Below, in pieces: positions 1 to 64,000 of a stretch of DNA of 64,000 bases. This DNA comes from Halostella limicola (GTDB taxonomy: Archaea > Halobacteriota > Halobacteria > Halobacteriales > Natronoarchaeaceae): NCBI RefSeq assembly GCF_003675875.1, contig NZ_RCDI01000001.1, positions 992,001-1,056,000 on the forward strand. Direction: 5' to 3'. How positions within the stretch are numbered: position 1 is the first letter of the stretch; each line of letters begins with the position of its first letter. The notes below the pieces were generated by a model. The model did no database searches. It was not told where the DNA came from and saw nothing but the letters and a program-made list of their open reading frames with translations. The position numbers were made by a program, and so were the translations under genes.

Positions 1-224
1 ATCGTTACCGGTCCTCCAGAGCGCCCGCGGAACGCTTCGGCGGGACGCGGGCGAGCCGATCCGTCGTGGAACGCGCGAAGCGACCGGGCGGGCGACCCGA
101 GCGCGCCGCTCCGCCCTGCGTGCGTATCATACCGCGACAAATTACCGCCGAGGGATAGGTCTTCCGGCAGCGTGTTCGACGGCGCGTTCCGGCACCGCGT
201 GACGACCGGCCCGCTGCCGTCGCC

Positions 225-761
225 TCAGAAGTGCCGGTCGATCTGCCGCCGCGTTCGCAGTTCCGTCTCCGAGTTGTCGACGGTCACGTGGTCCATCGCG
301 AGCGGGTCGAACTGTTCGCGGATCTGCCTGTGCACCTCGAAGTCGGCGTCGCTCTCGCCGCCCTCCCGCGCCTCGATGCGCTCGCGGACCACCGACTCCT
401 CGCACTCGACCTTCACCGACCGGAACTCCGCGCCGAGGTCGTCGGCCAGGTCTCGTGCGCGCTCGCGCATCTGCCGGTACTGGAACGTGCCGTCGAACAC
501 GACGTCGTCGCCGCGGCGGATCGCGGCGCGGCCCCGGGAGAACAGTTCGTCGTACACGCGCTTCCGCTCCGCCTCCGTGTACTCGGGATCTGGAGCGACG
601 TCCCGGCGGACGACGTCGGTCCGGACGAGGACGGCGTCGAGGCGGTCGACGATCGACTCGGAGACGGTCGTCTTCCCGACGCCCGGCGGGCCGCAGACGA
701 CGACCAGCGTCGGGTGGTCGGCCGCCGTCTGCCCGGCGGCCGCCGACCCGGAGTCAGCCAT
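225..761 (-). CDS. AAA/P-loop kinase-like ATPase (zeta-toxin/nucleotide kinase fold)
   Basis: A 178-residue soluble protein read from the ATG at 761; an in-frame GTG at 770 is a less likely start. Residues 24-31 are a textbook Walker A loop (GPPGVGKT) after a hydrophobic strand, and a later strand reads VVFDGTF, as in small P-loop kinases and zeta-toxin-like ATPases that phosphorylate a small molecule or RNA end. The substrate cannot be told from the sequence. It stands alone, with tRNA-Pro and then trmY to its right on the same strand. The fold is clear and the biological role is not. Confidence 0.75.
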   Translation of the reverse strand: MADSGSAAAGQTAADHPTLVVVCGPPGVGKTTVSESIVDRLDAVLVRTDVVRRDVAPDPEYTEAERKRVYDELFSRGRAAIRRGDDVVFDGTFQYRQMRERARDLADDLGAEFRSVKVECEESVVRERIEAREGGESDADFEVHRQIREQFDPLAMDHVTVDNSETELRTRRQIDRHF

Positions 762-921
762 CGGTCTCACCCGCGGTGCGCCCGTCAGCGACGCGTCCGG
801 AACTCATTCGAGATGACGATCAGCCGGGTGGTACAAATTCCTGTCGGGACCGACCGGGGCGACGCTCGCCGGTCGCGATACCGGCGAGTTGCTCCGCTCA
901 GCGGGCAAAATGCGGGAGAAG

Positions 922-1000
922 TGGGCCGGCGCGAATGTCGAATCACGTCCAGAGGGTCCTGCTCGGTCGCTTCGCTCGCTGTGCGGGCTACCTCTGGCCT
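922..1000 (-). pseudogene. degenerate partial copy of tRNA-Pro
   Basis: Positions 910-936 repeat 1068-1094 (27 nt, one mismatch). The repeat covers the flank and the last 15 nt of the intact tRNA-Pro, including the acceptor 3' strand and discriminator base. Inward from it a T-arm-like segment survives with one extra base in the loop, and near 985-1000 lies a stretch resembling the tRNA 5' half (a GTAGC D-arm motif). The anticodon arm is unrecognisable. I read this as a decayed tandem copy or an old attachment scar, not a functional tRNA. Confidence 0.45.
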
Positions 1001-1079
1001 ACTTCGAATTCGCTTGCCGCGATTTACCACGCATCGCAGACTCGTCGCTCCGCTCCTCGTCATTGCGATGCGGGAAAAG

Positions 1080-1152
1080 TGGGCCGGCGCGAATTCGAAT
1101 CGCGGTTACGGCCACCCGAAGGCCGAAGGATACCAAGCTACCCCACCGGCCC
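1080..1152 (-). tRNA. tRNA-Pro (anticodon CGG)
   Basis: Read on the minus strand, the 73-nt segment folds as a cloverleaf. The acceptor strands GGGCCGG and CCGGCCC pair perfectly, with discriminator A. The anticodon stem CGGCC/GGCCG encloses the loop TTCGGGT, giving anticodon CGG. The variable loop is TAAC, and the T-arm CGCGA/TCGCG carries the loop TTCGAAT. CCA is not encoded. No intron is visible. It lies in the 450-base protein-gene gap between the kinase and trmY; the rest of that gap holds only the degenerate copy. Confidence 0.93.
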
Positions 1153-1211
1153 GCACTGAGAACAAGGGTGGGGTCGTTTTTAACGGTTGCGGAACGGTCG
1201 CCCCCTGCGGA

Positions 1212-1808
1212 TCAGTACCGCTCGAACCCGTCCGTGTCGAGGTAGTTGTGCGCCACGGTGATCGCGTGGTCGGCGTGGAGGCGCTCCGGGCCGAGGCGGA
1301 CGCGGCGGTCCGCGGCCTCGGCCAGCAGGTCGGCCTCCGCGTCAGCGAAGTCGTGGTGGTCCGAGAGGACGAACGCGGGGTCCTCGGGTGGGTCGACGTC
1401 CACGACGGGGTCGCCGTCTTCGTGGAGCTGCACGACGGTGCTCTCGCTCGCCACGTCCTTGATGACGGGTTCGACGCCGCGGCGGGTGAGCGACACGCCG
1501 GGGCTGGTCTCGACGGGCATGTGGCCGATGGCCTCCTCGCGCTCGTCGAGGGCGTTGCGGACGAGCGCCGCGGTGGAGCGCTCGTCGGGGTTGAGCCGTC
1601 GGATCTCGCTCCCCTCGAACGTGACGGTGAACTCGTCGGCGAGCACGAGGTGGGCGCGGACGTCCTCGCGGACGTCGTGCGAGAGGAAGAACGCGGAGTT
1701 GACGCAGCGACAGAGCACGTCGAGGCGGCCGGCGCCGCCGGCGATGTCGTCGAGCGAGAAGTCTGGCGTCGTCGGCGCGTCGTGGCCGATGATGACGAAC
1801 TGGCGCAT
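1212..1808 (-). CDS. trmY: tRNA pseudouridine(54)-N1-methyltransferase TrmY
   Basis: A 198-residue SPOUT-family methyltransferase. The start is the ATG at 1808, giving [12 protein letters not shown], the family N-terminus; the frame extends upstream but the extra residues are not conserved-looking. TrmY transfers a methyl group from S-adenosylmethionine to N1 of pseudouridine-54 in the tRNA T-loop, producing the m1Psi54 that replaces bacterial/eukaryotic ribothymidine in many archaea. It is divergent from pus10, 77 bp away, whose product makes the pseudouridine that TrmY uses, so the two genes form a functional pair sharing one intergenic promoter region. Confidence 0.9.
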
Positions 1809-1885
1809 ACCGGAGCCTGCGCCGCCGCTCCAATACGTCCGTCGGAATGGCAAGGCAATTACCCGCCCCGCGTCTCTGTCCGGGT

Positions 1886-3184
1886 ATGACCGTCATCGAG
1901 GACGCCCGCGCCGTCATCGACGCGGGGCCGGTCTGTGACTCCTGTCTCGGCCGCTGCTTCGCCGACCGGAGTTTCGGACTGACGAACGCGGAACGGGGGA
2001 AGGCGCTCCGGGTGAGCGCCGCCCTCGAGGACGACGAGCCGTACGAGTCGCCGTCGCCCGACGAGTGCTGGGTCTGCGAGGGCCGCTCCGGCGAGTTCGA
2101 CGAGTGGGCCGAGCAGGTCGCCGAGGCCGTCGAGGGCGTCCGCTTCGGGACGTATCAGGTCGGCACGCGCACGCCGCCGCTGATCGAGGAGAACGAGGCG
2201 CTGCTCCGCGAGGAGGCCGGCCTGCCCGAGGACGCCGGCGAGTCGTTCAAGTCCGAGTTCAACCGCGAGGTCGGCAAGCGCGTCGGCCGGCTCACGGACA
2301 CCGAGGTCGACTTCGACCGCCCGGACGTGCTCGCGCTGCTCAACCTCGAACGCGAGGGGGACGTGGAGGTGCAGGTGAACCCGGCGTTCGTCTACGGGCG
2401 CTATCGGAAGCTGGAGCGGGACATCCCCCAGACCGAGTGGCCCTGCCGGGAGTGCGGCGGCAGCGGCAAGCAGCTCGGCGACGACGGCGAGGAGCCCTGC
2501 GACTACTGCGGCGGGAGCGGCTACCTCTACGACGAGAGCGTCGAGGAGCTCGTCGCCCCCCACGTCCGTGAGGCGATGGAGGGCCGCGAGGCGGTGTTCC
2601 ACGGCGCCGGCCGCGAGGACGTGGACGCGCGGATGCTCGAACGCGGCCGCCCGTTCGTCGTCGAGGTGAAAGCGCCACATTTCCGGTCGCCGGACACCGA
2701 CGAGCTGGAGGCCCGCATCAACGAGGCCGCGGAAGGGACGGTCGAGGTGACCGACCTCGCGCTGGCGACCCACGAGATGGTCGAGCGCGTGAAGGAACTC
2801 GACGCCAGCAAGACCTACCGGATGGACGTCGCGTTCGGCGAGCCCGTCGCAGTCGAGGACCTCTCGGCCGCGCTGGAGGAACTGGACGGGACGACCGTCG
2901 AGCAGTACACGCCCGAGCGCGTCGACCACCGGCGAGCGAGCATGACCCGCACCCGGCAGGTGTACGAGATCGAGGGGACGCTGGACGACGACACGCACGC
3001 GACGCTCGAACTCCACGGCGAGGGCGGCCTCTACGTCAAGGAACTCGTCAGCGGCGACGGCGGGCGGACGGAGCCCAGCCTCGCCGGTCTGCTCGGCGTC
3101 GACGCCGAGGTGACGGCGCTCGACGTCGTCGACGTGCAGGGCGAGGAGGAGCCGTTCGACGCGCCCGAGTACCTGCGGGAGTAG
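1886..3184 (+). CDS. pus10: tRNA pseudouridine(54/55) synthase Pus10
   Basis: A 432-residue protein from the ATG at 1886 (MTVIEDAR); 13 upstream in-frame residues were discarded. N-terminal Cys17, Cys20, Cys61 and Cys64 form the Pus10 zinc site, followed by a THUMP-like region. The C-terminal synthase domain carries the GRED motif with the likely catalytic Asp245. Pus10 isomerises U54 and U55 of the tRNA T-loop; in archaea it substitutes for TruB at position 55 and supplies the substrate of TrmY, encoded divergently next door. Two CxxCGGSG motifs at 187-194 and 205-212 form a DnaJ-type zinc finger inserted before the catalytic domain. Confidence 0.92.
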
Positions 3185-3267
3185 GCGACGGACGCCGCGG
3201 TTCGCGGTCCCCGTCCCCCGAACCTTTTTGCGTGCTAATCCGTACCATAGTACGGAGGGGATTCCCG

Positions 3268-3399
3268 ATGTGTCACCACTACGAGAGCGACTACCTGACC
3301 GAGCGCGAACCCGCGTACGAGCCTGAAACGGAGGCCGACGAGGAAGAGGACGACGACCTCGAAGAGGTCGACCCCGTGGTGCCGCCGGCGAACGACTGA
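3268..3399 (+). CDS. small acidic haloarchaeal protein (43 aa)
   Basis: A 43-residue frame beginning MCHHYESDYL and ending PPAND, with a central run of Asp and Glu. A purine-rich GGAGGGG lies 8-14 bases upstream of the ATG and acts as a plausible ribosome binding site, unusual among the mostly leaderless genes here. It sits alone between pus10 and rnhB on the same strand with its own upstream AT-rich segment (CCTTTTTGCGTGCTAATC). Cys2, His3 and His4 at the N-terminus could bind a metal. I know similar short haloarchaeal proteins only as hypothetical; no function is proposed. Confidence 0.6.
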   Translation: MCHHYESDYLTEREPAYEPETEADEEEDDDLEEVDPVVPPAND

Positions 3400-3473
3400 G
3401 TCCACTCGCTCGTTTTTTCCGTCGCGCCGAGCGACCGCAAAGGGTTTTCTCCCCGCCGGGTAACGACGCCCCC

Positions 3474-4121
3474 ATGAGCGACGCGTTCGGCGCCGACGAG
3501 GCGGGGAAGGGACCGGTGTTCGGGTCGATGTTCGCGGCGGCGGTAGCGGTGGAGGACCCGGCCGCGCTCCCCGAGGACGTCGACGACTCGAAGCGGCTCT
3601 CCCCCGAACGCCGCGAAACGCTGGCCGAGCGGCTCCGCGAGGACGACCGCGTCGCCGTCGGCGTCGCCGAGATCCCGCCCGAGCGCATCGACGCGCCCGA
3701 GACGGACATGAACGCGCTCACCGTCGCCGCGCAGGCGGAGGCGCTCTCGGCCGTCGTCGCCGACGGCATGCGCGGCGTGGTCGACGCCGGCGACACGAGC
3801 GAGGCGCGGTTCGCCCGCCGGGTCGCCGACCGGGTCGACGCGGACGTCGACCTCCGCGCCGAGCACGGGGCGGACGAGACCCACGCTATCGTCGGCGCGG
3901 CGAGCGTCGTCGCGAAGGTGGAGCGCGACGCCCAGATGGCCCGCTACGCCGAGGAGTTCGGCGCGGTCGGCAGCGGCTATCCGAGCGATCCGACGACGCG
4001 GACGTTTCTGAAAGAGTGGGTCGACGAGCGCGGGGAGGTACCGCCGTTCGCAAGGGAGACGTGGGCGACCTGCGAGGACGTCCTCGCGGCCGCCGAGCAG
4101 TCCGGGCTGGGCGACTTCTAG
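3474..4121 (+). CDS. rnhB: ribonuclease HII
   Basis: A 215-residue archaeal RNase HII, about the normal family length. The four carboxylates of the two-metal active site are visible: Asp8 and Glu9 in GADEAGKGP, Asp104 in GVVDAGD, and Asp134 in the segment before AASVVAKVERD. It cuts the RNA strand of RNA-DNA hybrids and removes single ribonucleotides from DNA. The gene is monocistronic on the plus strand and its TAG stop overlaps tail-to-tail with the TAG stop of secD within the tetranucleotide CTAG. Confidence 0.93.
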   Translation: MSDAFGADEAGKGPVFGSMFAAAVAVEDPAALPEDVDDSKRLSPERRETLAERLREDDRVAVGVAEIPPERIDAPETDMNALTVAAQAEALSAVVADGMRGVVDAGDTSEARFARRVADRVDADVDLRAEHGADETHAIVGAASVVAKVERDAQMARYAEEFGAVGSGYPSDPTTRTFLKEWVDERGEVPPFARETWATCEDVLAAAEQSGLGDF

Positions 4122-5680
4122 CGGCGCGTCACCAGCGCCCGGAGGATGTCACCGTAGGCGGGGCGCGTGACGAGCACCCCGACCAGCACGCCGAGGATGG
4201 TGACGATGGCGAAGCCCTGGAGGTCGCCGAGGCTGAGCACGGCGAGCGGGCTCATCGCGACGATGGTCGTCGCGGCGGCCGCCCCGATGACCCAGAACGC
4301 CTTGCGGAAGCGGTTCTGGAAGATGCGGCCGGACTCCACGTCACCCTCGGCCATCACCCCGTCGGCGATGATGATCAGGTCGTCGACCCCGGTGCCGATG
4401 ACGGCGATGAACCCGGCGATCACCGACAGGTCGAGCGGGTACTGTATCGCCGCCGCGAACCCGAGGAGGATGACCACCTCGGACAGCGCGGTGACGACCA
4501 TCGGTGCGGCGATGCGGGCGTTGCCGTACCGGAAGTAGACGGTGAGGCTGACGGCGATGACCGCGATGATGCCGGTGATCATCGAGTTGATCTTGAACTG
4601 CTCGGCGAACGCGGGCTCGATGTACGAGGTCTGCGCGGCGGTGTAGTTGAGCGGCGCCGCGAGGCGACCCGCCTGGAGGTTCAGCCGCAGGTTGCTCGCC
4701 TCCTCCTCGCTGCGCGCGGTCATCCGGAACGACGGGTCCTCGTTGAAATCGCCGTTCTGGAAGCTCTGCGCGAGGTTGTTTCGGACGCCGGCGGCGTACA
4801 CGATGTCGTCGTCGACGATCGTCAGCAGGCAGTAGCCGGGGTCGGTGTTGTTCTCGCTGTCGAGGTCGTAGGCGCAACTGCTCGGGTTCTCGGCGAACCC
4901 GGCCGCGGTGAGGTTACTGGAGAACTCCTCCGCGGCCTGCCTGTTCTCGACCGTCACGGAGACGTAGTACTCGCCGGTGCGCTGGTCCTGCTGGACGGTG
5001 CTCCCGACGTCGATGTCCTCGCCGCGCAGCACCGTCTCCTGGGCGTACCCCTGCGAGCCGTTCGAGCTCGGGTAGGTAGCGTCGATGCGCACGTCACCGC
5101 GGTCCTGGATCAGGGTCCGCAGCTCCTCGCGGTCGCGGTTCGGCGCCGTGACGACGATGTAGCGCTCGCCGGAGGCGGTCGTCGACTGCGTCACCGTCCC
5201 ACCGGCGAGGCCGGACTCGCCGATCTTGCGGTCGAGCGTCTCGACGATGTCCCGCCGCGTCTGGTCGGTGACGCCGTCGCGGATCTCGCCGTGGGAGACG
5301 TTCGCCGCGGCGAGGGCGCTCTCGAACTCGCTCTCGGAGACGCTGCGGTTGAACACCTCGACCGTCCCGGACTGCCGGCTCGCCCGGACGTCGATCAGGT
5401 CGAGGCCGAGCTCGTTGGCCACCTGCCGCTCGACCCGGTTGCCGTCGTCGAACTGCGCCTCCTCGGCCGTCATACCGACGACCGGCGCGCGGATCCGCGC
5501 GCCGCCGGCGAGGTCGATGCCGTACTGGAGGTTGGTCGGCCCCTCGTTGTCGACCGACCGGTTGCCGTCGTCCTGACCGACGACCGCGCCGGGGACGAAC
5601 AGCGCGACCGCGCTGAGCGTCAGCAGGACGACGAGGATCGATACGCGCCAGTTCTCCCGGATGGCCCCGAGCGCGCTCAT
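4118..5680 (-). CDS. secD: preprotein translocase accessory subunit SecD
   Basis: A 520-residue membrane protein starting at the ATG at 5680 (MSALGAIRENW). It has an N-terminal membrane segment near residues 14-35, the SecD signature YGIDLAGGARI just after it, a long extracytoplasmic domain, and five C-terminal membrane segments (roughly 350-515). With SecF it forms the SecDF complex that assists export through SecYE. Its start overlaps the secF stop by four bases (ATGA), so the two are translationally coupled with secF first. Archaeal SecDF acts without SecA, so its energy coupling differs from the bacterial case. Confidence 0.92.
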   Translation of the reverse strand: MSALGAIRENWRVSILVVLLTLSAVALFVPGAVVGQDDGNRSVDNEGPTNLQYGIDLAGGARIRAPVVGMTAEEAQFDDGNRVERQVANELGLDLIDVRASRQSGTVEVFNRSVSESEFESALAAANVSHGEIRDGVTDQTRRDIVETLDRKIGESGLAGGTVTQSTTASGERYIVVTAPNRDREELRTLIQDRGDVRIDATYPSSNGSQGYAQETVLRGEDIDVGSTVQQDQRTGEYYVSVTVENRQAAEEFSSNLTAAGFAENPSSCAYDLDSENNTDPGYCLLTIVDDDIVYAAGVRNNLAQSFQNGDFNEDPSFRMTARSEEEASNLRLNLQAGRLAAPLNYTAAQTSYIEPAFAEQFKINSMITGIIAVIAVSLTVYFRYGNARIAAPMVVTALSEVVILLGFAAAIQYPLDLSVIAGFIAVIGTGVDDLIIIADGVMAEGDVESGRIFQNRFRKAFWVIGAAAATTIVAMSPLAVLSLGDLQGFAIVTILGVLVGVLVTRPAYGDILRALVTRR

Positions 5681-6537
5681 CGGGCCACCCCCTCGAACTT
5701 GTACCAGCGAAGCAGGCTGAGATTGAGCATGTACGTGTTCATCAGGTCGGCGACGAGGCCGAACACGAGGACGACCCCGATGTCCCTGAGCAGGTCGATG
5801 CCGAACAGCGTCGCGGTGATCGCCATCACCGCCATCGCCGCGATGGAGGTGAGCGTCATCGTCACGCCGGTCCGCATCGCGCGGTGCGTGCTCTCGTAGA
5901 ACTCGCCGGAGCGCCGCAGGATGTGGTTGTTCAGCAGGATGTCGGAGTCGACGCTGTAACCGATGAGCATCAGGAGGGCGGCGACGGTCCCGAGCGAGAG
6001 CTCGATCCCGACGACGTTCATCAGCGCGAGCGGGATCACGATGTCGCTGAACGCGGAGGCGACGATGGCGACGCTCGGGACGAACGTCCGGAAGAAGACG
6101 AACGCGAGGACGCTCATGCCGGCGAAGGCGATGGCGACGCCGTACAGCGCCTCGGTCTGTGCTTGGTCGCCGAAGCTCGGACTCGTCGTGGAGCTCGACC
6201 GCACGTCGTACCCGGCGTCCTCGGCCTGGGTCTCCAATTCCCCGATGTCGGACGACTGGAACTCGACGATGTAGGTGTTCTCCTCGCCCTGGATCGCCCG
6301 CACCGACGTCGGCTCCGCGTCGAACGCGGTACGGATCTCCGACTGCGAGTCGTCGGTCTGGACCGTGAGCTCCGACCCGCCCGTGAACTCGATGCCGAGG
6401 TCGACGGGCGCGCCGGTAAAGAGATACCACCCGAGAAGAATCGCCAGCGCGACCGCCAGCACGGCCAGGGGAACGGCAACGAGCTGGCGGTTCGTGTACT
6501 GGGTGTAGTCGATTTCCGGTACTTCGAACTCTACCAT
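5677..6537 (-). CDS. secF: preprotein translocase accessory subunit SecF
   Basis: A 286-residue polytopic membrane protein with one N-terminal membrane segment (about 20-41), the SecF signature GIEFTGGSEL, an extracytoplasmic domain of about 90 residues, and five closely packed C-terminal segments including GYSVDSDILLNNH, typical of the RND-like SecF core. It is the promoter-proximal gene of the secF-secD pair and its stop overlaps the secD start by four bases. Partner of SecD in Sec-dependent export across the cell membrane. Confidence 0.92.
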   Translation of the reverse strand: MVEFEVPEIDYTQYTNRQLVAVPLAVLAVALAILLGWYLFTGAPVDLGIEFTGGSELTVQTDDSQSEIRTAFDAEPTSVRAIQGEENTYIVEFQSSDIGELETQAEDAGYDVRSSSTTSPSFGDQAQTEALYGVAIAFAGMSVLAFVFFRTFVPSVAIVASAFSDIVIPLALMNVVGIELSLGTVAALLMLIGYSVDSDILLNNHILRRSGEFYESTHRAMRTGVTMTLTSIAAMAVMAITATLFGIDLLRDIGVVLVFGLVADLMNTYMLNLSLLRWYKFEGVAR

Positions 6538-6681
6538 GGCCGCGATTGCGTAACGGCGCCGAATAAGCCTTCTTATATCGATAACCGCCCGCAGGGATGG
6601 TGGGAGGCGTTCCCACGCGACCCCGTCCGCGGCGGTCCGCGCGGCCGAGTACCTATGTGTCGCGAGCGGCTACTCCCCCGC

Positions 6682-6999
6682 ATGAGCCGAGAGACAGCCG
6701 ACGCGGTCGTCGTCTCGTACCCGGCCGACCTGAGCGACTGGGGGCGCTTCCAGGTGGAGAAACCCTCGTTTCGCGCGTTCCTCCGGCGGACCCGCGACGA
6801 GGCCGCCGAGGGCGACGTGTGGGAGGAGTTCGTCGGCGTCGGGTGCTGTGGCAACACGCTCGACGTGCCGCTCCGCGTCGAGTCGGTCGCGGGCGGCGAC
6901 CGGATCGACGACGACACCGAGTTCGAGTTCGCCGTCCGCGAGGCCTGCGACCTGCAGGGCGGGTGGCAGGTGCAAAGCGCCGACGGCCCGACGGCCTGA
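6682..6999 (+). CDS. conserved haloarchaeal protein of unknown function (105 aa)
   Basis: A 105-residue soluble acidic protein. I chose the ATG at 6682 (MSRETADAVVV); an upstream ATG at 6655 would add nine basic residues that do not fit the rest. A central VGCCGNTLDVPL contains a Cys-Cys pair that could bind metal or a cofactor. It is divergent from secF with a promoter region of about 140 bp and has no operon partner. I recognise it only as a conserved-looking haloarchaeal hypothetical protein. Confidence 0.55.
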   Translation: MSRETADAVVVSYPADLSDWGRFQVEKPSFRAFLRRTRDEAAEGDVWEEFVGVGCCGNTLDVPLRVESVAGGDRIDDDTEFEFAVREACDLQGGWQVQSADGPTA

Positions 7000-7137
7000 C
7001 GACCGTCCCTCTCGGCGGTGAAACCGATCGATCACCTCCTCCTGCGGGCATCGAAAATTTCAAGCGCAAGAATAAGGTAGATAACCGCACCGATCGCACC
7101 GGGGCATCAGTACCACCAATACCCGCCACAGCCAGCG

Positions 7138-7549
7138 ATGACCGGGAGCGACGATACGGCCTTCGGAGGGACGCTGAACGGACTCACGTACGTCTTCCTC
7201 GGTCTCGCAGCGATGCTCGCGTTCGTCTACTCCGGAGACGCGGTCGATAATGCGAACCTCGGTGCGCTCGTCGCGGATGGCGAACATCCCGGCCGGGGTC
7301 GCAGCGAGCGTCGCGGTGGTGGTGCTCGGAGTTGCCTCCCTCCTCGCGCCGCGGCTTTCGCCCTCGTTCGCCGACCTGAACGCCCGCTGGACCGGGCTGT
7401 TCTGGGCGCTCGTCGGACTCGGGGTCCTCGGTATCAGTACGATGAGCGGGGGTAGCTCCGGCAGATGGGTCAGCGGCGTCGTCCTCGGCGGCGGGTTGCT
7501 AGTCTACGGGGTACCCGTCGCTGCGGGTCGAGGGACCCCCGACGCCTAA
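7138..7549 (+). pseudogene. frame-disrupted small membrane protein gene
   Basis: The first frame from the ATG at 7138 encodes one membrane segment (GLTYVFLGLAAMLAFVYSG). From about 7250 the hydrophobic coding continues in a different frame to the TAA at 7549, with three more segments (near VAASVAVVVLGVASLL, WTGLFWALVGLGVLG, WVSGVVLGGGLLVYG). Neither frame alone gives a sensible four-segment protein. The switch coincides with 7250-7294, a 45-nt stretch matching the pan gene with one mismatch. Either the gene was broken by that patch or two overlapping genes exist. The tail overlaps the DUF5812 stop at 7546-7549. Confidence 0.5.
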
Positions 7550-8013
7550 TCCGGCAGGTAACGGACGTTCACCACGTCGTCGGCGCTGCGGACCTCGACG
7601 CGGACGGCGTCCAGCCGCGCGGCGCGGGCGAGCGTCGCCTCGTCCTCCAGCACGTCCTGTGCCGCCTCGTCGGCGGTCCCTTCGGGCACCTTGAGCACGT
7701 GGACCTCCCCGGTACCGGCGCGCTCCTCGCGCGCGAGGTCGCCGACCTCCTGTTCCTCGGCGATCTCGACGGCCTGCCGGGTCGGCGAGAGGTCGCTGTC
7801 GACGAGTTCGATCGCGCGGCGCTCCTCTACTTCGATCACCTGCCACGTCACCTCGAGTGGCGGGTCCGGCGCGATGGTCGCCGTGACCACGTCGTCCTCT
7901 TCGACGCCCGGGTTCGACGACAGCGTGTGGACCTGGCTGTCCTCGACGTCCCGCATCACGGCCGACTCCTCGTCCGCGTGGGTGACGAGGAACGTTCCCG
8001 TTTTCTCCGACAT
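7546..8013 (-). CDS. DUF5812 family protein
   Basis: A 155-residue soluble acidic protein starting MSEKTGTFLVTHADEE at the ATG at 8013; the longer upstream frame is not credible. I recognise it as the haloarchaeal DUF5812 family, whose function is unknown. The first two thirds look beta-rich and the C-terminus alternates helix and strand (ARLDAVRVEVRSADD). It is monocistronic, with upstream non-coding DNA of about 170 bp separating it from the small zinc-ribbon genes, and convergent with the broken membrane gene. Confidence 0.7.
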   Translation of the reverse strand: MSEKTGTFLVTHADEESAVMRDVEDSQVHTLSSNPGVEEDDVVTATIAPDPPLEVTWQVIEVEERRAIELVDSDLSPTRQAVEIAEEQEVGDLAREERAGTGEVHVLKVPEGTADEAAQDVLEDEATLARAARLDAVRVEVRSADDVVNVRYLPD

Positions 8014-8183
8014 GCTCGGGGATAGCCGCGCCGGGTTTTTGCCCGTGTCGGTCGCCGTCGACGGCGTTCGGCCGCGGGTGGACGATGCGGGGACCAGTGG
8101 GTCCGCTCGTCGGGGCGACGTCCGTATCGATGGTTGGTCGCGAAAACGAACTCGGAGGGAAAACCGCGGCGCGTTCGGCGGAA

Positions 8184-8378
8184 CTACTCCTCGGTGGGAG
8201 ACGCGAACTCGTCGTTCCCGCAGGAACAGGTCCCGTCCGTTCCGACCGGGCGTAGTTCCCCGTTTCGAACGGTCTGTACGGGGTAGATAGTCCCGCACTC
8301 CGTGCACTGACCGAACGTCTGCGGCTCGCCGCCCGACCCGGGGTCCTCTCTGTTGCCCTTCGGTTGCTGACCCTTCAT
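8184..8378 (-). CDS. small zinc-ribbon protein (64 aa), second gene of pair
   Basis: A 64-residue protein from the ATG at 8378, too small for most gene callers. Cys25 and Cys28 (CTECG) and Cys51 and Cys53 (CSCGND) form a compact zinc ribbon of the CPxCG-related microprotein type common in haloarchaea. Its start overlaps the stop of the upstream zinc-ribbon gene by four bases (ATGA), so the two are co-translated. A related protein in the same relative position occurs at 48585-48767 (CERCG, RCG and an N/D-G-C spacing). Likely protein- or nucleic-acid-binding; no specific role can be assigned. Confidence 0.75.
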   Translation of the reverse strand: MKGQQPKGNREDPGSGGEPQTFGQCTECGTIYPVQTVRNGELRPVGTDGTCSCGNDEFASPTEE

Positions 8379-8512
8379 CCCTCCGCGTAGACGAACTCCT
8401 CGTTCTCGCACTTCGCACACCCGTTCTCGGCGAGGGGTGTTACGCGAACGTCGTCCTTCTCTCCCGGTTGCTGATTCCCGCACGCAGTACAGTGGCCCAA
8501 CACAATTTCCAT
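8375..8512 (-). CDS. small zinc-ribbon protein (45 aa), first gene of pair
   Basis: A 45-residue protein from the ATG at 8512 (MEIVLGHCTACG). Cys8/Cys11 and Cys32/Cys35 in two CxxC knuckles flank QPG and PLAENGC, features shared with the paralogue at 48780-48956. The gene opens a two-gene unit with 8184-8378, overlapping by ATGA. A TATA-like CTTATAAATG (minus strand, about 8565-8574) lies upstream of the unit. Such microproteins in Haloferax are known as small zinc-finger proteins with mostly unassigned, sometimes regulatory, roles. Confidence 0.75.
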   Translation of the reverse strand: MEIVLGHCTACGNQQPGEKDDVRVTPLAENGCAKCENEEFVYAEG

Positions 8513-8601
8513 ACCTCTGATTGGCCTTCCTGGCGCAAACCCCACACTGCTGTAATAACAACTCATTTATAAGGAAAGCGGCGACTGTCCCGAACGAGCG
8601 G

Positions 8602-9255
8602 CTACTCCTCCGCACCGAGCTCCGAGTTCTCGATCAGGTTGCGCGTCCCGCGCCGAAGCCGCGACGAGAGCGCCTGCTGAGAGATCCCGAGCGCGTCGGC
8701 GACCTCGGACATCGTCGCCGCGCGGGGCGAGTCGTAGTACCCGCAGTGGAGCGCCGTCAGCAGGGCGTCCCGCTGAGCGTCGGTCAACGGTCCCGTCGTT
8801 TCCAGCGGCGTGAGCGAGTGGATCGCCGTGACCGTTATCGGGATCTCGTGTTCGAGCGTGTACCGCTGAAAGTCGGAGACCGCGTCCTGGCTGACGCCGC
8901 GAACCTCGAACCGCCACTCCTCTTCGGTCCCCTCGGCGGTGAGCAGCGTCACGTCCGCTTCGGTGAGCCCCGCGAGGATACCCGCGTACTCGGGTACCCA
9001 CTCGCACCGCATGAGGTACTGCGTCTCGAACTCGTCGACGACTTCGATGTCGCGGACGCCCGGATGCTCCGCGAAGTGTGGCAGGATCTCGTCGACGACG
9101 ACCCCTCGCACCCAGAAGTACGGGACGACCGCCGACTCGTCGTCGCGCGGAACGACCCGCTCCAGTTCGACCGTCACGCCCGCCTCCAAGTCCGAGAAGA
9201 TGCTCCCCAGCGGGAACACGTCCGACTCGACAGTGAACTCGACCACGGTCGCCAT
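8602..9255 (-). CDS. HTH-10 (bacterio-opsin activator-like) transcriptional regulator
   Basis: A 217-residue protein from the ATG at 9255 (MATVVEFTVESD); upstream residues in the open frame were discarded. The N-terminal 150 residues resemble the beta-rich sensor-like half of the Bat/HTH-10 family. The C-terminus carries the family helix-turn-helix, beginning LTDAQRDALLTALHCGYY and continuing through EVADALGISQQALSSRLRR. Haloarchaea have many of these regulators, usually of unknown ligand. It is divergent from the HPP protein (110 bp), which may be a target. No PAS or GAF domain is present. Confidence 0.88.
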   Translation of the reverse strand: MATVVEFTVESDVFPLGSIFSDLEAGVTVELERVVPRDDESAVVPYFWVRGVVVDEILPHFAEHPGVRDIEVVDEFETQYLMRCEWVPEYAGILAGLTEADVTLLTAEGTEEEWRFEVRGVSQDAVSDFQRYTLEHEIPITVTAIHSLTPLETTGPLTDAQRDALLTALHCGYYDSPRAATMSEVADALGISQQALSSRLRRGTRNLIENSELGAEE

Positions 9256-9365
9256 ATCGCCTTCACCACCGCCCGTCGGGTAAAAACGGGGGAGGGAGAG
9301 CGGCGTCACCCGCCCGAGCCGATCGATCAGGAGGCCTTTGAGGGCCGAGCGACGACGCCCCGGAC

Positions 9366-9893
9366 ATGCGCCGACGGGTCGGAACGAGCCTGTACGCCGG
9401 ACTGCTGTTCACCGTTCTCGGAGCGATCGCGTGGCTGACCGGCCAGCCCTTTATCTTCCCGAGCCTCGGCCCGTCGGCGTTCGTCCTCGCGTTCGAGCGG
9501 CGGGTCAAGCGGCGGGAGATGTTCCGCATCGTCGGGAGCCACTGCATCGGAGCCGCCGCCGGCCTGCTGGCGTGGACCGCGGTGGCCGCCGGCGTCTCGA
9601 TCACCGCCGACCCGGCGGCCGCCTCGCCCGAGGGACTCCGGCTGGCGGCGGGCGCGACGCTCTCTATCGTGCTGACGAGCTGGGCGATGATCGCGACGGA
9701 CGCGATCCACCCGCCGGCCTGCGCGACGACGCTCATCGTCTCGCTCGGCCTGCTCTCCGCGCCGCTGCAGGTCGCTATCATCGTCGCGAGCGTCGTCGTC
9801 CTCGTCGCGTTCCACGCCGCCGTCCTGCTGGCGTTCAAGCGGCTCGTCGGCGACTCGCACCCGCGCTACCGTGGGGACGAGCCCGGCGAGTGA
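9366..9893 (+). CDS. HPP family integral membrane protein
   Basis: A 175-residue protein with four to five membrane segments. The family triplet is visible in ATDAIHPPACATTL, and the N-terminus FPSLGPSAFVLAF is also typical. HPP proteins are linked to nitrite transport in some plants and cyanobacteria; in archaea the substrate is unknown. It is divergently transcribed from the HTH-10 regulator and convergent with a four-segment membrane protein gene. Confidence 0.82.
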   Translation: MRRRVGTSLYAGLLFTVLGAIAWLTGQPFIFPSLGPSAFVLAFERRVKRREMFRIVGSHCIGAAAGLLAWTAVAAGVSITADPAAASPEGLRLAAGATLSIVLTSWAMIATDAIHPPACATTLIVSLGLLSAPLQVAIIVASVVVLVAFHAAVLLAFKRLVGDSHPRYRGDEPGE

Positions 9894-9922
9894 GGCCCGA
9901 GCGTGTACACCGGCCCCCCGGC

Positions 9923-10444
9923 TCACCGCGACCGTCGATGCATCAGCGCGATGACGAGCGCGGCCAGTATCGGCGGGAGCAAGCCGACTAGCGGCGGCAG
10001 CGCGTACAGCGCGTCGACGACGGGCGCGAGCGGCCCCGACGCGGCCGTCTGCTGCGCCGGCGGCACCGTGATCACGAGGCCGACGTACAGCGCGAGGACG
10101 AAGCCGAACCCGGCGAGCGCGAGGCGGCGGTCGTAGCGCGCGTCGCTCCCCGCGCGGCGGTGGCGGCGGGCGACGAGCAGCACCGGCGCGACGACGGGCA
10201 CCACGACGAGCAGTCCGACGAGGACGTAAAACGACCGCGAGAGGGTGAGCGACCCGCCGGCCGTCCCGACGGTGTCGCCGATGAGGACCACCAGCGCCGA
10301 TCCGAGCAGGAGCGTGACGAGCACGGTCAGCAGCGCGCTGAGGACGGCGTAGCCGCGGAAGGCCCACGAGTCGCTCGTCCGGAACGCGTAGGGAAACGCC
10401 CCGGGGAGGCCGCGGTACGTCCGCTCGTCGTCGGTGTCGGCCAT
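9923..10444 (-). CDS. haloarchaeal membrane protein of unknown function
   Basis: A 173-residue protein with a short acidic N-terminus (MADTDDERTYRG) and four hydrophobic segments at roughly 29-55, 70-90, 107-127 and 140-165, with a charged cytosolic loop (ARRHRRAGSDARYDRR). No catalytic motif is visible. It is convergent with the HPP gene and divergent from pgi, about 100 bp away. Confidence 0.7.
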   Translation of the reverse strand: MADTDDERTYRGLPGAFPYAFRTSDSWAFRGYAVLSALLTVLVTLLLGSALVVLIGDTVGTAGGSLTLSRSFYVLVGLLVVVPVVAPVLLVARRHRRAGSDARYDRRLALAGFGFVLALYVGLVITVPPAQQTAASGPLAPVVDALYALPPLVGLLPPILAALVIALMHRRSR

Positions 10445-10544
10445 CGTCGGCGCTTCGGACGGTACCGGAATAAGCGACCCGGTACGTCGGCGATGCCGGG
10501 GCGAACGCGGTACTAACTTATAGCGCCGCGCCGCGGGTCACACC

Positions 10545-11837
10545 ATGCACGTCGACCTCGGCAACGCGCTTTCGACGGTCGCGTCGCCCGGCGTCTCCCG
10601 AGAGGCGCTCGAACGCCTCGACGGGGACGTCGCGGCGGCGCACGAGCGGATCGAGGCGGGCCGCGCGGACGGCGAACACGGCTACGCGTCGCTGAACCTG
10701 CCGGAGACGGCCGACCCCGACGCCATCCGGGCGGCGGTCGACCGGTTCGACGACCCCGACGCCGTGCTGACCGTCGGCATCGGCGGGAGCGCGCTGGGCG
10801 CGGCGACGCTCGCCGACGCGCTCGACTCGGACGTGGACGCCCACTTCCTCGACAACGTCGACCCCGAACGCGTCGCGGCGCTGCTCGACTCGCTCGACCT
10901 CTCGAACGTCGTCGTCAACGCCGTCTCTCGGTCCGGCACGACCGCGGAGACGCTGTCGAACTTCCTCGTCGTCCGCGACGCCATGGAGTCGGCGGGCGTC
11001 GACTGGACCGAACGCACGTTCGTCACGACCGGTGAGGAGGGGCCGCTCCGCCGGCTCTCGGAGAAGCACGACCTGCCGGCGCTTGCCGTCCCCGACGGCG
11101 TCCCCGGCCGGTTCTCGGTCCTCTCGACCGTGGGGCTCGCCTGCGCGGCCGTCCAGGGCCACGACCTCGACGCCGTCCTCGCCGGCGCTCGCGACGAGGC
11201 CGACCGCCTGTCCAGGTCGCTGTTCGAGTCGCCCGCGTACGCCTACGGCGCCGCCGCGTACGCGCTCGACCAGCGCGGCGCGTCGGTCAACGCGATGATG
11301 CCGTACGCGGAGTCGCTGGAGACCTACGCCGAGTGGTTCGCCCAGCTGTGGGCCGAGAGCCTCGGGAAGGACGGCCTCGGCCAGACCCCCGCCCGGGCGC
11401 TCGGCGCGACCGACCAGCACTCTCAGCTACAGCTGTACCGCGCCGGCCCCCGCGACAAGATGGTGACGATGGTCCGCCCGCGCGAGCGCGCCGACCGCGC
11501 GATCCCGGAGACGGACCTCGAGGGGCTGTCCTACCTCGGCGGCTCGACGCTGGGCGAACTGCTCGACGCGGAGTTCGAGGCGACGGAGGCGAGCCTCGCG
11601 GCCGCCGGCCGGCCGTCGGTCCGGGTCGAGATCGACCGGGTCGACGAGCGCGGCCTCGGCGAACTGCTGTACGGGATGGAGGCCGCCTGCGTGCTGGCGG
11701 GCGAACTGTACGGCGTCGACACGTTCGTCCAGCCGGCCGTCGAGTGGGGCAAGCGCGCGGCCCGCGGCCTGCTCGGCGGCGGCGAGTTCGAGGAAGCCGA
11801 GGCCGTCGCCGAGAAGGAGCGGCTCGTCGTCGAGTAA
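10545..11837 (+). CDS. pgi: glucose-6-phosphate isomerase
   Basis: A 430-residue phosphoglucose isomerase of the classical SIS-fold family, interconverting glucose-6-phosphate and fructose-6-phosphate. The sugar-phosphate loop SRSGTTAETLSNFLV, the catalytic Glu segment QLWAESLGKDG and the ATDQHSQLQLY motif are all in place. In haloarchaea the enzyme mainly serves gluconeogenesis and feeds glycosylation and semi-phosphorylative sugar use. A TATA-like CTAACTTATAGC lies about 30 bp upstream of the ATG. The CPBP protease gene follows 34 bp downstream on the same strand and may be co-transcribed. Confidence 0.95.
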   Translation: MHVDLGNALSTVASPGVSREALERLDGDVAAAHERIEAGRADGEHGYASLNLPETADPDAIRAAVDRFDDPDAVLTVGIGGSALGAATLADALDSDVDAHFLDNVDPERVAALLDSLDLSNVVVNAVSRSGTTAETLSNFLVVRDAMESAGVDWTERTFVTTGEEGPLRRLSEKHDLPALAVPDGVPGRFSVLSTVGLACAAVQGHDLDAVLAGARDEADRLSRSLFESPAYAYGAAAYALDQRGASVNAMMPYAESLETYAEWFAQLWAESLGKDGLGQTPARALGATDQHSQLQLYRAGPRDKMVTMVRPRERADRAIPETDLEGLSYLGGSTLGELLDAEFEATEASLAAAGRPSVRVEIDRVDERGLGELLYGMEAACVLAGELYGVDTFVQPAVEWGKRAARGLLGGGEFEEAEAVAEKERLVVE

Positions 11838-11871
11838 CAGAGTTTACTGTCCGGGGCCCGTAGGGGACCGC

Positions 11872-13029
11872 ATGGACGACACGGCAGTCGCCGGAACGTA
11901 CGCGTCCCCCTCCGACCGGTCTATCGCCCCCGACGCGGGAGCCTCCCTCGCCGGCGTCGCGCTGGTCGCGGCGGTCCTCCTGCTGACGAACGACGTCCTC
12001 GACGACCTGACGGTCGCCGCGGCGGGCGTCGCGGTGGCGGGCGTCATGCTCGCGGCCTTCTTCGGCCGCCGGTACGACCTGCTCGACAGGCGACTCGCCG
12101 CGCCGCTGGCCGCGGTCGCCGGCGTCGCGGTCGTCGGCCTCGGCGGCTACGCACTCGTCGCGGGGTCGTCGGGGAACCCCCTCCCGTTCGGCCTCTCGTC
12201 GCTGGGGATCGGCGCGGTCGGCACGCTCGTCGGCGGCGTCGGCGGCGTCCTCGCCGCGCTCGCTGATTGGCAGGCCATCCCCGACAGTCGCCTCGCCAAG
12301 ATGGTACGGACGACGGTCGTCAGCACGGGCGTCGGCCTCTTCGGCTACCTCGTGTTGAACGTCGCGTCGCTGCTCGTCGCGGTGTTGCTCCTGGCCACTG
12401 TCTGGCCGGAGCTGACGCCCATGCGCCAGCAGCTCGTCGGCGCGTTCGGGCTCGGCCTCGGGACGGCCGCGACGGCGCTCGCGTACCTCCGGCTCTCCGA
12501 CCGCGACCTCGACTTCATCGACGTCCGGACGCCGTCGCTCCGAGACGCCGGCCTGGCGGTCGCCGGCGTTTTCGTCATCTTCGGCGGCCTCATCGGCCTG
12601 AGCCTCCTCTTCCAGTACCTCGGCGTCCCCTCGTCGAGTCACTCGACCGTCGAGCAGGCGCGGCAGGGCAACCCCGAGATACTGCTGCTGCTGATCCCGG
12701 CGTCCTTCCTCGTCATCGGTCCGGGCGAGGAACTGCTCTTTCGCAACATCGTCCAGAAGTCCCTGTACGACGTCTTCTCGCGGCCGAGCGCCATCGTCGT
12801 CGCGAGTTTCGTGTTCTCTATCGTACATTTCTCCGCGTACGGCGGGGGTTCGATGGTCGAGACGCTCGGCAGCCTCGCGACGATCTTCACGCTGTCTATC
12901 GTGCTCGGTGCGTTCTACGCCATGTCGGACAACATCCTGGTGCCCGCGTTCATTCACGGGGCGCTGAACGCGATCCAGTTCGCCACCCTGTACGTCGAGA
13001 TAACCGGCGCGGCCCCGGCGCTCGTCTGA
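11872..13029 (+). CDS. CPBP family intramembrane glutamic metalloprotease
   Basis: A 385-residue protein with about eight membrane segments. The CPBP/Rce1 motifs are complete: PGEELLFRN near residues 283-291 (EExxxR), FSIVHFSAYG near 315-324, and PAFIHGALNA near 358-367, supplying the catalytic Glu and metal or substrate His residues. Bacterial members process peptides or CAAX-like substrates; the archaeal substrate is unknown. It follows pgi at 34 bp. Confidence 0.87.
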   Translation: MDDTAVAGTYASPSDRSIAPDAGASLAGVALVAAVLLLTNDVLDDLTVAAAGVAVAGVMLAAFFGRRYDLLDRRLAAPLAAVAGVAVVGLGGYALVAGSSGNPLPFGLSSLGIGAVGTLVGGVGGVLAALADWQAIPDSRLAKMVRTTVVSTGVGLFGYLVLNVASLLVAVLLLATVWPELTPMRQQLVGAFGLGLGTAATALAYLRLSDRDLDFIDVRTPSLRDAGLAVAGVFVIFGGLIGLSLLFQYLGVPSSSHSTVEQARQGNPEILLLLIPASFLVIGPGEELLFRNIVQKSLYDVFSRPSAIVVASFVFSIVHFSAYGGGSMVETLGSLATIFTLSIVLGAFYAMSDNILVPAFIHGALNAIQFATLYVEITGAAPALV

Positions 13030-13039
13030 CGGCCGTCTG

Positions 13040-13060
13040 ACAGGGTTTTATTTCACATCC
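13040..13060 (+). promoter_or_regulatory. TATA-like promoter before the 49-aa gene
   Basis: GGGTTTTATTTCACA lies 25-35 bases before the ATG at 13077, the distance expected for a leaderless haloarchaeal transcript. A second AT-rich run, CCTATATATAATACG, sits between it and the start codon. Confidence 0.5.
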
Positions 13061-13076
13061 TATATATAATACGTCT

Positions 13077-13226
13077 ATGGCCAGACAGTACTCCCTCGTC
13101 TGCGAGGACGACATCGGCGAGCGCGTGCGGGCGCTCGCCCGCGAGTACGGACTCACGGAGGAGGAGGTACTGCGCCAGCTCATCCAGCGGGGGCTGGAAC
13201 AGACCGAGGCCGAACGGCGTTCCTAG
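13077..13226 (+). CDS. small helical CopG/RHH-like protein (49 aa)
   Basis: A 49-residue frame starting MARQYSLVCEDDIGERV and ending TEAERRS. A short N-terminal strand is followed by two helices (IGERVRALAREYG, TEEEVLRQLIQRGLEQ), the outline of a ribbon-helix-helix DNA-binding protein. Its own AT-rich promoter precedes it. The stop overlaps the convergent nob1 stop at CTAG (13223-13226). Too short for routine calling, but composition and promoter support it as real. Confidence 0.6.
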   Translation: MARQYSLVCEDDIGERVRALAREYGLTEEEVLRQLIQRGLEQTEAERRS

Positions 13227-13687
13227 GCGTTCGACGGGTTCTTTCGAGAGAGCGCGCTCCCGCAGATCGGACAGCGGTCCTTGTTGTCGTCGAACTCGCG
13301 CCCGCAGCCCTGACACTGGAACAGCCAGGAGCGTTCCTCGGCGATGCCGTCCTGCGCGATGACGTCCACGTCGACGTTCAGCCGCTCCGCCACGTTCTGC
13401 ATCGCGTAGTCGTCCGTGACGAGCGTCCCGTCGAGTTCGAACGTCGCGGCGATGAGGCGAACGTCGGTGTCGGAGAGTTCCTCCAGGTCGCCGAGCTCTT
13501 TCGCCGCGCGGCGGACCTTCTCCGTCGTCTGGTCGCCCGGGATGTGAATGTGCATCCCCGACCCCTCCATCGCGTCGTACCGGTAGGCGCTCTCATCCTC
13601 GAGTTCCTCCCGGACCATCGGAATCGTGGCCGTCTGCTCGTCGGTGTGGTACTCGTTGATGAAAGCGGACGAATCGAGAACGTACAT
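13223..13687 (-). CDS. nob1: NOB1-type rRNA endonuclease (PIN domain plus zinc ribbon)
   Basis: A 154-residue protein. The PIN nuclease carboxylates are visible: Asp5 (VLDSSAFI), Glu28, Asp75 (DTDVRLIAAT) and Asp92/93 (VTDDYAM). A C-terminal zinc ribbon has Cys125/Cys128 and Cys139/Cys142. This is the archaeal Nob1 arrangement; the enzyme cleaves the 3' end of pre-16S rRNA at site D. It starts immediately after the stop of the PRC-barrel gene with no gap, so the two form an operon. Confidence 0.92.
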   Translation of the reverse strand: MYVLDSSAFINEYHTDEQTATIPMVREELEDESAYRYDAMEGSGMHIHIPGDQTTEKVRRAAKELGDLEELSDTDVRLIAATFELDGTLVTDDYAMQNVAERLNVDVDVIAQDGIAEERSWLFQCQGCGREFDDNKDRCPICGSALSRKNPSNA

Positions 13688-13933
13688 TTACCGCTGGACG
13701 ACGATGTAGTCTTTCACAGCCTGGACGCGCGATACCGGAACGCGGAACCGGCCGCCGGTGTCGGTTTCGAAGTCGATGCTACGCTTCGGCGTCTCCTCGG
13801 TGGGCTCGACGATCATGTCGTTGAGCTCGCCCGTTCGGAGGTCCATCGTGATGTTGTACAGCATCCCGAGTTCGGTGCCGTCGGACCCCATGACGTCCTT
13901 CCCCGAGAGGTTCTCTGCCAGTATGCCGGACAT
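13688..13933 (-). CDS. PRC-barrel domain protein
   Basis: An 81-residue protein that is a single PRC-barrel: SGKDVMGSDGTELGMLYNI, then strands through RFRVPVSRVQAVKDYIVV. The related barrel in bacterial RimM binds ribosomal protein S19 during 16S maturation. It sits directly upstream of nob1 with zero spacing, so a role in small-subunit maturation beside Nob1 is a reasonable inference. The upstream AT-rich segment TAATGAAATATAAACG may hold the operon promoter. Confidence 0.88.
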   Translation of the reverse strand: MSGILAENLSGKDVMGSDGTELGMLYNITMDLRTGELNDMIVEPTEETPKRSIDFETDTGGRFRVPVSRVQAVKDYIVVQR

Positions 13934-13983
13934 ACAGTCCCTTTCCGACTAATGAAATATAAACGCCACGGGCCCCGTCGCGG

Positions 13984-14250
13984 TCAACCGGGCGCAGTGG
14001 GTGAACTCTCGTCCCGGTCGCCGGCGCGAAGCAAGCGGCCGACGCGGCCGGCGAGAGCCCGTTTCGCGCTACGCTCGTCCTCCTCGTCCGCGTTCGAGAG
14101 CCGTTTCAGTTCTCGCTCGGCCTCGTACCGGCCGTTGTACGCCGGATCGAGGTATACGTCGCCGGACCCCTCGATGCGCTCCTCGGACTCCTCGACGGCG
14201 TACCACTCTCGGAGGCGGGCCAGTAGACGGCCGAGGACGTCCCAGGCCAT
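13984..14250 (-). CDS. hypothetical haloarchaeal protein (88 aa)
   Basis: An 88-residue charged, helical protein from the ATG at 14250 (MAWDVLGRLLARLREWY). It contains SGDVYLDPAYNGRYEAER and a basic C-terminal helix. No known domain was recognised. It is upstream of the PRC-barrel/nob1 pair on the same strand, separated by about 50 bp of AT-rich DNA, and divergent from infB. Confidence 0.5.
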   Translation of the reverse strand: MAWDVLGRLLARLREWYAVEESEERIEGSGDVYLDPAYNGRYEAERELKRLSNADEEDERSAKRALAGRVGRLLRAGDRDESSPTAPG

Positions 14251-14421
14251 GTGCGACGTTAGTTCCTCCTGGAGAATAACTGTAACGAACGATCCGATCA
14301 CGGTTCGCCTTCGCCCCTCCCGTCGACGGGATCCGCGATATCTAGCCGAACGGCGGGATGACGATACAATTAAATGCCGCGCAGAGTACTCCTACACAAG
14401 AACCTTCTCCGGTGGTTAGCT

Positions 14422-16224
14422 ATGTCTGATACCGATACACGCGACCCGTCAGAATCCCTTCGTACCCCCATCGTCGCCGTCCTGGGCCACGTCGACCACG
14501 GCAAGACCAGTCTGCTCGACAAGATCCGCGGCTCCGCCGTCATCGAGGGCGAGTCCGGGGCGATCACCCAGCACATCGGCGCGACGGCCGTCCCGCTCGA
14601 CGTCATCTCGGAGATCGCCGGCGACCTCGTCGATCCCGACGACTTCGACCTCCCCGGGCTCCTGTTCATCGACACGCCGGGGCACCACTCCTTCACGACG
14701 CTTCGCTCCCGCGGCGGCGCGCTCGCCGACATCGCCATCCTCGTCGTCGACGTCAACGACGGCTTCCAGCCCCAGACGCTGGAGGCACTCGACATCCTCA
14801 AGCGCTCCGAGACGCCCTTCATCGTCGCCGCGAACAAGATCGACACCGTCCCCGGGTGGAACGCCAACGAGGACGCCCCGATCCAGCAGACGTACGACCA
14901 GCAGAGCGACCGGGTGCGCTCCGACCTCGACGAGTCCCTCTACGAGATCATCGGCAACCTCTCCGACGAGGGCTTCTCCGCGGACATGTACTGGCGGGTC
15001 CAGAACTTCCAGAACAACGTCGGCGTCGTCCCCGTCTCCGCCATGACCGGCGAGGGCGTCCCCGACCTGCTGACCGTCATGATGGGCCTCTCCCAGCGCT
15101 ACATGAAGGAGGCGATGGAGATCGACGTCGAGGGGCCCGGCGTCGGCACCGTCCTCGAAGTGAAAGAGGAGAAGGGCTTCGGCACGACCGTCGACGTCGT
15201 CCTCTACGACGGCACCGTCGCCGAGGACGACACCATCGTCGTCGGCGGCGAGAACGACCCCATCGTCACGGAGGTCCGCGCCCTGCTCAAGCCGCGCCCG
15301 CTCGCCGAGATTCGGACGGAGAGCCGCTTCGACACGGTCGACTCGATCTCCGCCGCGTCCGGCGTGAAGATCGCCGCGCCCGAACTCGACGAGGCGATGG
15401 CCGGCGCGCCGGTCCGGGTCGTCCGCGACAGCCCCGTCGAAGAGGTCGTCGCCGAGGTCGAGGAGGAGCTCTCCGACATCGCCGTCTCCACCGGCGAGGA
15501 GGGCGTCGTCATCAAGGCCGACACGCTCGGCAGCCTCGAAGCGATGGCCAACGCCCTCGAGGAGGCCGAAGTCCCGATCATGCGGGCCGAGGTCGGCGAC
15601 GTCGCGCCGCGGGACGTCAGCGTCGCCAGCACCGCGGAGGACGACAAGCACCAGACGATCCTCGGGTTCAACGTCGACGTGCTGGACGACGCCGAGGACC
15701 AGGCCGACCTCGACGACGTGAACGTCTTCGAGAGCGACGTGATCTACCAGCTCATCGAGGAGTACGAGGAGTACGTCGAGGAGATCGAGAAGGCCCAGCA
15801 GGAGACGGTCCTCGAGAACATCACCCGCCCCGCCCGCTTCCGCATCCTCCCGGACCACACCTTCCGCCAGAACGACCCCGCGGTCGTCGGCGTCGAGGTG
15901 CTCGCCGGCACCGTCAAGAACAACTCCCGGGTCGTCCTCTTCGAGGGCAACGAACCCGACCGCGTCGGCCAGATCAAGGGGATCCAGGAGCAGGGCGAGG
16001 ACGTCGACGAGGCCCGCCGCGGCGACCGCGTCTCCGTCGCCATCGACGGCCCCACCGTCGGCCGCCAGATCGAGGAGGGCGACGAGCTCTGGACGGAACT
16101 CCCCGAGAAGCACGCGAAGATACTCGAACAGGAGCTCTCCGACGACATCCCGGCCGACGAGTTCGAGGCGCTCCAGCAGTACCTCGACAAGCAGCGGAAG
16201 CGGGACCCGTTCTGGGGGAAGTAA
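14422..16224 (+). CDS. infB: translation initiation factor IF-2 (aIF5B)
   Basis: A 600-residue GTPase from the ATG at 14422 (MSDTDTRDPSE). G1 is GHVDHGKT at 22-29, G3 DTPGHHSF near 84, G4 NKID near 139. Further beta-barrel domains and the archaeal/eukaryotic IF5B linker and C-terminal domain follow, without the long bacterial N-terminal extension. It promotes subunit joining and initiator-tRNA positioning. A repeat element with a conserved first block begins four bases after its stop codon. Confidence 0.95.
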   Translation: MSDTDTRDPSESLRTPIVAVLGHVDHGKTSLLDKIRGSAVIEGESGAITQHIGATAVPLDVISEIAGDLVDPDDFDLPGLLFIDTPGHHSFTTLRSRGGALADIAILVVDVNDGFQPQTLEALDILKRSETPFIVAANKIDTVPGWNANEDAPIQQTYDQQSDRVRSDLDESLYEIIGNLSDEGFSADMYWRVQNFQNNVGVVPVSAMTGEGVPDLLTVMMGLSQRYMKEAMEIDVEGPGVGTVLEVKEEKGFGTTVDVVLYDGTVAEDDTIVVGGENDPIVTEVRALLKPRPLAEIRTESRFDTVDSISAASGVKIAAPELDEAMAGAPVRVVRDSPVEEVVAEVEEELSDIAVSTGEEGVVIKADTLGSLEAMANALEEAEVPIMRAEVGDVAPRDVSVASTAEDDKHQTILGFNVDVLDDAEDQADLDDVNVFESDVIYQLIEEYEEYVEEIEKAQQETVLENITRPARFRILPDHTFRQNDPAVVGVEVLAGTVKNNSRVVLFEGNEPDRVGQIKGIQEQGEDVDEARRGDRVSVAIDGPTVGRQIEEGDELWTELPEKHAKILEQELSDDIPADEFEALQQYLDKQRKRDPFWGK

Positions 16225-16228
16225 CGCG

Positions 16229-16446
16229 ACGACCTTTTGCGCTGTGCGACGGGAAACCCGCCGCTTCGCGGCGGTTTCCCGAGGCTCGGCAAAAGCTCGA
16301 CCAAAATCACGGTCGTTCGAAAGGCGCGAAGCGCCTTTCGTGATGCCGAGACGGCTGCGCCGTCTCGGGCCACGTCACCCCCTCAGTCGCTTCGCTCCTT
16401 CGAGGGTTCCTTGGACCGCTCGCTCCCTACGGTCGCTCGCGGATAC
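16229..16446. repeat. intergenic repeat element, copy 1 (after infB)
   Basis: The element starts four bases after the infB stop. Block A is ACGACCTTTTGCGCTGT (16229-16245). It is followed by a hairpin (16251-16264 with 16268-16280, TTC loop, one bulge), block B (16285-16310, 26 nt), perfect hairpins at 16318-16340 (GAA loop) and 16346-16368 (TGC loop), and block C (16373-16442). Blocks A-B-C recur in the same order, inverted, next to pan. Block B is identical and block C matches at 62 of 70 bases by eye. The remaining gap to 16585 has only a short motif shared with 41025-41043 (16457-16475) and no gene. Confidence 0.8.
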
Positions 16447-16585
16447 ATTGCTTGCAGAGTGCCTGCCCTTCCCCGGGTCGCGCGGTTCGTCGCGTCCCCT
16501 CCTCACCGCGCTTCCGGCCGTCGACGGTGATTTCGCCCGTGCAGCCGCTGAGACAGCGTCGCTGCCTTAAAAAAAGGATCCCAAT

Positions 16586-16981
16586 TTACCGCGCGGTCGG
16601 CGTGACGCCCTCCTGCATGGCCTGTTTGACCTGCAGGGCGGCGCTGGCGGCGAGGCCGCGGGCGACTTCGTTGCGGTCCTCGGCGGCGATGAGGTCCTCG
16701 CCGTCGAGGTCGTCCTCGTCCGGCGTGAAGCCGGCGGAGACGGGGTGGCCGACCGGGGGGCGGACGGCGACGGTCACCTGCGGACCGCCGGCGCCGTGGG
16801 AGATCTCGGAGTCGACGACGTACTCGCTGGGGAGGTACTCGCGGGTGCGGGCCGCGATCCGGGAGACGTCCTGACGGAGCGCCCGCTTCTGGTCCTGAGT
16901 GAGTTCAGGGAGATCAGCCGTGGCGCGCTTGCCGGCCTGCGTAATACCGGGGTTTCCGGCGTACGGCGTGTTTCCGTTCAT
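16586..16981 (-). CDS. DUF5811 family protein
   Basis: A 131-residue protein starting MNGNTPYAGNPG. It contains ELTQDQKRALRQDVSRIAA and a strand-rich central part ending in a predicted helix (AASAALQVKQAMQEG). I recognise the haloarchaeal DUF5811 family, of unknown function. It lies between infB and pdaD, inside the interval bounded by the two inverted repeat elements. Confidence 0.7.
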   Translation of the reverse strand: MNGNTPYAGNPGITQAGKRATADLPELTQDQKRALRQDVSRIAARTREYLPSEYVVDSEISHGAGGPQVTVAVRPPVGHPVSAGFTPDEDDLDGEDLIAAEDRNEVARGLAASAALQVKQAMQEGVTPTAR

Positions 16982-17116
16982 GAGAATCGTGCTATCTGCC
17001 TTACGTCCCTCCCTCGTAAAAAGGGATCGGCCGGGGTAACGTGTGTCTCACCGGTCGTGAGCCGCCGAACGCCGTCGCCGCGCTGTCTCGGCGGCCGCGT
17101 CCGAAACGGGCGGCGG

Positions 17117-17593
17117 TCAGAACAGCGAGTCGCTGTCGCCGTACACCGCCAGCACGACGGCCGACGTGTACATCCCGGGCTCCGCCGGCTCCGTGGCCAC
17201 CTCGTGCTTGGCCTCCCCGAACGTCCAGTCGCGCAGTTCCTGCCCCGTCGAGAGCCCCTGCAGCACGCGGTCCCGGACGTCCTCGGTGCCCGTCTCGCCC
17301 GCGGCCTCGTAGAACAGGCCCGGACCTTCCTCCGACTCGGACCAGGCCAGCCCCGCGCTGGCGCGACCCGGACCGGCCACCGTCGCCCGCGCCTCGACGA
17401 CCGTCAGGCGCTCGCCCGCGGGGCCCAGGTCCGGCGCGGTGCCGACCGCCTCCACCTCGGCGTCTGCGGGGATGACCGACGAGACGGGGACGAGGTTGTA
17501 GTTGTGCACGTTCGCCGCCGCGAGCGCGGCGTCGTACGACGCCATCTCCGTGGGTCCCGTCGCCGTCCCCCAAACGACGCGAATCGTGTTCAT
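17117..17593 (-). CDS. pdaD: pyruvoyl-dependent arginine decarboxylase
   Basis: A 158-residue protein of the PvlArgDC family. The self-cleavage site is in NLVPVSSVIP: Ser38-Ser39, where Ser39 becomes the pyruvoyl group after autocatalytic chain splitting. It decarboxylates arginine to agmatine, which archaea need for polyamines and for agmatidine in tRNA-Ile2 (known for the family). The downstream gene toward lower coordinates is DUF5811, 135 bp away; no polyamine gene is adjacent. Confidence 0.9.
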   Translation of the reverse strand: MNTIRVVWGTATGPTEMASYDAALAAANVHNYNLVPVSSVIPADAEVEAVGTAPDLGPAGERLTVVEARATVAGPGRASAGLAWSESEEGPGLFYEAAGETGTEDVRDRVLQGLSTGQELRDWTFGEAKHEVATEPAEPGMYTSAVVLAVYGDSDSLF

Positions 17594-17717
17594 ACTCGGA
17601 GGTGACGCTCGCCCGCGTAAGGCGTTGCGGTTCGATAGAGCGGAAGACCGCGATATCGACTGCCGTACTCCTGTCCGCGATCCGAAGATTCAGAAGGGTC
17701 GCAGGTAATCGGCGGAC

Positions 17718-18188
17718 ATGGGCGAGTTCGCGTCGACGGTGCAAGCCCGCCTCCGCGATCGGCTCGCGGAATCGCTGCCGACGTTTAGCTGGCAGACAGA
17801 ACACCGGATCGCCGGTACGCCCGTCGACGTTGCCGGGGCGAGCGACGACCACATCATCATCGTCGAACTAGAGTGGCGTCGTGCCGACCCGGCCGACAAC
17901 ACCGCGAAGTTGTTCCGCCACCTGAGCACCGATCGAATCGTCCGGAGCCGAGTTACCGTCGCACAGGTCTTCACTGCTTACTACGACCTCAAAGGTGACG
18001 GTGTCTCATCGAAGCGGAAGAACGCAGAGTTCGTGGGTCGAACGGCGTCCGAAACGATCGACCGACTCTCTTACCACCCGGTCGACTTCGCCCTCACGCC
18101 TCCGAAGCGCGGCGGCGACTGGCCGGACGACTGGAAGCAGGCGGCCGACCAGACCGCAGAGCGGATCGATGCGTGCATCGACGGCTGA
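17718..18188 (+). CDS. possible PD-(D/E)XK-fold nuclease-like protein
   Basis: A 156-residue soluble protein. The segment GTPVDVAGASDD followed by a strand and IIIVELEWRRADPADN resembles the D...ExK-like core of restriction-endonuclease folds, though Trp replaces the usual Lys position, so activity is uncertain. Later parts (SRVTVAQVFTAYYD, HPVDFALTPP) look like an ordinary alpha/beta domain. It stands alone on the plus strand between pdaD and the second repeat element, with no methylase or toxin partner. A fold-level guess only. Confidence 0.4.
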   Translation: MGEFASTVQARLRDRLAESLPTFSWQTEHRIAGTPVDVAGASDDHIIIVELEWRRADPADNTAKLFRHLSTDRIVRSRVTVAQVFTAYYDLKGDGVSSKRKNAEFVGRTASETIDRLSYHPVDFALTPPKRGGDWPDDWKQAADQTAERIDACIDG

Positions 18189-18243
18189 CGGGAGTGTTCT
18201 CCACTAGGTGGCGAGTTCTATGACCGGTTTACGGCGGAAGGCA

Positions 18244-18424
18244 TACGGCGGCGAAGCCGCCGTTTCACCGCGAGCGACCAACGGGAGTGAGCGGTCCAAG
18301 GAACCGTCGAGGGAGCGAAGCGACCGAGGCGGTGACGCTGTGATTTTGGTCGAGCTTTTGCCGAGGACTGCGAGCGTGTCCGCCCACGGCGGACCGCTCG
18401 TCACGCCGCAGCGCAAAAGTTCGT
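18244..18424. repeat. intergenic repeat element, copy 2 (after pan, inverted)
   Basis: Read on the minus strand, it starts one base after the pan stop codon with block A (ACGAACTTTTGCGCTGC, 18408-18424). Then come block B (18340-18365), identical to copy 1, block C (18268-18337), and a perfect GAA-loop hairpin ACGGCGGC/GCCGCCGT (18245-18263). The order matches copy 1, but the internal hairpins between B and C are absent. The insertion point directly behind a stop codon is the same as for infB. Confidence 0.8.
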
Positions 18425-18425
18425 C

Positions 18426-19664
18426 TTAGTAGGCGTAGTCGGGGTAGCCGCCGGACGCGACGGTGTCGCCGGCGGCGTCGTCGTCCTCCATCTTCTCGAG
18501 GGCGTTCTCGAAGTCCTCCATGCGGACCTCGGTGCGCTCGTCGCGGATGGCGAACATCCCGGCCTCGGTGGTGAGCGACTCGATCTCGGCGCCGCTGTAG
18601 CCCTCGGTGCTGTCCGCGAGGGCGTCGAAGTCGACCGTGTCGGCGACGTTCATGTCGCGGGTGTGGATCTCGAGGATCTTGACGCGGCCGTCGTGGTCCG
18701 GCTCGGGCACCTCGATGAGGCGGTCGAAGCGGCCGGGGCGGAGGATGGCGCGGTCGAGCATGTCGAAGCGGTTCGTCGCCGCGATGATGCGGATGTTCCC
18801 GCGGTCCTCGAAGCCGTCCATCTCCGAGAGCAACTGCATCATGGTGCGCTGGACCTCGGCGTCGCCCGAGGTCTTGCTCTCGGTGCGCTTCGCCGCGATC
18901 GCGTCGATCTCGTCGATGAAGATGATGGAGGGCTGGCGCTCGGAGGCGAGCTCGAACAGGTCGCGGACGAGTCGGGAGCCCTCGCCGATGAACTTCCGGA
19001 CGAGTTCGGAGCCGGCCATCTTGATGAAGGTGGCGTCGGTCTCGTTGGCGACGGCCTTCGCCAGCATCGTCTTCCCCGTGCCGGGCGGGCCGTGCAGGAG
19101 CACGCCGCTGGGCGGCTCAATGCCGGCCTCAGCGAACTGCTCGGGGCGGACGAGCGGCTCCTCGACGGCCTCGCGGACCTCGCGGACCTGCTCGTCGATG
19201 CCGCCGATGTCCTCGTAGCGGACCTCGGGGCTCTCGTCTATCTCCATCGCCTGGGCGCGGGCGTCGGTCTCGTTGTCGAGGATCGTCTGGACGCTGAAAG
19301 AGTCGTTGACGGCGACGCGGTCGCCGGCCTCCAGCTCGTCCTGCAGCCGCGGGGAGACCTCGGTGAGGACTTCTTGGTTGTTGCCGTGTTGCTTGACGAC
19401 GATCTCGTCGTCCGAGACCTCCTCGACGGTCGCGACGTACAGCGAGGAGGTCTTGAGCTTCTCGTTCTCGCGCTCGAGCTTGTCGACGTCCGCGCGGAGC
19501 TCCTGCCGGCGCGCGTCCGCGGTGTCGAGCTGCTCGGTCAGTTCGTCGTGCACTTCGAGGATCTCCGCGAAGTGCTCGCGAAGCGCTTCGACGCGCTCCT
19601 CGTCGGACATCTCGGGATCGAGGTCGAGGCGGGGTCTGTCGGGGAGCGAGGGGCTGCGTGACAT
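18426..19664 (-). CDS. pan: proteasome-activating nucleotidase (PAN)
   Basis: A 412-residue AAA+ ATPase. An N-terminal coiled coil (about 35-75) is followed by the OB domain and the AAA module with Walker A GPPGTGKT (192-199), Walker B IIFIDEID (247-254), the arginine-finger region and sensor residues. PAN unfolds substrates and feeds them to the 20S proteasome. The last residues are DYAY, so the penultimate position is Ala rather than the Tyr of the canonical HbYX docking motif. Residues around AGMFAIRDERTEVR are encoded by the 45 nt duplicated at 7250-7294. Confidence 0.94.
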   Translation of the reverse strand: MSRSPSLPDRPRLDLDPEMSDEERVEALREHFAEILEVHDELTEQLDTADARRQELRADVDKLERENEKLKTSSLYVATVEEVSDDEIVVKQHGNNQEVLTEVSPRLQDELEAGDRVAVNDSFSVQTILDNETDARAQAMEIDESPEVRYEDIGGIDEQVREVREAVEEPLVRPEQFAEAGIEPPSGVLLHGPPGTGKTMLAKAVANETDATFIKMAGSELVRKFIGEGSRLVRDLFELASERQPSIIFIDEIDAIAAKRTESKTSGDAEVQRTMMQLLSEMDGFEDRGNIRIIAATNRFDMLDRAILRPGRFDRLIEVPEPDHDGRVKILEIHTRDMNVADTVDFDALADSTEGYSGAEIESLTTEAGMFAIRDERTEVRMEDFENALEKMEDDDAAGDTVASGGYPDYAY

Positions 19665-19749
19665 CAGTTACAAACGATTAAGAAACGCTCGGTAAATGTG
19701 CCTTTGGGTCGCGGTCGATACTGGAGTCAGATCGATGACGCCACTGGCG

Positions 19750-21540
19750 TCAGATCAGCGACGCCATCTCGTCGAGGTGCTCGTCGTACTCGTCGAGTGC
19801 GCGCTGGATCGGCTCGGGCGAGCTCATGTCGACGCCGGCGTGGCGGAGCAGGTCGAGCGGGTACTCCCGGGAGCCGCGCTGCAGGAACTCGATGTAGCGC
19901 TGCGCGGCGGGTTCGCCCTCCTCCAGAATACCCTGCGCGATTGCGACGGCGGCGCTGATGCCGGTCGAGTACTGGAACACGTAGTACGCCCGGTAGAAGT
20001 GCGGGATGCGCATCCACTCGCGAGCGATGCGGTCGTCGACGACCGCGGGCTCGTAGAACTCCGCCTTGAGCTCGCGGTACAGCTCGTCGAGGCGGTCGGG
20101 GGTGAGCGCCTCGCCGGCCTCTTCGAGCTCGTGGACGCGGTGCTCGAAGTCGGCGAACATGGTCTGGCGGTACAGCGTCGACCGGAAGCGTTCGAGGTAC
20201 TCGTTGAGGACGTGCCGGCGGAACTGCGGGTCCTCGACGGTGTCGAGGAGGTGGTGGGTGAGCAGCGCCTCGTTGACCGTGCTCGCGACCTCGGCCACGA
20301 AGATCTCGTAGTCGCTGTAGACGTAGGGCTGCTCCTCGCTCGTGTACTGGGAGTGCAGCGAGTGGCCGAGCTCGTGGGCCAGCGTGTACATCGAGGAGAT
20401 GTCGTCCTGGTAGTTCATCAGGATGAACGGCTGGGTGTCGTACGTGCCGCCGGAGTACGCGCCGGCCTGCTTCCCCTGGTTCTCGTACACGTCGACCCAG
20501 CGCGACTCCAGGCCCTCCGCGACGCGGGACTGGTAGTCCTCGCCGAGCGCGCCGACTGCCTCGACGATGTGCTCTTTCGCCTCCCCGTACCCGACGTCGG
20601 GGCTCTCGGACTCGGTCATGGGCATGTAGAGGTCCCACATCCGGAGCTCGTCGACGCCGAGCGCCTCGCGCTTGAGGTCGGCGTGGCGGTGGAGCGTGTC
20701 GAGGTTCTCGCGGGCGGTCTCGACGAGGTTGTCGTACACCTCGACGGGGATGTTCGGGCCGTCGAGCGCCGCCTGCCGCGCGGTGTCGTAGTTGCGGGCG
20801 CGGGCCTCCTTCACGTCGGCCTTCACGCTGTTTTTGTACGCCGACCCGACGGCGTTTCGCACCTCGGCCCACTCGTCGAAGAACTGCTCGTACACCTCCC
20901 GCCGGAACTCCCGGTTCGGGTTCTTCTGGAGCTTCGTGAAGTTGCTGAGGGTGATCTCGACGGCCTCACCCTCCGGGTCCTCCACGGCGGGGAACTCCAT
21001 GTCCGCGTTCGTCAGCATGTTGTACACCTCGCCGGTGCCGTGGGTCACCTCGCCGAGCTCGGCCAGCAGCTCCTCGACCTCCGCGGAGCGGGTGTGCTCT
21101 TTCATCCGGAGCACGTCGCCGAGGTAGTGGTCGTAGCCTTCGAGCCCGTCGGTCGACTCGACCATCGCGTCGAGTTCCTCGCGCGACAGGGACTGGATCT
21201 CCGGTTCGATGAAGCTCGCCGCGCTGGCGGCGTCGGAGTGCAGCGACTGCGCCCGGGCGGTGAGCGCCTGGTACTCCTGGTCGCGGGTGTCCTCGTCGCG
21301 GCGCATGCGGGCGTAGGCGTACACCTTCGACACGTCACGCATGATCGCGTCCCGCAGTTCCAGCACTTCGAGGAGGGTCTCGCCGTCGTCGGCGACGCGG
21401 CCCTCGTAGGCAGACAGATCGTCGACGCGCTCGGCGACGTCCTCGTAGGCGGCCTCCCACTCGTCGTCGGTCGCGTAGACGCTCTCCAGGTCCCACTTGT
21501 ACTCGGTCTCTATCTCCGAGCGTTCGGGTACCGAACTCAT
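19750..21540 (-). CDS. pepF: oligoendopeptidase F (M3 family)
   Basis: A 596-residue cytosolic zinc metallopeptidase of normal family length. The zinc motif HELGHSLHSQY lies near residues 389-399 (HExxH), with the third ligand Glu expected in the following IFVAEVASTVNEAL. It hydrolyses short peptides of about 7-17 residues and could act downstream of the proteasome. It is on the same strand as pan and 85 bp upstream of it, so the pair PAN and PepF may be physiologically linked in protein turnover. Confidence 0.93.
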   Translation of the reverse strand: MSSVPERSEIETEYKWDLESVYATDDEWEAAYEDVAERVDDLSAYEGRVADDGETLLEVLELRDAIMRDVSKVYAYARMRRDEDTRDQEYQALTARAQSLHSDAASAASFIEPEIQSLSREELDAMVESTDGLEGYDHYLGDVLRMKEHTRSAEVEELLAELGEVTHGTGEVYNMLTNADMEFPAVEDPEGEAVEITLSNFTKLQKNPNREFRREVYEQFFDEWAEVRNAVGSAYKNSVKADVKEARARNYDTARQAALDGPNIPVEVYDNLVETARENLDTLHRHADLKREALGVDELRMWDLYMPMTESESPDVGYGEAKEHIVEAVGALGEDYQSRVAEGLESRWVDVYENQGKQAGAYSGGTYDTQPFILMNYQDDISSMYTLAHELGHSLHSQYTSEEQPYVYSDYEIFVAEVASTVNEALLTHHLLDTVEDPQFRRHVLNEYLERFRSTLYRQTMFADFEHRVHELEEAGEALTPDRLDELYRELKAEFYEPAVVDDRIAREWMRIPHFYRAYYVFQYSTGISAAVAIAQGILEEGEPAAQRYIEFLQRGSREYPLDLLRHAGVDMSSPEPIQRALDEYDEHLDEMASLI

Positions 21541-21617
21541 GGGCCTCCCTAGGTGGAGTCCCGAGGTAAGACTTGTCGTTCATGATTCTTATCACGACGG
21601 CCGTCGGATCGCACGCC

Positions 21618-22940
21618 ATGACGGACCTCGACCGCGCGCTCGGCCGCGCATGGCGCGACGACGCCCCGTGGCGAACGCTCTCCCGCCTCGCCGAACTCCC
21701 CGACCGACTCGGCGGGCACGAGGGCGAGCGCCGCGCCGCCGATATCGTGGCGGAGGCGCTCGCCGACGCCGGCGTCCGCGACGTGACTCGACAGTCGTTC
21801 TCGATGACGCGCTGGACACGCGGCGCGGCGTCGTTCTCGGTGACTGCCCCGGTCGAGCGCGCCTTCGAGGCGGTCGCACTCCCGTACTCGCCCGGCGGCG
21901 AGGTGACGGCCGACATCGTGGACGCGGGCTACGGGACGCCGGAGGAGATAGACGCCGCGGACGTCGACGGGAACGTCGTCGTCGCGAGCACGGACACGCC
22001 GCCGGACCGACGGTTCCTCCACCGGATGGAGAAGTACGGCCACGCGGTCGACGCCGGCGCGGCGGCGTTCGTCTTCGCCAACCACGTCGAGGGGCAACTG
22101 CCGCCGACCGGCGCGCTCCGGTTCGACGCCGCCGGCGAGATCCCGGGCGTCGGCGTCTCGAAGGAGGACGGCGCGTGGCTCCGGGAGTACGCCGAGCGCG
22201 GCGCGACCGTCAGCGTCGGCGTCGACGCGGGGACGGACCCCGGTGAGAGCCGGAACGTCCACGGGGTCCTCGGTCCGGACGGCGCGGACGAGGAGGTCGT
22301 CGCCCTCGCGCACTACGACGCCCACGACGTCGGCGAGGGCGCGCTCGACAACGCCTGTGGCGTCGCGGTGCTGGTCGGCGCGGCGCGGGTCCTCGCCGAA
22401 CTCGACCTCGACTGCCGCGTGCGCGTCGCCGGCGTGGGTTGCGAGGAACTCGGTCTGCTGGGGAGCGAGGCGCTCGCGGACGTGCTTGACCTCGACGCCG
22501 TCCGCGCGGTCGTCAACGTCGACGGCGCGGGCCGCTTTCGGGACCTGCGGGCGTTCACGCACGCTTCGGACGCGATGAACGACCTCGTCGACCGCGTCGC
22601 CGACGAGACCGGTCATCCCGTCGTCGAGAAGCCGGACCCGCACCCGTTCAGCGACCACTGGCCCTTCCTGCGCGACGGCGTGCCGGCGCTGCAGTTGCAC
22701 AGCGAGAGCGGCGAGCGCGGCCGCGGGTGGACTCACACCCGCGCCGACACCCGCGACAAGGTCGACCGCCGGAACCTCCGATCTCACGCGATGCTCGCCG
22801 CCCTGCTGATACGCGAACTCGTCGCGGCCGACGACGCCCCGCCCCGCGTCGACCCGGCGACGCTGCGCGAGGCGTTCCGCGAGCGGGCGTACGAGTCCGG
22901 GATGCGAGCGGCCGGCGTATGGCCCGACGAGTGGGGCTAG
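21618..22940 (+). CDS. M28 family zinc aminopeptidase-like protein
   Basis: A 440-residue protein from the ATG at 21618. A PA-type insert (residues about 90-200) interrupts the M28 peptidase domain. The metal-binding pattern is present: HYDAHDVGEGALDNACG, EELGLLGSEA, VVNVDGAG and a C-terminal His region (PHPFSDHWPF). No signal peptide is seen, so it is likely cytosolic, cleaving N-terminal residues from peptides. It is divergent from pepF (78 bp), forming a peptidase pair, and overlaps truA tail-to-tail at CTAG. Confidence 0.87.
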   Translation: MTDLDRALGRAWRDDAPWRTLSRLAELPDRLGGHEGERRAADIVAEALADAGVRDVTRQSFSMTRWTRGAASFSVTAPVERAFEAVALPYSPGGEVTADIVDAGYGTPEEIDAADVDGNVVVASTDTPPDRRFLHRMEKYGHAVDAGAAAFVFANHVEGQLPPTGALRFDAAGEIPGVGVSKEDGAWLREYAERGATVSVGVDAGTDPGESRNVHGVLGPDGADEEVVALAHYDAHDVGEGALDNACGVAVLVGAARVLAELDLDCRVRVAGVGCEELGLLGSEALADVLDLDAVRAVVNVDGAGRFRDLRAFTHASDAMNDLVDRVADETGHPVVEKPDPHPFSDHWPFLRDGVPALQLHSESGERGRGWTHTRADTRDKVDRRNLRSHAMLAALLIRELVAADDAPPRVDPATLREAFRERAYESGMRAAGVWPDEWG

Positions 22941-23728
22941 AGCCGGTCCGCCATCTCCCCGGCCACCCGCGCCCGTGTTCGCCACTCCACCCGCTTTCCG
23001 CCGAACACCGCCTGTGCGCTCTCGGCGGCGTCCTCGTCGACCGCGAACGTCAGGTCCGGGTACTCCGCGTCGACGAGCACGAGCGGATACGCCGGCGCGG
23101 GCGGGATCCCCTCGTGGCCGGGGAGCGGTTCGGGCGCGAGAACGCGCTCTATCTTCTCCATCGCCGCCTCGCCAGTCGCGACGGCGCGGGCCAGCGAGAC
23201 GAGCCGCCGGACGAGTTGTCGGGCGAACCCGCCGGCGCGGAACGTCAGGACGAGGTAGTCGCCGTCGACCACGAGCGAGGCGTCGAGGTCCCGGACCGTC
23301 CCCTCGTCGTCCGGCGTCAGGTTGTGGAAATCGTGCTCGCCCCGGAGCCGGTCCAGTGCGGTCCGCGCCCGCCCCGCGTCGGCGTCCGGCGCGTACAGGT
23401 GGTAGACGTACTCCCGGGCAGTCGCGTGGTGGGTCGCGTGGAACCCGTCGGGCGCGTCGGCCCGCGCCCACGCTCGGACGCTCGCGGGGAGTTCCCCGTT
23501 GAACGCGGCGGGCGAGAGCCACTCCGGCGCGTCGAACGCGACTGTCTGGGCGACGGCGGAGACGCCCGCGTCGGTCCGCCCGGCGGCGGCGTACCCCGGC
23601 GGCGCGCCGTCGGAGACGCCGAGGTCACGCAAGGCGTCGAAGACCGCGTCCTCGACGGTCGGCACGTCCGGCTGACGCTGGAACCCGTGGTACGGGCGGC
23701 CGTCGTAGGCGATCCGGTAGGCGTCCAT
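22937..23728 (-). CDS. truA: tRNA pseudouridine(38-40) synthase TruA
   Basis: A 263-residue pseudouridine synthase. The catalytic Asp53 is in GRTDAGVSA, and FRAGGFARQLVRRLV is the C-terminal family motif. It modifies U38-U40 in the anticodon stem-loop. Its start codon shares one base with the stop of the upstream SHOCT gene (TGATG), so translation is coupled. With Pus10 it is the second pseudouridine synthase in this window. Confidence 0.94.
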   Translation of the reverse strand: MDAYRIAYDGRPYHGFQRQPDVPTVEDAVFDALRDLGVSDGAPPGYAAAGRTDAGVSAVAQTVAFDAPEWLSPAAFNGELPASVRAWARADAPDGFHATHHATAREYVYHLYAPDADAGRARTALDRLRGEHDFHNLTPDDEGTVRDLDASLVVDGDYLVLTFRAGGFARQLVRRLVSLARAVATGEAAMEKIERVLAPEPLPGHEGIPPAPAYPLVLVDAEYPDLTFAVDEDAAESAQAVFGGKRVEWRTRARVAGEMADRL

Positions 23729-24159
23729 CAGCGCCGTTCGCGCTCCGGTTCTCGGCCGTGCTCGGACGGTCGTCGCCGCGTTTCGTCTCCGCCGCGCCGG
23801 TCGACGTACTCGCGCGCCTCGCCGACGCTCTCGGTCGCCAGCAGGTCCTCCAGCCGGCGCTCGTACTCCATCTCGTCTATCTCGCCGCGGGCGTAGCGCT
23901 CGCGGAGGGTTTCGAGGGCGGCCGACTCGTCGACCGCGTCGTTTTCGGTGGCCGGATCGGCGTCGGCGGCGCTCCTTTCGGGGTCTTTCCCGCTACGGCC
24001 GATCATCGCGCTCAGCGGCACGAGAACGGCGAATCCCAGCGCGAAGATCATCCCCGTGTACGGGAAATCGAGGAAGACGGAAACGAGCCCCGCGCCAAGT
24101 ACTAGCATGGACATCACGCCGGGGTCGAGGACGCTGTCGGCGGCCTCGGAAGCGGTCAT
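23728..24159 (-). CDS. SHOCT-domain membrane protein
   Basis: A roughly 143-residue protein from the ATG at 24159 (MTASEAADS); an upstream ATG at 24186 would add nine residues. Two membrane segments (VMSMLVLGAGLVSVFLDF, GMIFALGFAVLVPLSAMI) are followed by an acidic linker and a SHOCT motif (ETLRERYARGEIDEMEYERR). The C-terminus is highly charged. SHOCT helices usually mediate oligomerisation. It is coupled to truA. Confidence 0.8.
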   Translation of the reverse strand: MTASEAADSVLDPGVMSMLVLGAGLVSVFLDFPYTGMIFALGFAVLVPLSAMIGRSGKDPERSAADADPATENDAVDESAALETLRERYARGEIDEMEYERRLEDLLATESVGEAREYVDRRGGDETRRRPSEHGREPERERR

Positions 24160-24263
24160 GTTCGGCGCTACCGGCGCGTGCGACAAATAACTACCCGCGT
24201 CGGACGAGGGAGGACCCGTACGCGATGCAACAACTATGGATGCACAGATCGAACTACACAGAT

Positions 24264-24493
24264 ATGGGTAGCAAGGCCATTAGCGTCCGCGAGGACGTCT
24301 ATCGGGCGCTGAAACGGGAGAAGCGAGACGATGAGAGCTTCTCAGACGTCATCGAACGGCCACCCGAGGGGAGGGGAACCGGCATCCGCTGTTCGGCCTC
24401 GTGGGTACGCTGAACGAAGGCGAGGCCGACCGAGTGCGCGACGCGGCGGCGTTCCGGAGCCGACTCGACGACGAAATGGACCCCGGCGCGTGA
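24264..24493 (+). pseudogene. vapB: VapB-type (DUF217) antitoxin gene with frameshift
   Basis: From the ATG at 24264 the frame gives MGSKAISVREDVYRALKR and then FSDVIER, the DUF217 antitoxin DNA-binding half. It then runs out of frame and stops early at 24411-24413. One base to the side, the expected C-terminal half resumes (HPLFGLVGTLNEGEADRV to DEMDPGA) and ends at a TGA overlapping the vapC GTG by four bases. A single missing base near 24358 (CGGCC where CGGGCC would restore the frame) explains it. A true mutation or a sequencing error are both possible. Confidence 0.75.
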
Positions 24494-24870
24494 TCCTCGA
24501 CTCGTCGTTTCTGATCGACCTGATGGCGAGCGACGAAGCCGCCGTCGCGAAACTGGAGGAACTGGTCGCCGATGGGAAACCGCTCGGGATCTCCCCGCTC
24601 ACCGCCACGGAGGTCGGGACCGGTCTGCGCGACGAGTCCGCTCGCGAGGCCTTCGACGACGTGCTGGTGGACGTCGACGTCGTTCCGTTCGACCGAGACG
24701 AGGCGCTGCGGGCCGCCCGGATACAGCGTCGGCTCGAAGCGGACGGGCAGCGGATCGGGGTCGTCGACGCCATGATCGCCGCGACGGCGCTGGAACGAGA
24801 CGACGCGGTCGTTACGAGAAACGTCTCTGAGTTTCGACGCGTGGACGGCGTCCGGGTGACGCCGTACTAG
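24490..24870 (+). CDS. vapC: VapC-type PIN-domain toxin ribonuclease
   Basis: A 126-residue PIN protein from the GTG at 24490 (VILDSSFLIDLMAS). The acidic residues Asp4, Glu41 (TATEVGTG) and Asp93 (GVVDAMIAATAL) are present; the fourth site falls in TRNVSEF, where an acidic Glu114 is nearby. It would act as an RNase inhibited by VapB. The toxin is intact while its antitoxin is frameshifted. It overlaps hisS tail-to-tail at CTAG. Confidence 0.87.
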   Translation: MILDSSFLIDLMASDEAAVAKLEELVADGKPLGISPLTATEVGTGLRDESAREAFDDVLVDVDVVPFDRDEALRAARIQRRLEADGQRIGVVDAMIAATALERDDAVVTRNVSEFRRVDGVRVTPY

Positions 24871-26171
24871 GCGATATCGTCGTACGTCGGCCGATCGTGG
24901 TCGCCGGGGAACTCGTCGACCGGCACCTGCGTCTGGTCGCCGCTCGCCATGTCCTTGATCGTCAGCTCGTCGTTCTCGAGGTCCTGTTCGCCGACGATGA
25001 CGACCGTCTCGGCGTTGATGGAGTCGGCGTAGTCCAGTTGCGCGCCGAAGCTCCGGCCGGCGACGTCGCTCTCGACGACGTGGCCGCGCTCGCGCAGGTC
25101 GCGGGCGACGCGGGCGGCGACGGGGCGGGTGTCGCCGACCTGCAGGACGTAGTAGTCGGTCGAGAGCTCCTCGTCGGGCCAGACGCCGGCGCGCTGGCAG
25201 AGCAGCGGCAGCGTCGCGTGGCCGGGGGCGACGCCGACCGCGGGGGTGGGCTGGCCGCCGAAGCTCTCGATGAGGTCGTCGTAGCGGCCGCCGCCGAAGA
25301 TGGAGCGGGAGACCTCGCCGGTGGAGTCGAAGCACTCGAAGACGACGCCGGTGTAGTAATCGAGGCCGCGCGCCGTTTCCAGCGACAGCGTGCAGTACTC
25401 GCGGACGCCGAAGTCCTCGGCGGCGTCGAGCACGTTCTGGAGGTTCGTCACGGCCGCCTCGACGCGGTCGGTGTCGGCGAACTCGACGAGTTCGTCGAGC
25501 TCCTCGGCGCCGACGCGGAGCAGGTCGTCGAAGCGCTCCGCCTGGTCGTAGGAGAGGCCGGCGTCGGAGAGCAAGGCGTGGTACTCCGCCTCCTCGATCT
25601 TGTCGCTCTTGTCGACGGCGCGGATGGCTTCCTGCGTGTCGACGTCGGCGTCGAACGACTCCAGCAGGCCGCCGAGGATGTCGCGATGGGAGACGCGGAA
25701 CTCGAAGTGCTCACGGGTGAGGCCGAGGTCCGTCATCGCGTCGGCCGCCCACGCGAGGATCTCGGCGTCGGCGGCGGGGTCGCTGGAGCCGAAGATGTCG
25801 ACGTTCGTCTGGTAGAACTCCCGGAACCGGCCCTGCTGGGGCTCCTCGTAGCGCCAGAACGGCCGCGTCGAGAACCACTTGATCGGCTTCGACAGCTCCT
25901 GTTGCTTGGCGACGACCATCCGCGCGACGGTCGGCGTCAGCTCCGGCGTCATCGCCACGTCGCGGCCGCCCTGGTCCTCGAAGGAGTACAGCTCCTCGAC
26001 GATGCCCTCGCCGCTCTTGTCGACGTACATCTGCGTCGATTCGAGCGCCGGCGTCCCGATCTCCCGGAAGCCGTAGCGGCGGGCGGTGTCCTCCAGCGCG
26101 TCGACGGTGGCCCGCCGGGCGCTCATCTCGCCGGGGTAGAAGTCCCTGAACCCCTTGAGTCGCTCGTACAT
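24867..26171 (-). CDS. hisS: histidyl-tRNA synthetase
   Basis: A 434-residue class II synthetase from the ATG at 26171 (MYERLKGFRDFYPGEM). Motif 1 and motif 2 (WRYEEPQQGRFREFYQ), the histidine loop LETARGLDYYTG and motif 3 (GGGRYDDL, GVAPG) are all visible, and the C-terminal anticodon-binding domain is complete. It charges tRNA-His. The gene is at the end of a minus-strand run with the PP-loop ATPase upstream (67 bp). Confidence 0.95.
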   Translation of the reverse strand: MYERLKGFRDFYPGEMSARRATVDALEDTARRYGFREIGTPALESTQMYVDKSGEGIVEELYSFEDQGGRDVAMTPELTPTVARMVVAKQQELSKPIKWFSTRPFWRYEEPQQGRFREFYQTNVDIFGSSDPAADAEILAWAADAMTDLGLTREHFEFRVSHRDILGGLLESFDADVDTQEAIRAVDKSDKIEEAEYHALLSDAGLSYDQAERFDDLLRVGAEELDELVEFADTDRVEAAVTNLQNVLDAAEDFGVREYCTLSLETARGLDYYTGVVFECFDSTGEVSRSIFGGGRYDDLIESFGGQPTPAVGVAPGHATLPLLCQRAGVWPDEELSTDYYVLQVGDTRPVAARVARDLRERGHVVESDVAGRSFGAQLDYADSINAETVVIVGEQDLENDELTIKDMASGDQTQVPVDEFPGDHDRPTYDDIA

Positions 26172-26238
26172 GTCTCCCGGTAGCGCGGGGGCGCGCTTGA
26201 AACCTGTTATCTGCGGGCGGCCGCGCCGCCGCGGCCGG

Positions 26239-26832
26239 TCACTTCCGGATCCCCGTGACCCGCGTCTGGTCGTGGTCCGGGAACACCTCGGCGACGGCCT
26301 CGTCGCCGTGGCGCTCGGCGAGCAGCCCCCGGAGTTCGCCCTCGTAGTCCGCGCGCCGGATCTGCTCGCTGGGGCCAACGTCGAGTTCGAGGGTCGCGTC
26401 GACGAGCCTGTCGACCGCGCCGCGACCGAAGCCCGATAGCGGCGCGATGTAGTCGACGCCGTGGCGGTCCTCGAGGCTCTGTGCCTCGGCCCGGGAGACG
26501 GTCGGGACGCGGTCGTCCCGCCGCGTGCCGTCGGCGACGGCGTCGAACTCGCGCCCGGCGAGCCGTTCCAGGGCGTGGTCGTGGACGCGCTGGATGCCGT
26601 TGCGGGGGTAGCCGTCCTCGTACATCCGGTCGACGGCCTCGACGGCGACCTCGCGGTCGAGGTCGAGGCGCTCGAACGGGAAGCCGACCGTCGCCGCGGT
26701 CTCCTCGGCGTGGGTCCACTCGTCGGTCACGCCGAAGTGGCCGGTGACGAGCGTCACGTCGTAGAACTCCTCTAAAAGGAGCGCGGCGAGCGTCGAGTCC
26801 TTGCCCCCGCTGTAGAGCAGCCCGAGCTCCAT
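26239..26832 (-). CDS. PP-loop ATPase family protein
   Basis: A 197-residue adenine-nucleotide alpha-hydrolase-fold protein. SGGKDS at residues 8-13 is the PP-loop that adenylates a substrate, and TGHFGVTDEW and ADGTRRDDRVPT are consistent with the N-type ATP pyrophosphatases used in tRNA thiolation or asparagine synthetase-like reactions. No RNA-binding domain is present; the substrate is unknown. One base separates it from the PDCD5 gene upstream, so the two are an operon. Confidence 0.82.
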   Translation of the reverse strand: MELGLLYSGGKDSTLAALLLEEFYDVTLVTGHFGVTDEWTHAEETAATVGFPFERLDLDREVAVEAVDRMYEDGYPRNGIQRVHDHALERLAGREFDAVADGTRRDDRVPTVSRAEAQSLEDRHGVDYIAPLSGFGRGAVDRLVDATLELDVGPSEQIRRADYEGELRGLLAERHGDEAVAEVFPDHDQTRVTGIRK

Positions 26833-26833
26833 C

Positions 26834-27184
26834 TCAGCGGCGCTTGATGTTGAAACTGTTCGAGTCGGGCTTGAGCTCCTTCAGGAGCTCCTTCATCTTC
26901 TCCTCGTCGACCTTCCCCTGAATCCGGCCGCTCTGGGCGAGCGCGACGACCTGGCGCTCGACCTGCTCGCCGAAGTCGGGCTTGCTCATCTTCACGGAGT
27001 TCAGGCGCTTGCGCGCGCCGTCTGTCAGGTGCTGGCGGAGGATCGCCTGCTTCTGGGCGTCGGCCTGTTGCTGCTGGCGCTGCCGGGCCTCCTCGTTGCC
27101 GCCCTGCTGTTGCTGTTCCTTGAGCTGTTCCATCTTCTTGCGTCGAAGCTCGTCTAGTTCGTCGTCGTCGGGGCTACCGCTCAT
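26834..27184 (-). CDS. PDCD5-family DNA-binding protein
   Basis: A 116-residue protein from the ATG at 27184 ([17 protein letters not shown]). The Gln-rich helical N-terminus ([13 protein letters not shown]) and the C-terminal [18 protein letters not shown] and FNIKRR are diagnostic of the archaeal/eukaryotic PDCD5 (DUF122) family, a small three-helix protein that binds DNA. It is the first gene of a unit with the PP-loop ATPase. Confidence 0.92.
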
Positions 27185-27344
27185 ACTACATCCACCTTGC
27201 GTTGCTGGCGGCAAAATCATTACGGACGAGAGGAATCACTACCGCGCCGGCGACCGATGCGAAACTGCTGTCGACGGGCGCGCCTCGGCGCGCGAAGCTG
27301 GGGAGAGAGCGGGCGGAGAGACCCGCCCGAAGCAACGGGCGGAA

Positions 27345-27602
27345 CTATCGGCGGGCGGTCGCGTACAGGACCGGGCCGATGATGAGCAACACGATGCCGA
27401 AGTAGCGAAACTGGATCGGCGCCTGGCTGCTCGGGGTCACCAGGAAGATGAGGCCGAAGACGAGTACGTTCAGCGACAGCACTTTCTGCGATTTCAGCGG
27501 CAGCGAGCCGAGGATCGACAGCACGAACAGGAGAAACACGGCGTGCCCGATGTGGTAATCGAGCAGGAAATTGTCGAGCGCCTGCAGCGGTATCTCGGTC
27601 AT
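27345..27602 (-). CDS. small haloarchaeal membrane protein (85 aa)
   Basis: An 85-residue protein with three hydrophobic segments (HAVFLLFVLSILGSLPL, LSLNVLVFGLIFLVTP, YFGIVLLIIGPVLYATA). No functional motif. It is separated from the next membrane gene by 39 bp on the same strand and the two may be co-transcribed. Confidence 0.65.
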   Translation of the reverse strand: MTEIPLQALDNFLLDYHIGHAVFLLFVLSILGSLPLKSQKVLSLNVLVFGLIFLVTPSSQAPIQFRYFGIVLLIIGPVLYATARR

Positions 27603-27641
27603 CCCTATCGGATACTGCCGCCGATTCGGCCTTTAAACTTG

Positions 27642-27851
27642 TTATTCCGACTGGACCGGCCCCGTGATATCGAGGGGACGAAACCAGACGTACCAGACGA
27701 CGAACACCATCGTGCCGAACCCCAGCGCCCACGTCACGGACCCGAGCGTCGCGTACCCCGCGCTGGTCAGGAAGTACTTCGCCATCCCCGGGATGAGGAC
27801 GCCGGCGGCCAGAACGGCGGCGAACGCGACTTTTCCCGAAACCACGGTCAC
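27642..27851 (-). CDS. small haloarchaeal membrane protein (69 aa)
   Basis: A 69-residue protein with two membrane segments (VAFAAVLAAGVLIPGMA, LGFGTMVFVVWYVWF). It has the character of small accessory subunits of membrane complexes, but nothing identifies a partner. Its start faces a 620-bp gene-free stretch. Confidence 0.6.
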   Translation of the reverse strand: MTVVSGKVAFAAVLAAGVLIPGMAKYFLTSAGYATLGSVTWALGFGTMVFVVWYVWFRPLDITGPVQSE

Positions 27852-28472
27852 GCACCCCCTCCACGCTGTATCCGTCTCATGGTCGAACGTTGATCGCCCA
27901 GTCGGGTGAATCTCTCGGTTTCAAAGGGGTGGGACGCACTTGGAGCGTGTGACACGTGCGTCCGGTACAGTTTTCTTCTTCGATAATCATAAATACGGCC
28001 AGTAGTTCACGGAGATAAGGGACCGTTTTACACGCGGTCCGGAGCTCGGATGGCCAAGTGTCCGACCGATCGAGCGACAGCCCCGGGTCAATCCCGGCTT
28101 ACTCCCGGACGCGGGCCGTCCGATGGACCGTCAGAAGGGTCGCGACGCGCCGCCGGTCGGCACGCGCCGACGCCCGTCAGGTACCGCTTACGCTCGAGGA
28201 ACGCCAATAACCCCACATCTACCGGTGGTGACGGTTCCGCTTCAGGGTTACTTCTACTCCGGGAGTAGGGGATCAGAACCGGAGCGAGGCCTGGGTATGT
28301 CACGCGATGGCCGAGCACTGCTGGGTGACACACGGACTCGGAAACAACGTTCCGGGACTGCCCACGCTGGTTCGGTGACCGAGCGGCGACCCCGAACCAC
28401 TGTGTTCGAGCGGTTCGAACGGGCCGTAGGCGCAGATTAATTTTATACTACCCGTCTCATATCAAATACCAT
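27852..28472. other. 620-bp stretch without a recognised gene
   Basis: No frame here has a convincing protein; the short open frames have basic, low-complexity translations. A CATAAATACGG near 27986 and AATTTTATACTACC just before the sugar dehydrogenase gene are AT-rich promoter candidates. A tRNA-like T-arm near 28085 does not fold into a tRNA. The length is large for this compact genome, so an unannotated RNA or decayed gene is possible. Confidence 0.5.
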
Positions 28473-29843
28473 ATGAAGAGGCGGAGGTTCCTGCGCGGCG
28501 GTCTGGCCACGGTTGCGGGAACGGCTGTCGGGATGCGACTCCAGAGTCCACGGTGGGAGATGAGCGACGGCGAGACCAGCCCCGTCGTCGACGGTCCGCC
28601 GGTCGGACTCGAACCCGTCGCCACCGGGCTCGAACAGCCGGTCGCGATGGCGTTCCCCCGGGGCGATCCGTCGGTGCGGCTGATCGCGGAGAAGTCCGGC
28701 GTCGTCCACCGCCACGACGGGGACGGCTATCAGGAGGAGCCGTTCCTCGACGTCTCCGACTCGATGGCGGGGCCGGAGAACTGGGAGATGGGCTTTCTCG
28801 GCTTCGAGCTCCACCCCGACTTCGCGGACAACGGGAAGTGTTACGCTCGCTACAGCGCCCCGCTGACGTCGGCGTCGTTCGACCGGTTCTCCCACGCGTT
28901 CGTCCTCTCCGAGTTCACTGCGACCGACGACCGCCGCCGCGTCGACCCCACCTCCGAACGCGTCCTCCTCTCCCTGCCCGAACCCGGCCCGAACCACAAC
29001 GCGGGTTCGATCACCTTCGGCCCCGACGGCTACCTCTACGTCGCCGTCGGCGACGGGAGCTCCGGCGACCTCGACGCCGGGCCCGGACACGTCGACGACT
29101 GGTACCTCATGAACCGCGGCGGGAACGGGCAGGACGTGACCGAGAACCTGTTCGGGAGCATCCTCCGCATCGACGTCGACAGCGGCGAGTCCCCCTACGG
29201 CGTCCCGGACGACAACCCCCTCGTCGGCGAGGACGGCCGCGACGAACAGTGGGCGTGGGGCTTCCGGAACCCCTACCGAATGTCATTCGGCCCCGACGGC
29301 CGACTGTTCGTCGGCGACGTCGGGTCGAACCGCTTCGAGGAAATAAACCTCGTCCGCCGCGGCGGCAACTACGGCTGGAACGTCCGCGAGGGCAAGCGCT
29401 GTCTCTCGAACCGCTACGCCGCCTACGCGCTCGCGAAGCTCCCTCTCTCCCGGAACAACTGGCCCGCCTGCCCGTCCGCGACCCCCGACGGCGACCCCCT
29501 CGTCGATCCCGTCGCCGTCTATCCCCACCGCCGCGACGGCGAGCCGTTCGGACAGGCCGTCATCGGCGGCCACGTCTACGACGGCGACGCGGTTCCCGAC
29601 CTCCGCGGCGAGTACGTGTTCGCCGACTTCGTCGGCGACGGGCGCGCCGCGCGGCTGTTCGCCGCGTCGCCGGACGACGACCCCCCCTGGACGATGCGCG
29701 AACTCCGTCCGACCGTCGACGGCGAACCCTTCGAGAAATACGTCCTCTCTTTCGCCACTGACCCCGACGGCGGACTCTATCTCCTCACGTCGCGGTTAGC
29801 GCCGGAGACGGGAACGGTGTACCGGATGAAGTCGCCGTCGTGA
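28473..29843 (+). CDS. PQQ-dependent sugar dehydrogenase (glucose/sorbosone family), Tat-exported
   Basis: A 456-residue protein with a twin-arginine signal (RRRFLRGGLATVAGTAVG, residues 3-20). The six-bladed beta-propeller of the GSDH family is shown by GFLGFELHPDF, GPNHNAGSITFGPDGYLYV, WAWGFRNPYRMSF and GDVGSNRFEEINLVRRGGNYGWNV. The family oxidises aldose sugars with PQQ at the outer face of the membrane. Whether this host makes PQQ is not shown, and archaeal members may use or lack PQQ. A TATA-like AATTTTATAC lies about 30 bases upstream of the ATG. Confidence 0.82.
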   Translation: MKRRRFLRGGLATVAGTAVGMRLQSPRWEMSDGETSPVVDGPPVGLEPVATGLEQPVAMAFPRGDPSVRLIAEKSGVVHRHDGDGYQEEPFLDVSDSMAGPENWEMGFLGFELHPDFADNGKCYARYSAPLTSASFDRFSHAFVLSEFTATDDRRRVDPTSERVLLSLPEPGPNHNAGSITFGPDGYLYVAVGDGSSGDLDAGPGHVDDWYLMNRGGNGQDVTENLFGSILRIDVDSGESPYGVPDDNPLVGEDGRDEQWAWGFRNPYRMSFGPDGRLFVGDVGSNRFEEINLVRRGGNYGWNVREGKRCLSNRYAAYALAKLPLSRNNWPACPSATPDGDPLVDPVAVYPHRRDGEPFGQAVIGGHVYDGDAVPDLRGEYVFADFVGDGRAARLFAASPDDDPPWTMRELRPTVDGEPFEKYVLSFATDPDGGLYLLTSRLAPETGTVYRMKSPS

Positions 29844-29938
29844 TCGGTGCGCGTGACGGGAATCACCGACTGAGGTAGTGCCTATCTGGCAGGTAACCTC
29901 TCCGCAGAAGAGATGGGACCCGAAGAATAGCATAGAAC

Positions 29939-30739
29939 TTACTGGAGTACTCGGGCAGCATCTGCTGAGAGCGTAATCGTCGCGTCCCCGCTTGTGACGG
30001 TCTCACCAAGAGTTTTTTCGAGAAAGGCAGCGACTTGGTCCCGGTATTCCTGCGGCCGATCCTCAGAAATGGTAACTGTTGCTTTGTCATCGTGGATGGC
30101 ACCACGGTTCAAAACGTACGTCCGAGCAAAGTCGAGACGGAGGTGCTGGCCAACATTGTCGAGGTAGTTCGGGAGTGAGAGATCGTCGCGTGTAGCTTTC
30201 TCTCCGAGCGGCGCACCAAGGACTGTAAGGACACGACCAAGGATCGCACCGTCCGTCGTGACGCGAATTTCGGTCGACCGGCCGATTTCGTCTGCGTGGC
30301 AGATATCGTATTCGACGCCCACGAGTCCGCACGCCGCGACGACCCGGTCGAGGGCGTCGTCTGAGTCGACCGCGAAGTACGGTCGGTAGGTATCGGCCAG
30401 AATTGACCCACCGGAGAACACCTGCGCGACGAGACGGTTCAATCCCTCGAACGTCGACGATCCAGTGTCGATCTCTATCCAACCACGTGCGTGCGCTCGT
30501 TCGAGGCCACGCTGTGGATCCGGTTTCCCTCCGTCATCGATCCACGCCCGGAGCCGTGCTCGCGGGAGATCGAGATCCGTAGCGACGCGTTGCGAGCCCG
30601 CCCGGCCGCCGTTGCCGCCGCGAAGTTCTGCCGAGGCCTTCGTCGCTTGGTAGTACTGTTGGAGGAGTTCCCAGGGACCGACATCTGTGTTAGGAGAGTA
30701 AGTTTCAACAAACTCTTTGGAGGATATAATTGTCGGCAT
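29939..30739 (-). CDS. HTH protein with LAGLIDADG-like (WhiA-type) domain
   Basis: A 266-residue protein. An N-terminal helix-turn-helix (ATDLDLPRARLRAWIDDG) is followed by a region whose pattern (VAQVFSGGSILADTYRPYF, VLGAPLGEKATRDD, LDFARTYVLNRGA) recalls homing-endonuclease folds. The catalytic acidic residue ending LAGLIDADG helices is not at the expected place (YVLNRGA), so a DNA-binding, non-cutting role like bacterial WhiA is more likely. It opens the accessory region and is divergent from the pilin genes. The fold assignment is from pattern only. Confidence 0.45.
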   Translation of the reverse strand: MPTIISSKEFVETYSPNTDVGPWELLQQYYQATKASAELRGGNGGRAGSQRVATDLDLPRARLRAWIDDGGKPDPQRGLERAHARGWIEIDTGSSTFEGLNRLVAQVFSGGSILADTYRPYFAVDSDDALDRVVAACGLVGVEYDICHADEIGRSTEIRVTTDGAILGRVLTVLGAPLGEKATRDDLSLPNYLDNVGQHLRLDFARTYVLNRGAIHDDKATVTISEDRPQEYRDQVAAFLEKTLGETVTSGDATITLSADAARVLQ

Positions 30740-30968
30740 TTTGCCAATCTTGGCTTTGTGCTCATATAGGTGTAACGGTGATTAAGCAGTTTGAAGGCCT
30801 GATTAGCGTTTTCAATGGCTCGTTGAAGGGTTACAAGACTTGGTATCTCGTGTCTGTGAGAATGAATAAACAACTACATTTATACCGGCCCGGTGTTATC
30901 GTCGTCTTAACGCACCAACGAAAACGGAACGGCGCGAGGAAGTACACCCCCTCCACGCGTCGATAAAT

Positions 30969-30988
30969 AGGTTCGATTTGTCGAACCT
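30969..30988. promoter_or_regulatory. 20-nt perfect palindrome before the pilin genes
   Basis: AGGTTCGATTTGTCGAACCT: eight-base arms separated by TTTG, located 35 bases before the first pilin ATG and directly after GATAAAT, an AT-rich TATA candidate. Position and symmetry suit a dimeric repressor operator or a 5' hairpin in the mRNA. Confidence 0.55.
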
Positions 30989-31022
30989 TAACCGTTGTCG
31001 TGGGTGCGGGAACAAGACAATC

Positions 31023-31442
31023 ATGAACATCAAAAATCTGTTCACCGACGACGACGCAGTTTCGCCGGTGATTGGCGTCATCCTTATGGTCGCCATCACC
31101 GTTATTCTCGCGGCCGTGATCGGGGCGTTCGTCCTCGATCTCGGCGGATCACAGGAAAAAACTCCCCAGGCCAGCTTCGACTGGGATCAAAATAGCACCG
31201 ATGCCGTGACGGTTACCTTGGAATCTGGTGAATCGATTGGTGCTGACCGGCTGTCTACGAACTTTGACGGTGGGTCATTCAATTCTGATGGCGATTGGGC
31301 AACTAAATATTCCGGTTCTGAAGTTGGTGCCGGTGACTACGTAGTTGTGACAGGACTCAGTAGTGGCGATGAGGTCCGCGTCGTATGGACATCGGAAAGC
31401 GGAGAGACCTCGTCAACGCTCTCCACGTACACTCTCCAGTAA
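31023..31442 (+). CDS. type IV pilin (PilA-like), first of tandem pair
   Basis: A 139-residue prepilin from the ATG at 31023. The short N-terminus [12 protein letters not shown] is followed by [20 protein letters not shown], the haloarchaeal pilin hydrophobic domain (12-40), cleaved by PibD at the A-V boundary. The C-terminal 95 residues form a variable, Ser/Thr/Gly-rich exposed domain ending [14 protein letters not shown]. It is two bases upstream of a second pilin with nearly the same first 45 residues. Expected product: subunit of an adhesion pilus. Confidence 0.9.
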
Positions 31443-31444
31443 TA

Positions 31445-31954
31445 ATGGATATTAAAAGCCTGTTCACCGACGATGACGCGGTCTCCCCAGTGATTGGTGT
31501 CATCCTTATGGTCGCCATCACCGTCATTCTCGCTGCCGTGATCGGGGCATTCGTTCTCGACCTCGGTGGCAGTCAGGAAGCAGCACCCCAAGTGAGCTTC
31601 AATATCGATCAGGGCAATGACACCCTCCCGAACGATCATCTAGGAGATGGGACGGGAAATAACGGCACAGAAACGGTTCAAGTAGCCCATGAGAGTGGGG
31701 ATACATTAGAGGAATCCCTTATTGACCTAAGTGTCAATGGGAATGCTGCAATGAACCAGAGTGAGAACACAACCGCAATCTGGAGCGGTAGCGGCGAGAT
31801 CACAGCTGGTGCCAGCCAGACCATCTATGCCTACGACTCGACTGGTAACGGCGAGGCAGATCAGACACTCCAGAGCGGAGACTCTATCCGCGTGGTCTGG
31901 ACCTCCGAAAGTGGAGATACTTCGTCTTCGCTTATCGAGTACGAAGTTAATTAA
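31445..31954 (+). CDS. type IV pilin (PilA-like), second of tandem pair
   Basis: A 169-residue prepilin from the ATG at 31445, two bases after the first pilin's stop. Residues 1-45 match the neighbour almost exactly ([18 protein letters not shown]), and the C-terminus ends [16 protein letters not shown] as in pilin 1, while the middle is different and longer. Several N-x-S/T sequons (NGTET, NQSENTT) could be N-glycosylated. A hairpin with a T-run follows the gene. Confidence 0.9.
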
Positions 31955-31957
31955 CCA

Positions 31958-31987
31958 CCCCGCAACTGCGGGATAACCCTGTTTTTT
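31958..31987 (+). terminator. hairpin plus T-run after the pilin genes
   Basis: CCCGC (31959-31963), loop AACT, GCGGG (31968-31972), then a TTTTTT run at 31982-31987. It lies just after the second pilin stop and fits a transcription terminator for the two-gene unit. Confidence 0.6.
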
Positions 31988-31989
31988 GT

Positions 31990-32296
31990 CGAAGCGGTGC
32001 GGGCTGGTGTCGAGTGAGCGCTCACCGGGAGTCATGATGTCTGTATTGCCTCCCATTCGCTACAGAGGTACCTATTCCCAGTAACTTCAACACGAGTCAT
32101 AACTGTCTGACGAGGATCAGCGTTGCGGTGTGTTTGGTTCCATCCGATTTATCGGGTCGACGGTCGTCATTGCCAGCTAGCTTTGTTGACGATCCGTCGT
32201 GATCGTGAACTCAACCTCGCCTAGGACGTTTCCTTGGCCGTCGCGACGCTCGTACTCCCCGAGGTTGTCAGGCACGCACTGTGGTCTGAAGACTAC
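31990..32296 (-). pseudogene. remnants of two gene segments (copy 1)
   Basis: Segment 1 (about 31993-32073) is similar at DNA level to 34050-34130; its minus-strand reading includes GERSLDTSPHRF. Segment 2 (about 32175-32296), minus strand, reads VENVVFRPQCVPDNLGEY, then VLGEVEFTITTDRQQS and a stop; a related fragment is at 33835-33925. Neither has a start codon or complete gene. These appear to be 3' ends of decayed genes. The stretch from 31988 to 32323 otherwise contains nothing recognised. Confidence 0.45.
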
Positions 32297-32323
32297 ATTC
32301 TCGACTGTCGCAGGCTCCCTTCC

Positions 32324-33337
32324 TCAAATATACCCTAATTCAGATAGTTGTTCGCGGACACTTTCGGGATCCCGATGATTCCTGTCCGGATCCTGTTGGT
32401 AAGCCGGTCGGATCTGGGGTGAGGAATCAGTATTAGATCGGTTAGTAACACGCTCAACGCCGTTACGTACGTCTAGGACAGTTTCCACGTCTTCAATAGC
32501 TTCTTCTTCTGATGCGCCGAGATATGCATCATGAGTATGGTAGCCCTTGCGAAGTCCATGATCAGAAACGCAGACTAGCGTATCCTCTGGTTGGAGTAAG
32601 GAGCGGACCTCTTCCGTCCATGAGGCGGCCTGCCTATATGCTCGTTTTTGATAACCGTGTTCCCTCATGACGGGGTCAAGGTGACCAACAGTATCAAGAT
32701 AGGCTAGCCAAACGAATACAAGGTCATAGTCACGCTGGACCGCCTCACGGACAATACCAAGTTTCTCCACCGCTTTGCCAGTGACGAGTTCTGCGAACTC
32801 ATGATCCGGTATTCCCGGTTCGTGCCACTTTCCGGCCTCACCACTAGTGTCGAAATCCACGTACTCTGCGAATTGAGCACCTCTGTCAGTCAACACACCG
32901 AACCGGTGATCTGTGTCAACACGATAATTCGGAATTGCTATTGGAAGTGATCTCCGTCCGTCGAAGACAGTGTCAACACCCTCTTCGTCATAATAGTCAG
33001 GCCCAGGATATCTCATCTCCGCACCATGAGCACGCAGGAGAGCGCCGATCGATGTTCTGAGGCGGTCTGGGATAATGTGCTCTGCGGCGTTTGCAGCGGT
33101 CTGAACTACCGGATTCTCCCAGTCTGCTGATCCCTCACTCGTTGCATAGATGCCGTGAGTCTCGGGACCAACGCCAGTTATGATCGACGGCCAGAGTTCG
33201 GCCGTATGCGGTTTCCCGATTACGTCATTGTCAAATGTGTCTATACACTTATTGTATTTACCAAACTTTTCCTTGGTACCAAATTGCTCGGCCAGTTCAT
33301 AGTCAAGGGCATCCCACCCTAAGACGACAGTCGTCAT
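32324..33337 (-). CDS. alkaline phosphatase-superfamily (phosphodiesterase-like) protein
   Basis: A 337-residue protein from the ATG at 33337 (MTTVVLGWDALDYELA). Asp9 is the first metal ligand, ELWPSIITGVGP holds the nucleophile Ser/Thr region, and AYLDTVGHLDP and VCVSDHGLRKGYHTHDAYLG supply the other metal-binding residues. The family cleaves phospho- or sulfo-esters or transfers such groups to glycans. No signal peptide is seen. It is preceded, with one base between, by a small membrane protein frame. Its codon use is less GC-rich than the core genes. The substrate is unknown. Confidence 0.75.
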   Translation of the reverse strand: MTTVVLGWDALDYELAEQFGTKEKFGKYNKCIDTFDNDVIGKPHTAELWPSIITGVGPETHGIYATSEGSADWENPVVQTAANAAEHIIPDRLRTSIGALLRAHGAEMRYPGPDYYDEEGVDTVFDGRRSLPIAIPNYRVDTDHRFGVLTDRGAQFAEYVDFDTSGEAGKWHEPGIPDHEFAELVTGKAVEKLGIVREAVQRDYDLVFVWLAYLDTVGHLDPVMREHGYQKRAYRQAASWTEEVRSLLQPEDTLVCVSDHGLRKGYHTHDAYLGASEEEAIEDVETVLDVRNGVERVTNRSNTDSSPQIRPAYQQDPDRNHRDPESVREQLSELGYI

Positions 33338-33338
33338 T

Positions 33339-33579
33339 TTACCACCACCTGTACAGGAGTCGCATACTGTCCGCACGCGAGTGCGGCCTGTCTAGCAAAT
33401 GCCAGAACGTTGCGGCGGCGACGAGAAGAACTGCCCTCGTCGACCGTCTGAACGCCAGCATCACGAGTGCGGCGACACCACTGGTGAAGAGCGCAGATAT
33501 CACTGCGATGGCGATAGCCCCCCCAAGGACAGTCAGCCGTAATCAAGCCCTCCCGCCCGAGCTTGTCAGTAACCCCCAT
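33339..33579 (-). pseudogene. frameshifted small membrane protein gene
   Basis: From the ATG at 33579 the frame starts MGVTDKLGREGLI and then loses hydrophobic character. In the neighbouring frame a two-segment membrane protein continues (RLTVLGGAIAIAVISALFTS, AVLLVAAATFWHLLD) and stops with TAA at 33339-33341, one base before the phosphodiesterase ATG. One extra base near 33540 would account for it. The close coupling suggests the intact ancestor was co-translated with the phosphodiesterase. Moderate support, since the second frame lacks its own start. Confidence 0.45.
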
Positions 33580-33599
33580 GACATACGTGAATTACAGTC

Positions 33600-34230
33600 A
33601 TAGACGAGTACCTATTTACGTGCTGTCTACAGCATGGTTACCAGAAAGTCCAAAATGAAGCTAGGTGAGGAAGGGAGTGTGATCTTGACGGGAACTACGT
33701 TCCTCAAACAGGCCACACCGAGGTACGGTCGTGTGTGCTCACCGTCACCAAGGGTGGTTGATTCTGCTGGTTCCTGCCACTCGACCACGTTGTCGGTCGT
33801 CAGCACAGTTATCTCTGCTGCAGACTCGTCGATATCGCGAGCTCAACCTCAGCGAGTACTAGCTCTTCGCCGACGCGACAGTCGTATCCGCCAAGGTCCG
33901 GCAGCGCACAGTGCGGCCTAAATACATCCTTCTCTCAAAGGCGACTTACATACCAACCGAGAACTGCGGACTTATGTGGCGCCTTCAAATGGGTAACGGT
34001 GATTCCGAAGTACATGGAAAAACCGTCTCGCTATCACTTCGCATCAACCGTAGAAGCGGTGCGGGCAGGTGGCGAGTGAACGCTCGCCCAGAGTCGTGAT
34101 GCTCCGTATTACCCCTGGTTCGCTACGGAGGAAACCTCCGCATCGTGGTATATCGCCTTAAACAGTATCAACATTGCGTTGTCTACGCTAATGGTTTCCT
34201 GAGTCGGATTATCTCCATCAGTAGTCAGAA
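33600..34230. other. 630-bp gap with duplicated gene remnants (copy 2)
   Basis: Minus-strand coding traces only: KDVFRPHCALPDLGGY then VLAEVELAISTSLQQR and a stop (about 33835-33930), an adjoining frame with VLTTDNVVEWQEPAESTTL (about 33700-33815), and a segment at 34050-34130 similar to 31993-32073. A GGCGAG/CTCGCC hairpin lies within the last. The order of the two segments is reversed relative to copy 1. No intact gene is visible. Confidence 0.45.
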
Positions 34231-34488
34231 CTACCGCCAGCGACTCTCCACCCGCGTCCGATACTGCAACCCGACAACGTCGGTGTTGAACCGCTGAATT
34301 GTCACGGGGTCCAACTCGTCGCGTGCTGCTTGGAAGTTCTCCTCGCTCTGTATCAAGTGCTCCAAAGCCGCATCGAGAACGTCGGACATGGGCGGGTCAT
34401 CGTCGGGACCGCTCGCGACGATCTCCCGGACGTGGTCGAGACGGCGTTGCCGTTCGCCGGTGATCTTCAGGCTCGTTCGTCGAGTCAT
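34231..34488 (-). CDS. DUF7386-like RHH-type protein (85 aa)
   Basis: An 85-residue protein from the ATG at 34488 (MTRRTSLKITGERQRRLDHV). N-terminal strand plus helices and the later SDVLDAALEHLIQSEENF fit a ribbon-helix-helix DNA-binding protein; I relate it to the haloarchaeal DUF7386 family found on mobile elements. The C-terminus LQYRTRVESRWR is also family-like. It stands alone on the minus strand. Confidence 0.6.
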   Translation of the reverse strand: MTRRTSLKITGERQRRLDHVREIVASGPDDDPPMSDVLDAALEHLIQSEENFQAARDELDPVTIQRFNTDVVGLQYRTRVESRWR

Positions 34489-34732
34489 ATTAAGTAGGAA
34501 CTGATGCCCGGGGGGATGATTCGCGTCGTTCGCGCGTGAACGAGCGGCCGGTGCTTTATGAATAGGGGCCGGGGGAGCGACGTGATCGCCGCGGTCGTGG
34601 GGGCACACCAGTTCGGATTGATGCACCTGCGCTCACAGCCCACGGCGCAAAGGTGCATACATCGAGGTTCGCCGATACATTTGCGAGCGACCCCACGGGG
34701 TCCATCTCGAAGACCCGGTTGCACGGCCCTGG

Positions 34733-34957
34733 TCATAGTGCCAGCTCCTCGTCGTCGTCAACGCTGACCGAAACGTCTGGGACCGATCCATCATCGACGG
34801 CACGGACGAGATACGCGCCCTCGCCCACGCGCTGAACGTGCATCTCCTGATTCGCCGGCACGTCGCCGTTGTCCGCGAAGATGCCGTCGAGGCGAAGGTC
34901 GTCATTGTCGAGCGAGACTGTTGGCGTTCCTTCACGGTTGCAGAGTTTCCTGAACAT
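34733..34957 (-). CDS. small AbrB-like protein (74 aa)
   Basis: A 74-residue protein from the ATG at 34957 (MFRKLCNREGTPTVSLD); upstream ATGs at 34963 and 34966 are alternatives. TPTVSLDNDDLRLDGI followed by short strands (MHVQRVGEGAYLVRAV) resembles the swapped-hairpin AbrB/MazE outline. An acidic tail ends it. No toxin is adjacent, so it is not a clear antitoxin. From 34489 to 34732 no gene is seen. Confidence 0.45.
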   Translation of the reverse strand: MFRKLCNREGTPTVSLDNDDLRLDGIFADNGDVPANQEMHVQRVGEGAYLVRAVDDGSVPDVSVSVDDDEELAL

Positions 34958-35077
34958 CACCATCACGGGCGGCTATCCTATCCCTCTTAATTCTTCTGCC
35001 GCAGGGACACGTCGTGATCATAGTAGTACCAAAATACGGAGTTTAACGGGCGGGGGGATAGCCGGTCTCCGCACAGT

Positions 35078-35490
35078 ATGGCACTCACAATCCCACAGAA
35101 GTACGTTCCCGCCGGCATCCGGCGGGAAGACGGTATTGACCTTACAGACTCCGTACTCGCGCCCATCTTCGTACTCGCCTCGTTTTCGATCGGCGCGGTC
35201 GGTTCCCTCAAGTTCTCTGAACCGCTGAACCTCTCCCTCGCGGATGCGCTGTACAGCGCCCACGGCACCGAGATTACGTTCGTCTTCATCGTCTCGATGG
35301 GGGTACTCGTCCTCGGCTGGCTCACCAACGAGAACACGCCCGAGGACTACACGGACGCCGAGACGGTCGTCATGCTCTTGGCGGTCATCCTGAACGTGCT
35401 CGCGGCGCTCGTCCCCGCAGTCTCGGTCGCGCTCGACTCGATGTGGTACGTCGGGTGGTTCACCGTCTTCCTTCTCGTCGTTGTCGCGGA
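35078..35490 (+). pseudogene. 3'-truncated four-segment membrane protein gene
   Basis: From the ATG at 35078 ([18 protein letters not shown]) the frame encodes four membrane segments ([63 protein letters not shown]). At about 35485-35490 the sequence becomes the antisense of the DUF7845-like gene, and the frame runs on without a native stop to 36205. The true C-terminus is therefore lost. The layout (about 135 residues, four segments) is like small membrane proteins of haloarchaeal viruses and plasmids, but this is only a resemblance. Confidence 0.5.
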
Positions 35491-36252
35491 CGTGCCTCGG
35501 GTGGTAGTGCTTCAGCTGCTTCCCGAGGTTGTGCTCGCCGATGAGCCGCTTCGCGTCGGCCTTCGGAATAATTGCCCGGTGGTTCTTTCCGACGATCTTC
35601 TCGTTGTCCACGCGGTACTCGAACTTGCTGCCACGCTCGGTCGCGCAGAGCGTCAGAAGACGATGCATGACACCGGTCCGGCGCACCATCTTCTTGCCCA
35701 TGTTGCGGGTGACACGGACGTACCGCTCGTAGGTCGTGATGTTGCTGAACTCGTGCGGCTGCCCGGCGAAGTAGTCGGGGTTCATGAACTCGCCGGCTTC
35801 GCGAGCGAGCGCCTGAACGAACTCGGGGAGCAGGTCACGGTACTCCTCAGGTTCGAGGTTGCTCCCACCAAACGAGACGTTGACCGCTTCATCGGGGTCA
35901 GCGTTGTCGAAGGGGTTGCTGATCTCCTCGCCGCTCTCGTAGTGGCGCATGTTCGGGAAGCGCGGCTGTATCAGGAAGTTCGCCTTCCGCTCGCCGTCGC
36001 CGTACGCGCCGATACGGTACTCGTAGAGGCGATCGCCGCCCACGTCGTCGGTCGGCCGCGGCGCGATACCGCCCTTCTGGTACTTGAGGTTCACCGTCCA
36101 CTCCTCGCCGTCGACCTTGAGCTCTATCTCGCCGCTGTAGCCGTCGAAGCTACTCAGACACAGCGACCCGACGGCCCAGTACGGGGAAGCCCGTGGCGGA
36201 CGTAGACGAGGTTGCCCTCGCACTCGGGGGGCGCGGTCGCGACCTGACTCAC
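35485..36252 (-). pseudogene. DUF7845-like gene, frameshifted and truncated
   Basis: The start is a GTG at 36252 (VSQVATAPPECEGNL). One base is missing near 36187, where CTTCC should be CTTTCC: YVRHGL breaks off and [14 protein letters not shown] continues one frame over. The body is well conserved ([32 protein letters not shown]) up to [13 protein letters not shown] near 35490, where homology stops abruptly at the convergent membrane gene. I recall the family as DUF7845, common on haloarchaeal mobile elements. The GTG overlaps the upstream gene's stop by four bases. Confidence 0.6.
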
Positions 36253-36380
36253 AGCGGACCCTCCCGCGCGGTTCGCTCTTCGTCGACGCACTCGCCACAG
36301 AGGCGACGTGCTCCGTACCGACGCGTCCCGGTGGAGGTACCGCATCGGTCGCACTCGACGGCGTCGACGACGCGGCTCAC
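36249..36380 (-). CDS. small CxxC zinc-finger protein (43 aa)
   Basis: A 43-residue frame from the GTG at 36380 (VSRVVDAVECDRCG). Cys10/Cys13 and Cys28/Cys31 (LCGEC) form a compact zinc finger. It overlaps the PAP2 gene upstream (GTGA) and the DUF7845-like gene downstream (GTGA), both by four bases, which strongly supports translation although it is too short for routine calling. Confidence 0.65.
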   Translation of the reverse strand: MSRVVDAVECDRCGTSTGTRRYGARRLCGECVDEERTAREGPL

Positions 36381-36850
36381 GGCGATCCCTCCGCGTTGTG
36401 GGCCATGGGCAGAACGTCGGCCGCGGTCAACCGTCGTTGAGCAGCGACGCCAGCGGCGATCAGGACGACACCGATCGTCACTCCGACCACGACATCCACG
36501 ACGTAGTGGACGCCGATGACGACGCGAGACACCGCGATCGCCGCGACGAGACAGCCGACGACCAGCGTCCGTGGGCCGAGTCCTCGGTCCTCGATGACCG
36601 CCAGCGTTCCATAGCAGACGGTCGAGACGAGCGCGTGCCCGCTCGGCATCGCGTACCCGGTGACCGCCGACCCAGGCGGTCTCGGAACGGCAAGCGTCGC
36701 TTTCAGCCACGTCGTGAGTGCGATTGCTCCGACGACTAGTGCCAGTGGCGTCACGTCGAACTGGCGGATGACGAGCCCGTACGCAAGCGCTATCGCTATC
36801 AGGACCTCGTAGTTCCCGAGCGTCGTCACGGACCACCACGACAGGCTCAC
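36377..36850 (-). CDS. PAP2-superfamily membrane phosphatase
   Basis: A 157-residue protein with about five membrane segments. The three PAP2 motifs are complete: KATLAVPRP (KxxxxxxRP), PSGH, and SRVVIGVHYVVD (SRxxxxxHxxxD). The family dephosphorylates lipid phosphates such as polyprenyl diphosphates. It is coupled by four-base overlaps to the HTH gene upstream (ATGA) and the zinc-finger gene downstream (GTGA). A lipid phosphatase in a mobile-element operon is unusual cargo. Confidence 0.87.
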   Translation of the reverse strand: MSLSWWSVTTLGNYEVLIAIALAYGLVIRQFDVTPLALVVGAIALTTWLKATLAVPRPPGSAVTGYAMPSGHALVSTVCYGTLAVIEDRGLGPRTLVVGCLVAAIAVSRVVIGVHYVVDVVVGVTIGVVLIAAGVAAQRRLTAADVLPMAHNAEGSP

Positions 36851-37059
36851 GCTGATCCCTCCTCGTCGAGGCGCTTCTCTGCGCGCCGGAGCAGGTTGCC
36901 GACAGTGCCGGGTTCGCGGTCGGTCTGACGCGCGTGCTCGCGGACGCCGACGCCGTTCAGGCGAACGGCGACGTAAGCGCGCCGTTGGGCTTCAGTGAGC
37001 TTCGACAGGTCGATGTCGGACCCGGTCCCGAACTCGGTGAGCCGCGCTTGGTCGTTCAT
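36847..37059 (-). CDS. small HTH (sigma-70 region 4-like) protein (70 aa)
   Basis: A 70-residue protein from the ATG at 37059 (MNDQARLTEFGTGSD). KLTEAQRRAYVAVRLNGVGV and the recognition-like helix EPGTVGNLLRRAEKRL match the region-4-like helix-turn-helix seen in small haloarchaeal element-encoded proteins. Coupled by ATGA to PAP2 downstream and by an ATGA overlap to a 30-residue frame upstream. Confidence 0.7.
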   Translation of the reverse strand: MNDQARLTEFGTGSDIDLSKLTEAQRRAYVAVRLNGVGVREHARQTDREPGTVGNLLRRAEKRLDEEGSA

Positions 37060-37148
37060 GCGCGGCCCTCCTCGGGACGGTCCCAGTCCCATGCGAGACG
37101 CTCGCGCTCGTCGACATCGTACAGCGCGGAAGCGCGGACGAACGTCAC
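37056..37148 (-). CDS. 30-residue coupled small protein
   Basis: From the GTG at 37148 the frame encodes 30 residues (VTFVRASALYDVDERERL, then AWDWDRPEEGRA). Its GTG overlaps the stop of the zinc-finger gene upstream by four bases, and its TGA overlaps the HTH gene's ATG by four bases. Four-base overlap at both ends in the only open frame linking the two neighbours is the main evidence. Function unknown. Confidence 0.55.
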   Translation of the reverse strand: MTFVRASALYDVDERERLAWDWDRPEEGRA

Positions 37149-37366
37149 GCCGGATCACTCCCGTGACGGCCGGGGGACGTTTCCGGGTCCGGCGTCGGCA
37201 CGTCGAGGCCAGCTGCGCTCCCTTCGGTCAGGCGGACCCAGGTATCGCACTCGCTACAGCGATGGGCGCGGTCGTCGCTGTCGCCGTACACCCGCAGGAA
37301 CTGATCCGAGACGTGCGCGCCGCAGTGATTGCAGGTTGACCTATCCGTGGTCGCGACGGCGCTCAT
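37145..37366 (-). CDS. DUF7563-like zinc-finger protein (73 aa)
   Basis: A 73-residue protein from the ATG at 37366 (MSAVATTDRSTCNHCG). Cys12/Cys15 and Cys37/Cys40 (HRCSECDTWVRLTEG) form a zinc ribbon; EGSAAGLDVPTPDPE and SPGRHG match the haloarchaeal family I know as DUF7563. It is the first gene of the overlapping operon, with its promoter in the 177 bp before tRNA-Ile. Confidence 0.75.
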   Translation of the reverse strand: MSAVATTDRSTCNHCGAHVSDQFLRVYGDSDDRAHRCSECDTWVRLTEGSAAGLDVPTPDPETSPGRHGSDPA

Positions 37367-37543
37367 CACGCCGACCACCCCCGCTGGGCTACGATAAACG
37401 CGGGACTACGGTGGGGTGCGTCAGGTTTCCTCCCGAGTTGCTCAGAAACGGGTCGCTCGCGATTTTCCGCATCCCGCGAAAATTCCAGCCTGAAGGCTCG
37501 AAGCCTTGAATTCTGATCGGTCAAGAAGCGACCGATTTGAGTA

Positions 37544-37617
37544 TGGGCCAACGCGGATTTGAACCGCGAACCTCCCGGTTATCAGCCGAGCGCTCAACCT
37601 GATTGAGCTATTGGCCC
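37544..37617 (-). tRNA. tRNA-Ile (anticodon GAU)
   Basis: A 74-nt cloverleaf on the minus strand. Acceptor strands GGGCCAA/TTGGCCC with discriminator A; the anticodon loop CTGATAA in the stem CTCGG/CCGGG gives GAT; the T-arm is CGCGG/TCGCG-like with the loop TTCAAAT. CCA is not encoded. Its 3' end faces the accessory region, the usual arrangement for an attachment site. Confidence 0.94.
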
Positions 37618-37700
37618 GGCGAGCGCATTCAGTGATTGTCGGTTGGTACGTTTAAGCGTTTCCTTCTCGCAGCGCCGCTCACCGCGCCGCCGTCGGTGTG

Positions 37701-38207
37701 TTATCGGGGTGCATCGTCGTCGTCGAACTCCACGTCGTAGGCGTCGTCGCCGAGGTCGTAGGTGTCGTCACCGTCGCCCTCGTCGGGGTTCGGGAAGCCG
37801 AACGTGTACACGTTACCGGTGGCGAAGCCGCCGGTCTTCTTCTCGACGTACGGGCGGACGACCCAGCGCCGGAGCGCGCCGCGGACGAGCGCGCGCGTCG
37901 GCGGGAGCGCGAGCAGGAAGCCGATGGCGTCCGTGACGAGCCCCGGCGTGAGCAGGAACGCGCCGGCCGCGATGAGCAGGCCGCCGTCGAGCAGTTCGTT
38001 CGTCGGCACCTCGCCCTTCGCGAGGGTGCGCCGGAGCTTGCGCATCGTCCGCCGGCCCTCCGCGCGGACGAGGAGCATCCCGACCAGCGCGGTGAGCACG
38101 ACGAGAAGCACGGTTTCGAGGCCGCCCAGTAGCTCAACCGCGACGTACACGAGGAATATCGCGTCGGCCAGCGGGATGAGCAGCAGGGCCAGCAGCCACC
38201 AGATCAT
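37701..38207 (-). CDS. FxsA family membrane protein
   Basis: A 168-residue protein with three membrane segments in the first 100 residues (WLLALLLIPLADAIFLVYV, VLLVVLTALVGMLLV, GLLIAAGAFLLTPGLVTDAI) and a cytosolic acidic tail. GLLIAAGAFLLTPGLVTD is the FxsA signature. E. coli FxsA affects phage F exclusion through PifA; the archaeal role is unknown. Confidence 0.87.
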   Translation of the reverse strand: MIWWLLALLLIPLADAIFLVYVAVELLGGLETVLLVVLTALVGMLLVRAEGRRTMRKLRRTLAKGEVPTNELLDGGLLIAAGAFLLTPGLVTDAIGFLLALPPTRALVRGALRRWVVRPYVEKKTGGFATGNVYTFGFPNPDEGDGDDTYDLGDDAYDVEFDDDDAPR

Positions 38208-38338
38208 ACTCTCCCTTCCAGTGCTGGCCCCAAAACCCTTTATCCAGACGGCGGGCGGGGCGCGGCGATCCAGCGAGAGGTCCCAGACGATATCCGCGAG
38301 TGCGAAGCCCTTACGCCGCGGCGACCCAACCCCGAGGT

Positions 38339-39985
38339 ATGGACGACAGCGCTGCGGACACGCGGGTCGAGTGGCGCGAGTGGGGACCGGACGCCTTCGC
38401 GGCCGCGGACCGCGCGGGCAAGCCGGTGCTGCTCTCGCTCTCGGCGACCTGGTGTACGCACTGTCACGAGATGGACGAGGCGACGTACTCCGAGCCCCGG
38501 ATCGCGGCCAACGTCAACGACGGGTTCGTCCCGGTACGCGTCGACGTCGACCGCCACCCGCGGGTCGGCGAGCGGTACAACATGGGCGGGTTCCCGTCGA
38601 CGGTGTTTCTGACGCCGGAGGGCGAGGTCCTGACGGGCGCGGGCTATCTCGGCCCCGACGGGATGCGGCAGGTCATCGACAGCGTCCGGCAGATGTGGGA
38701 CGCGAAGGGGACGGCTGCCGGGAGCATCCCGCGCTCGGTGCAGGGCAACGACACGCCCGCGGGCGACCTCTCCGAGGACATCGAGGGGCGGATGGTCGGC
38801 CAGCTCCGCGCCGCCTACGACGAGACGGCCGGCGGGTGGGGGACGGACGCGAAGTTCCCGATGCCCCGCACAGTCGAGTTCGCGCTGAAACGCGAGCGCG
38901 AGCAGGCGCTGCGCTCGCTCAACGCCATCAGCGCGAACCTGCTCGACGACTACGCGGGCGGGTTCTTCCGGTACGCCACCGAGAGCGACTGGAGCGGGAT
39001 CCAGTACGAGAAGGTGCTCGACGCGAACGCCGCCCTCGTGCGTGCGTTCGCCAACGGCTACCTCTACACCGGGAAGGACGAGTACCGCGAGCCGGCCGAG
39101 CGGACCCTGGAGTTCCTGACGACGACGCTGTGGACCGGCGAGGCGTTCGCCGGCAGCCAGTCCGCCGGCGAGAGCGCCGACTACTACACGCTGGACCCGA
39201 CCGAGCGCGACGACGCGGACGAACCGGCCGTCGACGACACGGTCTTCGCCGACTGGAACGCCGTGGCCGTCGACGCCCTGCTCACCTTCCACGCCTACAC
39301 GGACGACGAGCGCGCCCGGCAGTACGCCGAGCGAACGCTGGAGTACCTCCGCGAGAACCTGATCGACGGCGACCGCGTCGTCCACTACCGCGACGGCGAG
39401 GAGACGGGCGAGCGCGGCCTCCTCGCGGACCACGCCCGCGTCGTTGCGGCGCTGTCGACGGCCCACCAGGTGCTCGGCGCGGACACGCTGCCGCTCGCCG
39501 AGCGCCTCGCCGAGTACGTCCTCGACGAGTTGCGGTCCGAAGGGTCGTTCACCGACGGTCCGGCCAGCGGCCCCGCGCTGCTCGACCGTCCGCTCCGTCC
39601 GCTGGACGCGAACGTCGAGTTCGCCGACGCGCTCCTGACGCTGCACGAACTCACCGGCGAGGACCGCTACTACGCCGCCGCCCGCGACGCCGTCGAGGCG
39701 TTCGCCGGCGCGAGCGACCGGTTCGGACCGCGCGTCGCCCACTACGCCGCCGTCGCCTCGCGCCTCCAGCGCGGCGCGCTCACCATCGCTGTCGCCGACG
39801 AGGCCGGGTCGGACCTCCACCGGGCCGCGCTCCGCATGGCCGACCACGAGAAGGTGGTCCTCCCGGCGGCCGGAGGCGACGAGTACGAACCGGGCCACGC
39901 CTACGTCGTGACGGACGACGACCTCTCCGAACCCGCCGCGACGCCCGAGGAACTCGGCGAACTGGTCGCCGACCACGTCAGTTGA
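38339..39985 (+). CDS. DUF255 thioredoxin-domain protein
   Basis: A 548-residue protein from the ATG at 38339. The N-terminal thioredoxin-like domain has WCTHCHEM (CxxC) in the usual place; the rest is a six-hairpin alpha/alpha-barrel like glycosidase or epimerase folds, as in YyaL and human SPATA20. The role is uncertain, possibly redox- or sugar-related. It runs toward the TrmB gene 61 bp downstream, on the same strand. Confidence 0.82.
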   Translation: MDDSAADTRVEWREWGPDAFAAADRAGKPVLLSLSATWCTHCHEMDEATYSEPRIAANVNDGFVPVRVDVDRHPRVGERYNMGGFPSTVFLTPEGEVLTGAGYLGPDGMRQVIDSVRQMWDAKGTAAGSIPRSVQGNDTPAGDLSEDIEGRMVGQLRAAYDETAGGWGTDAKFPMPRTVEFALKREREQALRSLNAISANLLDDYAGGFFRYATESDWSGIQYEKVLDANAALVRAFANGYLYTGKDEYREPAERTLEFLTTTLWTGEAFAGSQSAGESADYYTLDPTERDDADEPAVDDTVFADWNAVAVDALLTFHAYTDDERARQYAERTLEYLRENLIDGDRVVHYRDGEETGERGLLADHARVVAALSTAHQVLGADTLPLAERLAEYVLDELRSEGSFTDGPASGPALLDRPLRPLDANVEFADALLTLHELTGEDRYYAAARDAVEAFAGASDRFGPRVAHYAAVASRLQRGALTIAVADEAGSDLHRAALRMADHEKVVLPAAGGDEYEPGHAYVVTDDDLSEPAATPEELGELVADHVS

Positions 39986-40046
39986 GTTGTAAACCACGGA
40001 CAAACGTTCGGTGCGTTTTTGGTCCTCCAGTCTGAGACGAGTACGT

Positions 40047-40850
40047 ATGGCGAGTCTGAGGGACCTCGGGCTGTCGGAGTACGAAGCGCGGGCGTACCGC
40101 GCGCTGCTCAACACGGGCCCGACAACCGCTAAAGAGTTGTCCCGGGCCAGCGACGTCCCGATGGGCCGCATCTACGACGTGCTGAACAGCATCGAGCAGT
40201 ACAACCTCGTCCGGAGCCAGACCGCGAGCCGGCCGAAGAAGTACGTCGCCGTCGAGCCCTCGACGGCGCTCGATCGCTTACTGGAGGACAAAAAGCGGGA
40301 ACTAGAGGAGAAAGCCGAGCAGTACGAGAGCATCGTCGACGAGCTCAGCGACGAACTCGACGCGGCCGAGCCGGTGGAGGAGCAGTTCTGGACCGCCGCC
40401 GTCGGCGAGGAGGAGACGACCGACCTCCTGATCGAGCGGCTCTCCTCGGCCGACCGCCGCATCCGGATGGCCGCCTCCCACAAGTCCCCGCAGTTCGACA
40501 TCAGCGAGGTCGGCATCCAGATAAACGAGCAGATCGAGGCGGCGCTCGACCGCGGCGTCGAGATCGACCTCCTGATGACCCCGAAGCTGGTCGACTCGCT
40601 CCCGAAGGAGGTCGGGCATCGCTACCGACACGACATGTCCGACCACCCGGACTACGAGGTCCGGACAACCGAGCGCATCAGCTCCTCCTTTTACCTCCTC
40701 GACGACGTCGAGGTGTGCATCCAGGTGCCGAACCCCCTCGACACGGGCGAGGCGTTCGCGATGATCGACCTGAAAGACCCCGAGTTCGCGACCAACATAC
40801 AGGAGCAGTTCCAGCCGCGGTGGGAGGAAGCGGAGCCGCTGTCGATCTAA
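40047..40850 (+). CDS. TrmB-family transcriptional regulator
   Basis: A 267-residue protein from the ATG at 40047. The N-terminal winged helix (LSEYEARAYRALLNTGPTTA, ASDVPMGRIYDVL) is followed by a coiled coil (about 76-110) and a C-terminal effector domain (SSADRRIRMAASHK). TrmB proteins regulate sugar and gluconeogenic genes in archaea. A strong hairpin terminator follows its stop. Confidence 0.87.
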   Translation: MASLRDLGLSEYEARAYRALLNTGPTTAKELSRASDVPMGRIYDVLNSIEQYNLVRSQTASRPKKYVAVEPSTALDRLLEDKKRELEEKAEQYESIVDELSDELDAAEPVEEQFWTAAVGEEETTDLLIERLSSADRRIRMAASHKSPQFDISEVGIQINEQIEAALDRGVEIDLLMTPKLVDSLPKEVGHRYRHDMSDHPDYEVRTTERISSSFYLLDDVEVCIQVPNPLDTGEAFAMIDLKDPEFATNIQEQFQPRWEEAEPLSI

Positions 40851-40858
40851 AAAGCCCT

Positions 40859-40893
40859 CGCGAGCGCTTGGCAGCGCTCGCGTCGCCCTTTTT
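40859..40893 (+). terminator. hairpin terminator after the TrmB gene
   Basis: CGCGAGCGCT (40859-40868), loop TGGC, AGCGCTCGCG (40873-40882): a ten-base-pair perfect stem, then a T-run at 40889-40893. It begins eight bases after the TrmB stop codon. Confidence 0.65.
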
Positions 40894-41263
40894 ATGTCCA
40901 CCGGGAGAGCTTCGCTCTCCCGGGCCTTCGCTCACTTCGTTCGCGAAGACGCCAACGAGCGCCAAAGGCGCTTGTTCCAGGCCGCCGGTTTGCGCGAACC
41001 GTCGCGGTTGCGACTGCACGTTTCGAGCGCCTGCCCTTCCCCGTGCGTCTCGCGGCTACGCCGCGAGGCTCGTCACGCTACGCGTCACGGTGCTGGCAAC
41101 GAGACGCCAGCGTGGCCGACTGTACCGGTCAGGGAACCTCGCGATCCCAAATCGGTTCGGTGTTCACGTCGATAGCCGCTGCGGTGACCGATCCGGTCTG
41201 AACGAAAACGATAGCGGTGTGTCGCTACGAATCGCCGTCCGCAGAGAGGAAGGAAGAACGGCG
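40894..41263. other. intergenic hairpin-rich stretch
   Basis: No gene is seen. It contains a perfect hairpin CCGGGAGAGC/GCTCTCCCGG (40901-40923, TTC loop), CGCGGC/GCCGCG with a TAC loop near 41050-41064, and a 19-nt motif (41025-41043) differing at one base from 16457-16475. It belongs to the same class of three-base-loop palindromes as the repeat after infB, but the A-B-C blocks are absent. Confidence 0.55.
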
Positions 41264-42208
41264 TTACCGGTCGATTTCGCCCGCCGCTTCCAGTTCGCGC
41301 CGGATCGTTCCCACGTCGACCTGGCGCTCGGCGTGGGCGTTGTGCTGATGGATCGACTCGTCGTTGGACTGCTTCATGGTGACGACGGCCTCGTCGGGGA
41401 GGTCGGGAAACTCCGCGACGACGCCCTCGGCCATGTCGCGGACGCAGTCCTCGACGAACTTCGCGTTCGCGTGGGCCTCGTAGGTCATGTGGTCCTCGTC
41501 CGGTCGCTTCGCGAGGTTGTAGATCCTGGCGGACATGGAGTCGCGGGCGACCTCGATGAGGTCGTTGAGGTCGACCTCCGGCGCGCCCTCGCTCTCGACG
41601 GTGAGGGTGGCGTGGCCGCGCTGGGCGTGGCCGGCCTGCGGGACCTCCTGCAGGAACTCCTTGACCTCGCCCTCCTCGACGCCGAGGTCTTCAAGCTTCC
41701 GGCGGGCGCGCTCGCTCATCATGCGCTGGGAGCAGGGACAGACCGTCATGCCGGTGACCCGGGTCCCGATCTCCTCGCGGGTGCCGTCCTCGGTGGCCGT
41801 CGCGCTGGCGATGATGTCGACGGTGCCCTGCGTGGGCTTGTGGCTCTCGGGCGTCTCGTCCTTGACGACGTACTCCGCCTCCATCGACACCTCCGCCTTG
41901 GTGGTGTAGTCGTGTTTCTCGAGCAGCCGCTCCGCGGCGTCGCCGCAGACGTCCTCGACGCGGTAGGTCTCCTCGCTCACCGCGTCCTCGAGGATCTCGT
42001 CGATGACCTCCATGTTGCGGGACATGTCCGCGCCCTTCCGCCAGCTGGGGAGGTCGACGAACACTTCGAACTCGGCCATCAGGACGATCGGTCGCTTGCC
42101 GTTCCGCGCGATCTTCACGAGTTTCTCGACGCCGGTGACGCCCACCTGACTCAGGCCGACGGTCACGTCGGGCCGGGACGCCTGTACGTCCGGCAGTTGC
42201 TCACTCAT
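41264..42208 (-). CDS. mptA: GTP cyclohydrolase MptA (GTP cyclohydrolase IV)
   Basis: A 314-residue enzyme of the FolE2/MptA family. Conserved [19 protein letters not shown] gives the Cys metal/active-site pair, with supporting motifs [13 protein letters not shown] and [11 protein letters not shown]. It converts GTP to the cyclic phosphate of dihydroneopterin, the first committed step to tetrahydrofolate/methanopterin-type pterins in archaea. It is on the same strand as nadK, 76 bp downstream. Confidence 0.93.
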
Positions 42209-42284
42209 TAGGCGGGCCTAGGGAAAGCGACCGATTAGGCCTTTCGAAACCGGGAGTCCTGCCGATCCGCCGACGCAGCGGCCG

Positions 42285-43109
42285 TCAGTCGAGTTTCTCC
42301 AGCGCCTCGAAGAAGTCGACCGTCGGGCCGGCGAGCCGCACCGGGCGGCCGGCCGTCGTGATCCGGACGGTCTCGGGCGGGTCGAGCCGCCGCTGGGTCC
42401 GGCCGTCGCTGATGGCGTAGCCGGCGGGCGCGTCGGCGACCCGCACCGTCACCTCGCAGTCCTCGCTCGCGACCAGCGGGGGCATCCCGTCGGCGGCGCA
42501 CATCTCCGTGATCACCAGCGCGTCGAGGTCGGGGCGGACAAGCGGCCCGTCCTCGCTCAGGTTGTACGCCGTGCTCCCGGTCTGGGTCGCGACGATGACG
42601 CCGTCGGCGTGGCCCTCCGTGTACGTCGCGCCGTCGACCTCGACGGCGATCTCGGCCCCGCTGCCCGGCCCCCGCTGCTCGCCCTGAACGACTACCTCGT
42701 TGATCGCGGGTTCGAGCGACCAGTCCTCCCCTTCGGCCCGTAACCGGGGGACCTCGCGGTACCTGACCTCCCCCGTCTCGCGCAGGCGGTCGACCGCGTC
42801 GGTGACGGCGTCCACGGCCTCCGCCGGCGACACGGCGTTCAGGAACCCGACCTCGCCGAGGTTGACGCCCATTATCGGCGTCGACCCGGCGCCGCGGGCC
42901 GCGTACAGGAAGGTCCCGTCGCCCCCGATGCTCACCACGAGGTCGCGCTCCCGCATCCGATCGACCGACACGCCGTCGACGGGGAGGTGCGCCGCGGTCG
43001 CTTCGTCGACGAGGACGTCGACGCCCTCCGCCCGGAGCGTCCTCCGGATCTCGTCGGCGAGTCCCGCGGCGCGCTCGTTCCCCTTCTGTGCGACGATCCC
43101 GACGTCCAT
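42285..43109 (-). CDS. nadK: NAD kinase
   Basis: A 274-residue protein from the ATG at 43109 ([14 protein letters not shown]). The GGDG catalytic motif is at residues 62-65 and the NE motif at AINEVVVQ, with TGSTAYNLS in the later family loop. It phosphorylates NAD(+) to NADP(+) with ATP (or polyphosphate in some archaea). It complements the NAD biosynthesis genes nadABC 17 kb away. Confidence 0.93.
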
Positions 43110-43230
43110 GCCACCGGGTTGCCGGCGCTGGGTGAAAAACTCCCCGCTGGGCAACAGGGTTATTTATTCCCAGCAGCGTAGTGACCGTATCACGCGCGCG
43201 ACCCGTCAGGGAAGCGTCACCAGAAGCACC

Positions 43231-43326
43231 ATGGAACCGAGCACGCTCCGCACGATCCGAACGCGCGCCGCCGCTACCGGCGGAACCGCCCGCCGTCCCG
43301 ACGGCGTACCGGGGTGGTCGGCGTGA
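43231..43326 (+). CDS. possible short upstream ORF (31 aa)
   Basis: An ATG-initiated 31-residue basic frame (MEPSTLRTIRTRAAATGG...) whose TGA overlaps the likely GTG of the KaiC-like gene by four bases. The TATA-like TTATTTATT at 43160-43168 predicts a transcript start near 43193, 38 bases before this ATG. This could be a leader or coupling peptide, but GC-rich DNA gives such frames by chance. Confidence 0.3.
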   Translation: MEPSTLRTIRTRAAATGGTARRPDGVPGWSA

Positions 43327-44471
43327 GCGAGGGGACGGAGGACTGGTTCGAGCGCGCTCTCCAGAGCGAGGACGGAGCGGACGACGACGCCTCCGCCGAC
43401 CTCCCGGACGAAGCGGCGAACGACGGCGTCGAGGCAGCCGACGGGACGACAGTCGACGACGGCCCGAACCGAGACGGGTCGGCGATCGGAGACGGCCCGA
43501 CGACCGAGGACGACCCGGAGCGAGCGGACGACGACTCGCTGTTCGAGGAGGACTTCGCCTCCGCGCTGTCGGGGTCCGGGGCGGCCGGCGTCGGTGACGC
43601 GGAGGGCTTCGGCGACGCGCTCGACGTCGACGACGATCCCGCGGCCGGTACCGGCTTCGGAATGAACGACGGTTTCGGGGGCGACGATCTCGGGGGCGGC
43701 TTCGACGGCGACGACTTCGGCATGGGCGGCGGCTTCGGCGGCGGCGACTTCGACGACGAGGAGTTCGAGTCCGACCTCCCCCGCATCGAACTCGGCATCG
43801 AGGGGTTGGACGACATGATCCAGGGCGGCGTCCCGGAGCGCTCCCTGATGGTCACCATCGGCAGCGCCGGGACGGGGAAGACGACGTTCGGCCTGCAGTT
43901 TCTCAACCACGCGCTCGAACGGGGCGAGCGCGCGGTGTACATCACGCTCGAGGAGAGCAAGCACCGCGTCGTCAACAGCGCCACCGAGAAGGGGTACGCC
44001 TTCGACGAGTACGTCGACGAGGGCCGCCTCGCAGTCGTGGACATCGACCCCGTCGAGATGGCCAACAGCCTCACCTCGATCCGGAGCGAGCTCCCGCGGC
44101 TCGTCGACGAGTTCGGCGCGAGCCGCCTCGTGCTCGACTCCGTCTCCCTGCTCGAGATGATGTACGACGACCGCGCGACGCGCCGCAACGAGATCTACGA
44201 CTTCACCAAGAGCCTGAAGCGGGCCGGCGTCACGACGATGCTGACCAGCGAGGCCAGCGAGGACAGCCCGTACGCCTCCCGCCACGGCATCGTCGAGTAC
44301 CTCACCGACGCCGTGTTCATCCTCCAGTACGTCCGCCCCTCGGACTTCCGGGAGACCCGCCTCGCCGTCGAGATACAGAAGATCCGCGACGCGAACCACT
44401 CCCGCGAGACCAAGCCCTACGAGATCACCAACGAGGGCCTGAGCGTCTACCGGCAGGCGAATATCTTCTGA
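43323..44471 (+). CDS. KaiC-domain ATPase with long acidic N-terminus
   Basis: About 382 residues from the GTG at 43323 (a GTG at 43314 is the alternative). The first 150 residues are disordered and acidic, with Gly-Phe-Asp repeats (GGFDGDDFGMGGGFGGGDF). The C-terminal RecA-like KaiC domain has GSAGTGKTT (about 180-188) and VLDSVSLLEMMY (Walker B). KaiC-like archaeal proteins act in signalling or motility, with the archaellum ATPase ArlH related. Block A of the repeat element starts one base after its stop. Confidence 0.8.
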   Translation: MSEGTEDWFERALQSEDGADDDASADLPDEAANDGVEAADGTTVDDGPNRDGSAIGDGPTTEDDPERADDDSLFEEDFASALSGSGAAGVGDAEGFGDALDVDDDPAAGTGFGMNDGFGGDDLGGGFDGDDFGMGGGFGGGDFDDEEFESDLPRIELGIEGLDDMIQGGVPERSLMVTIGSAGTGKTTFGLQFLNHALERGERAVYITLEESKHRVVNSATEKGYAFDEYVDEGRLAVVDIDPVEMANSLTSIRSELPRLVDEFGASRLVLDSVSLLEMMYDDRATRRNEIYDFTKSLKRAGVTTMLTSEASEDSPYASRHGIVEYLTDAVFILQYVRPSDFRETRLAVEIQKIRDANHSRETKPYEITNEGLSVYRQANIF

Positions 44472-44472
44472 A

Positions 44473-44640
44473 ACGACCTTTTGCGCTGTCGTTCGGAAAT
44501 CGCTTCGCGATTTTCGAACGCTCGCAGGTGCACTGGTCGTCCACGGGCCTGCTCTTCTCCGAGTCGCGCGACGCTCGGTTCGCGGCCTCTCGACGCGTTC
44601 TCGTCCGCGGAGATCGGAAACCGTTCACCCGCCGTACAGG
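44473..44640. repeat. repeat element, truncated copy 3 (after KaiC-like gene)
   Basis: Block A, ACGACCTTTTGCGCTGT (44473-44489), is identical to that after infB and starts two bases after the stop codon TGA. It is followed directly by a 14-bp hairpin (44490-44503 with 44507-44520, loop TTC, one G-T pair). Blocks B and C are not seen. The remaining bases to the amphi-Trp gene contain no gene. Confidence 0.7.
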
Positions 44641-44697
44641 TCAGTTACCCCTCGTAACCGCCTCATTCTTATTCCGACGTTCGCCCTACTCCGGTGC

Positions 44698-44946
44698 ATG
44701 GCCCAGAAGACCGGCACCAAGACGTCGATGAGCCGCGAGCAGCTCGGAGAGTACCTGCAGGACCTCGGACGGCAACTCGCCGGCGAGGAGGGCGTGACCG
44801 TCAGGATAGAGAACCGGAACGTGACCCTTCGGCCGTCGGACTCGGTCAGCGTGGAAGTCGAGGTGACCGAGCGGTCGTCGCTGCTACGGAGCAACCGCGA
44901 GAAGGTCTCGCTGGACATGAGCTGGAAGCCGAAAAAGCGGAAGTAG
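44698..44946 (+). CDS. amphi-Trp domain protein
   Basis: An 82-residue basic protein with strand VTVRIENRNVTLRPSD and a C-terminal LDMSWKPKKRK, matching the amphi-Trp domain (a small beta-rich domain with a conserved Trp near the C-terminus). Function unknown. TTATTCCGACG about 25-30 bases upstream may be its promoter. Confidence 0.7.
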   Translation: MAQKTGTKTSMSREQLGEYLQDLGRQLAGEEGVTVRIENRNVTLRPSDSVSVEVEVTERSSLLRSNREKVSLDMSWKPKKRK

Positions 44947-44974
44947 CCGGGCTCCTCGTCGCGGCAGCGGAGGG

Positions 44975-45403
44975 TTAGCGCACCACGGTCACCGGCACGG
45001 GGGACCGGCGGACCACCGTCTCGGCGACGCTGCCGAGCAGGATGCGGGTCATGCCCGAGCGCCCGTGGCTCCCCGTGACGATGAGGTCGACGTCGTGCTC
45101 TTCGGCGTACTCGACGATGGCGTTCGCGGGGCCGCCGACCTCGACCGCCGTCTCCACCGACACCCCCTCGCGCTCCGCGTGCTCCTCGGCCTCCGCGAGC
45201 GTCTCCTCGGCAGTCTCGCGGGCCCGTTCGTACCACTCCTCGGGGTAACTCGGCGTAGCCGCCCGCGCGCCGTAGCCCGCCTCGCCCGGGTCGATGGCGG
45301 TCAGGACCGTCAGGTTCGCGTCGGCGTGCTCCGCGAGCGCGTACTCCAGCGCGCTCTCGGACTGGGGCGACCCGTCGTAGGCCACGAGTACGTCTTTTGT
45401 CAT
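44975..45403 (-). CDS. universal stress protein (UspA family)
   Basis: A 142-residue single-domain Usp protein. The ATP-binding pattern GSHGRSGMTRILLGSVAE and the start VLVAYDGSPQSESAL are typical. It probably binds ATP and acts in stress tolerance. Convergent with the amphi-Trp gene and 32 bp from herA. Confidence 0.9.
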   Translation of the reverse strand: MTKDVLVAYDGSPQSESALEYALAEHADANLTVLTAIDPGEAGYGARAATPSYPEEWYERARETAEETLAEAEEHAEREGVSVETAVEVGGPANAIVEYAEEHDVDLIVTGSHGRSGMTRILLGSVAETVVRRSPVPVTVVR

Positions 45404-45435
45404 ATGTGGCCGTAGGGGGACCAGTCAGTAAACGG

Positions 45436-47295
45436 TTACTCTCGGCCGTGCTTCGTGAGGCACTTCGAGAGGCCGATGAGTTCGACGGGTTCGGAGTTGT
45501 CCGGCGAGTAGACGACCATCTGGCCCTTCTCCATGTACGGCACCTTCCCCTCCAGGTTCGAGGGGATGTTCACCGAGGAGATGGCGTCCTCGTCGCCGAG
45601 GTTGAGGACGACGGTGGAGTTGATCTGCTTGAACACTGGGTCGGCGATGTCCTGCGGGTCCTGCGTGATGAGAAAGAGGCCGAGGCGCTCCTTGCGGCCC
45701 TGCTTAGCCGCGTCGGTGAACTTGCCGATCACCTTGCGCGCCTGCACGCTCTCGGCGTCGGTGAGGAAGTTGTGGGCCTCGTCCATGCCGACGACCAGCG
45801 GCGTCTCCTTGATGCGGTCGTACGTCGGTGCGTTCGACAGTTTCTGGTCGATGAGCAGGCTGGAGACGGCGAGGACGATGACCTCCGTCGCCCGCGTATC
45901 GTTGACGTGGTAGGTCGGGACGACGGTGAGGCCGCCGGGGCGGACGAGCTCCGAGACCAGGTCCGTGATGGGGCGGGCGTCCCCGTCGAACACGTCGCCG
46001 AACCCGCGGACGCGACGCTTGACGGCGTCGAACGTCGCTTCGTGTACCGTGCCCGCCTCGTGCAGTTCCTCGCGCAGCGCGGGGTCGTCGAGGTAGGAGA
46101 GAAACTGGTCGTACGTCCCCTCGTTGCCGTACTGCCGGAAGAAGCGGTCGACCAGCACGTCCAGGGCGTTGAACTGGTTGTCGTTCAGGCGGCCGCCGGC
46201 GATGAGCCAGCGGTTCGACCGCACCATCGAGAACGGGATCGTGAACTCCACCTGTTCGGCGCGGTGGTGGTCCGCGCCGTAGCTCGTCCCGTCCACGACC
46301 GGGACGAGGGCCTTCGTGTCGTCGTGCCCGCCGTGGGCGATCCCCTCGCGCTCGTAGCGCCGCCGGTCCTCGGCGGTGACGTCGGGGTTGTCGTCGTGCA
46401 TCTGCGCGTACTCGTCCTGCGGGTCGAACTGCACGACCGCGGCGCGGGCCTGCCGGCCGTCGTCCATGTCGTAGGTGCGGTCCGAGTCGAGGAACTGCCG
46501 GAGGACGTTCTTCGAGGCGTGGGTCTTCCCGGACCCCGTCCCGCCGGCGACCAGCGTGTGCCGGAAGACGAGGGGGTCGCCGTCCTCGTAGTCGTCCTTC
46601 AGGCGGTAGTCGATCGTCGGCGGCTCCGCGGCGGTCCGGACCTTCTCGCCGCCGACCGAGAGGTGCCCGAGGAAGACGCCGTCGTCCGGCATCTTCAGCC
46701 CCGTCTTGATCTCGGAGGCGTCCGTCGCCTCGCGGACGGGCGTCTCGGGTTTCGGCACGCGGTCGGTCATCCGCCGTTTCAGTTCGCCGCCGTCTTCGTA
46801 CAGGATCGCGACGGGCTCCAGCGACGCGAGGAACTTGTAGTCGGCCTCGTCGATCCCGTCCTTGCGCATCGCGCGCCGGGCGTGGATCTCGGTGGCGTCG
46901 TCGCTCGCGTACTCCTGGACGTACTCCAGCGCGGTGATGCGGCAGAACAGTTTCTCGCCGGCGGAGGCCCCGCGCCCGCCCTCGTCGGGGTAGGGCACGA
47001 GCAGGTACTTCCCGATGCGGACGTTCGGGCGGTTCTCCGCCGTGACGTACGCCCGCAGGGTGGTCTCGTCCTCCTCCTCGCCGATGCAGAGCCCCTCGGA
47101 GACGGCGACCGTCCCGATGCCCCGGTCCTCGCCGGCGACGGTCGCGTCGACCTCCTCGAACGCGCTCGCGTCGCCATCCGCGCTCGCGCCCGCGTCGCCG
47201 TCCGCGGACGCCCCGTTCCCCGTCACGCCGCCGGAGGACGACTCCTCGGCGTCGTCGTCGGGGTCGTACTCGGTGTAATCTCCCAGGTCGGCCAT
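45436..47295 (-). CDS. herA: HerA-type bipolar DNA helicase/translocase
   Basis: A 619-residue protein from the ATG at 47295. An acidic, low-complexity N-terminus (about 1-60) precedes an N-terminal HAS-barrel-like region. The FtsK/HerA ATPase core has AGGTGSGKTHASKN (Walker A, about 247-260), VVGMDEAHNF (Walker B) and a C-terminal LFLITQDPQDIADPV. HerA forms a hexameric translocase that works with NurA in DNA-end resection. nurA is 1.7 kb upstream on the same strand, with other genes between. Confidence 0.9.
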   Translation of the reverse strand: MADLGDYTEYDPDDDAEESSSGGVTGNGASADGDAGASADGDASAFEEVDATVAGEDRGIGTVAVSEGLCIGEEEDETTLRAYVTAENRPNVRIGKYLLVPYPDEGGRGASAGEKLFCRITALEYVQEYASDDATEIHARRAMRKDGIDEADYKFLASLEPVAILYEDGGELKRRMTDRVPKPETPVREATDASEIKTGLKMPDDGVFLGHLSVGGEKVRTAAEPPTIDYRLKDDYEDGDPLVFRHTLVAGGTGSGKTHASKNVLRQFLDSDRTYDMDDGRQARAAVVQFDPQDEYAQMHDDNPDVTAEDRRRYEREGIAHGGHDDTKALVPVVDGTSYGADHHRAEQVEFTIPFSMVRSNRWLIAGGRLNDNQFNALDVLVDRFFRQYGNEGTYDQFLSYLDDPALREELHEAGTVHEATFDAVKRRVRGFGDVFDGDARPITDLVSELVRPGGLTVVPTYHVNDTRATEVIVLAVSSLLIDQKLSNAPTYDRIKETPLVVGMDEAHNFLTDAESVQARKVIGKFTDAAKQGRKERLGLFLITQDPQDIADPVFKQINSTVVLNLGDEDAISSVNIPSNLEGKVPYMEKGQMVVYSPDNSEPVELIGLSKCLTKHGRE

Positions 47296-47385
47296 ACGAC
47301 CGACATGCGAACCCTCTGTTAAAACCTTTCTCACGTCCGTCGCAGCACCCGTGGCCTTATTCCCTCTCCGACCTTACTGCGGGTT

Positions 47386-47730
47386 ATGTTACTAGTTCGC
47401 GGCAGCGCCGGCGGCACCGAGCTGACCGGCACCGTGTACGAGCGGGGGGAGCGTGCCCCGTCGTTCAAGGGCGCGCCCGACGAGGACGCCCCGTACGTCT
47501 GGGTCTGCGACGAGTTCTACGAGGTCGAAAGCGGCGGCACCACGCAGGAGGTCGGCGGCCGCGAGCTGCGGATCGCCTTCGAGTCGCCGATGCCTCGCGG
47601 GTTCGACACCCGCGAGCAGGCCCTGGAGGCGGCGAAAGACCACGTCCGCACGCAGTTCGCCCGCATCGGCGTCGACGGCGAGGACGTCGAGATAGAGGTC
47701 CAGAAGGAAGAGCCCGGCGCCGAAGTGTAG
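47386..47730 (+). CDS. haloarchaeal DUF7113-like protein
   Basis: A 114-residue protein starting MLLVRGSAGGTELTGT. The segment PYVWVCDEFYEVESGG and the helix EQALEAAKDHVRTQFARIG are like those of the haloarchaeal DUF7113 family as I recall it. It is divergent from herA (about 90 bp) and convergent with the second TrmB gene. Function unknown. Confidence 0.55.
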   Translation: MLLVRGSAGGTELTGTVYERGERAPSFKGAPDEDAPYVWVCDEFYEVESGGTTQEVGGRELRIAFESPMPRGFDTREQALEAAKDHVRTQFARIGVDGEDVEIEVQKEEPGAEV

Positions 47731-47745
47731 CGTCGGCGGTCGGTC

Positions 47746-48534
47746 TCACTCCTCGAAGACGCTGTCAGGTAGCCGGTCGGCGAGCAGTTCGCGCGTCCAC
47801 ACGGCGAAGCCGTGGTCGTTCCCGTACGTCCACACCGCGAGTTCCCGCGTCACGTCGGGCAGGCCGCTCTCCTCGACGCCCGCCGCGACGACCGACTGGC
47901 GGTCCACCATGAGCAACTGCGCGGGCCACTCGCCGTACACGTCCTCAGTCTCCCGGAGCCCCTCCGAGACCACGACGGTCGCGTCGGGCACGGCGTCCTC
48001 GAACCGCTCCCGAAGCCCCTCGTCGGGGACCTCGACGACGACCGCCGCGCCCCGGTCGGCGGCCGCCGCCAGTTCGTCGAGGATCCGGTCGTCGATCACC
48101 GACTCCGCGGCGACGAGGTGATGCACCGCGGACTCGGCGTCGCCGAGGAGCGCGACGACCCGGTCGGTGACGTGGTCGGCCTGCGCGATGGCCCACATCC
48201 CCTCGTCGTCGTCGGAATCGGGCTCCTCGACTTGTTTGAGCGCGTTCTCCGCCGCCTCGATCCGGGAGTCGTAGTCCTCCTGGAGGCGTCGGAACGCCAC
48301 CTCGGTCGGGACGGCCTTGTACTCGCGGGGTTCGGAGTGCTGGACGTCGACGAGGCCTCGCTCGTCCAGTCGTTCGACGGTGTCGTACACCCGGGACCGC
48401 GGCACCTCCGCGACCTGGCTGATCTCCTTCGCGGTCCCCGTCGTCATCCGCGCGAGGGCGACGAAACACCGCGCCTCGTACTCAGTCAGGCCCAGCTCCT
48501 GCAGCGCCGCCGTCGCCTCCTCCACGTTGCCCAT
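47746..48534 (-). CDS. TrmB-family transcriptional regulator (second)
   Basis: A 262-residue protein from the ATG at 48534 (MGNVEEATAALQELGLTEY). N-terminal winged helix (TEYEARCFVALARMTTGT, EVPRSRVYDTVERLDERG) and a C-terminal domain with VVEVPDEGLRERF and LLMVDRQSVVAAG. It lies between herA and the zinc-ribbon pair, all on the minus strand. Confidence 0.85.
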   Translation of the reverse strand: MGNVEEATAALQELGLTEYEARCFVALARMTTGTAKEISQVAEVPRSRVYDTVERLDERGLVDVQHSEPREYKAVPTEVAFRRLQEDYDSRIEAAENALKQVEEPDSDDDEGMWAIAQADHVTDRVVALLGDAESAVHHLVAAESVIDDRILDELAAAADRGAAVVVEVPDEGLRERFEDAVPDATVVVSEGLRETEDVYGEWPAQLLMVDRQSVVAAGVEESGLPDVTRELAVWTYGNDHGFAVWTRELLADRLPDSVFEE

Positions 48535-48584
48535 ATCCTCACCTAGGCACGTTGTCGACCAAGTACGTCGGCCTCGTCCGACCG

Positions 48585-48767
48585 TCACTCGGCCGTCGGC
48601 TCGCGCGCGCCGTCACCGACGTCCCTCGCGACGAACGACGACGCTCCGCACCGACAGCCGTTCCGGCCGATCACCCGGACCGTTCCGTCCGGCCACTCCC
48701 TCCCGGCGTAGGCCGCGCCGCAGCGCTCGCACTCGGCGACGACTCTACGGGGCTCGTCCCCAGACAC
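48585..48767 (-). CDS. small zinc-ribbon protein (60 aa), second gene of pair 2
   Basis: A 60-residue protein with Cys13/Cys16 (CERCG) and Cys38/Cys40 (CRCGAS). Gly-rich spacers and RVIGRNGCRCG parallel the TECG...TDGTCSCG of 8184-8378. It follows the upstream zinc-ribbon gene after 12 bp. Evidently a paralogue of the pair at 8.2-8.5 kb. Confidence 0.7.
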   Translation of the reverse strand: MSGDEPRRVVAECERCGAAYAGREWPDGTVRVIGRNGCRCGASSFVARDVGDGAREPTAE

Positions 48768-48779
48768 GAGAAAACGGGA

Positions 48780-48956
48780 TCAGGCGAGGATCCGGTGCGC
48801 CGACGGGCGCACTCGCTCCTGTTCGTCTTCCGCGACGTCGAAGGCGCGGCTACCGCACTTGCAGCAGCCGCTCTCGGCGAGGGGTTCGACCGCGTCGCCG
48901 TCGCGTACGCCCGGTTGGCAGTGCCCGCAGTTGACGCATTCTCCCATTACGACCAT
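48780..48956 (-). CDS. small zinc-ribbon protein (58 aa), first gene of pair 2
   Basis: A 58-residue protein from the ATG at 48956 (MVVMGECVNCGHCQPG); an ATG at 48947 is an alternative. Cys7/Cys10 with Cys13, then Cys31/Cys32/Cys34 (GCCKCG), with QPG and PLAESGC spaced as in 8375-8512 (QPG, PLAENGC). The C-terminus is longer and charged. Too short for routine calling; the clear match to the other pair supports it. Confidence 0.68.
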   Translation of the reverse strand: MVVMGECVNCGHCQPGVRDGDAVEPLAESGCCKCGSRAFDVAEDEQERVRPSAHRILA

Positions 48957-49039
48957 ACCTTCCCTACGCGATACCCCTTTTAACGTCTATCGTGAGTCCC
49001 GACGGGGTTTACGGGCTGTTTCTCCGATCGAAACAACAC

Positions 49040-50278
49040 CTACTCGTCCTCCCAGCGGACGTCGTCGTACGTCCGCAGCTCCTCGGAGTCGAGCCGACGC
49101 TCGAACGTCCGGCGGAGCGACCGCTTCTCCTCCCGGCTGATCCGGGCCAGCGCGTCGGCCTTGTGGACGGCGGCAGGCGGGCCCCGCTCCGCGGCGATCT
49201 CCGCGAGGACCTGCCGTTCGAGGCGCTCCCGGGTCTCGTCGTCGCCGGCGAACGCGTACGGGGCCTCGACCTTGTACAGCACGTCCTCCCGCGGGTCGTA
49301 GACGACGAAGAACGTCACCTCGTACGCCCCCGGGTCCATCTCGCGGTCGATGCCGAGCGCGTCGCCGTCCGCGGCGAGCGTCCGGTCGGAACCGCCCCGC
49401 GAAACGAACCAGTTCGTGAACGTCAGCTGGTCGGTGCGCCGGTCGCCCCCGTCGCGCTCGCGTTCCAGCAGGCGAGTGAACAGCGCGGTGTCGTCGACCC
49501 ACGGCGCGGGAACGCCCTTCTCGCTCACGACCCTGGTGATCAGCTTCGCCGAGGGGTTCTTCACGAAGCCGATAAGCGGCGTCCCCTCGTCGACGAACCG
49601 CTCGACGAGGCGGACGTAGTTCTCGACGATGGCGCGGGGCTTCGCGTCGTGGGTCAGCTCCCGGAGCTCCGCGTCGCGGTCCTGCCAGTTCAGCAGCTCC
49701 TTCGGATACAGTGGCCCGTCCAGCACGAGCAGGTCAGACACCGCGTCGGCGTGTTCCAGTGCGTGGCTGCTCTCCGCGAGGTACAGCGCCAGCGCGTGGA
49801 CGACGCCCTCCGTGAACCGGCTCACCCGGGGGGCCTGCAGGACGCGCCGGCGGCTGTACCCCTCGTCGTAGCGTACCCAGTCCTCGGGCAACCGGACGGT
49901 GACGTCGCTGGCGTGGACCGTCGCTACGAGGCTGCGCGAGCGGTGCAGTTCGAGGTCCGAGGGACACCCGCTCATCGCGGCCTGCGCGACGTCCAGCACG
50001 AGGCCGTTCTTGAACGTGGTCGGGTTGATCGTCCCGGAGTCGAGGCCGTGCGTGGTGGGAAACGGCGGGTCCTGCAGCGCCGCGGCCTCCACGTCGACGC
50101 AGCGCCGCCGCAGGTCGCCCACGGGCTCTATCACCCGCCGGCCGTCGTCGACCAGCGGGTCGAGGTAGTTCTCCCAGACGTCGGTCGCGAGGTCCCGGTG
50201 GTCGTCGTCGTCGACGTCCTCGCTGATCTTGCGGGCGAGTTCCGCGATGCCGTCGAAGTGCACCGGGTCGAGTGTCAT
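49040..50278 (-). CDS. nurA: NurA-type 5'-3' nuclease
   Basis: A 412-residue protein. THGLDSGTINP with Asp80 is the NurA active-site motif; a second acidic site is expected in LLVLDGPLYPKEL. NurA digests 5' ends and works with HerA to produce 3' single strands for recombination. The two genes share the strand but are separated by a TrmB regulator and the zinc-ribbon pair, whereas in many archaea they are adjacent. Confidence 0.88.
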   Translation of the reverse strand: MTLDPVHFDGIAELARKISEDVDDDDHRDLATDVWENYLDPLVDDGRRVIEPVGDLRRRCVDVEAAALQDPPFPTTHGLDSGTINPTTFKNGLVLDVAQAAMSGCPSDLELHRSRSLVATVHASDVTVRLPEDWVRYDEGYSRRRVLQAPRVSRFTEGVVHALALYLAESSHALEHADAVSDLLVLDGPLYPKELLNWQDRDAELRELTHDAKPRAIVENYVRLVERFVDEGTPLIGFVKNPSAKLITRVVSEKGVPAPWVDDTALFTRLLERERDGGDRRTDQLTFTNWFVSRGGSDRTLAADGDALGIDREMDPGAYEVTFFVVYDPREDVLYKVEAPYAFAGDDETRERLERQVLAEIAAERGPPAAVHKADALARISREEKRSLRRTFERRLDSEELRTYDDVRWEDE

Positions 50279-50342
50279 TCGTCAACCCTGTTCGCGCCGA
50301 CCGCGAAAAAGCCAGCGGTCGGCGGTGTCGGCGGCCCGGCGG

Positions 50343-51413
50343 TCAGTCCTCGCCGGACTCGTAGTGGTCGCCGGCGGCCTCGGGGATGCGGGTCTTGCCG
50401 ACCAGCGCCAGCACGAGGATGACAGTCACGAACGGGATGGTCCGGATCAGCGAGTCCGGCACCGCGAACGTGCCGACGGTCTGGAGGCGGATCTGGATCG
50501 CGTCCAGGCCGGCGAACAGCATCGTCGACAGCATCGCCCCGATGGGGTTGTAGTTCCCGAACAGGTACGCGACGATGGCGATGAACCCCTTCCCGTTGAC
50601 CATCGTCGGCCCGTTACCGGTGAACTGGCCGATGTTGAACGCCAGCGACGCGCCGCCCATCCCCGAGAGCACGCCCGAGAGGAGGACGGCCGAGTAGCGG
50701 ACGCGGGAGACGCTCACGCCCGCGGTGTCGAGCGCCTTCGGGTTCTCGCCGGCCGCGCGCACCCACCGACCGAACGAGGTGCGGTTGAGGGTGTACCAGG
50801 AGAGCGCCACCGCGAGGAACATCAGGTAGACGGCCGGCGTCGCGTCGAACAGCGCGCCGAGGAACGGCACGTCGGCGAGCACCGGCACCGTGATGGTGTT
50901 GAACGACTGGACGCTCGAGGTGTTCGGCCCGTTGTAGATGACCTGCGAGGCGAACGGCGCGAGCCCCAGCGCGATGAGCCACACGGCCAGCCCGGCGATG
51001 ATCTGGTCCGCGCGGAACTCGATGCAGACCACGGCGAAGACGGCCGCGAGCAGCGTCGACGCGACGACCCCGACGAGGAACCCGGCCCAGAGGGAGCCGG
51101 TCACGTCGGTGCCGTAGACGGCGGCGAACGCCGAGATGATGAGCAGCCCCTCCAGCCCGATGTTGATCACGCCGGACTTCTCGGCGAAGATGCCCCCGAG
51201 CGCCGCGAAGACGATGGGGGCCGCGAGGCGGAGCGTGCTCGACAGCGCGGACTTCGAAGCGATGATCCCGAACAGGGTCGCCGCTCCCGACTCGGGCGCG
51301 ACCAGCGCGGCGGCCGCGAGTCCGAGCAGCGCGAGCACGGCGACGGCCGCCACGACGATGCGCCCCGAGGGGTTGCCGAACCGTTCGGAGAGCCCGCCCA
51401 TCTCCTCAGTCAT
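50343..51413 (-). CDS. BMP-type nucleoside ABC transporter permease (second)
   Basis: A 356-residue protein with about eight membrane segments of the BPD_transp_2 family. GVINIGLEGLLIISAFAA and AGENPKALDTAGVS are family motifs. It overlaps the other permease gene by eight bases, so the operon order is substrate-binding lipoprotein, ATPase, permease, permease. Likely imports nucleosides or related bases. Confidence 0.87.
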   Translation of the reverse strand: MTEEMGGLSERFGNPSGRIVVAAVAVLALLGLAAAALVAPESGAATLFGIIASKSALSSTLRLAAPIVFAALGGIFAEKSGVINIGLEGLLIISAFAAVYGTDVTGSLWAGFLVGVVASTLLAAVFAVVCIEFRADQIIAGLAVWLIALGLAPFASQVIYNGPNTSSVQSFNTITVPVLADVPFLGALFDATPAVYLMFLAVALSWYTLNRTSFGRWVRAAGENPKALDTAGVSVSRVRYSAVLLSGVLSGMGGASLAFNIGQFTGNGPTMVNGKGFIAIVAYLFGNYNPIGAMLSTMLFAGLDAIQIRLQTVGTFAVPDSLIRTIPFVTVILVLALVGKTRIPEAAGDHYESGED

Positions 51414-52638
51414 CGTCGGCACCCCCTGCGGCGGCGGGGCGGTCGCCCTCTCCGGGCGCCGAGATCCGCCGGCCGATGATCCTGAAGAACTCGGGCATCG
51501 CGACGAAGAGGATGATCAGTCCCCTGAGGACGCCGATGAGCTGCGGCGGGACGTCCGTCGCGAAGTCGACGACGCTGGACCCCGACTTCAGCACGCCGAA
51601 CAGGAAGGCGGCGAACACCGCGCCGACGGGGTGGTTTCCCGCGAGGATAGAGACGGTGATCCCGTCGAAGCCGTACGAGGGGACGCCCGTCTGGAAGTTC
51701 CCGAGCACCATCAGCACGTAGACCGCCCCGCCGATCCCGCCCAGCGCGCCCGAGAGCGTCAGGGACGCGACGACGGTTCGGGCCGAGTCGACGCCGCCGT
51801 ACTCGGCTGCCTCGGGCTGGAGTCCGGACGTGCGGATGTCGTAGCCGAACGACGTATGCTCGAGCATGTAGTAGATGCCGCCGACGAACGCGAACGCGAC
51901 GAGCAACGCGATAAGCGAGAAGTCGAGCCGCGGGTCGAACAGGACCGTGGGGAACGTCGCGTAGTCCGGCAGCGTTACCGTCTGGTTCGCCTGGCTGTTC
52001 GGGTCGCCGAAGTGGGCGTTGACGAGATACAGCGCGACGAGGGAGGCGACGAAGTTGAGCATGATCGTCGTGATCACCTCGTTGGCGTCGGCGTACGCCT
52101 TGAGCGCGCCCGGGATCGCGCCGTAGAGGCCGCCGCCGAGCGCGCCGACGAACAGCCCGAACGGGATGAGCACGAGCGTGCCGAGCGCGCCCGAGAGGAA
52201 GGGGGCGACCCACAGCACGGCGAGCGCGGACGCCAGCGCGCCGACGACGAGCTGGCCCTGCGTCCCGATGTTGAAGATGCCGGCGCGGAACGCGAGCGCG
52301 ACCGACAGCCCGGTGAAGATGAGCACCGTCGTCTCCCGCAGCGTGACCGCGAACTGCGGGTTCAGCGGCGACCAGCCGCCGCTGAGCGGGTCGCCGAGCG
52401 CGCCGAGGAACAGCCGGTCGAACACGAGCACCGGGTCGTAACACAGCGTCTGCCCCCCGAGCGTCATCACCGGGGTCCGGCAGGTCGCGATGAACCCGGA
52501 GACGACGATGATGAGGGTGCCGACGAGGATCGACAGCAGGAGGGCGGCGCCGGCGATGAACAGGCGCTCGCCGGCCGACGCCCGCGACAGGTCCACGAGC
52601 CCCTGGCGGATGCGGTCGATCCAGCCCCCGTCGCTCAT
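51406..52638 (-). CDS. BMP-type nucleoside ABC transporter permease (first)
   Basis: A 410-residue permease from the ATG at 52638 (MSDGGWIDRIRQGLV). Multiple membrane segments and the family stretch GIFNIGTQGQLVVGA, with GLQPEAAEYGGVDSAR in the cytosolic coupling region. It overlaps the ATPase gene's stop by four bases and the second permease by eight. Partner of the above in the complex. Confidence 0.87.
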   Translation of the reverse strand: MSDGGWIDRIRQGLVDLSRASAGERLFIAGAALLLSILVGTLIIVVSGFIATCRTPVMTLGGQTLCYDPVLVFDRLFLGALGDPLSGGWSPLNPQFAVTLRETTVLIFTGLSVALAFRAGIFNIGTQGQLVVGALASALAVLWVAPFLSGALGTLVLIPFGLFVGALGGGLYGAIPGALKAYADANEVITTIMLNFVASLVALYLVNAHFGDPNSQANQTVTLPDYATFPTVLFDPRLDFSLIALLVAFAFVGGIYYMLEHTSFGYDIRTSGLQPEAAEYGGVDSARTVVASLTLSGALGGIGGAVYVLMVLGNFQTGVPSYGFDGITVSILAGNHPVGAVFAAFLFGVLKSGSSVVDFATDVPPQLIGVLRGLIILFVAMPEFFRIIGRRISAPGEGDRPAAAGGADDD

Positions 52639-54182
52639 CCCGTCACCTCCAGCCCGCCAACCTCGATGTCGGGACGCTGCCCGGCCATCAGCAGGCCGAG
52701 TTGCTCCTCGGTCACCGCGTCGGGGTCGACGACGTCCATCAGCTGTCCCTCGTAGATGACGCCGAGCCGGTCGGACAGCGACTGCACTTCGTCGAGCTTC
52801 GAGGAGACGAGCAGGATCGCCTTCCCCTCGGCTCGGAGGTCGTTGATCCGGTCGTGGATGAACTCCGTCGACCCGATGTCGACGCCGCGGGTCGGGTGGG
52901 AGGCCACGACGAGCCGCGGGTCGCGGGCGAGCTCGCGGCCGACGACGAACTTCTGCTGGTTGCCGCCGGACAGCGATTGCGCCTTCGCGTCGGCGTCCGG
53001 CGGACGGACGTCGTACTCGTCGACGATGGTCTCGGCGTGGTCGCGGGTGTGCTTCCAGTCGATGCGCCCGCGGTTCGCGTACGGTTCGGCGTGCTGGCTC
53101 CCGAGCAGGCCGTTGCTCACCAGGTCGAAGTCCATCACCAGTCCGCGCTCCTGACGGTCCTCCGGGATGTACGCCATGCCCGCCTCGGTGCGCTCCCGGC
53201 GGCGGTCCTCGGTGACGTCCTCGCCGTCGAAGACCACGCGGCCCTCGTCGGCGAAGTCGAGGCCGGTGATCGCCTCGACGAGTTCGGACTGGCCGTTCCC
53301 GTCGACGCCGGCGATGCCGAACACCTCGCCTTCGCGGACCTGGAGCGAGATACCGTCGACGGCCCGGACGCCGCGCTCGTCCTCCATGACCACGTCCTCG
53401 CAGGCGAGGACGGTGTCGCCGGGCGTCGCGTCGGGGCGGTCGACGTCCATCAGCACCTCGCGGCCGACCATCATCTCCGCCAGGTCGTTCCGAGTGACCT
53501 CCTCGGTCGGGACCGTACCGACCTTCTCCCCGTCGCGGAGGACGGTCACGTCGTCGGCCGAGTTCATCGCCTCGCCGAGCTTGTGCGTGATGAAGATGAT
53601 CGTCTTGCCCTGGTCGGTGAGCTCCTCGAACACCGAGAACAGGTCCTCGACCTCCTGGGGCGTGAGGACGGCGGTCGGCTCGTCGAGGATGAGCACGTCG
53701 GCTCCGCGGTACAGCGCCTTGAGGATCTCGACTCGCTGCTGGGCGCCGACCGAGAGGTCCTCGATGAGGGCGTCCGGATCGACGTCGAAGCCGTACCGCT
53801 CGGAGAGCTCGACGACCTCCCGACGGGCGCGCTCGTCGTCGACGGTCATGCCGAGCCACTTGCGCGGTTCGTTGCCGAGCGTGATGTTCTCGGCGACGGT
53901 CATGGGGTCGACTAGCATGAAGTGCTGGTGAATCATGCCGACGCCGGCGTCGATAGCGTCTCTCGGGGAGTCGAAGTTGCGTTTCTCTCCGTTGACGATC
54001 ACGTTCCCCTCTTCGGGCTGGTACAGGCCGTAGAGGACGTTCATCAACGTCGTCTTGCCGGCTCCGTTCTCGCCGAGTAGGGCGTGAACGGTGCCGCGTT
54101 CGACGCGGAGGTCGACGTCGTCGTTGGCGACGACCCCTGGGAATCGTTTGGTGATCCCGTCGAGGTGGACGGCACCTGTCAT
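52635..54182 (-). CDS. BMP-type nucleoside ABC transporter ATPase (duplicated ABC domains)
   Basis: A 515-residue protein with two ABC domains. Domain 1: Walker A GENGAGKT (37-44), signature LSVGAQQRVEI and Walker B LILDEPT. Domain 2 has a weak Walker A (AGVDGNGQSE) but the signature LSGGNQQKFVVGREL. The asymmetric arrangement is normal for the sugar/nucleoside (RbsA/YufO-like) family. It energises the two permeases; the start codon is the ATG at 54182. Confidence 0.92.
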   Translation of the reverse strand: MTGAVHLDGITKRFPGVVANDDVDLRVERGTVHALLGENGAGKTTLMNVLYGLYQPEEGNVIVNGEKRNFDSPRDAIDAGVGMIHQHFMLVDPMTVAENITLGNEPRKWLGMTVDDERARREVVELSERYGFDVDPDALIEDLSVGAQQRVEILKALYRGADVLILDEPTAVLTPQEVEDLFSVFEELTDQGKTIIFITHKLGEAMNSADDVTVLRDGEKVGTVPTEEVTRNDLAEMMVGREVLMDVDRPDATPGDTVLACEDVVMEDERGVRAVDGISLQVREGEVFGIAGVDGNGQSELVEAITGLDFADEGRVVFDGEDVTEDRRRERTEAGMAYIPEDRQERGLVMDFDLVSNGLLGSQHAEPYANRGRIDWKHTRDHAETIVDEYDVRPPDADAKAQSLSGGNQQKFVVGRELARDPRLVVASHPTRGVDIGSTEFIHDRINDLRAEGKAILLVSSKLDEVQSLSDRLGVIYEGQLMDVVDPDAVTEEQLGLLMAGQRPDIEVGGLEVTG

Positions 54183-54250
54183 GCCACCCGGTTTTCTCGG
54201 GGGATTCTTAATAGTACGGTTTCAGATCGACCGACTCGATGGGATCTGTC

Positions 54251-55318
54251 TCACTGAGGGCTGTCGGGGACGTCGATGTCGCCAGCGATGATCTCCTCGC
54301 GGGTCGACGCGACGGCGTCCTTGACGTCCTGCGGGATCTGGGATTCCAGGTCCTGCCCGTAGACGCACGCGACGCCCTCTTCTTCGAGCCCGAGCGGCAC
54401 AGTCCGGCCGCCCTCGAACTCGTCGTTGACGGTCTCCTCGACGGCGTTGTACACGGCAGTGTCGACGCGTTTGACCATGCTCGCGAGGATGACGTCGGCG
54501 TAGGACTCGGCCGTCACCGACTGGTCGCGGTCGACGCCGATCGCGAAGCGGCCCTGCTCCTGCGCGGCGTCGAAGACGCCCGTCCCCGTGTTCCCCGCCG
54601 CATGGTAGACGATATCGGCGCCGGAGTTGTACATCGAGAGCGCCGCCTCCTTGCCGCCGGAGGGGTCGTTGAAGTCCCCGACGTACGAGGTCTGCACGTC
54701 GACGTCCTCGCTCGCGTGTTTCGCCCCCGCGATGAACCCGGCCTCGAACTTCTGGATGAGGTCGGACTCGACGCCGCCGACGAAGCCGACGTTCGTGGAG
54801 TCGGGACGGGTCGCCCCCGCACCCGCTTCGAACTCCATGCCGGTGAGCAGGCCGGCCATCTGCCCGACGAGGAACGACCCCTCGTGTTCCGCGAAGACGT
54901 ACGAGGCGACGTTGTCGGCGTCGACGACGCTGTCGACGATCTGGAAGCTCTGCTCGGGGTACTCCGCCGCGGTCTCAGAGAGCGCGTCGGCCTGCAGGAA
55001 GCCGATGCAGGAGACGAGGTCGTAATCGGGGTTCGTCGACTGGGCGAACTGCTGCTGGAGGTTGCTGAAGTCGGACACCTCCTCCGGCTGGACCTCGTCG
55101 TAGGAGATGTCGAGTTCCTCTTCGGCCTGCTGGATGCCGGTCTGGGCCTGGTCGTTGAACGACCCGTCGCCGAGACCGCCCGTGGCGTACACCATGCCGA
55201 TGTTGGCGGCCGCCTCGTCACCTCCACCGCCGCCGCCCCCGTTTCCGGTACAACCGGCGAAGCCGGCGAGCCCTGCTGCGCCGAGACCACTGACGAACTG
55301 CCGTCTGTTGATAGCCAT
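54251..55318 (-). CDS. BMP family substrate-binding lipoprotein
   Basis: A 355-residue protein. The N-terminus has a twin-arginine motif (NRRQFVSGLG) and the lipobox LAGFAGC (Cys23), so it is exported folded and lipid-anchored outside, followed by a Gly-rich linker. The Bmp domain (NIGMVYATGGLGDGSFND) binds nucleosides and delivers them to the ABC permeases. It is the first gene of the operon; the intergenic stretch before it (55319-55603) is about 285 bp. Confidence 0.92.
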   Translation of the reverse strand: MAINRRQFVSGLGAAGLAGFAGCTGNGGGGGGGDEAAANIGMVYATGGLGDGSFNDQAQTGIQQAEEELDISYDEVQPEEVSDFSNLQQQFAQSTNPDYDLVSCIGFLQADALSETAAEYPEQSFQIVDSVVDADNVASYVFAEHEGSFLVGQMAGLLTGMEFEAGAGATRPDSTNVGFVGGVESDLIQKFEAGFIAGAKHASEDVDVQTSYVGDFNDPSGGKEAALSMYNSGADIVYHAAGNTGTGVFDAAQEQGRFAIGVDRDQSVTAESYADVILASMVKRVDTAVYNAVEETVNDEFEGGRTVPLGLEEEGVACVYGQDLESQIPQDVKDAVASTREEIIAGDIDVPDSPQ

Positions 55319-55603
55319 ATCCGTTTCTGAGACTTATCTATCTTAAATTCATCGATAGTTGCGGTCGCGGTCGGCGAAAATGAAAACAGTGGGGACAGGT
55401 ACGCGGGCCGATCCGTCCCCTCGCAAACGCCGCAAACGAATGTGCTGGCGTGCCACGTCCCGCACACTCGAGTGTCGCGCCGCGGCGGCGAATCGACCGT
55501 CGCCCGCGGCGACGAATTGACCCCGGATGAGACGGCCGAACTCCGCTTTCCGCTGTCGCCGACAAGCGAAGGGTAGTTCACTCGCGCCCGCGATGTGTCG
55601 CGC

Positions 55604-57118
55604 ATGGACGCCGCAATCATCATCCTCGACGGGTGGGGACTCGGCGAGCACGACCGGCGCGACGCCGTCAAGGCGGCGGACACGCCGAACTTCGATCGCT
55701 ACGCCGAGTCCGGCGCGTACGGCACGCTGAACGTCACGGGACGTCGGGTCGGCCTCCCGGACGGACAGATGGGCAACAGCGAGGTCGGCCACCTGAACAT
55801 CGGCGCGGGACGGGTGGTCAAGCAGGAGTACACCCGCATCACTGACTCCATCGAGGAGGGCACCTTCCACACGAACGACGCGCTCCAGTCGGCGTCGACG
55901 TACGCCGAGGAGCACGACGGCCGGGTCCACTTCATGGGGCTCGTGAGCGACGGCGGCGTCCACTCCGACTACGAGCACCTGTTCGCGCTCGTCGAGATGG
56001 CCGCCGAGCGCGGGGTCGAGGCGGTCACGCACGCGTTCATGGACGGGCGCGACACGTCCCCGACGGCGGGCGCGGGCTACCTCCGCGAACTGGAGGAGGT
56101 CATCGAGGAGCACGGCACCGGCCACGTCGCCACCGTCACGGGCCGCTACTACGCGATGGACCGCGACCAGAACTGGAACCGGACGAAGCGCGCGTACGAC
56201 GCCATCGTGAACCGCGAGGCCGACCACGAGTCCGCCTCCTCCATCGCCGCCGTCGAGGAGTCCTACGACCGCGGCGACACCGACGAGTTCGTGGAGCCGA
56301 CGCTGGTGCGAGGTCGGCCCGCCCTCGAAGACGGCGACGCGGTCGTCTTCTTCAACTACCGCTCGGACCGCGCCCGCCAGTTGACTCGGATGCTGGCCGA
56401 CATCGACCCCGTCTGGGAGTTCGACACGTCGCCGCCGGACGTCGAGGTGGTGACGATGACCCAGTACGATAAGACGTTCGACCTGCCGGTCGCCTACCCG
56501 CCGCACCAGCCCGAGGACACGCTGGGCGAGGTGCTGGCCGACCACGGCCGCACGCAGCTCCGCATCGCCGAGTCCGAGAAGTACCCACACGTCACCTACT
56601 TCCTGAACGGGGGGCGAGAGGTGGAGTTCGACGGGGAGGTCCGCGAGATCGTCGAGTCGCCGCCGGTCGCCACCTACGACATGCAGCCGGAGATGAGCGC
56701 GGAGGGCGTCACCGACAACGCGATCCGCCTGATCGACGCCGACGACCCCGACCTGCTCGTCCTGAACTACGCCAACCCGGACATGGTCGGTCACACCGGC
56801 AACTACCGGGCGGCGATAACCGCCGTCGAGGCCGTCGACGAGCAGCTCGGCCGCCTCGTCGACCACCTCCGGAAGCGCGGGGCGCACGTCCTGATCACCG
56901 CGGACCACGGCAACGCGGACGACATGGGGACGGAAGCGGATCCTCACACCGCGCACACCTACAACGCCGTCCCGCTGGTCTACCTCGACCCCGAGGGGAC
57001 CGACGGCGGACGGCGCGTCCGCGAGGGCGGCACGCTCGCGGACATCGCGCCGACGGTGCTGTCGCTGATCGGCGTCGAACGGCCCGCGGCGATGACCGGC
57101 GAGAACCTGCTGGAGTGA
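55604..57118 (+). CDS. gpmI: 2,3-bisphosphoglycerate-independent phosphoglycerate mutase
   Basis: A 504-residue protein from the ATG at 55604 (MDAAIIILDGWGLGEHD). The metal site Asp9 and the phosphorylated Ser59 (MGNSEVGHLNIGAG) are present, and ITADHGNADDM supplies the remaining metal ligands. It interconverts 3- and 2-phosphoglycerate in glycolysis/gluconeogenesis. Its stop abuts the next convergent gene with no gap. Confidence 0.95.
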   Translation: MDAAIIILDGWGLGEHDRRDAVKAADTPNFDRYAESGAYGTLNVTGRRVGLPDGQMGNSEVGHLNIGAGRVVKQEYTRITDSIEEGTFHTNDALQSASTYAEEHDGRVHFMGLVSDGGVHSDYEHLFALVEMAAERGVEAVTHAFMDGRDTSPTAGAGYLRELEEVIEEHGTGHVATVTGRYYAMDRDQNWNRTKRAYDAIVNREADHESASSIAAVEESYDRGDTDEFVEPTLVRGRPALEDGDAVVFFNYRSDRARQLTRMLADIDPVWEFDTSPPDVEVVTMTQYDKTFDLPVAYPPHQPEDTLGEVLADHGRTQLRIAESEKYPHVTYFLNGGREVEFDGEVREIVESPPVATYDMQPEMSAEGVTDNAIRLIDADDPDLLVLNYANPDMVGHTGNYRAAITAVEAVDEQLGRLVDHLRKRGAHVLITADHGNADDMGTEADPHTAHTYNAVPLVYLDPEGTDGGRRVREGGTLADIAPTVLSLIGVERPAAMTGENLLE

Positions 57119-57514
57119 TTACAGGGCGGCGCGATCCTCTTTCACTGGCGGGAGGGCGAACGAGAGCACGACGTACGCGACGGTCGCGACGAGCAGGCCG
57201 CCGGCGATGGCGTCCGGGACACCGACGTCGGCGAACGCCCCCGCGAGCATCGAGACCGACCCTATCGAGAGACCGAACCCGAGGGCGCCCTCGTGGATCC
57301 CGCCGGGGGAGCCGTGTCCGTCCACTTCCTCGTTCTGGGCGAATACGTACGTGAGGAGGTAGTACGAACCGATCCCCTCCGTCACGAGGAGCACGCCGGC
57401 GAGGAGGTAACTCTCGAACAGGACGTACGCGACGGCGGCGAACGGCACCCCACCGGTCACGCCGAACGCCTTCGCGATCAGTTGCGTCTGTCCGTTGTCC
57501 GCTTCCGAGCCCAT
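57119..57514 (-). CDS. haloarchaeal membrane protein (131 aa)
   Basis: A 131-residue protein with four membrane segments (GVPFAAVAYVLFESYLLAGV, IGSYYLLTYVF, LGFGLSIGSVSMLAGAF, AGGLLVATVAYVVLSFAL). GDGHGSPGG-like loop in the middle. No motif of known function. Tail-to-tail with gpmI. Confidence 0.65.
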   Translation of the reverse strand: MGSEADNGQTQLIAKAFGVTGGVPFAAVAYVLFESYLLAGVLLVTEGIGSYYLLTYVFAQNEEVDGHGSPGGIHEGALGFGLSIGSVSMLAGAFADVGVPDAIAGGLLVATVAYVVLSFALPPVKEDRAAL

Positions 57515-57615
57515 GTTTTCTCTTCTTCACTCTCTAAACTTAACTATTTCCGAACCGAGAAACGCCGGCGGCGTCGGGACCATCACTATACGCTCTCGGT
57601 CCGAACCGTGCGACC

Positions 57616-58359
57616 ATGTGGACGTTCGAACGCCCGGAGTTCGACGCCGACGCTCGCAAGCGCATCTACGCCCACGTGGAGCGCCACGGCGAGGCGGACC
57701 CCTCCGCGGTCGCGGCGGCCGCGGGGGTCGACCCGGAGGGCTTCAACCACCACGTCACCGTGCTGAAACGCGACGGGTATCTGGAGAACGCGAACGGGAA
57801 GCTGCGAGTCGCCCGCGTCCCGTGCGAGACGGAGGAACACCGGGAGGCGGGGGTTACCTACGAGATACGGCCCGCCCGCGAGGACGACCTGACGGGCCTC
57901 GTCGGAGCGATCCGGGAAGTCTCCGGGGCGAAAACGGACATCGTGGCCGAAACCGTCGCGGAGCAACTGGACTACGAGGACGTCCTGCTCCGGCACAACA
58001 CCGTCGAGACGCGGATGTTCTTTGTCGGGACGGTCGGCGACGAGGTGGTCGGGTGGGCCCACGTCGAGACGCCGGAGGTCGCGAAGCTCGCCCACACGGC
58101 CGAGCTCACCCTCGGGGTGCTGGAGGGGTACCGCCGCCACGGCATGGGGAGTCACCTGCTGCAGCGCGCGCTGGAGTGGGCCGCGTCGAACGGGCTGGAA
58201 AAGGTGTACGCCAGCCTCCCGGCGACCAACGACGCGGGCGTCGAGTTCCTGCGCTCGCTCGGCTGGGAGACGGAGGCGGTCCGCGAGGACCACTACCGAG
58301 TCGACGGCGTGTACGTCGACGAGGTGATGCTGGCGACGCGGCTCGACCGGACGCCCTGA
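57616..58359 (+). CDS. HTH plus GNAT N-acetyltransferase protein
   Basis: A 247-residue protein. The N-terminal 70 residues are a winged-helix-like domain (ARKRIYAHVERHGEADPS, FNHHVTVLKRDGYLEN); the C-terminus is a GNAT acetyltransferase with acetyl-CoA loop YRRHGMGSHLL. Domain order suggests regulation of acetylation or a DNA-linked acetyltransferase. Convergent with nadC, one base apart. Confidence 0.82.
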   Translation: MWTFERPEFDADARKRIYAHVERHGEADPSAVAAAAGVDPEGFNHHVTVLKRDGYLENANGKLRVARVPCETEEHREAGVTYEIRPAREDDLTGLVGAIREVSGAKTDIVAETVAEQLDYEDVLLRHNTVETRMFFVGTVGDEVVGWAHVETPEVAKLAHTAELTLGVLEGYRRHGMGSHLLQRALEWAASNGLEKVYASLPATNDAGVEFLRSLGWETEAVREDHYRVDGVYVDEVMLATRLDRTP

Positions 58360-58360
58360 A

Positions 58361-59179
58361 CTACCCGGTCCGGAAGGAGTAGTCGAGCGACGGCGCGGAG
58401 TGGGTGAGCGCTCCCATCGATATTACGTCCACGCCCGTCCGCGCGTACGCGGGCACATCGCCGACGGCGATACCCCCCGAGGCCTCCGCGAGCGCGTCGG
58501 CGTCGGCCTCGCGGAGGCGGTCGACCGCCGTCGCCGTCTCCTCGGGCGTCATGTTGTCGAGCAGCACGACGTCCGCCCCCGCCGCGGCGGCCCGCGCCGC
58601 GTCGGCCGGGTCCTCCACCTCGGCCTCGACCTTCGTCGCGAAGGAGGCCTCCTCGCGGAAGCGCGCGATCGCTTCCTCCAGCCCCAGCTCCGCAGCGTGG
58701 TTCTCCTTGACCATGACCATGTGCGAGAGGTCGAGACGATGGGTGTCGCCGCCGCCCGCCGCGACCGCCCGCTTCTCGACGCCGCGGAGCCCCGGCGTCG
58801 TCTTGCGGGTGCCGGCGACAGCGACCGAATCGTTCACCTCTCGGGCCGCGTCGACCGCCGCACGCGTCTTCGTCGCGACGCCCGAGGCGTGGCCCGCGAC
58901 GTTGACGGCGACCCGTTCCCCCCGGAGGACCGACTGCGCGTCGCCCTCGCAGGTCAGCACCGTCTCGCCCGGTTCGACGCGATCGCCCGCGCCGACGCGC
59001 GCCGCGGCGTCGACGCCGAGGTATTCGAACACGGCCTCGGCCGCGTCGAGGCCGGCCGCGACGCCGGCTTCCTTCGCCACGAGGCGGCCGCTCGTCTCGC
59101 CGGGCACGTCGTTGGTCACGTCGTGGTGACCCAGGTCCTCGCGGAGCCAGCGCTCGACCTGCAGGTCGGTGACCGGCAC
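58361..59179 (-). CDS. nadC: nicotinate-nucleotide diphosphorylase (quinolinate phosphoribosyltransferase)
   Basis: A 272-residue protein; I chose the GTG at 59179 (VPVTDLQVERWL). The QPRTase motifs GTRKTTPGLRG and TRAAVDAAREV are present, with EVEDPADAARAAAAG at the C-terminal TIM-like part. It makes nicotinate mononucleotide from quinolinate and PRPP. It lies two bases after nadB. Confidence 0.93.
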   Translation of the reverse strand: MPVTDLQVERWLREDLGHHDVTNDVPGETSGRLVAKEAGVAAGLDAAEAVFEYLGVDAAARVGAGDRVEPGETVLTCEGDAQSVLRGERVAVNVAGHASGVATKTRAAVDAAREVNDSVAVAGTRKTTPGLRGVEKRAVAAGGGDTHRLDLSHMVMVKENHAAELGLEEAIARFREEASFATKVEAEVEDPADAARAAAAGADVVLLDNMTPEETATAVDRLREADADALAEASGGIAVGDVPAYARTGVDVISMGALTHSAPSLDYSFRTG

Positions 59180-59181
59180 GG

Positions 59182-60714
59182 TCAGTCCCCCGCGGGCGCG
59201 GTCCGGTCGGCGGGCTCGAGGTAGTGGCAGCCGACCGACTCCTCGTTCTCCGCGGCGGCGCGCGCGACGAGCAGGGCGGTGACGCTGGCGTTGCGCAGTT
59301 CGTACAGGTCCCGCGCGGTACGGGTGCGGACGTAGGCGTCCACCTCGCCCTTCAGCCGCCGGAGGACGGCGGTCGCGCGCCGCAGTCCCTCCGGGGTGCG
59401 CCGGATGCCGACCTCCTCCTCCATCACGCGGCGGAGTCGGGTGAACTTCTCCGCGGCGAACCGCGGCGGGAGGTCGGGGTCGCTGTCGAGCAGCTCCGGC
59501 GGCTCCGTCTCGACGACCTCGTTGCCGACCGCTGCCTCGCCGGCGCGCAGGCCCCAGACGAGGCCCTCCAGCAAGCTGGTGCTGGCGAGCCGATTGGCGC
59601 CGTGGACGCCCGTGCGCGCGCACTCGCCGACGGCGAACAGGCGGTCGAGGCCGGTCCGCCCGCGGTCGTCCACGTCGACGCCGCCGCAGAGGAAGTGCTC
59701 GCAGGGGGCGACGGGGATGCCCTCGGACCAGTCGACCCCGCGCTCCTCGCACTTCCCGGCGAGGTCCGGGAACTCCTCGGCGAAGTCGATGGGGGAGACG
59801 TCGAGGTACACCTCGCCGGTGTCTTCGCGCTCGGCGTCGACGGCGCGGGCGACCACGTCCCGCGGCGCGAGTTCGGCGTCCTCGTGGTAGCCGGGCATGA
59901 ATCGCTCGCCGTCGCCGTTTCGCAGCAGCGCGCCCTCGCCGCGGACGGCCTCGCTGATCAGGAAGGTGTCGTCTCGCTCGCCGGTGCGTCCAGCCCCGTC
60001 CGTCTCGCTTCCGGCGTACGCGGTCGGGTGGAACTGCACGTACTCCATGTCGGCCACGTCGGCACCGGCGAGCGCTGCCATCGCGATCCCGTCGCCGGTC
60101 GCGCCCGACGGGTTCGTCGAGCGTCGGTAGCAGGCCCCGATGCCGCCGGTGGCGAGGACCGTCGCGCCCGCGAAGACGGGTTCGCCGGTCGGTGCGGCGT
60201 CGAGCAGCGCGCCGTGGACCCGCCCTTCGTGGGTGATCAGGTCGAGCGCGGCGGTGTCGTCGCGGATCCGCACCCGCTCGTGGTCGTCGAGGTAGTTCAG
60301 GAACGGCCGGAGCAGGTGCCGGCCGGTGCTCGCGTCCACGTGGAGGATGCGCTCCGCCGAGTGGCCCGCCTCGCGGGCGAAGTCGTAGCCGGCGCCGGAC
60401 CGGTCGAAGTCGATCTCCAGCGTCTCGACGAGCACGTCCGAGACGGCGGCGGGCGCGTTCTGGACAAGCACGTCGACGGCCTCGGGGTCGGCCGTGCCGG
60501 CGCTGGCCGCGACGACGTCCTCGCGGAGCGATTCGGGGTCGCCCCGGGTAGTCGCGATGCCGCCCTGCGCCCAGTCGGTGCTCGCGTCCTCCGGGCGCTC
60601 GGCCTTCGTGACGAGGAGCACGTCCGCGCCCTCCCGCGCGGCGGCCAGCGCGGCGCTACAGCCGGCGATGCCGCTGCCGACGACGAGCACGTCGGCGGTG
60701 GTGCGCCCCGTCAT
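59182..60714 (-). CDS. nadB: L-aspartate oxidase
   Basis: A 510-residue flavoprotein. The N-terminal FAD-binding motif VVGSGIAGCSAALAA and the active-site region GGVDVDDRGRT and NRLASTSLLEG identify it. It oxidises aspartate to iminoaspartate for quinolinate synthesis. Its ATG overlaps the nadA stop by four bases (ATGA). Confidence 0.94.
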   Translation of the reverse strand: MTGRTTADVLVVGSGIAGCSAALAAAREGADVLLVTKAERPEDASTDWAQGGIATTRGDPESLREDVVAASAGTADPEAVDVLVQNAPAAVSDVLVETLEIDFDRSGAGYDFAREAGHSAERILHVDASTGRHLLRPFLNYLDDHERVRIRDDTAALDLITHEGRVHGALLDAAPTGEPVFAGATVLATGGIGACYRRSTNPSGATGDGIAMAALAGADVADMEYVQFHPTAYAGSETDGAGRTGERDDTFLISEAVRGEGALLRNGDGERFMPGYHEDAELAPRDVVARAVDAEREDTGEVYLDVSPIDFAEEFPDLAGKCEERGVDWSEGIPVAPCEHFLCGGVDVDDRGRTGLDRLFAVGECARTGVHGANRLASTSLLEGLVWGLRAGEAAVGNEVVETEPPELLDSDPDLPPRFAAEKFTRLRRVMEEEVGIRRTPEGLRRATAVLRRLKGEVDAYVRTRTARDLYELRNASVTALLVARAAAENEESVGCHYLEPADRTAPAGD

Positions 60715-61847
60715 GCGATGTCGAGCATCCGGTCCATGGCCAGTTCGGCCAGTTCCTTCTCGGCCGGCGCGACCTCGATGACGTTGCGCTCGCGGCCGGC
60801 GACCAGTTCCTCCAGCACCCACGCCAGATAGTTCGGGTCGATCTGGCGCATCGCGTTGCAGTCCATGCAGGCCTCGCCGCAGAGGGGTACCACGTTCACC
60901 TCGGGGTGCCACCGCTGGAGGTGGTTCGTCAGGTGGATCTCCGTGCCGATCGCCCACGTCTCGCCGGGGTCAGCGTCCGCGACCGTCTCGCAGATCGTCG
61001 CCGTGCTCCCCGCCACGTCGGCGGCCTCGACGACCTCGCGACGGCACTCGGGGTGAACGATAACGTTCGCGTCGTCGTAGTCCTCGCGCACCTGTTCGAC
61101 GTGCTCGACGCGGAACCGCTCGTGGACCTGGCAGTAGCCGTCCCAGAGGACGACGTCGCTCTCGGCGACCTCGGCCGCGTCCTTCCCTTCGGGGTCCCAC
61201 GGGTCCCACTCGGCGGTCCTGTCCTCCAGGCCGAGTTCGTACGCGGTGTTCTCCCCGAGGTGCTTGTCCGGCAAGAAGAGGACCGTGTCGCCGTTCTCCA
61301 GCGCCCACTCGAACACGTCCGCGGCGTTCGACGACGTGCAGACCGCGCCGCCCTGCTCGGCGCAGAAGGCCTTCAGGTCGGCGTAGGAGTTCATGTACGT
61401 GATCGGAACGATGTCGTCGTCGGGGGCCGCCGCGGTGATCTCCGCCCACGCCGCGTCGACCTGGAGCGCCTCGGCCATGCCGGCCATCGGGCACGACGCC
61501 TCCATCGACGGGAGGATCACCGTCTGGTCGTCGTCGGTGATGATGTCCGCGCTCTCGGCCATGAACGTCACGCCGCCGAAGATCACGTAGTCCGCGTCGG
61601 CCTCGGCCGCCTCGACCGACAGCTGGTAGGAGTCGCCGACGAAGTCGGCGTGTTCGACGATCTCCTTTCGCTGGTAGTTGTGGCCCAGTATCACTGCGTC
61701 GTCGCCGAGCGTCGACAGCGCCGCCTCGATCCGCTCCGTTCGCTCGTCCTCGTCAAGTTCCCGGTATTCGGGGGGCAACTGTTCGAGGTTGTCGTATTTG
61801 AAGAGGCTGAGGTCCGTTTCGATGTCTGCGGTTTCCATTTCTGGCAC
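60711..61847 (-). CDS. nadA: quinolinate synthase
   Basis: A 378-residue iron-sulfur enzyme. The three [4Fe-4S] cysteines are in EASCPMAG (Cys119), VHPECRREV and GEACMDCN. It condenses iminoaspartate with dihydroxyacetone phosphate to quinolinate. An alternative ATG lies nine bases downstream (METADIETD). It is the first gene of the nadA-nadB-nadC operon; a stem-loop lies upstream (61923-61967). Confidence 0.95.
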   Translation of the reverse strand: MPEMETADIETDLSLFKYDNLEQLPPEYRELDEDERTERIEAALSTLGDDAVILGHNYQRKEIVEHADFVGDSYQLSVEAAEADADYVIFGGVTFMAESADIITDDDQTVILPSMEASCPMAGMAEALQVDAAWAEITAAAPDDDIVPITYMNSYADLKAFCAEQGGAVCTSSNAADVFEWALENGDTVLFLPDKHLGENTAYELGLEDRTAEWDPWDPEGKDAAEVAESDVVLWDGYCQVHERFRVEHVEQVREDYDDANVIVHPECRREVVEAADVAGSTATICETVADADPGETWAIGTEIHLTNHLQRWHPEVNVVPLCGEACMDCNAMRQIDPNYLAWVLEELVAGRERNVIEVAPAEKELAELAMDRMLDIA

Positions 61848-61922
61848 GAAGTACCACCTTGTGTATTCATCGTCTTCGGAATCGCTGTTGAAAAGATTTT
61901 GTGTTCAATAGCCCCTGTTGGT

Positions 61923-61967
61923 GGCTACTAGAACGAAGAACGCCGGAACGACTGCCGGGAAGTAGCC
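61923..61967. promoter_or_regulatory. stem-loop upstream of nadA
   Basis: GGCTACT (61923-61929) pairs with AGTAGCC (61961-61967); an inner stem CCGG/CCGG (61943-61946 with 61955-61958) lies between. It is 75-120 bases upstream of the nadA ATG. A regulatory leader, operator or decayed repeat are all possible. No other gene is visible from 61848 to 62110. Confidence 0.35.
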
Positions 61968-62110
61968 AAAAAAGCCCTTTGAGGTGAGTGAATTGTTTAC
62001 AAGGATCGAAAACGGGCCTCGGCCGTCGCGATACGGAACTGGGTCAGAACGACGAAAACGGAGCGGGCGCTCACGACGTGCGGCGACGTGCGCGACCCGA
62101 TCGGGAGAGG

Positions 62111-63664
62111 CTACCGGTCGTCGTAGACGAACTCCCCGTCCACGACCGTGGCGACGACCCCGATGTCGCGAATCCCCTCCTCGTTCTCCCACGGCGACCG
62201 GTCGAGGACCGTGAAATCCGCGGCCGTTCCGACTTCGATGGTACCCAGACGGTCCTCGTCGAAGCCGGCGTAGGCCGCGCCGCTGGTGTAGGCCCGGAGC
62301 GCCTCGGTCACGGAGACGCGCTGGGCCTCGGTCGGCGCGTTGACGGCGTGGTGGACCCCCTCCAGCGGGCCGAACGGCATCACGTCGCTCCCGAACGCGA
62401 GGCGTGCGCCCGCTTCGACGAAGCGACTCAGGCGGTTAGAGCGGTTCCGGCGCTCGCGGCCGAGGCGGCGGTCGTAGAGGCCGTCCTCGTCAGCCCAGCG
62501 GTGGAAGTTCGGCTGCATCGAGGCGACGATACCCGCCTCGGCGATGCGCTCTATCTGCTCGTCGGTCGCGAGTTCGACGTGCTCGATGCGGTGGCGGGCG
62601 GCCGCGGGGTCCTCGGTCTCCTCCAGCGCCGACAGCGTCTCCTCTATCGCCTCGTCGCCGATGGCGTGGACCGTCGCCTGCAGGTCGGCGTCGTCCACGT
62701 CGTCGACGAGGGCGCGAAGCTCCTCAGGGTCGACGACCCACTTGCCGGTGCCGTCGCCGTCCTCGTACGGCTCGAACAGTTTCGCCGTGCGGCCGCCGAC
62801 GCTCCCGTCGGAGAACGACTTGATCCCGCCGACCCGGACCACGTCGCTCCCGTGGTTCGACCGCAGCCCCGTCTCACGCACCGCGTCGAGGTGGTCGCTC
62901 CAGTAGTTGATCCGAACGCGGAGGTTCAGGTCGCCGTCGAGCGCCAGTTCGCGGTACGCCCGCGGGGCGTGGGAGTCCCGCACCATGTCGTGGACGCCGG
63001 TGACGCCGAGTTCGTGCGCGCGGTCCCGCGCCGCGGCGATCAGCTCCCGCGTCTCCTCGGGGCCGGCGGCGAAGTCGTCGCGGGCGACCTCGACGGCGTC
63101 CTCGACGATCACGCCGGTCGGCCGGCCGTCCGCCGTCTCCACGTCGTCCTCGGGCAGGTCGTCCGCCAGTCGCTCGAGCGCCGCGGAGTTCAGCGACGCC
63201 GTGTGCATGTCGACGCGCACGGCCGCGACCGGGCGCTCCTCGCTGACGGCGTCTAGCTCCCCGCGCGTCAGGTAGTCGCCCTCGGGCCAGTCGCTCTCGT
63301 CGTAGCCGAACCCGAGGACCCAGTCGCCGCCGGCCGAGTCGGAGGCGACCGCGTCGTCGCGCGCGCTGGCGACCAGCCGGTCGATCGCCTCGTCCTTGCT
63401 CTCAGCCCCCGCGAGGTCCGCGTGGAGCCGGTACTTCCCGACCTGCTCCATGTGCGTGTGGGCGTCGACGAAGCCGGGGAGCACGACCGCGCCGTCGAGG
63501 TCGACGACGGTCGTTCCGACGCCCTCCAGGAACGCGACCTCGTACTCGCTGTCGACTCTGACGATCTCGCCGTCGCGGACCGCGACCGCCCCCGCGGTGC
63601 GGTCCGGGTCCGTCAGCGTGTGTACCTCCGCGTTCGTGAGTATCAGGTCCGCGGCCTCCGTCAT
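62111..63664 (-). CDS. amidohydrolase family 3 (YtcJ-like) protein
   Basis: A 517-residue protein from the ATG at 63664. The metal motif DAHTHMEQ gives His69 and His71; further motifs are GGIKSFSDGSVGGRTA, HAIGDEAIEET, HRIEHVELA and FGSDVMPFGPLEG. The family hydrolyses amide or formamide bonds with a zinc or mixed metal site. The substrate is unknown; no operon partner. Divergent from hmgA with 89 bp between. Confidence 0.88.
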   Translation of the reverse strand: MTEAADLILTNAEVHTLTDPDRTAGAVAVRDGEIVRVDSEYEVAFLEGVGTTVVDLDGAVVLPGFVDAHTHMEQVGKYRLHADLAGAESKDEAIDRLVASARDDAVASDSAGGDWVLGFGYDESDWPEGDYLTRGELDAVSEERPVAAVRVDMHTASLNSAALERLADDLPEDDVETADGRPTGVIVEDAVEVARDDFAAGPEETRELIAAARDRAHELGVTGVHDMVRDSHAPRAYRELALDGDLNLRVRINYWSDHLDAVRETGLRSNHGSDVVRVGGIKSFSDGSVGGRTAKLFEPYEDGDGTGKWVVDPEELRALVDDVDDADLQATVHAIGDEAIEETLSALEETEDPAAARHRIEHVELATDEQIERIAEAGIVASMQPNFHRWADEDGLYDRRLGRERRNRSNRLSRFVEAGARLAFGSDVMPFGPLEGVHHAVNAPTEAQRVSVTEALRAYTSGAAYAGFDEDRLGTIEVGTAADFTVLDRSPWENEEGIRDIGVVATVVDGEFVYDDR

Positions 63665-63753
63665 ACGAGGCAGGGCGCGGGGCGGGAGCAAAACCGTTTG
63701 GATCCCGGTGCCGAGTAGCAACTGTTAGGGGCACCCCGTCCGACCGTCGAGGT

Positions 63754-64000
63754 ATGACCGACGCTGCGGACCTCGCCGACCGCGTTCGCGAGGGCGACCT
63801 CCGCCTGCACGAACTCGACGAGCACGCCGACCCCGAGACGGCCGCCGCCGCGCGCCGCGAGATCGTCGCCGCCGAGACGGGCGTCGACCTGGACGCCGTA
63901 GGCGACTACGCGTTCGACGCGGCCGACGCCGAATCCGCCATCGAGAACATGGTCGGGGCGGCCCAGATCCCGATGGGCGTCGCCGGACCCGTCCCCGTAG
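63754..64000 (+). CDS. hmgA: hydroxymethylglutaryl-CoA reductase, 5' part
   Basis: Only the first 82 codons are in the window; the gene is cut by its end. The frame begins MTDAADLADRVREGDLRL and reaches ENMVGAAQIPMGVAGPV, the N-terminal signature of class I HMG-CoA reductase. The enzyme makes mevalonate, the precursor of archaeal isoprenoid lipids, and is the statin target. Confidence 0.9.
   Translation, partial: MTDAADLADRVREGDLRLHELDEHADPETAAAARREIVAAETGVDLDAVGDYAFDAADAESAIENMVGAAQIPMGVAGPVPV

Follow-up and report, generated by a model that had tools for sequence, protein, structure and literature searches.

The question raised by this locus is why two pairs of very small, cysteine-rich proteins are encoded side by side within a single stretch of haloarchaeal DNA (the window, 64,000 nucleotides of the Halostella limicola genome). 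A preliminary description had proposed that the pairs, here called A1-B1 and A2-B2 (Table 1), are duplicates of a conserved two-gene module whose products act together, for example as a heterodimer. Its open reading frames (ORFs), lengths, strand and motifs were all confirmed when we checked the ORFs, as were the position of pair 2, with nurA on one side and a TrmB gene on the other, and the 4-bp ATGA stop/start overlap of pair 1. The end of A1 and the start of B1 lie inside ...GAGGGATGAAGG..., and the stretch common to the two genes, which contains the overlap, is GGATGAAGG; A2 and B2 are separated by 12 bp. All four products are acidic, with pI values of 4.3 (A1), 4.5 (B1), 4.9 (A2) and 5.4 (B2). 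BLASTP aligned A1 with A2 over 42 aa at 50% identity (E = 1e-13) and B1 with B2 over 47 aa at 34% identity (E = 2e-7).

Table 1. Genes and features of the two microprotein loci in the window
Feature	Position	Strand	Description	Evidence
B1	8184..8378	-	64-aa zinc-ribbon microprotein, GGEPQTFGQCTECG...GTCSCGNDEF	ORF, overlap with A1
A1	8375..8512	-	45-aa zinc-ribbon microprotein, CTACG-NQQPG...PLAENGCAKC	ORF
TATA-like box TTATAAAT	8565..8572	-	putative; ~50 bp upstream of A1, kept in G004	upstream alignment
BAT/HTH_10 (bacterio-opsin-activator-type) regulator	8602..9255	-	first gene of module 1	Pfam PF04967 4.2e-17, PF15915 5.6e-13
DUF7113 gene	47386..47730	+	other flank of module 2 insertion site	Pfam DUF7113 6.2e-58
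TrmB-type regulator	47746..48534	-	after A2-B2; likely start 48534	Pfam TrmB 5.9e-22
B2	48585..48767	-	60-aa zinc-ribbon microprotein, GTG start	ribbon clade differs from that of B1
A2	48780..48956	-	58-aa zinc-ribbon microprotein	ORF, BLASTP to A1, G004 orthologue at same site
nurA	49040..50278	-	flanks module 2 insertion site	Pfam NurA

A scan of the window for the motif C-x2-CG...C-x(1,2)-C...F in ORFs of up to 90 aa recovered A1, A2 and B2, with a mean of 0.0 in the 60 fifth-order Markov shuffles used as a control; B1 was missing because its in-frame ORF extends to 143 aa and was filtered out. Chance is not the expected source of this Cys motif in short ORFs of such composition. A further small ORF on the minus strand (37145-37378, 77 aa) carries two CxxC motifs (CNHCG ... 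CSECD) and is unrelated to A and B by the scan motif.

Each of the four proteins has a single zinc ribbon, and no Pfam or NCBIfam family scored above its curated cut-off against A1, B1, A2 or B2. In an alignment of 36 ribbons, Cys25, Cys28 and Cys53 (B1 numbering) never vary, and the third ligand sits one column apart in CxC-type and CxxC-type members; in A1 all four Cys are intact both in the present genome (G000) and in G004, the MAG QS_9_68_17 of a congener. The AlphaFold2 (AF2) model of A1 has a mean pLDDT of 90.4 and folds as a ribbon of three strands, and that of B1 is a three-stranded ribbon with a pLDDT of ~90 over residues 21-60. The alignment and the models together display the four Cys ligands, two knuckles and beta ribbon of a zinc ribbon, and A and B are therefore predicted to bind zinc. 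Foldseek returned no match at E <= 0.001 for the model of either A1 or B1, and fold homology was rejected on this ground; the top A1 matches, all weaker than that threshold, were mostly MCM zinc domains, and the profile similarity to 1qyp (E = 0.005) is weak and covers the knuckle only. A and B thus resemble the zinc ribbons of TFIIS/RPB9 and of the MCM N terminus in having a Cys4 beta ribbon and a knuckle-level profile similarity, but the similarity stops at one knuckle and whole-domain homology was not found.

The CPxCG class, as defined by Tarasov et al. (2008), comprises proteins of <100 aa with two Cys/His patterns lying 7-40 residues apart, each with 2-3 residues between ligands and at least one of them CPxCG-like. 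A1 and A2 (CxxCG ... CxxC) belong to this class by definition, whereas B1 and B2, whose first pattern CxxCG satisfies the rule, fall outside it through their second pattern, CxC, with one residue between ligands. The C(P)XCG microproteins of Haloferax volcanii (e.g., HVO_0758 and HVO_2753), most of which bind zinc (PMC11241148), are likewise haloarchaeal, shorter than 70 aa and equipped with paired Cys motifs; the CxC of the B type differs in lying outside the published CPxCG pattern. An A/B profile searched against the PDB gave no match to these Haloferax proteins at E <= 1, and the excerpts of the C(P)XCG microprotein literature covered here describe no regulator-linked ribbon pair.

Phylogenetic analysis gave a divided answer on the proposed duplication. 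All A members group in a single clade confined to the genus (bootstrap/SH-aLRT 99/93), in which A1 and A2 are sister paralogues, and B1, B3, B4 and B5 fall in a widespread GGEP clade, with B2 in another large clade. A tree forcing B1 and B2 into one group was rejected by the AU test with p = 0.0116, a value that is indicative only, as the ribbon tree is coarse (~53 columns) and the constrained group was picked after inspection of the tree. Duplication therefore describes A1 and A2 and does not describe B1 and B2, and simple duplication of the pair was rejected; with a single A clade and two B clades, the same kind of A has been joined with two kinds of B in identical order. These data bear on the alternative that A and B are just neighbouring paralogues, generated by tandem duplication in a large haloarchaeal ribbon family and devoid of joint function. 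The common fold and motif of A and B, their ~30% identity in the alignment, the expansion of the family and the fast evolution of its genes would all be explained in this way, but the association of A1 with a GGEP-clade B and of A2 with a B of the other clade implies that the pairing was (re-)established more than once, and in G004 coupling is retained and the genes have decayed jointly, so we regard this alternative as unlikely.

Every paired locus of the genome has a gene for a DNA-binding regulator. The gene order is HTH_10/BAT-A1-B1 at the first locus, A2-B2-TrmB at the second and A4-TrmB2-B3 at a third (L017), where A4 is divergent from TrmB2-B3; the TrmB of module 2 and that between A4 and B3 are 46% identical. 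The HTH_10/BAT gene directly before pair 1 was absent from the preliminary description, and the regulator, earlier treated only as a neighbour, is part of the best-supported unit along with the two microprotein genes. Given the separate TATA-like box before pair 1, co-transcription with the HTH_10 gene is not assured. The explanation that we prefer, and to which we assign an even chance, is that A and B are regulator-associated accessory microproteins (co-regulators) of the adjoining DNA-binding regulator. The TrmB of module 2 is also weakly matched in PADLOC by Csa3/CARF regulators through their HTH part (E 3e-5), a similarity that is probably due only to the shared winged helix.

The whole genome encodes four A and five B paralogues. 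Within the family, three of nine genomes (G000, G002 and G004) have both A and B and the remaining six have neither (Fisher exact p = 0.012), and in G004 both pairs lie at the same loci. The preliminary description had staked its module on synteny and co-occurrence elsewhere; both were found, and the module is accordingly real. Its reach is narrower than had been suggested, however. Among the matches listed, which are weighted to the best-scoring ones, strong A matches occur in 3 of the 392 genomes of the order, all of the same genus, whereas B-like ribbons occur in at least 133, with up to 15 per genome and in many cases without A. As strong A matches stop at the genus boundary and B stands alone in many genomes, a general haloarchaeal A-B pair is unsupported, and an A-B pair kept across the whole order was rejected; the claim of a conserved two-gene module stands within the one genus. 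A scan of contigs with the single A2 protein gave no relatives. Within the genus, A3, B4 and B5 of G000 as well as the A and B of G002 are solitary and have no obvious regulator. A3 (L018:2840-3993; G000:C2 ~1092.3-1093.5 kb) comes immediately behind a gene whose product has a VLRF1/baeRF-type release-factor domain, a context of translation quality control and not of a regulator.

The three modules have fared differently in G004. HTH_10-A1-B1 is intact there, with A and B coupled as TAATG and preceded by an HTH_10 orthologue that is 81% identical. At the nurA locus the place of A2' and B2', with nurA on one side and DUF7113 on the other, is unchanged, and the TrmB gene is absent; A2' has lost one Cys and its stop, B2' has a short deletion, and the two share one open frame. 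We rejected a Rosetta-stone fusion of A2' and B2', since the absence of one Cys, of a short piece of B2' and of TrmB is what decay would leave behind. The third locus is also present (L092), with A4' and B3' each lacking two of four Cys, one per knuckle, and TrmB' lacking its N terminus; this module has decayed as a unit. As the HTH_10 module is intact in the same genome, the joint decay does not reflect damage to the sequence at large, although errors in the MAG may still play a part. The ribbon genes have dN values of 0.15-0.25, compared to 0.02-0.03 for nurA and DUF7113, and dN/dS values of 0.25-0.63; the dN/dS of 0.47-0.62 for A1/B1 indicates weak constraint.

Do A and B then serve each other, and not the regulator? 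An obligate A-B heterodimer with a main function independent of the regulators would fit the overlapping or near-adjacent genes in identical order at two loci in two genomes, the pairing of A with two different B clades in unchanged order, and the single open frame and joint decay of A and B in G004. Against it, A3, B4 and B5 as well as the A and B of G002 stand without a partner, B-type ribbons are common in genomes that lack A, and the fused G004 frame, having lost a Cys, looks like decay and not like a working fusion. We consider this obligate form rather improbable. An A-B heterodimer as such is possible, and the evidence fits it and two ribbons that each bind the regulator equally well.

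In the outgroup genera (G005-G008) nurA and DUF7113 are direct neighbours with no ribbons between them, and thus module 2 was inserted between these two genes in the present genus. This insertion, the patchy presence limited to one genus and the high dN relative to the neighbours could be read as signs of mobile or conflict-type cargo, such as a toxin-antitoxin or anti-virus system, inserting beside other genes. Yet the PADLOC search gave no match to the ribbons, viral and phage homologues were not found, and the loci display no hallmarks of mobile elements and have regulators as companions, which makes this reading highly improbable. An anti-phage system was rejected on the PADLOC result, and a viral or plasmid origin because viral or phage homologues and A matches on plasmids both numbered zero; B-like ribbons on plasmids are haloarchaeal relatives. 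Regarding the flanks of module 2, nurA, DUF7113 and a herA-like gene (window 45436-50278) stay neighbours in the outgroup genera, one of which is covered for nurA-DUF7113 only. DUF7113 shares 96% identity with its G004 counterpart, and a functional link to NurA-HerA is conceivable.

The association between B-type ribbons and HTH_10 genes reaches beyond the genus and spans several families. We sampled 102 ribbon loci outside the genus, and as three had been chosen for an already-visible HTH_10 gene, the other 99 were counted: in ~20 of these the next gene upstream is a same-strand HTH_10 gene, in most cases with 111-131 bp between domain matches and ~80 bp between genes. BAT/HTH_10 domains were found in 14-15 of 59 upstream neighbours of ribbons, compared to none in the families listed for 59 downstream neighbours, and the HTH_10-neighbour state has changed ~10 times on the ribbon tree. 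For the majority of B-type ribbons elsewhere, the adjoining genes include no HTH_10. The closest homologues of the HTH_10 gene in the window mostly lack a ribbon, and the association is thus common only when viewed from the ribbons. TrmB was not found near the sampled ribbons outside the genus, and as the next-closest TrmB genes of the family also lack ribbons, TrmB as a general partner was rejected; the TrmB-ribbon link occurs only in this genus. A second Cys-rich microprotein directly adjoins the ribbon in 2 of 108 cases outside the genus. In one (G094), the two-microprotein operon after HTH_10 consists of a different Cys-rich microprotein and, next, a B ribbon, with an 8-bp overlap, and in the other (G365) the counterparts of both microproteins are fused in one frame. 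The pairs in the window are thus genus-level two-microprotein modules attached to regulators, within a wider haloarchaeal HTH_10-ribbon association.

The closest known arrangement is that of Bat, Brz and Brb in Halobacterium salinarum, the module known to turn on bacteriorhodopsin, all three being needed for or affecting bop transcription according to two reports (PMC2253796, PMC3184054), which also place a zinc-finger gene and a gene for a small basic protein at or near the bat homologues boa4 and boa2 (boa4/OE2447F/bp4 and boa2/OE3131F/bp2). Both arrangements combine a Bat-type HTH_10 regulator, a zinc-finger microprotein and, close by, a second overlapping or co-transcribed microprotein, and the adjacency of a BAT/HTH_10 regulator to zinc-finger microprotein genes, seen in module 1, recurs in other families. 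The differences are that the second microprotein here is an acidic zinc ribbon, whereas Brb is a small basic protein (pI 11.4), that the ribbons follow the regulator and do not precede it, that Brz has a C-terminal Cys/His pattern with His-52 where B has CxCG, and that TrmB can stand in for the HTH_10 regulator. By this comparison the window modules are distinct from Bat-Brz-Brb, though arranged to work likewise.

If A and B are co-regulators, the BAT/HTH_10 protein (8.2-9.3 kb) or the TrmB-type proteins (47.7-49 kb and the third locus) would bind target promoters, and the A and B ribbons would be made in step through translational coupling. Once made, the ribbons would attach to the regulator, to one another or to the transcription machinery and tune the activity of the regulator, in the manner of Brz and Brb with Bat; physical contact of the ribbons with the regulator and with each other, and the direction of the effect, are what we infer from the arrangement. 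This reading is favoured by the regulator at every paired locus, the upstream HTH_10 genes outside the genus, the joint decay in G004, the G094 and G365 arrangements and the Halobacterium parallel; the solitary A3, B4, B5 and G002 genes, the many ribbons and HTH_10 genes that lack each other, the restriction of the TrmB link to one genus, the weak constraint on A1/B1 and the separate TATA-like box of pair 1 speak against it. It is tempting to speculate that interchangeable ribbon pairs plugging into HTH_10 or TrmB are a general mode of haloarchaeal control, of which Bat-Brz-Brb is one case, a generalization that we put forward as doubtful. The recurrent HTH_10 regulator directly upstream also sets the classic but little understood Bat-Brz-Brb system among a broader group of its kind. 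Dozens of zinc-finger microproteins occur in haloarchaea and, to our knowledge, their partners have yet to be named; for many of them this regulator is a testable candidate.

Such genes are easily overlooked as a class, since those beside HTH_10 on the public plasmids checked are unannotated. In two public haloarchaeal plasmid records, L199 (NZ_CP149788.1) and L200 (NZ_CP100357.1), an unannotated ribbon gene at ~2501-2680 directly follows a gene with an HTH or bacterio-opsin-activator domain. At three further loci (L078, L084 and L089), a small winged-helix (DUF7343-like) gene precedes, on the same strand, a highly conserved MAHKDDVTR-type ribbon of family f7, and the two may be a further pairing of regulator and ribbon.

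Follow-up and report, generated by a model that had tools for sequence, protein, structure and literature searches.

Adjacent PilA-type pilin genes of Halostella limicola, with a conserved leader RNA and a linked candidate regulator

Introduction

The closest described counterparts of the genes reported here are the type IV pilins of Haloferax volcanii. According to excerpts of PMC4371748, this organism has six pilins with a common helix, each of which builds pili by itself, though short ones, and its adhesion differs by the pilin expressed; haloarchaeal pilin choice affects both sticking and biofilm formation. The portions of a census of archaeal type IV pili drawn on here (PMC4858521) describe major pilin genes as prone to tandem duplication and the regulation of pilus assembly as little known.

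Here we describe two adjacent pilin genes of Halostella limicola, together with their surroundings in a 64,000-nucleotide stretch of DNA that was analysed as a whole and that we call the window. Like PilA1-PilA6 of H. volcanii and the pilus structure 8fj5, the two encoded proteins have a near-identical hydrophobic domain, the same domain fold and the same C-terminal motif, and in both organisms the pilin genes lie apart from the assembly genes. The middles of the proteins differ between the two systems, and the excerpts of PMC4371748 mention neither a leader RNA nor a linked regulator. Likewise, the text of PMC4858521 contains neither the term LAGLIDADG nor homing endonuclease, and the regulators named in the portions drawn on here belong to other families. 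Natrinema sp. J7-2 also has two related haloarchaeal pilins with homologous N-termini, PilA1 and PilA2 (9myg and 8gi2); in a single-sequence search, however, the second H. limicola pilin matches these only over residues 9-123 and 9-68, respectively, and the Natrinema C-termini are of another type. A pilin with a conserved start and a variable remainder is also the basis of pilE/pilS antigenic variation in Neisseria, where silent partial pilin copies are present. The window pilins resemble that system in their conserved start and variable remainder and differ from it in that each copy is a full gene, the two probably forming one operon, and in that no partial donor copies were found in the genome.

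Results

Two pilins with shared ends and different middles

The first gene (ORF1; positions 31023-31442, forward strand) encodes a protein of 139 residues, P0001, and the second (ORF2; 31445-31954, forward strand) encodes a protein of 169 residues, P0002. Both match the Pilin_N family PF07790 (6.5e-23 for P0001 and 4.1e-21 for P0002) and the archaellin/pilin N-terminal model TIGR02537 (2.8e-13 and 5.4e-13), in each case above cut-off, which puts their resemblance well outside chance. An earlier note on this DNA had described two pilins that lie two bases apart, are nearly the same in residues 1-45 and in the last 20 or so, and differ in the length and content of their middles. The gap is indeed two bases (31443-31444), the middles differ and comprise 72 and 102 residues, and 43 of the 45 N-terminal residues agree (31023-31157 in the first gene and 31445-31579 in the second). 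These residues comprise the signal peptide and the hydrophobic assembly helix, and the hydrophobic domain that follows the predicted peptidase site is identical in the two proteins. At the nucleotide level, a direct repeat of 171 nt with 80% identity covers both 5' ends (31019-31189 and 31441-31611). The C-terminal claim stands in weaker form: the last 22 residues (31374-31439 and 31886-31951) are similar, with 14 of the 22 identical, rather than nearly the same. Judged from their sequences, P0001 and P0002 come from complete genes and are new members of the known PilA-type family in a common arrangement. The G+C content is 0.52-0.54 across positions 30400-34000 and 0.65-0.70 at 28000-29600, and the pilin region is perhaps an A+T-richer island that was imported or remodelled.

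The shared ends follow the usual pilin design

AlphaFold2 models were obtained for P0001 (pLDDT 85.2) and P0002 (pLDDT 84.7), and the top PDB match of both is 8fj5, the H. volcanii type IV pilus (Foldseek E = 8.6e-11 for P0001 and 2.7e-9 for P0002; for P0002, a VIA Z of 10.9 and an rmsd of 3.7 over 128 residues). Each model has a single helix (residues 15-40) followed by a beta-sandwich, of which the shared C-terminus would form the last two strands (modelled at 117-123 and 130-137 in P0001 and at 147-153 and 160-167 in P0002). The difference in length is placed in loops, and the predicted fold is the same. A phmmer comparison aligns 8fj5 with residues 1-166 of P0002 (8.5e-21) and includes the same C-terminal motif, which indicates that the shared end is a family-wide feature. 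Among 40 aligned pilins, W152 is at least 90% conserved and the helix A12-V32 is invariant; 38 of the 40 were fetched with patterns taken from this helix, so its invariance, unlike the conservation of W152, is partly a product of how the set was chosen. Synonymous codons in the shared C-terminus of P0001 and P0002 agree at 4 of 14 positions against 3.9 expected, and we conclude from this chance-level agreement that the ending is kept at the protein level. A single-copy pilin of the same genome (L038) has a diverged helix, yet its ending is the same as that of P0001 and P0002. The presence of the motif in this protein and in H. volcanii led us to reject the shared C-terminus as a footprint of recombination. 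The L038 gene (L038:2454-2903, reverse strand) reads AVSSVLAVVLMIAVAIVLGSLVG in its helix and is P0002-like in its middle as well as in its ending.

The shared ends are thus those of the usual haloarchaeal pilin, with a signal peptide and assembly helix, a closing beta-hairpin and an exposed middle. Residues 1-45 would be held alike by predicted prepilin peptidase cleavage and by packing of the helix in the filament core, and the last 22 residues by their place in the closing hairpin of the pilin domain. The middles, which are probably exposed in a filament, consist of loops and strands that would be free to diverge, and the two subunits may in this way give the pilus different exposed faces. 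The same genome contains one match to PF06847, the archaeal prepilin peptidase family, and four matches to the ATPase family PF00437; the pilins would be assembled by pilus machinery encoded elsewhere in the genome.

The pair is an old duplication within a variable family of arrays

P0002 was matched in 53 of the 59 relatives searched and in 43 of 43 good genomes. A contig scan with P0002 alone gave 79 stretches, none of which was confirmed. At least two pilins lie within 50 nt of each other in 22 of 78 named loci, which together contain 31 adjacent pairs with gaps of -1 to 21 nt, and the H. limicola genome itself holds a second pilin pair (L037) 223 kb away. In the trees, P0002 joins a pilin from the congener G002 and not its neighbour P0001 (support 96/91 for whole proteins and 97/90 for the part after residue 45), so the duplication that produced P0001 and P0002 is older than these species. 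P0001 groups with other pilins when whole proteins are used (94/84), and the part after residue 45 gives it no resolved position. The proposal of the earlier note that duplication was followed by divergence of the exposed part is therefore supported as old paralogy, with the predicted fold retained. That note had set its proposal against the case in which both middles are conserved and distinct in all relatives. Such conservation is seen in one genus (G005 and G007, where the first, shorter genes and the second, longer genes form separate groups) and for P0002 in G002; it does not extend to all relatives, since among congeners the arrays contain two to four genes and the pilin type varies too.

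One could suppose that the two products have unequal roles in a shared filament, one as its major pilin and the other as a minor or modifying subunit, and that translation of the tandem genes is coupled so as to maintain the ratio of the two. The two-base gap would suit such coupling, and the separate grouping of shorter first and longer second genes in G005 and G007, the greater length of the second gene in 23 of the 31 adjacent pairs and the difference in N-glycosylation sequons (four in P0002 and one in P0001) all favour two distinct roles. Nevertheless, each of H. volcanii PilA1-6 is able to form pili alone, though short ones (excerpts of PMC4371748), and array size ranges from two to four among congeners. 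We regard this division of labour as possible but doubtful.

Sharing of codons at the ends of neighbouring genes

The earlier note had also suggested that the conserved ends could allow recombination between the two copies. In its general form, this idea describes a variation system in which the shared ends serve as recombination arms, neighbours exchange or convert their ends in concerted evolution and the middles are shuffled. We compared synonymous codons in 49 arrays comprising 179 distinct pilin genes and 106 same-array pairs, with the middle motif and the 3' anchor each located in 154 of the 179 genes. Same-array pairs share 0.653 of these codons at the N-terminus, 0.613 at the C-terminus and 0.428 in the middle motif, all above the values for pairs from other loci of the same genome (0.517, 0.423 and 0.391, respectively). 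When only strictly aligned codons are counted, the excess over cross-locus pairs is 0.386 at the N-terminus, 0.159 in the middle and 0.338 at the C-terminus (95% interval for the N-terminal minus the middle value, 0.153-0.316; for the 3' excess over the middle, 0.062-0.287), and the N-terminal value exceeds that of the middle in 42 of 47 arrays with enough sites. The L072 pair is identical at 123 of 126 nt in the 5' end and has middles that are 46% identical, and its 5' end matches that of L076, another array of the same species, at 107-108 of 126 nt. Relative to orthologue-like pairs the 5' effect persists, being zero or less in 2 of 2000 bootstraps, while that at the C-terminus falls short of significance (118 of 2000). 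Of 18 quartets drawn from two arrays, 11 show greater 5' codon sharing between neighbours and seven between orthologues; these quartets overlap and represent few genera. Both arrays of G007 lack the sharing (0.26). A young duplication with fast-changing middles could give the same pattern, and L072 in fact keeps 10 of its 12 middle codons. For the homogenised ends across the family, both conversion of the ends and rapid change of the middle after a young duplication are possible.

The window pair itself gives little sign of such exchange. Its N-terminal excess is modest (18 of 31 codons), with 0 of 5 codons shared in the middle motif and 4 of 12 at the C-terminus, and the 5' end of P0001 is nearer to that of a congener's pilin (116 of 126 nt) than to that of P0002 (106 of 126). 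An AU test on the 5' end rejected neither the orthologous grouping (p-AU 0.11) nor the grouping with P0001 (0.30). Given these values and the chance-level agreement of the C-terminal codons noted above, recent gene conversion within the window pair is unsupported, and of the recombination between the two copies that the earlier note had envisaged we find no sign of a recent event. We consider a variation system of this kind a tentative and rather unlikely explanation of the locus.

We searched the organism's own genome (4.1 Mb in nine contigs) with each variable part at E values up to 1 and found no partial donor copies. The variable part of P0001 gave 11 matches and that of P0002 gave five; apart from the queries themselves and other pilins, the matches are 27-41% identical and fall within open frames of 391-786 aa. 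The genome has six Pilin_N matches, all in open frames without stops; a Pilin_N search alone cannot see copies that lack the N-terminus, and the variable-part searches cover those. With both genes intact in one probable operon, and with no partial donor copies in the genome, there is no sign of the switching of adhesion or antigenicity that had been suggested. Stretches that resemble the variable part of P0001 occur at C3:190180-191202 (three stretches, best E = 3.3e-6) and at C4:476799-477041 (best E = 1.8e-5), in open frames of 659 and 786 aa, respectively; these frames may encode larger surface proteins with a related domain.

A conserved structured leader RNA precedes the pilins

Positions 30904-31014 of the forward strand hold a predicted leader RNA with a conserved structure, which ends 8 nt before the first pilin start codon (covariance model R2, E = 0.0011 in 321 kb; z = -3.41). 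The single-sequence fold consists of a long stem (30911-30916/31003-31008, 30918-30921/30998-31001 and 30923-30927/30992-30996) that encloses two hairpins, P3 (30930-30940/30952-30962) and P4 (30969-30976/30981-30988). A TATA-like box, TTTATA, lies at 30879-30884, 32 nt upstream of the first stem, and would act as the promoter. Seven leaders folded singly give a long stem and two hairpins with z scores of -3.4 to -5.8, and none of 200 shuffles was as stable; in the leader at L046 the basal stem is placed differently. When 16 leaders from other families were shuffled, 12 to 27 of every 100 shuffles took this shape too, so the case for the leader rests on covariation, stability and position.

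MAFFT alignments of the leaders put the stems out of register, and RNAalifold applied to them gave a weak result (-3.3 kcal/mol); covariance models were used instead. Model R1 was built from three leaders and found, besides training leaders, four distinct places with a total of seven matches (E = 0.0002 to 0.056). Model R2, with nine rows, recovers 12 leaders in 321 kb, of which five were used in neither model: the window leader and those at L046, L048, L051 and L163. In an alignment of the 12 loci, which was fitted to the covariance model so that its counts lean towards that model, both partners vary in 27 of the 34 pairs, and standard pairs make up 90.8% of cells as against 38.5-50.9% when slid; none of 500 shuffles reached the observed values. 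The assigned pairs also occur in the minimum-energy folds of the individual sequences, in 16 to 34 of 26 to 34 cases for 11 of the rows, three of which supplied the structure; the window row has 12 of its 27 assigned standard pairs in its own minimum-energy fold, where the stems take another register. The pairs include 41 G-U cells and 7 A-C cells, which indicates an RNA with the same direction as the pilins. A TATA-like match precedes the first stem by 32 nt at 10 of the 12 loci and by 33 and 35 nt at the other two, and a second match is present at three loci. Where a pilin follows directly, as it does at 11 loci, 7 to 21 nt separate the leader from the start codon; at L049, which has the longest spacing of 21 nt, a nearer in-frame ATG is 6 nt away.

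No Rfam family matched the leader at the seven loci scanned. Positions 30600-31200 of the window, searched at E values up to 10, gave only three microRNA rows far below their gathering scores, and a scan of six other loci (L043, L044, L045, L047, L049 and L051) gave one tRNA and no leader match. It is improbable that the inverted repeats upstream serve the divergently encoded protein as operators or cruciforms in the DNA rather than forming RNA structure. They do lie between divergent genes, one of which probably encodes a DNA-binding protein, but the covariation continues along a nested stem that is about 100 nt long and encloses two hairpins, the G-U excess (41 against 7) follows the pilin direction, the TATA-like match and the start codon keep their distances from the element (32 nt at 10 of 12 loci and 7-21 nt, respectively), and the best inverted repeats of the 11 upstream regions examined mostly differ from one another in sequence, with none found at L049.

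Distribution of the leader and possible replacement of the pilins behind it

In 98 genomes searched with strict filters, under which weak matches are lost, R2 gave 12 strong matches in seven genomes, together with one weak match (G040, E = 0.013) that is taken as chance. The seven are among the nine genomes of the family. A search of 100 sources, including 78 named haloarchaeal loci, found only the window, and in its present form the leader RNA is known from one family only in these two sets. Within H. limicola, the second pilin pair (L037) has neither leader nor divergent gene. Eleven of the 12 strong matches directly precede a pilin array. The twelfth, L163 in genome G003, lies near the end of contig C4, and behind it come AATCAAAC and a terminal repeat of 16 nt. 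At the end of contig C7 of the same genome lies the pilin array L050, which is preceded by this repeat in inverted orientation and again by AATCAAAC. Most likely, an insertion sequence separates this leader from its pilins. The probable insertion sequence of G003 has, besides its 16-nt terminal repeat, an 8-bp target duplicate, and would cut the pilins off from their promoter.

Beyond the family, 16 pilin leaders were folded, and nine looked alike by eye; eight of these nine have z scores of -2.3 to -4.6 and one of -1.56, and the other seven range from 0.4 to -1.8. A third model, R3, run with filters off, gave 24 weak matches (E = 0.085-5), seven of them at leader places and none significant. 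The leaders at L146-L159, from a second group of families, are also unusually stable in eight of the nine picked by eye (z = -2.3 to -4.6), and they may be distant versions of the same RNA.

One leader stands at a locus that is orthologous to the window locus by its flanks. At L048, in genome G001, the counterparts of 34231-34632 and 38180-39985 are 72% and 84% identical, and a remnant of the divergent gene is 71% identical. L048 has the leader RNA, yet its three pilins are of another type, and their exodomains match those of the window pilins no better than chance (best E = 6.3); a pilin of the same type at L050 reaches E = 0.005 with P0001. A swap of exodomains alone was rejected, as the NVNAG-type pilins of L048-L051 form their own group in the 5'-end tree too (97/98). 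This grouping indicates replacement or differential loss of entire genes or arrays, and it appears that the control sequence was kept while the pilin was replaced, or that paralogues were differentially lost. Two genes that contain DUF7386 and DUF7845 (34231-36298, reverse strand) lie downstream of the window pilins and stay beside pilin arrays in several relatives.

A divergent gene linked to pilins and leaders

The gene upstream of the leader (29939-30739, reverse strand) encodes a candidate regulator of 266 aa. Neither Pfam nor NCBIfam gave a match to it. By eye, its N-terminal part is HTH-like, with no match to any model, and another part is LAGLIDADG-like and lacks the acidic residue. Its profile matches 39 of the 98 genomes, seven of them only through weak matches to long ORFs. 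Ten ORFs of 947-1135 aa are matched over 122-176 positions (E = 5e-9 to 1e-4); the two that were examined are RtcB proteins with an intein splicing domain, and one of these has a LAGLIDADG_3 match below cut-off (E = 0.027). We take the intein region of haloarchaeal RtcB proteins to be of the LAGLIDADG type. The divergent gene resembles this region in that its profile matches it, and differs in having no intein or RtcB parts and in the replacement of the acidic residue of GDG. In an alignment inspected by eye, all 12 relatives have G, T, C or S opposite the acidic residue of GDG, such that the catalytic acidic residue for DNA cleavage is absent from the first motif in all of them. No LAGLIDADG chain was found among the PDB matches of the divergent gene. 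The terms HTH and inactive LAGLIDADG-like are accordingly used here as provisional domain names.

The pilin loci examined contain 20 homologous ORFs, counting that of the window, and each of them either overlaps a pilin or is no more than about 300 nt away from one; 12 of the 20 are divergent and eight are on the same strand. Of 30 fetched divergent-gene loci, 24 have a pilin within 1.5 kb, and 22 of these are divergent, with L164 in the same direction and L168 convergent. The gene occurs in the same seven of the nine family genomes as the leader, and it or a remnant adjoins 10 of the 12 leaders (absent at L044 and L051), which makes it a candidate regulator. The homologues at L102 and L076 carry extra repeated segments at one end of the frame, and that at L092 is apparently in two pieces.

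Discussion

Our preferred reading, to which we assign a probability of about 0.8, is that the locus encodes two PilA-type pilins in one probable operon, the expression of which is probably set by a dedicated module consisting of the leader and the divergent gene. P0001 and P0002 would be transcribed together from one promoter; the operon, its start site and its promoter are predictions from the DNA. The control module, common to several such arrays, would have two parts: a folded 5' leader RNA that runs from about the expected transcription start to shortly before the first start codon, and the divergently encoded HTH/LAGLIDADG-derived protein. The association of leader, divergent gene and pilins is observed directly in the genomes; regulation by the leader and the protein is suggested by their position and conservation, and the divergent gene is presumably dedicated to the pilins.

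The LAGLIDADG fold is used elsewhere by RNA-binding maturases. A bolder form of the preferred reading would have exchangeable pilin cassettes behind a new class of leader RNA that is bound by a LAGLIDADG-derived switch protein, with the ends kept alike by gene conversion while the middles diversify. We think this unlikely on present evidence; if true, it would amount to a pilin-specific riboregulator in archaea.

To our knowledge, neither this leader RNA nor its association with the linked protein has been described; the portions of the literature searched, including those of PMC4371748, PMC4858521, PMC6491452 and PMC6053082, contain no account of either. A leader confined to pilin operons, together with a linked protein family that has no Pfam name, would make the regulation of these pili directly testable. 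The homogenised ends likewise offer a testable account of the near-identical hydrophobic domain among paralogues. Finally, the leader precedes two quite different pilin types, including at one orthologous locus, and control thus appears to be kept in this family while the surface protein is replaced.
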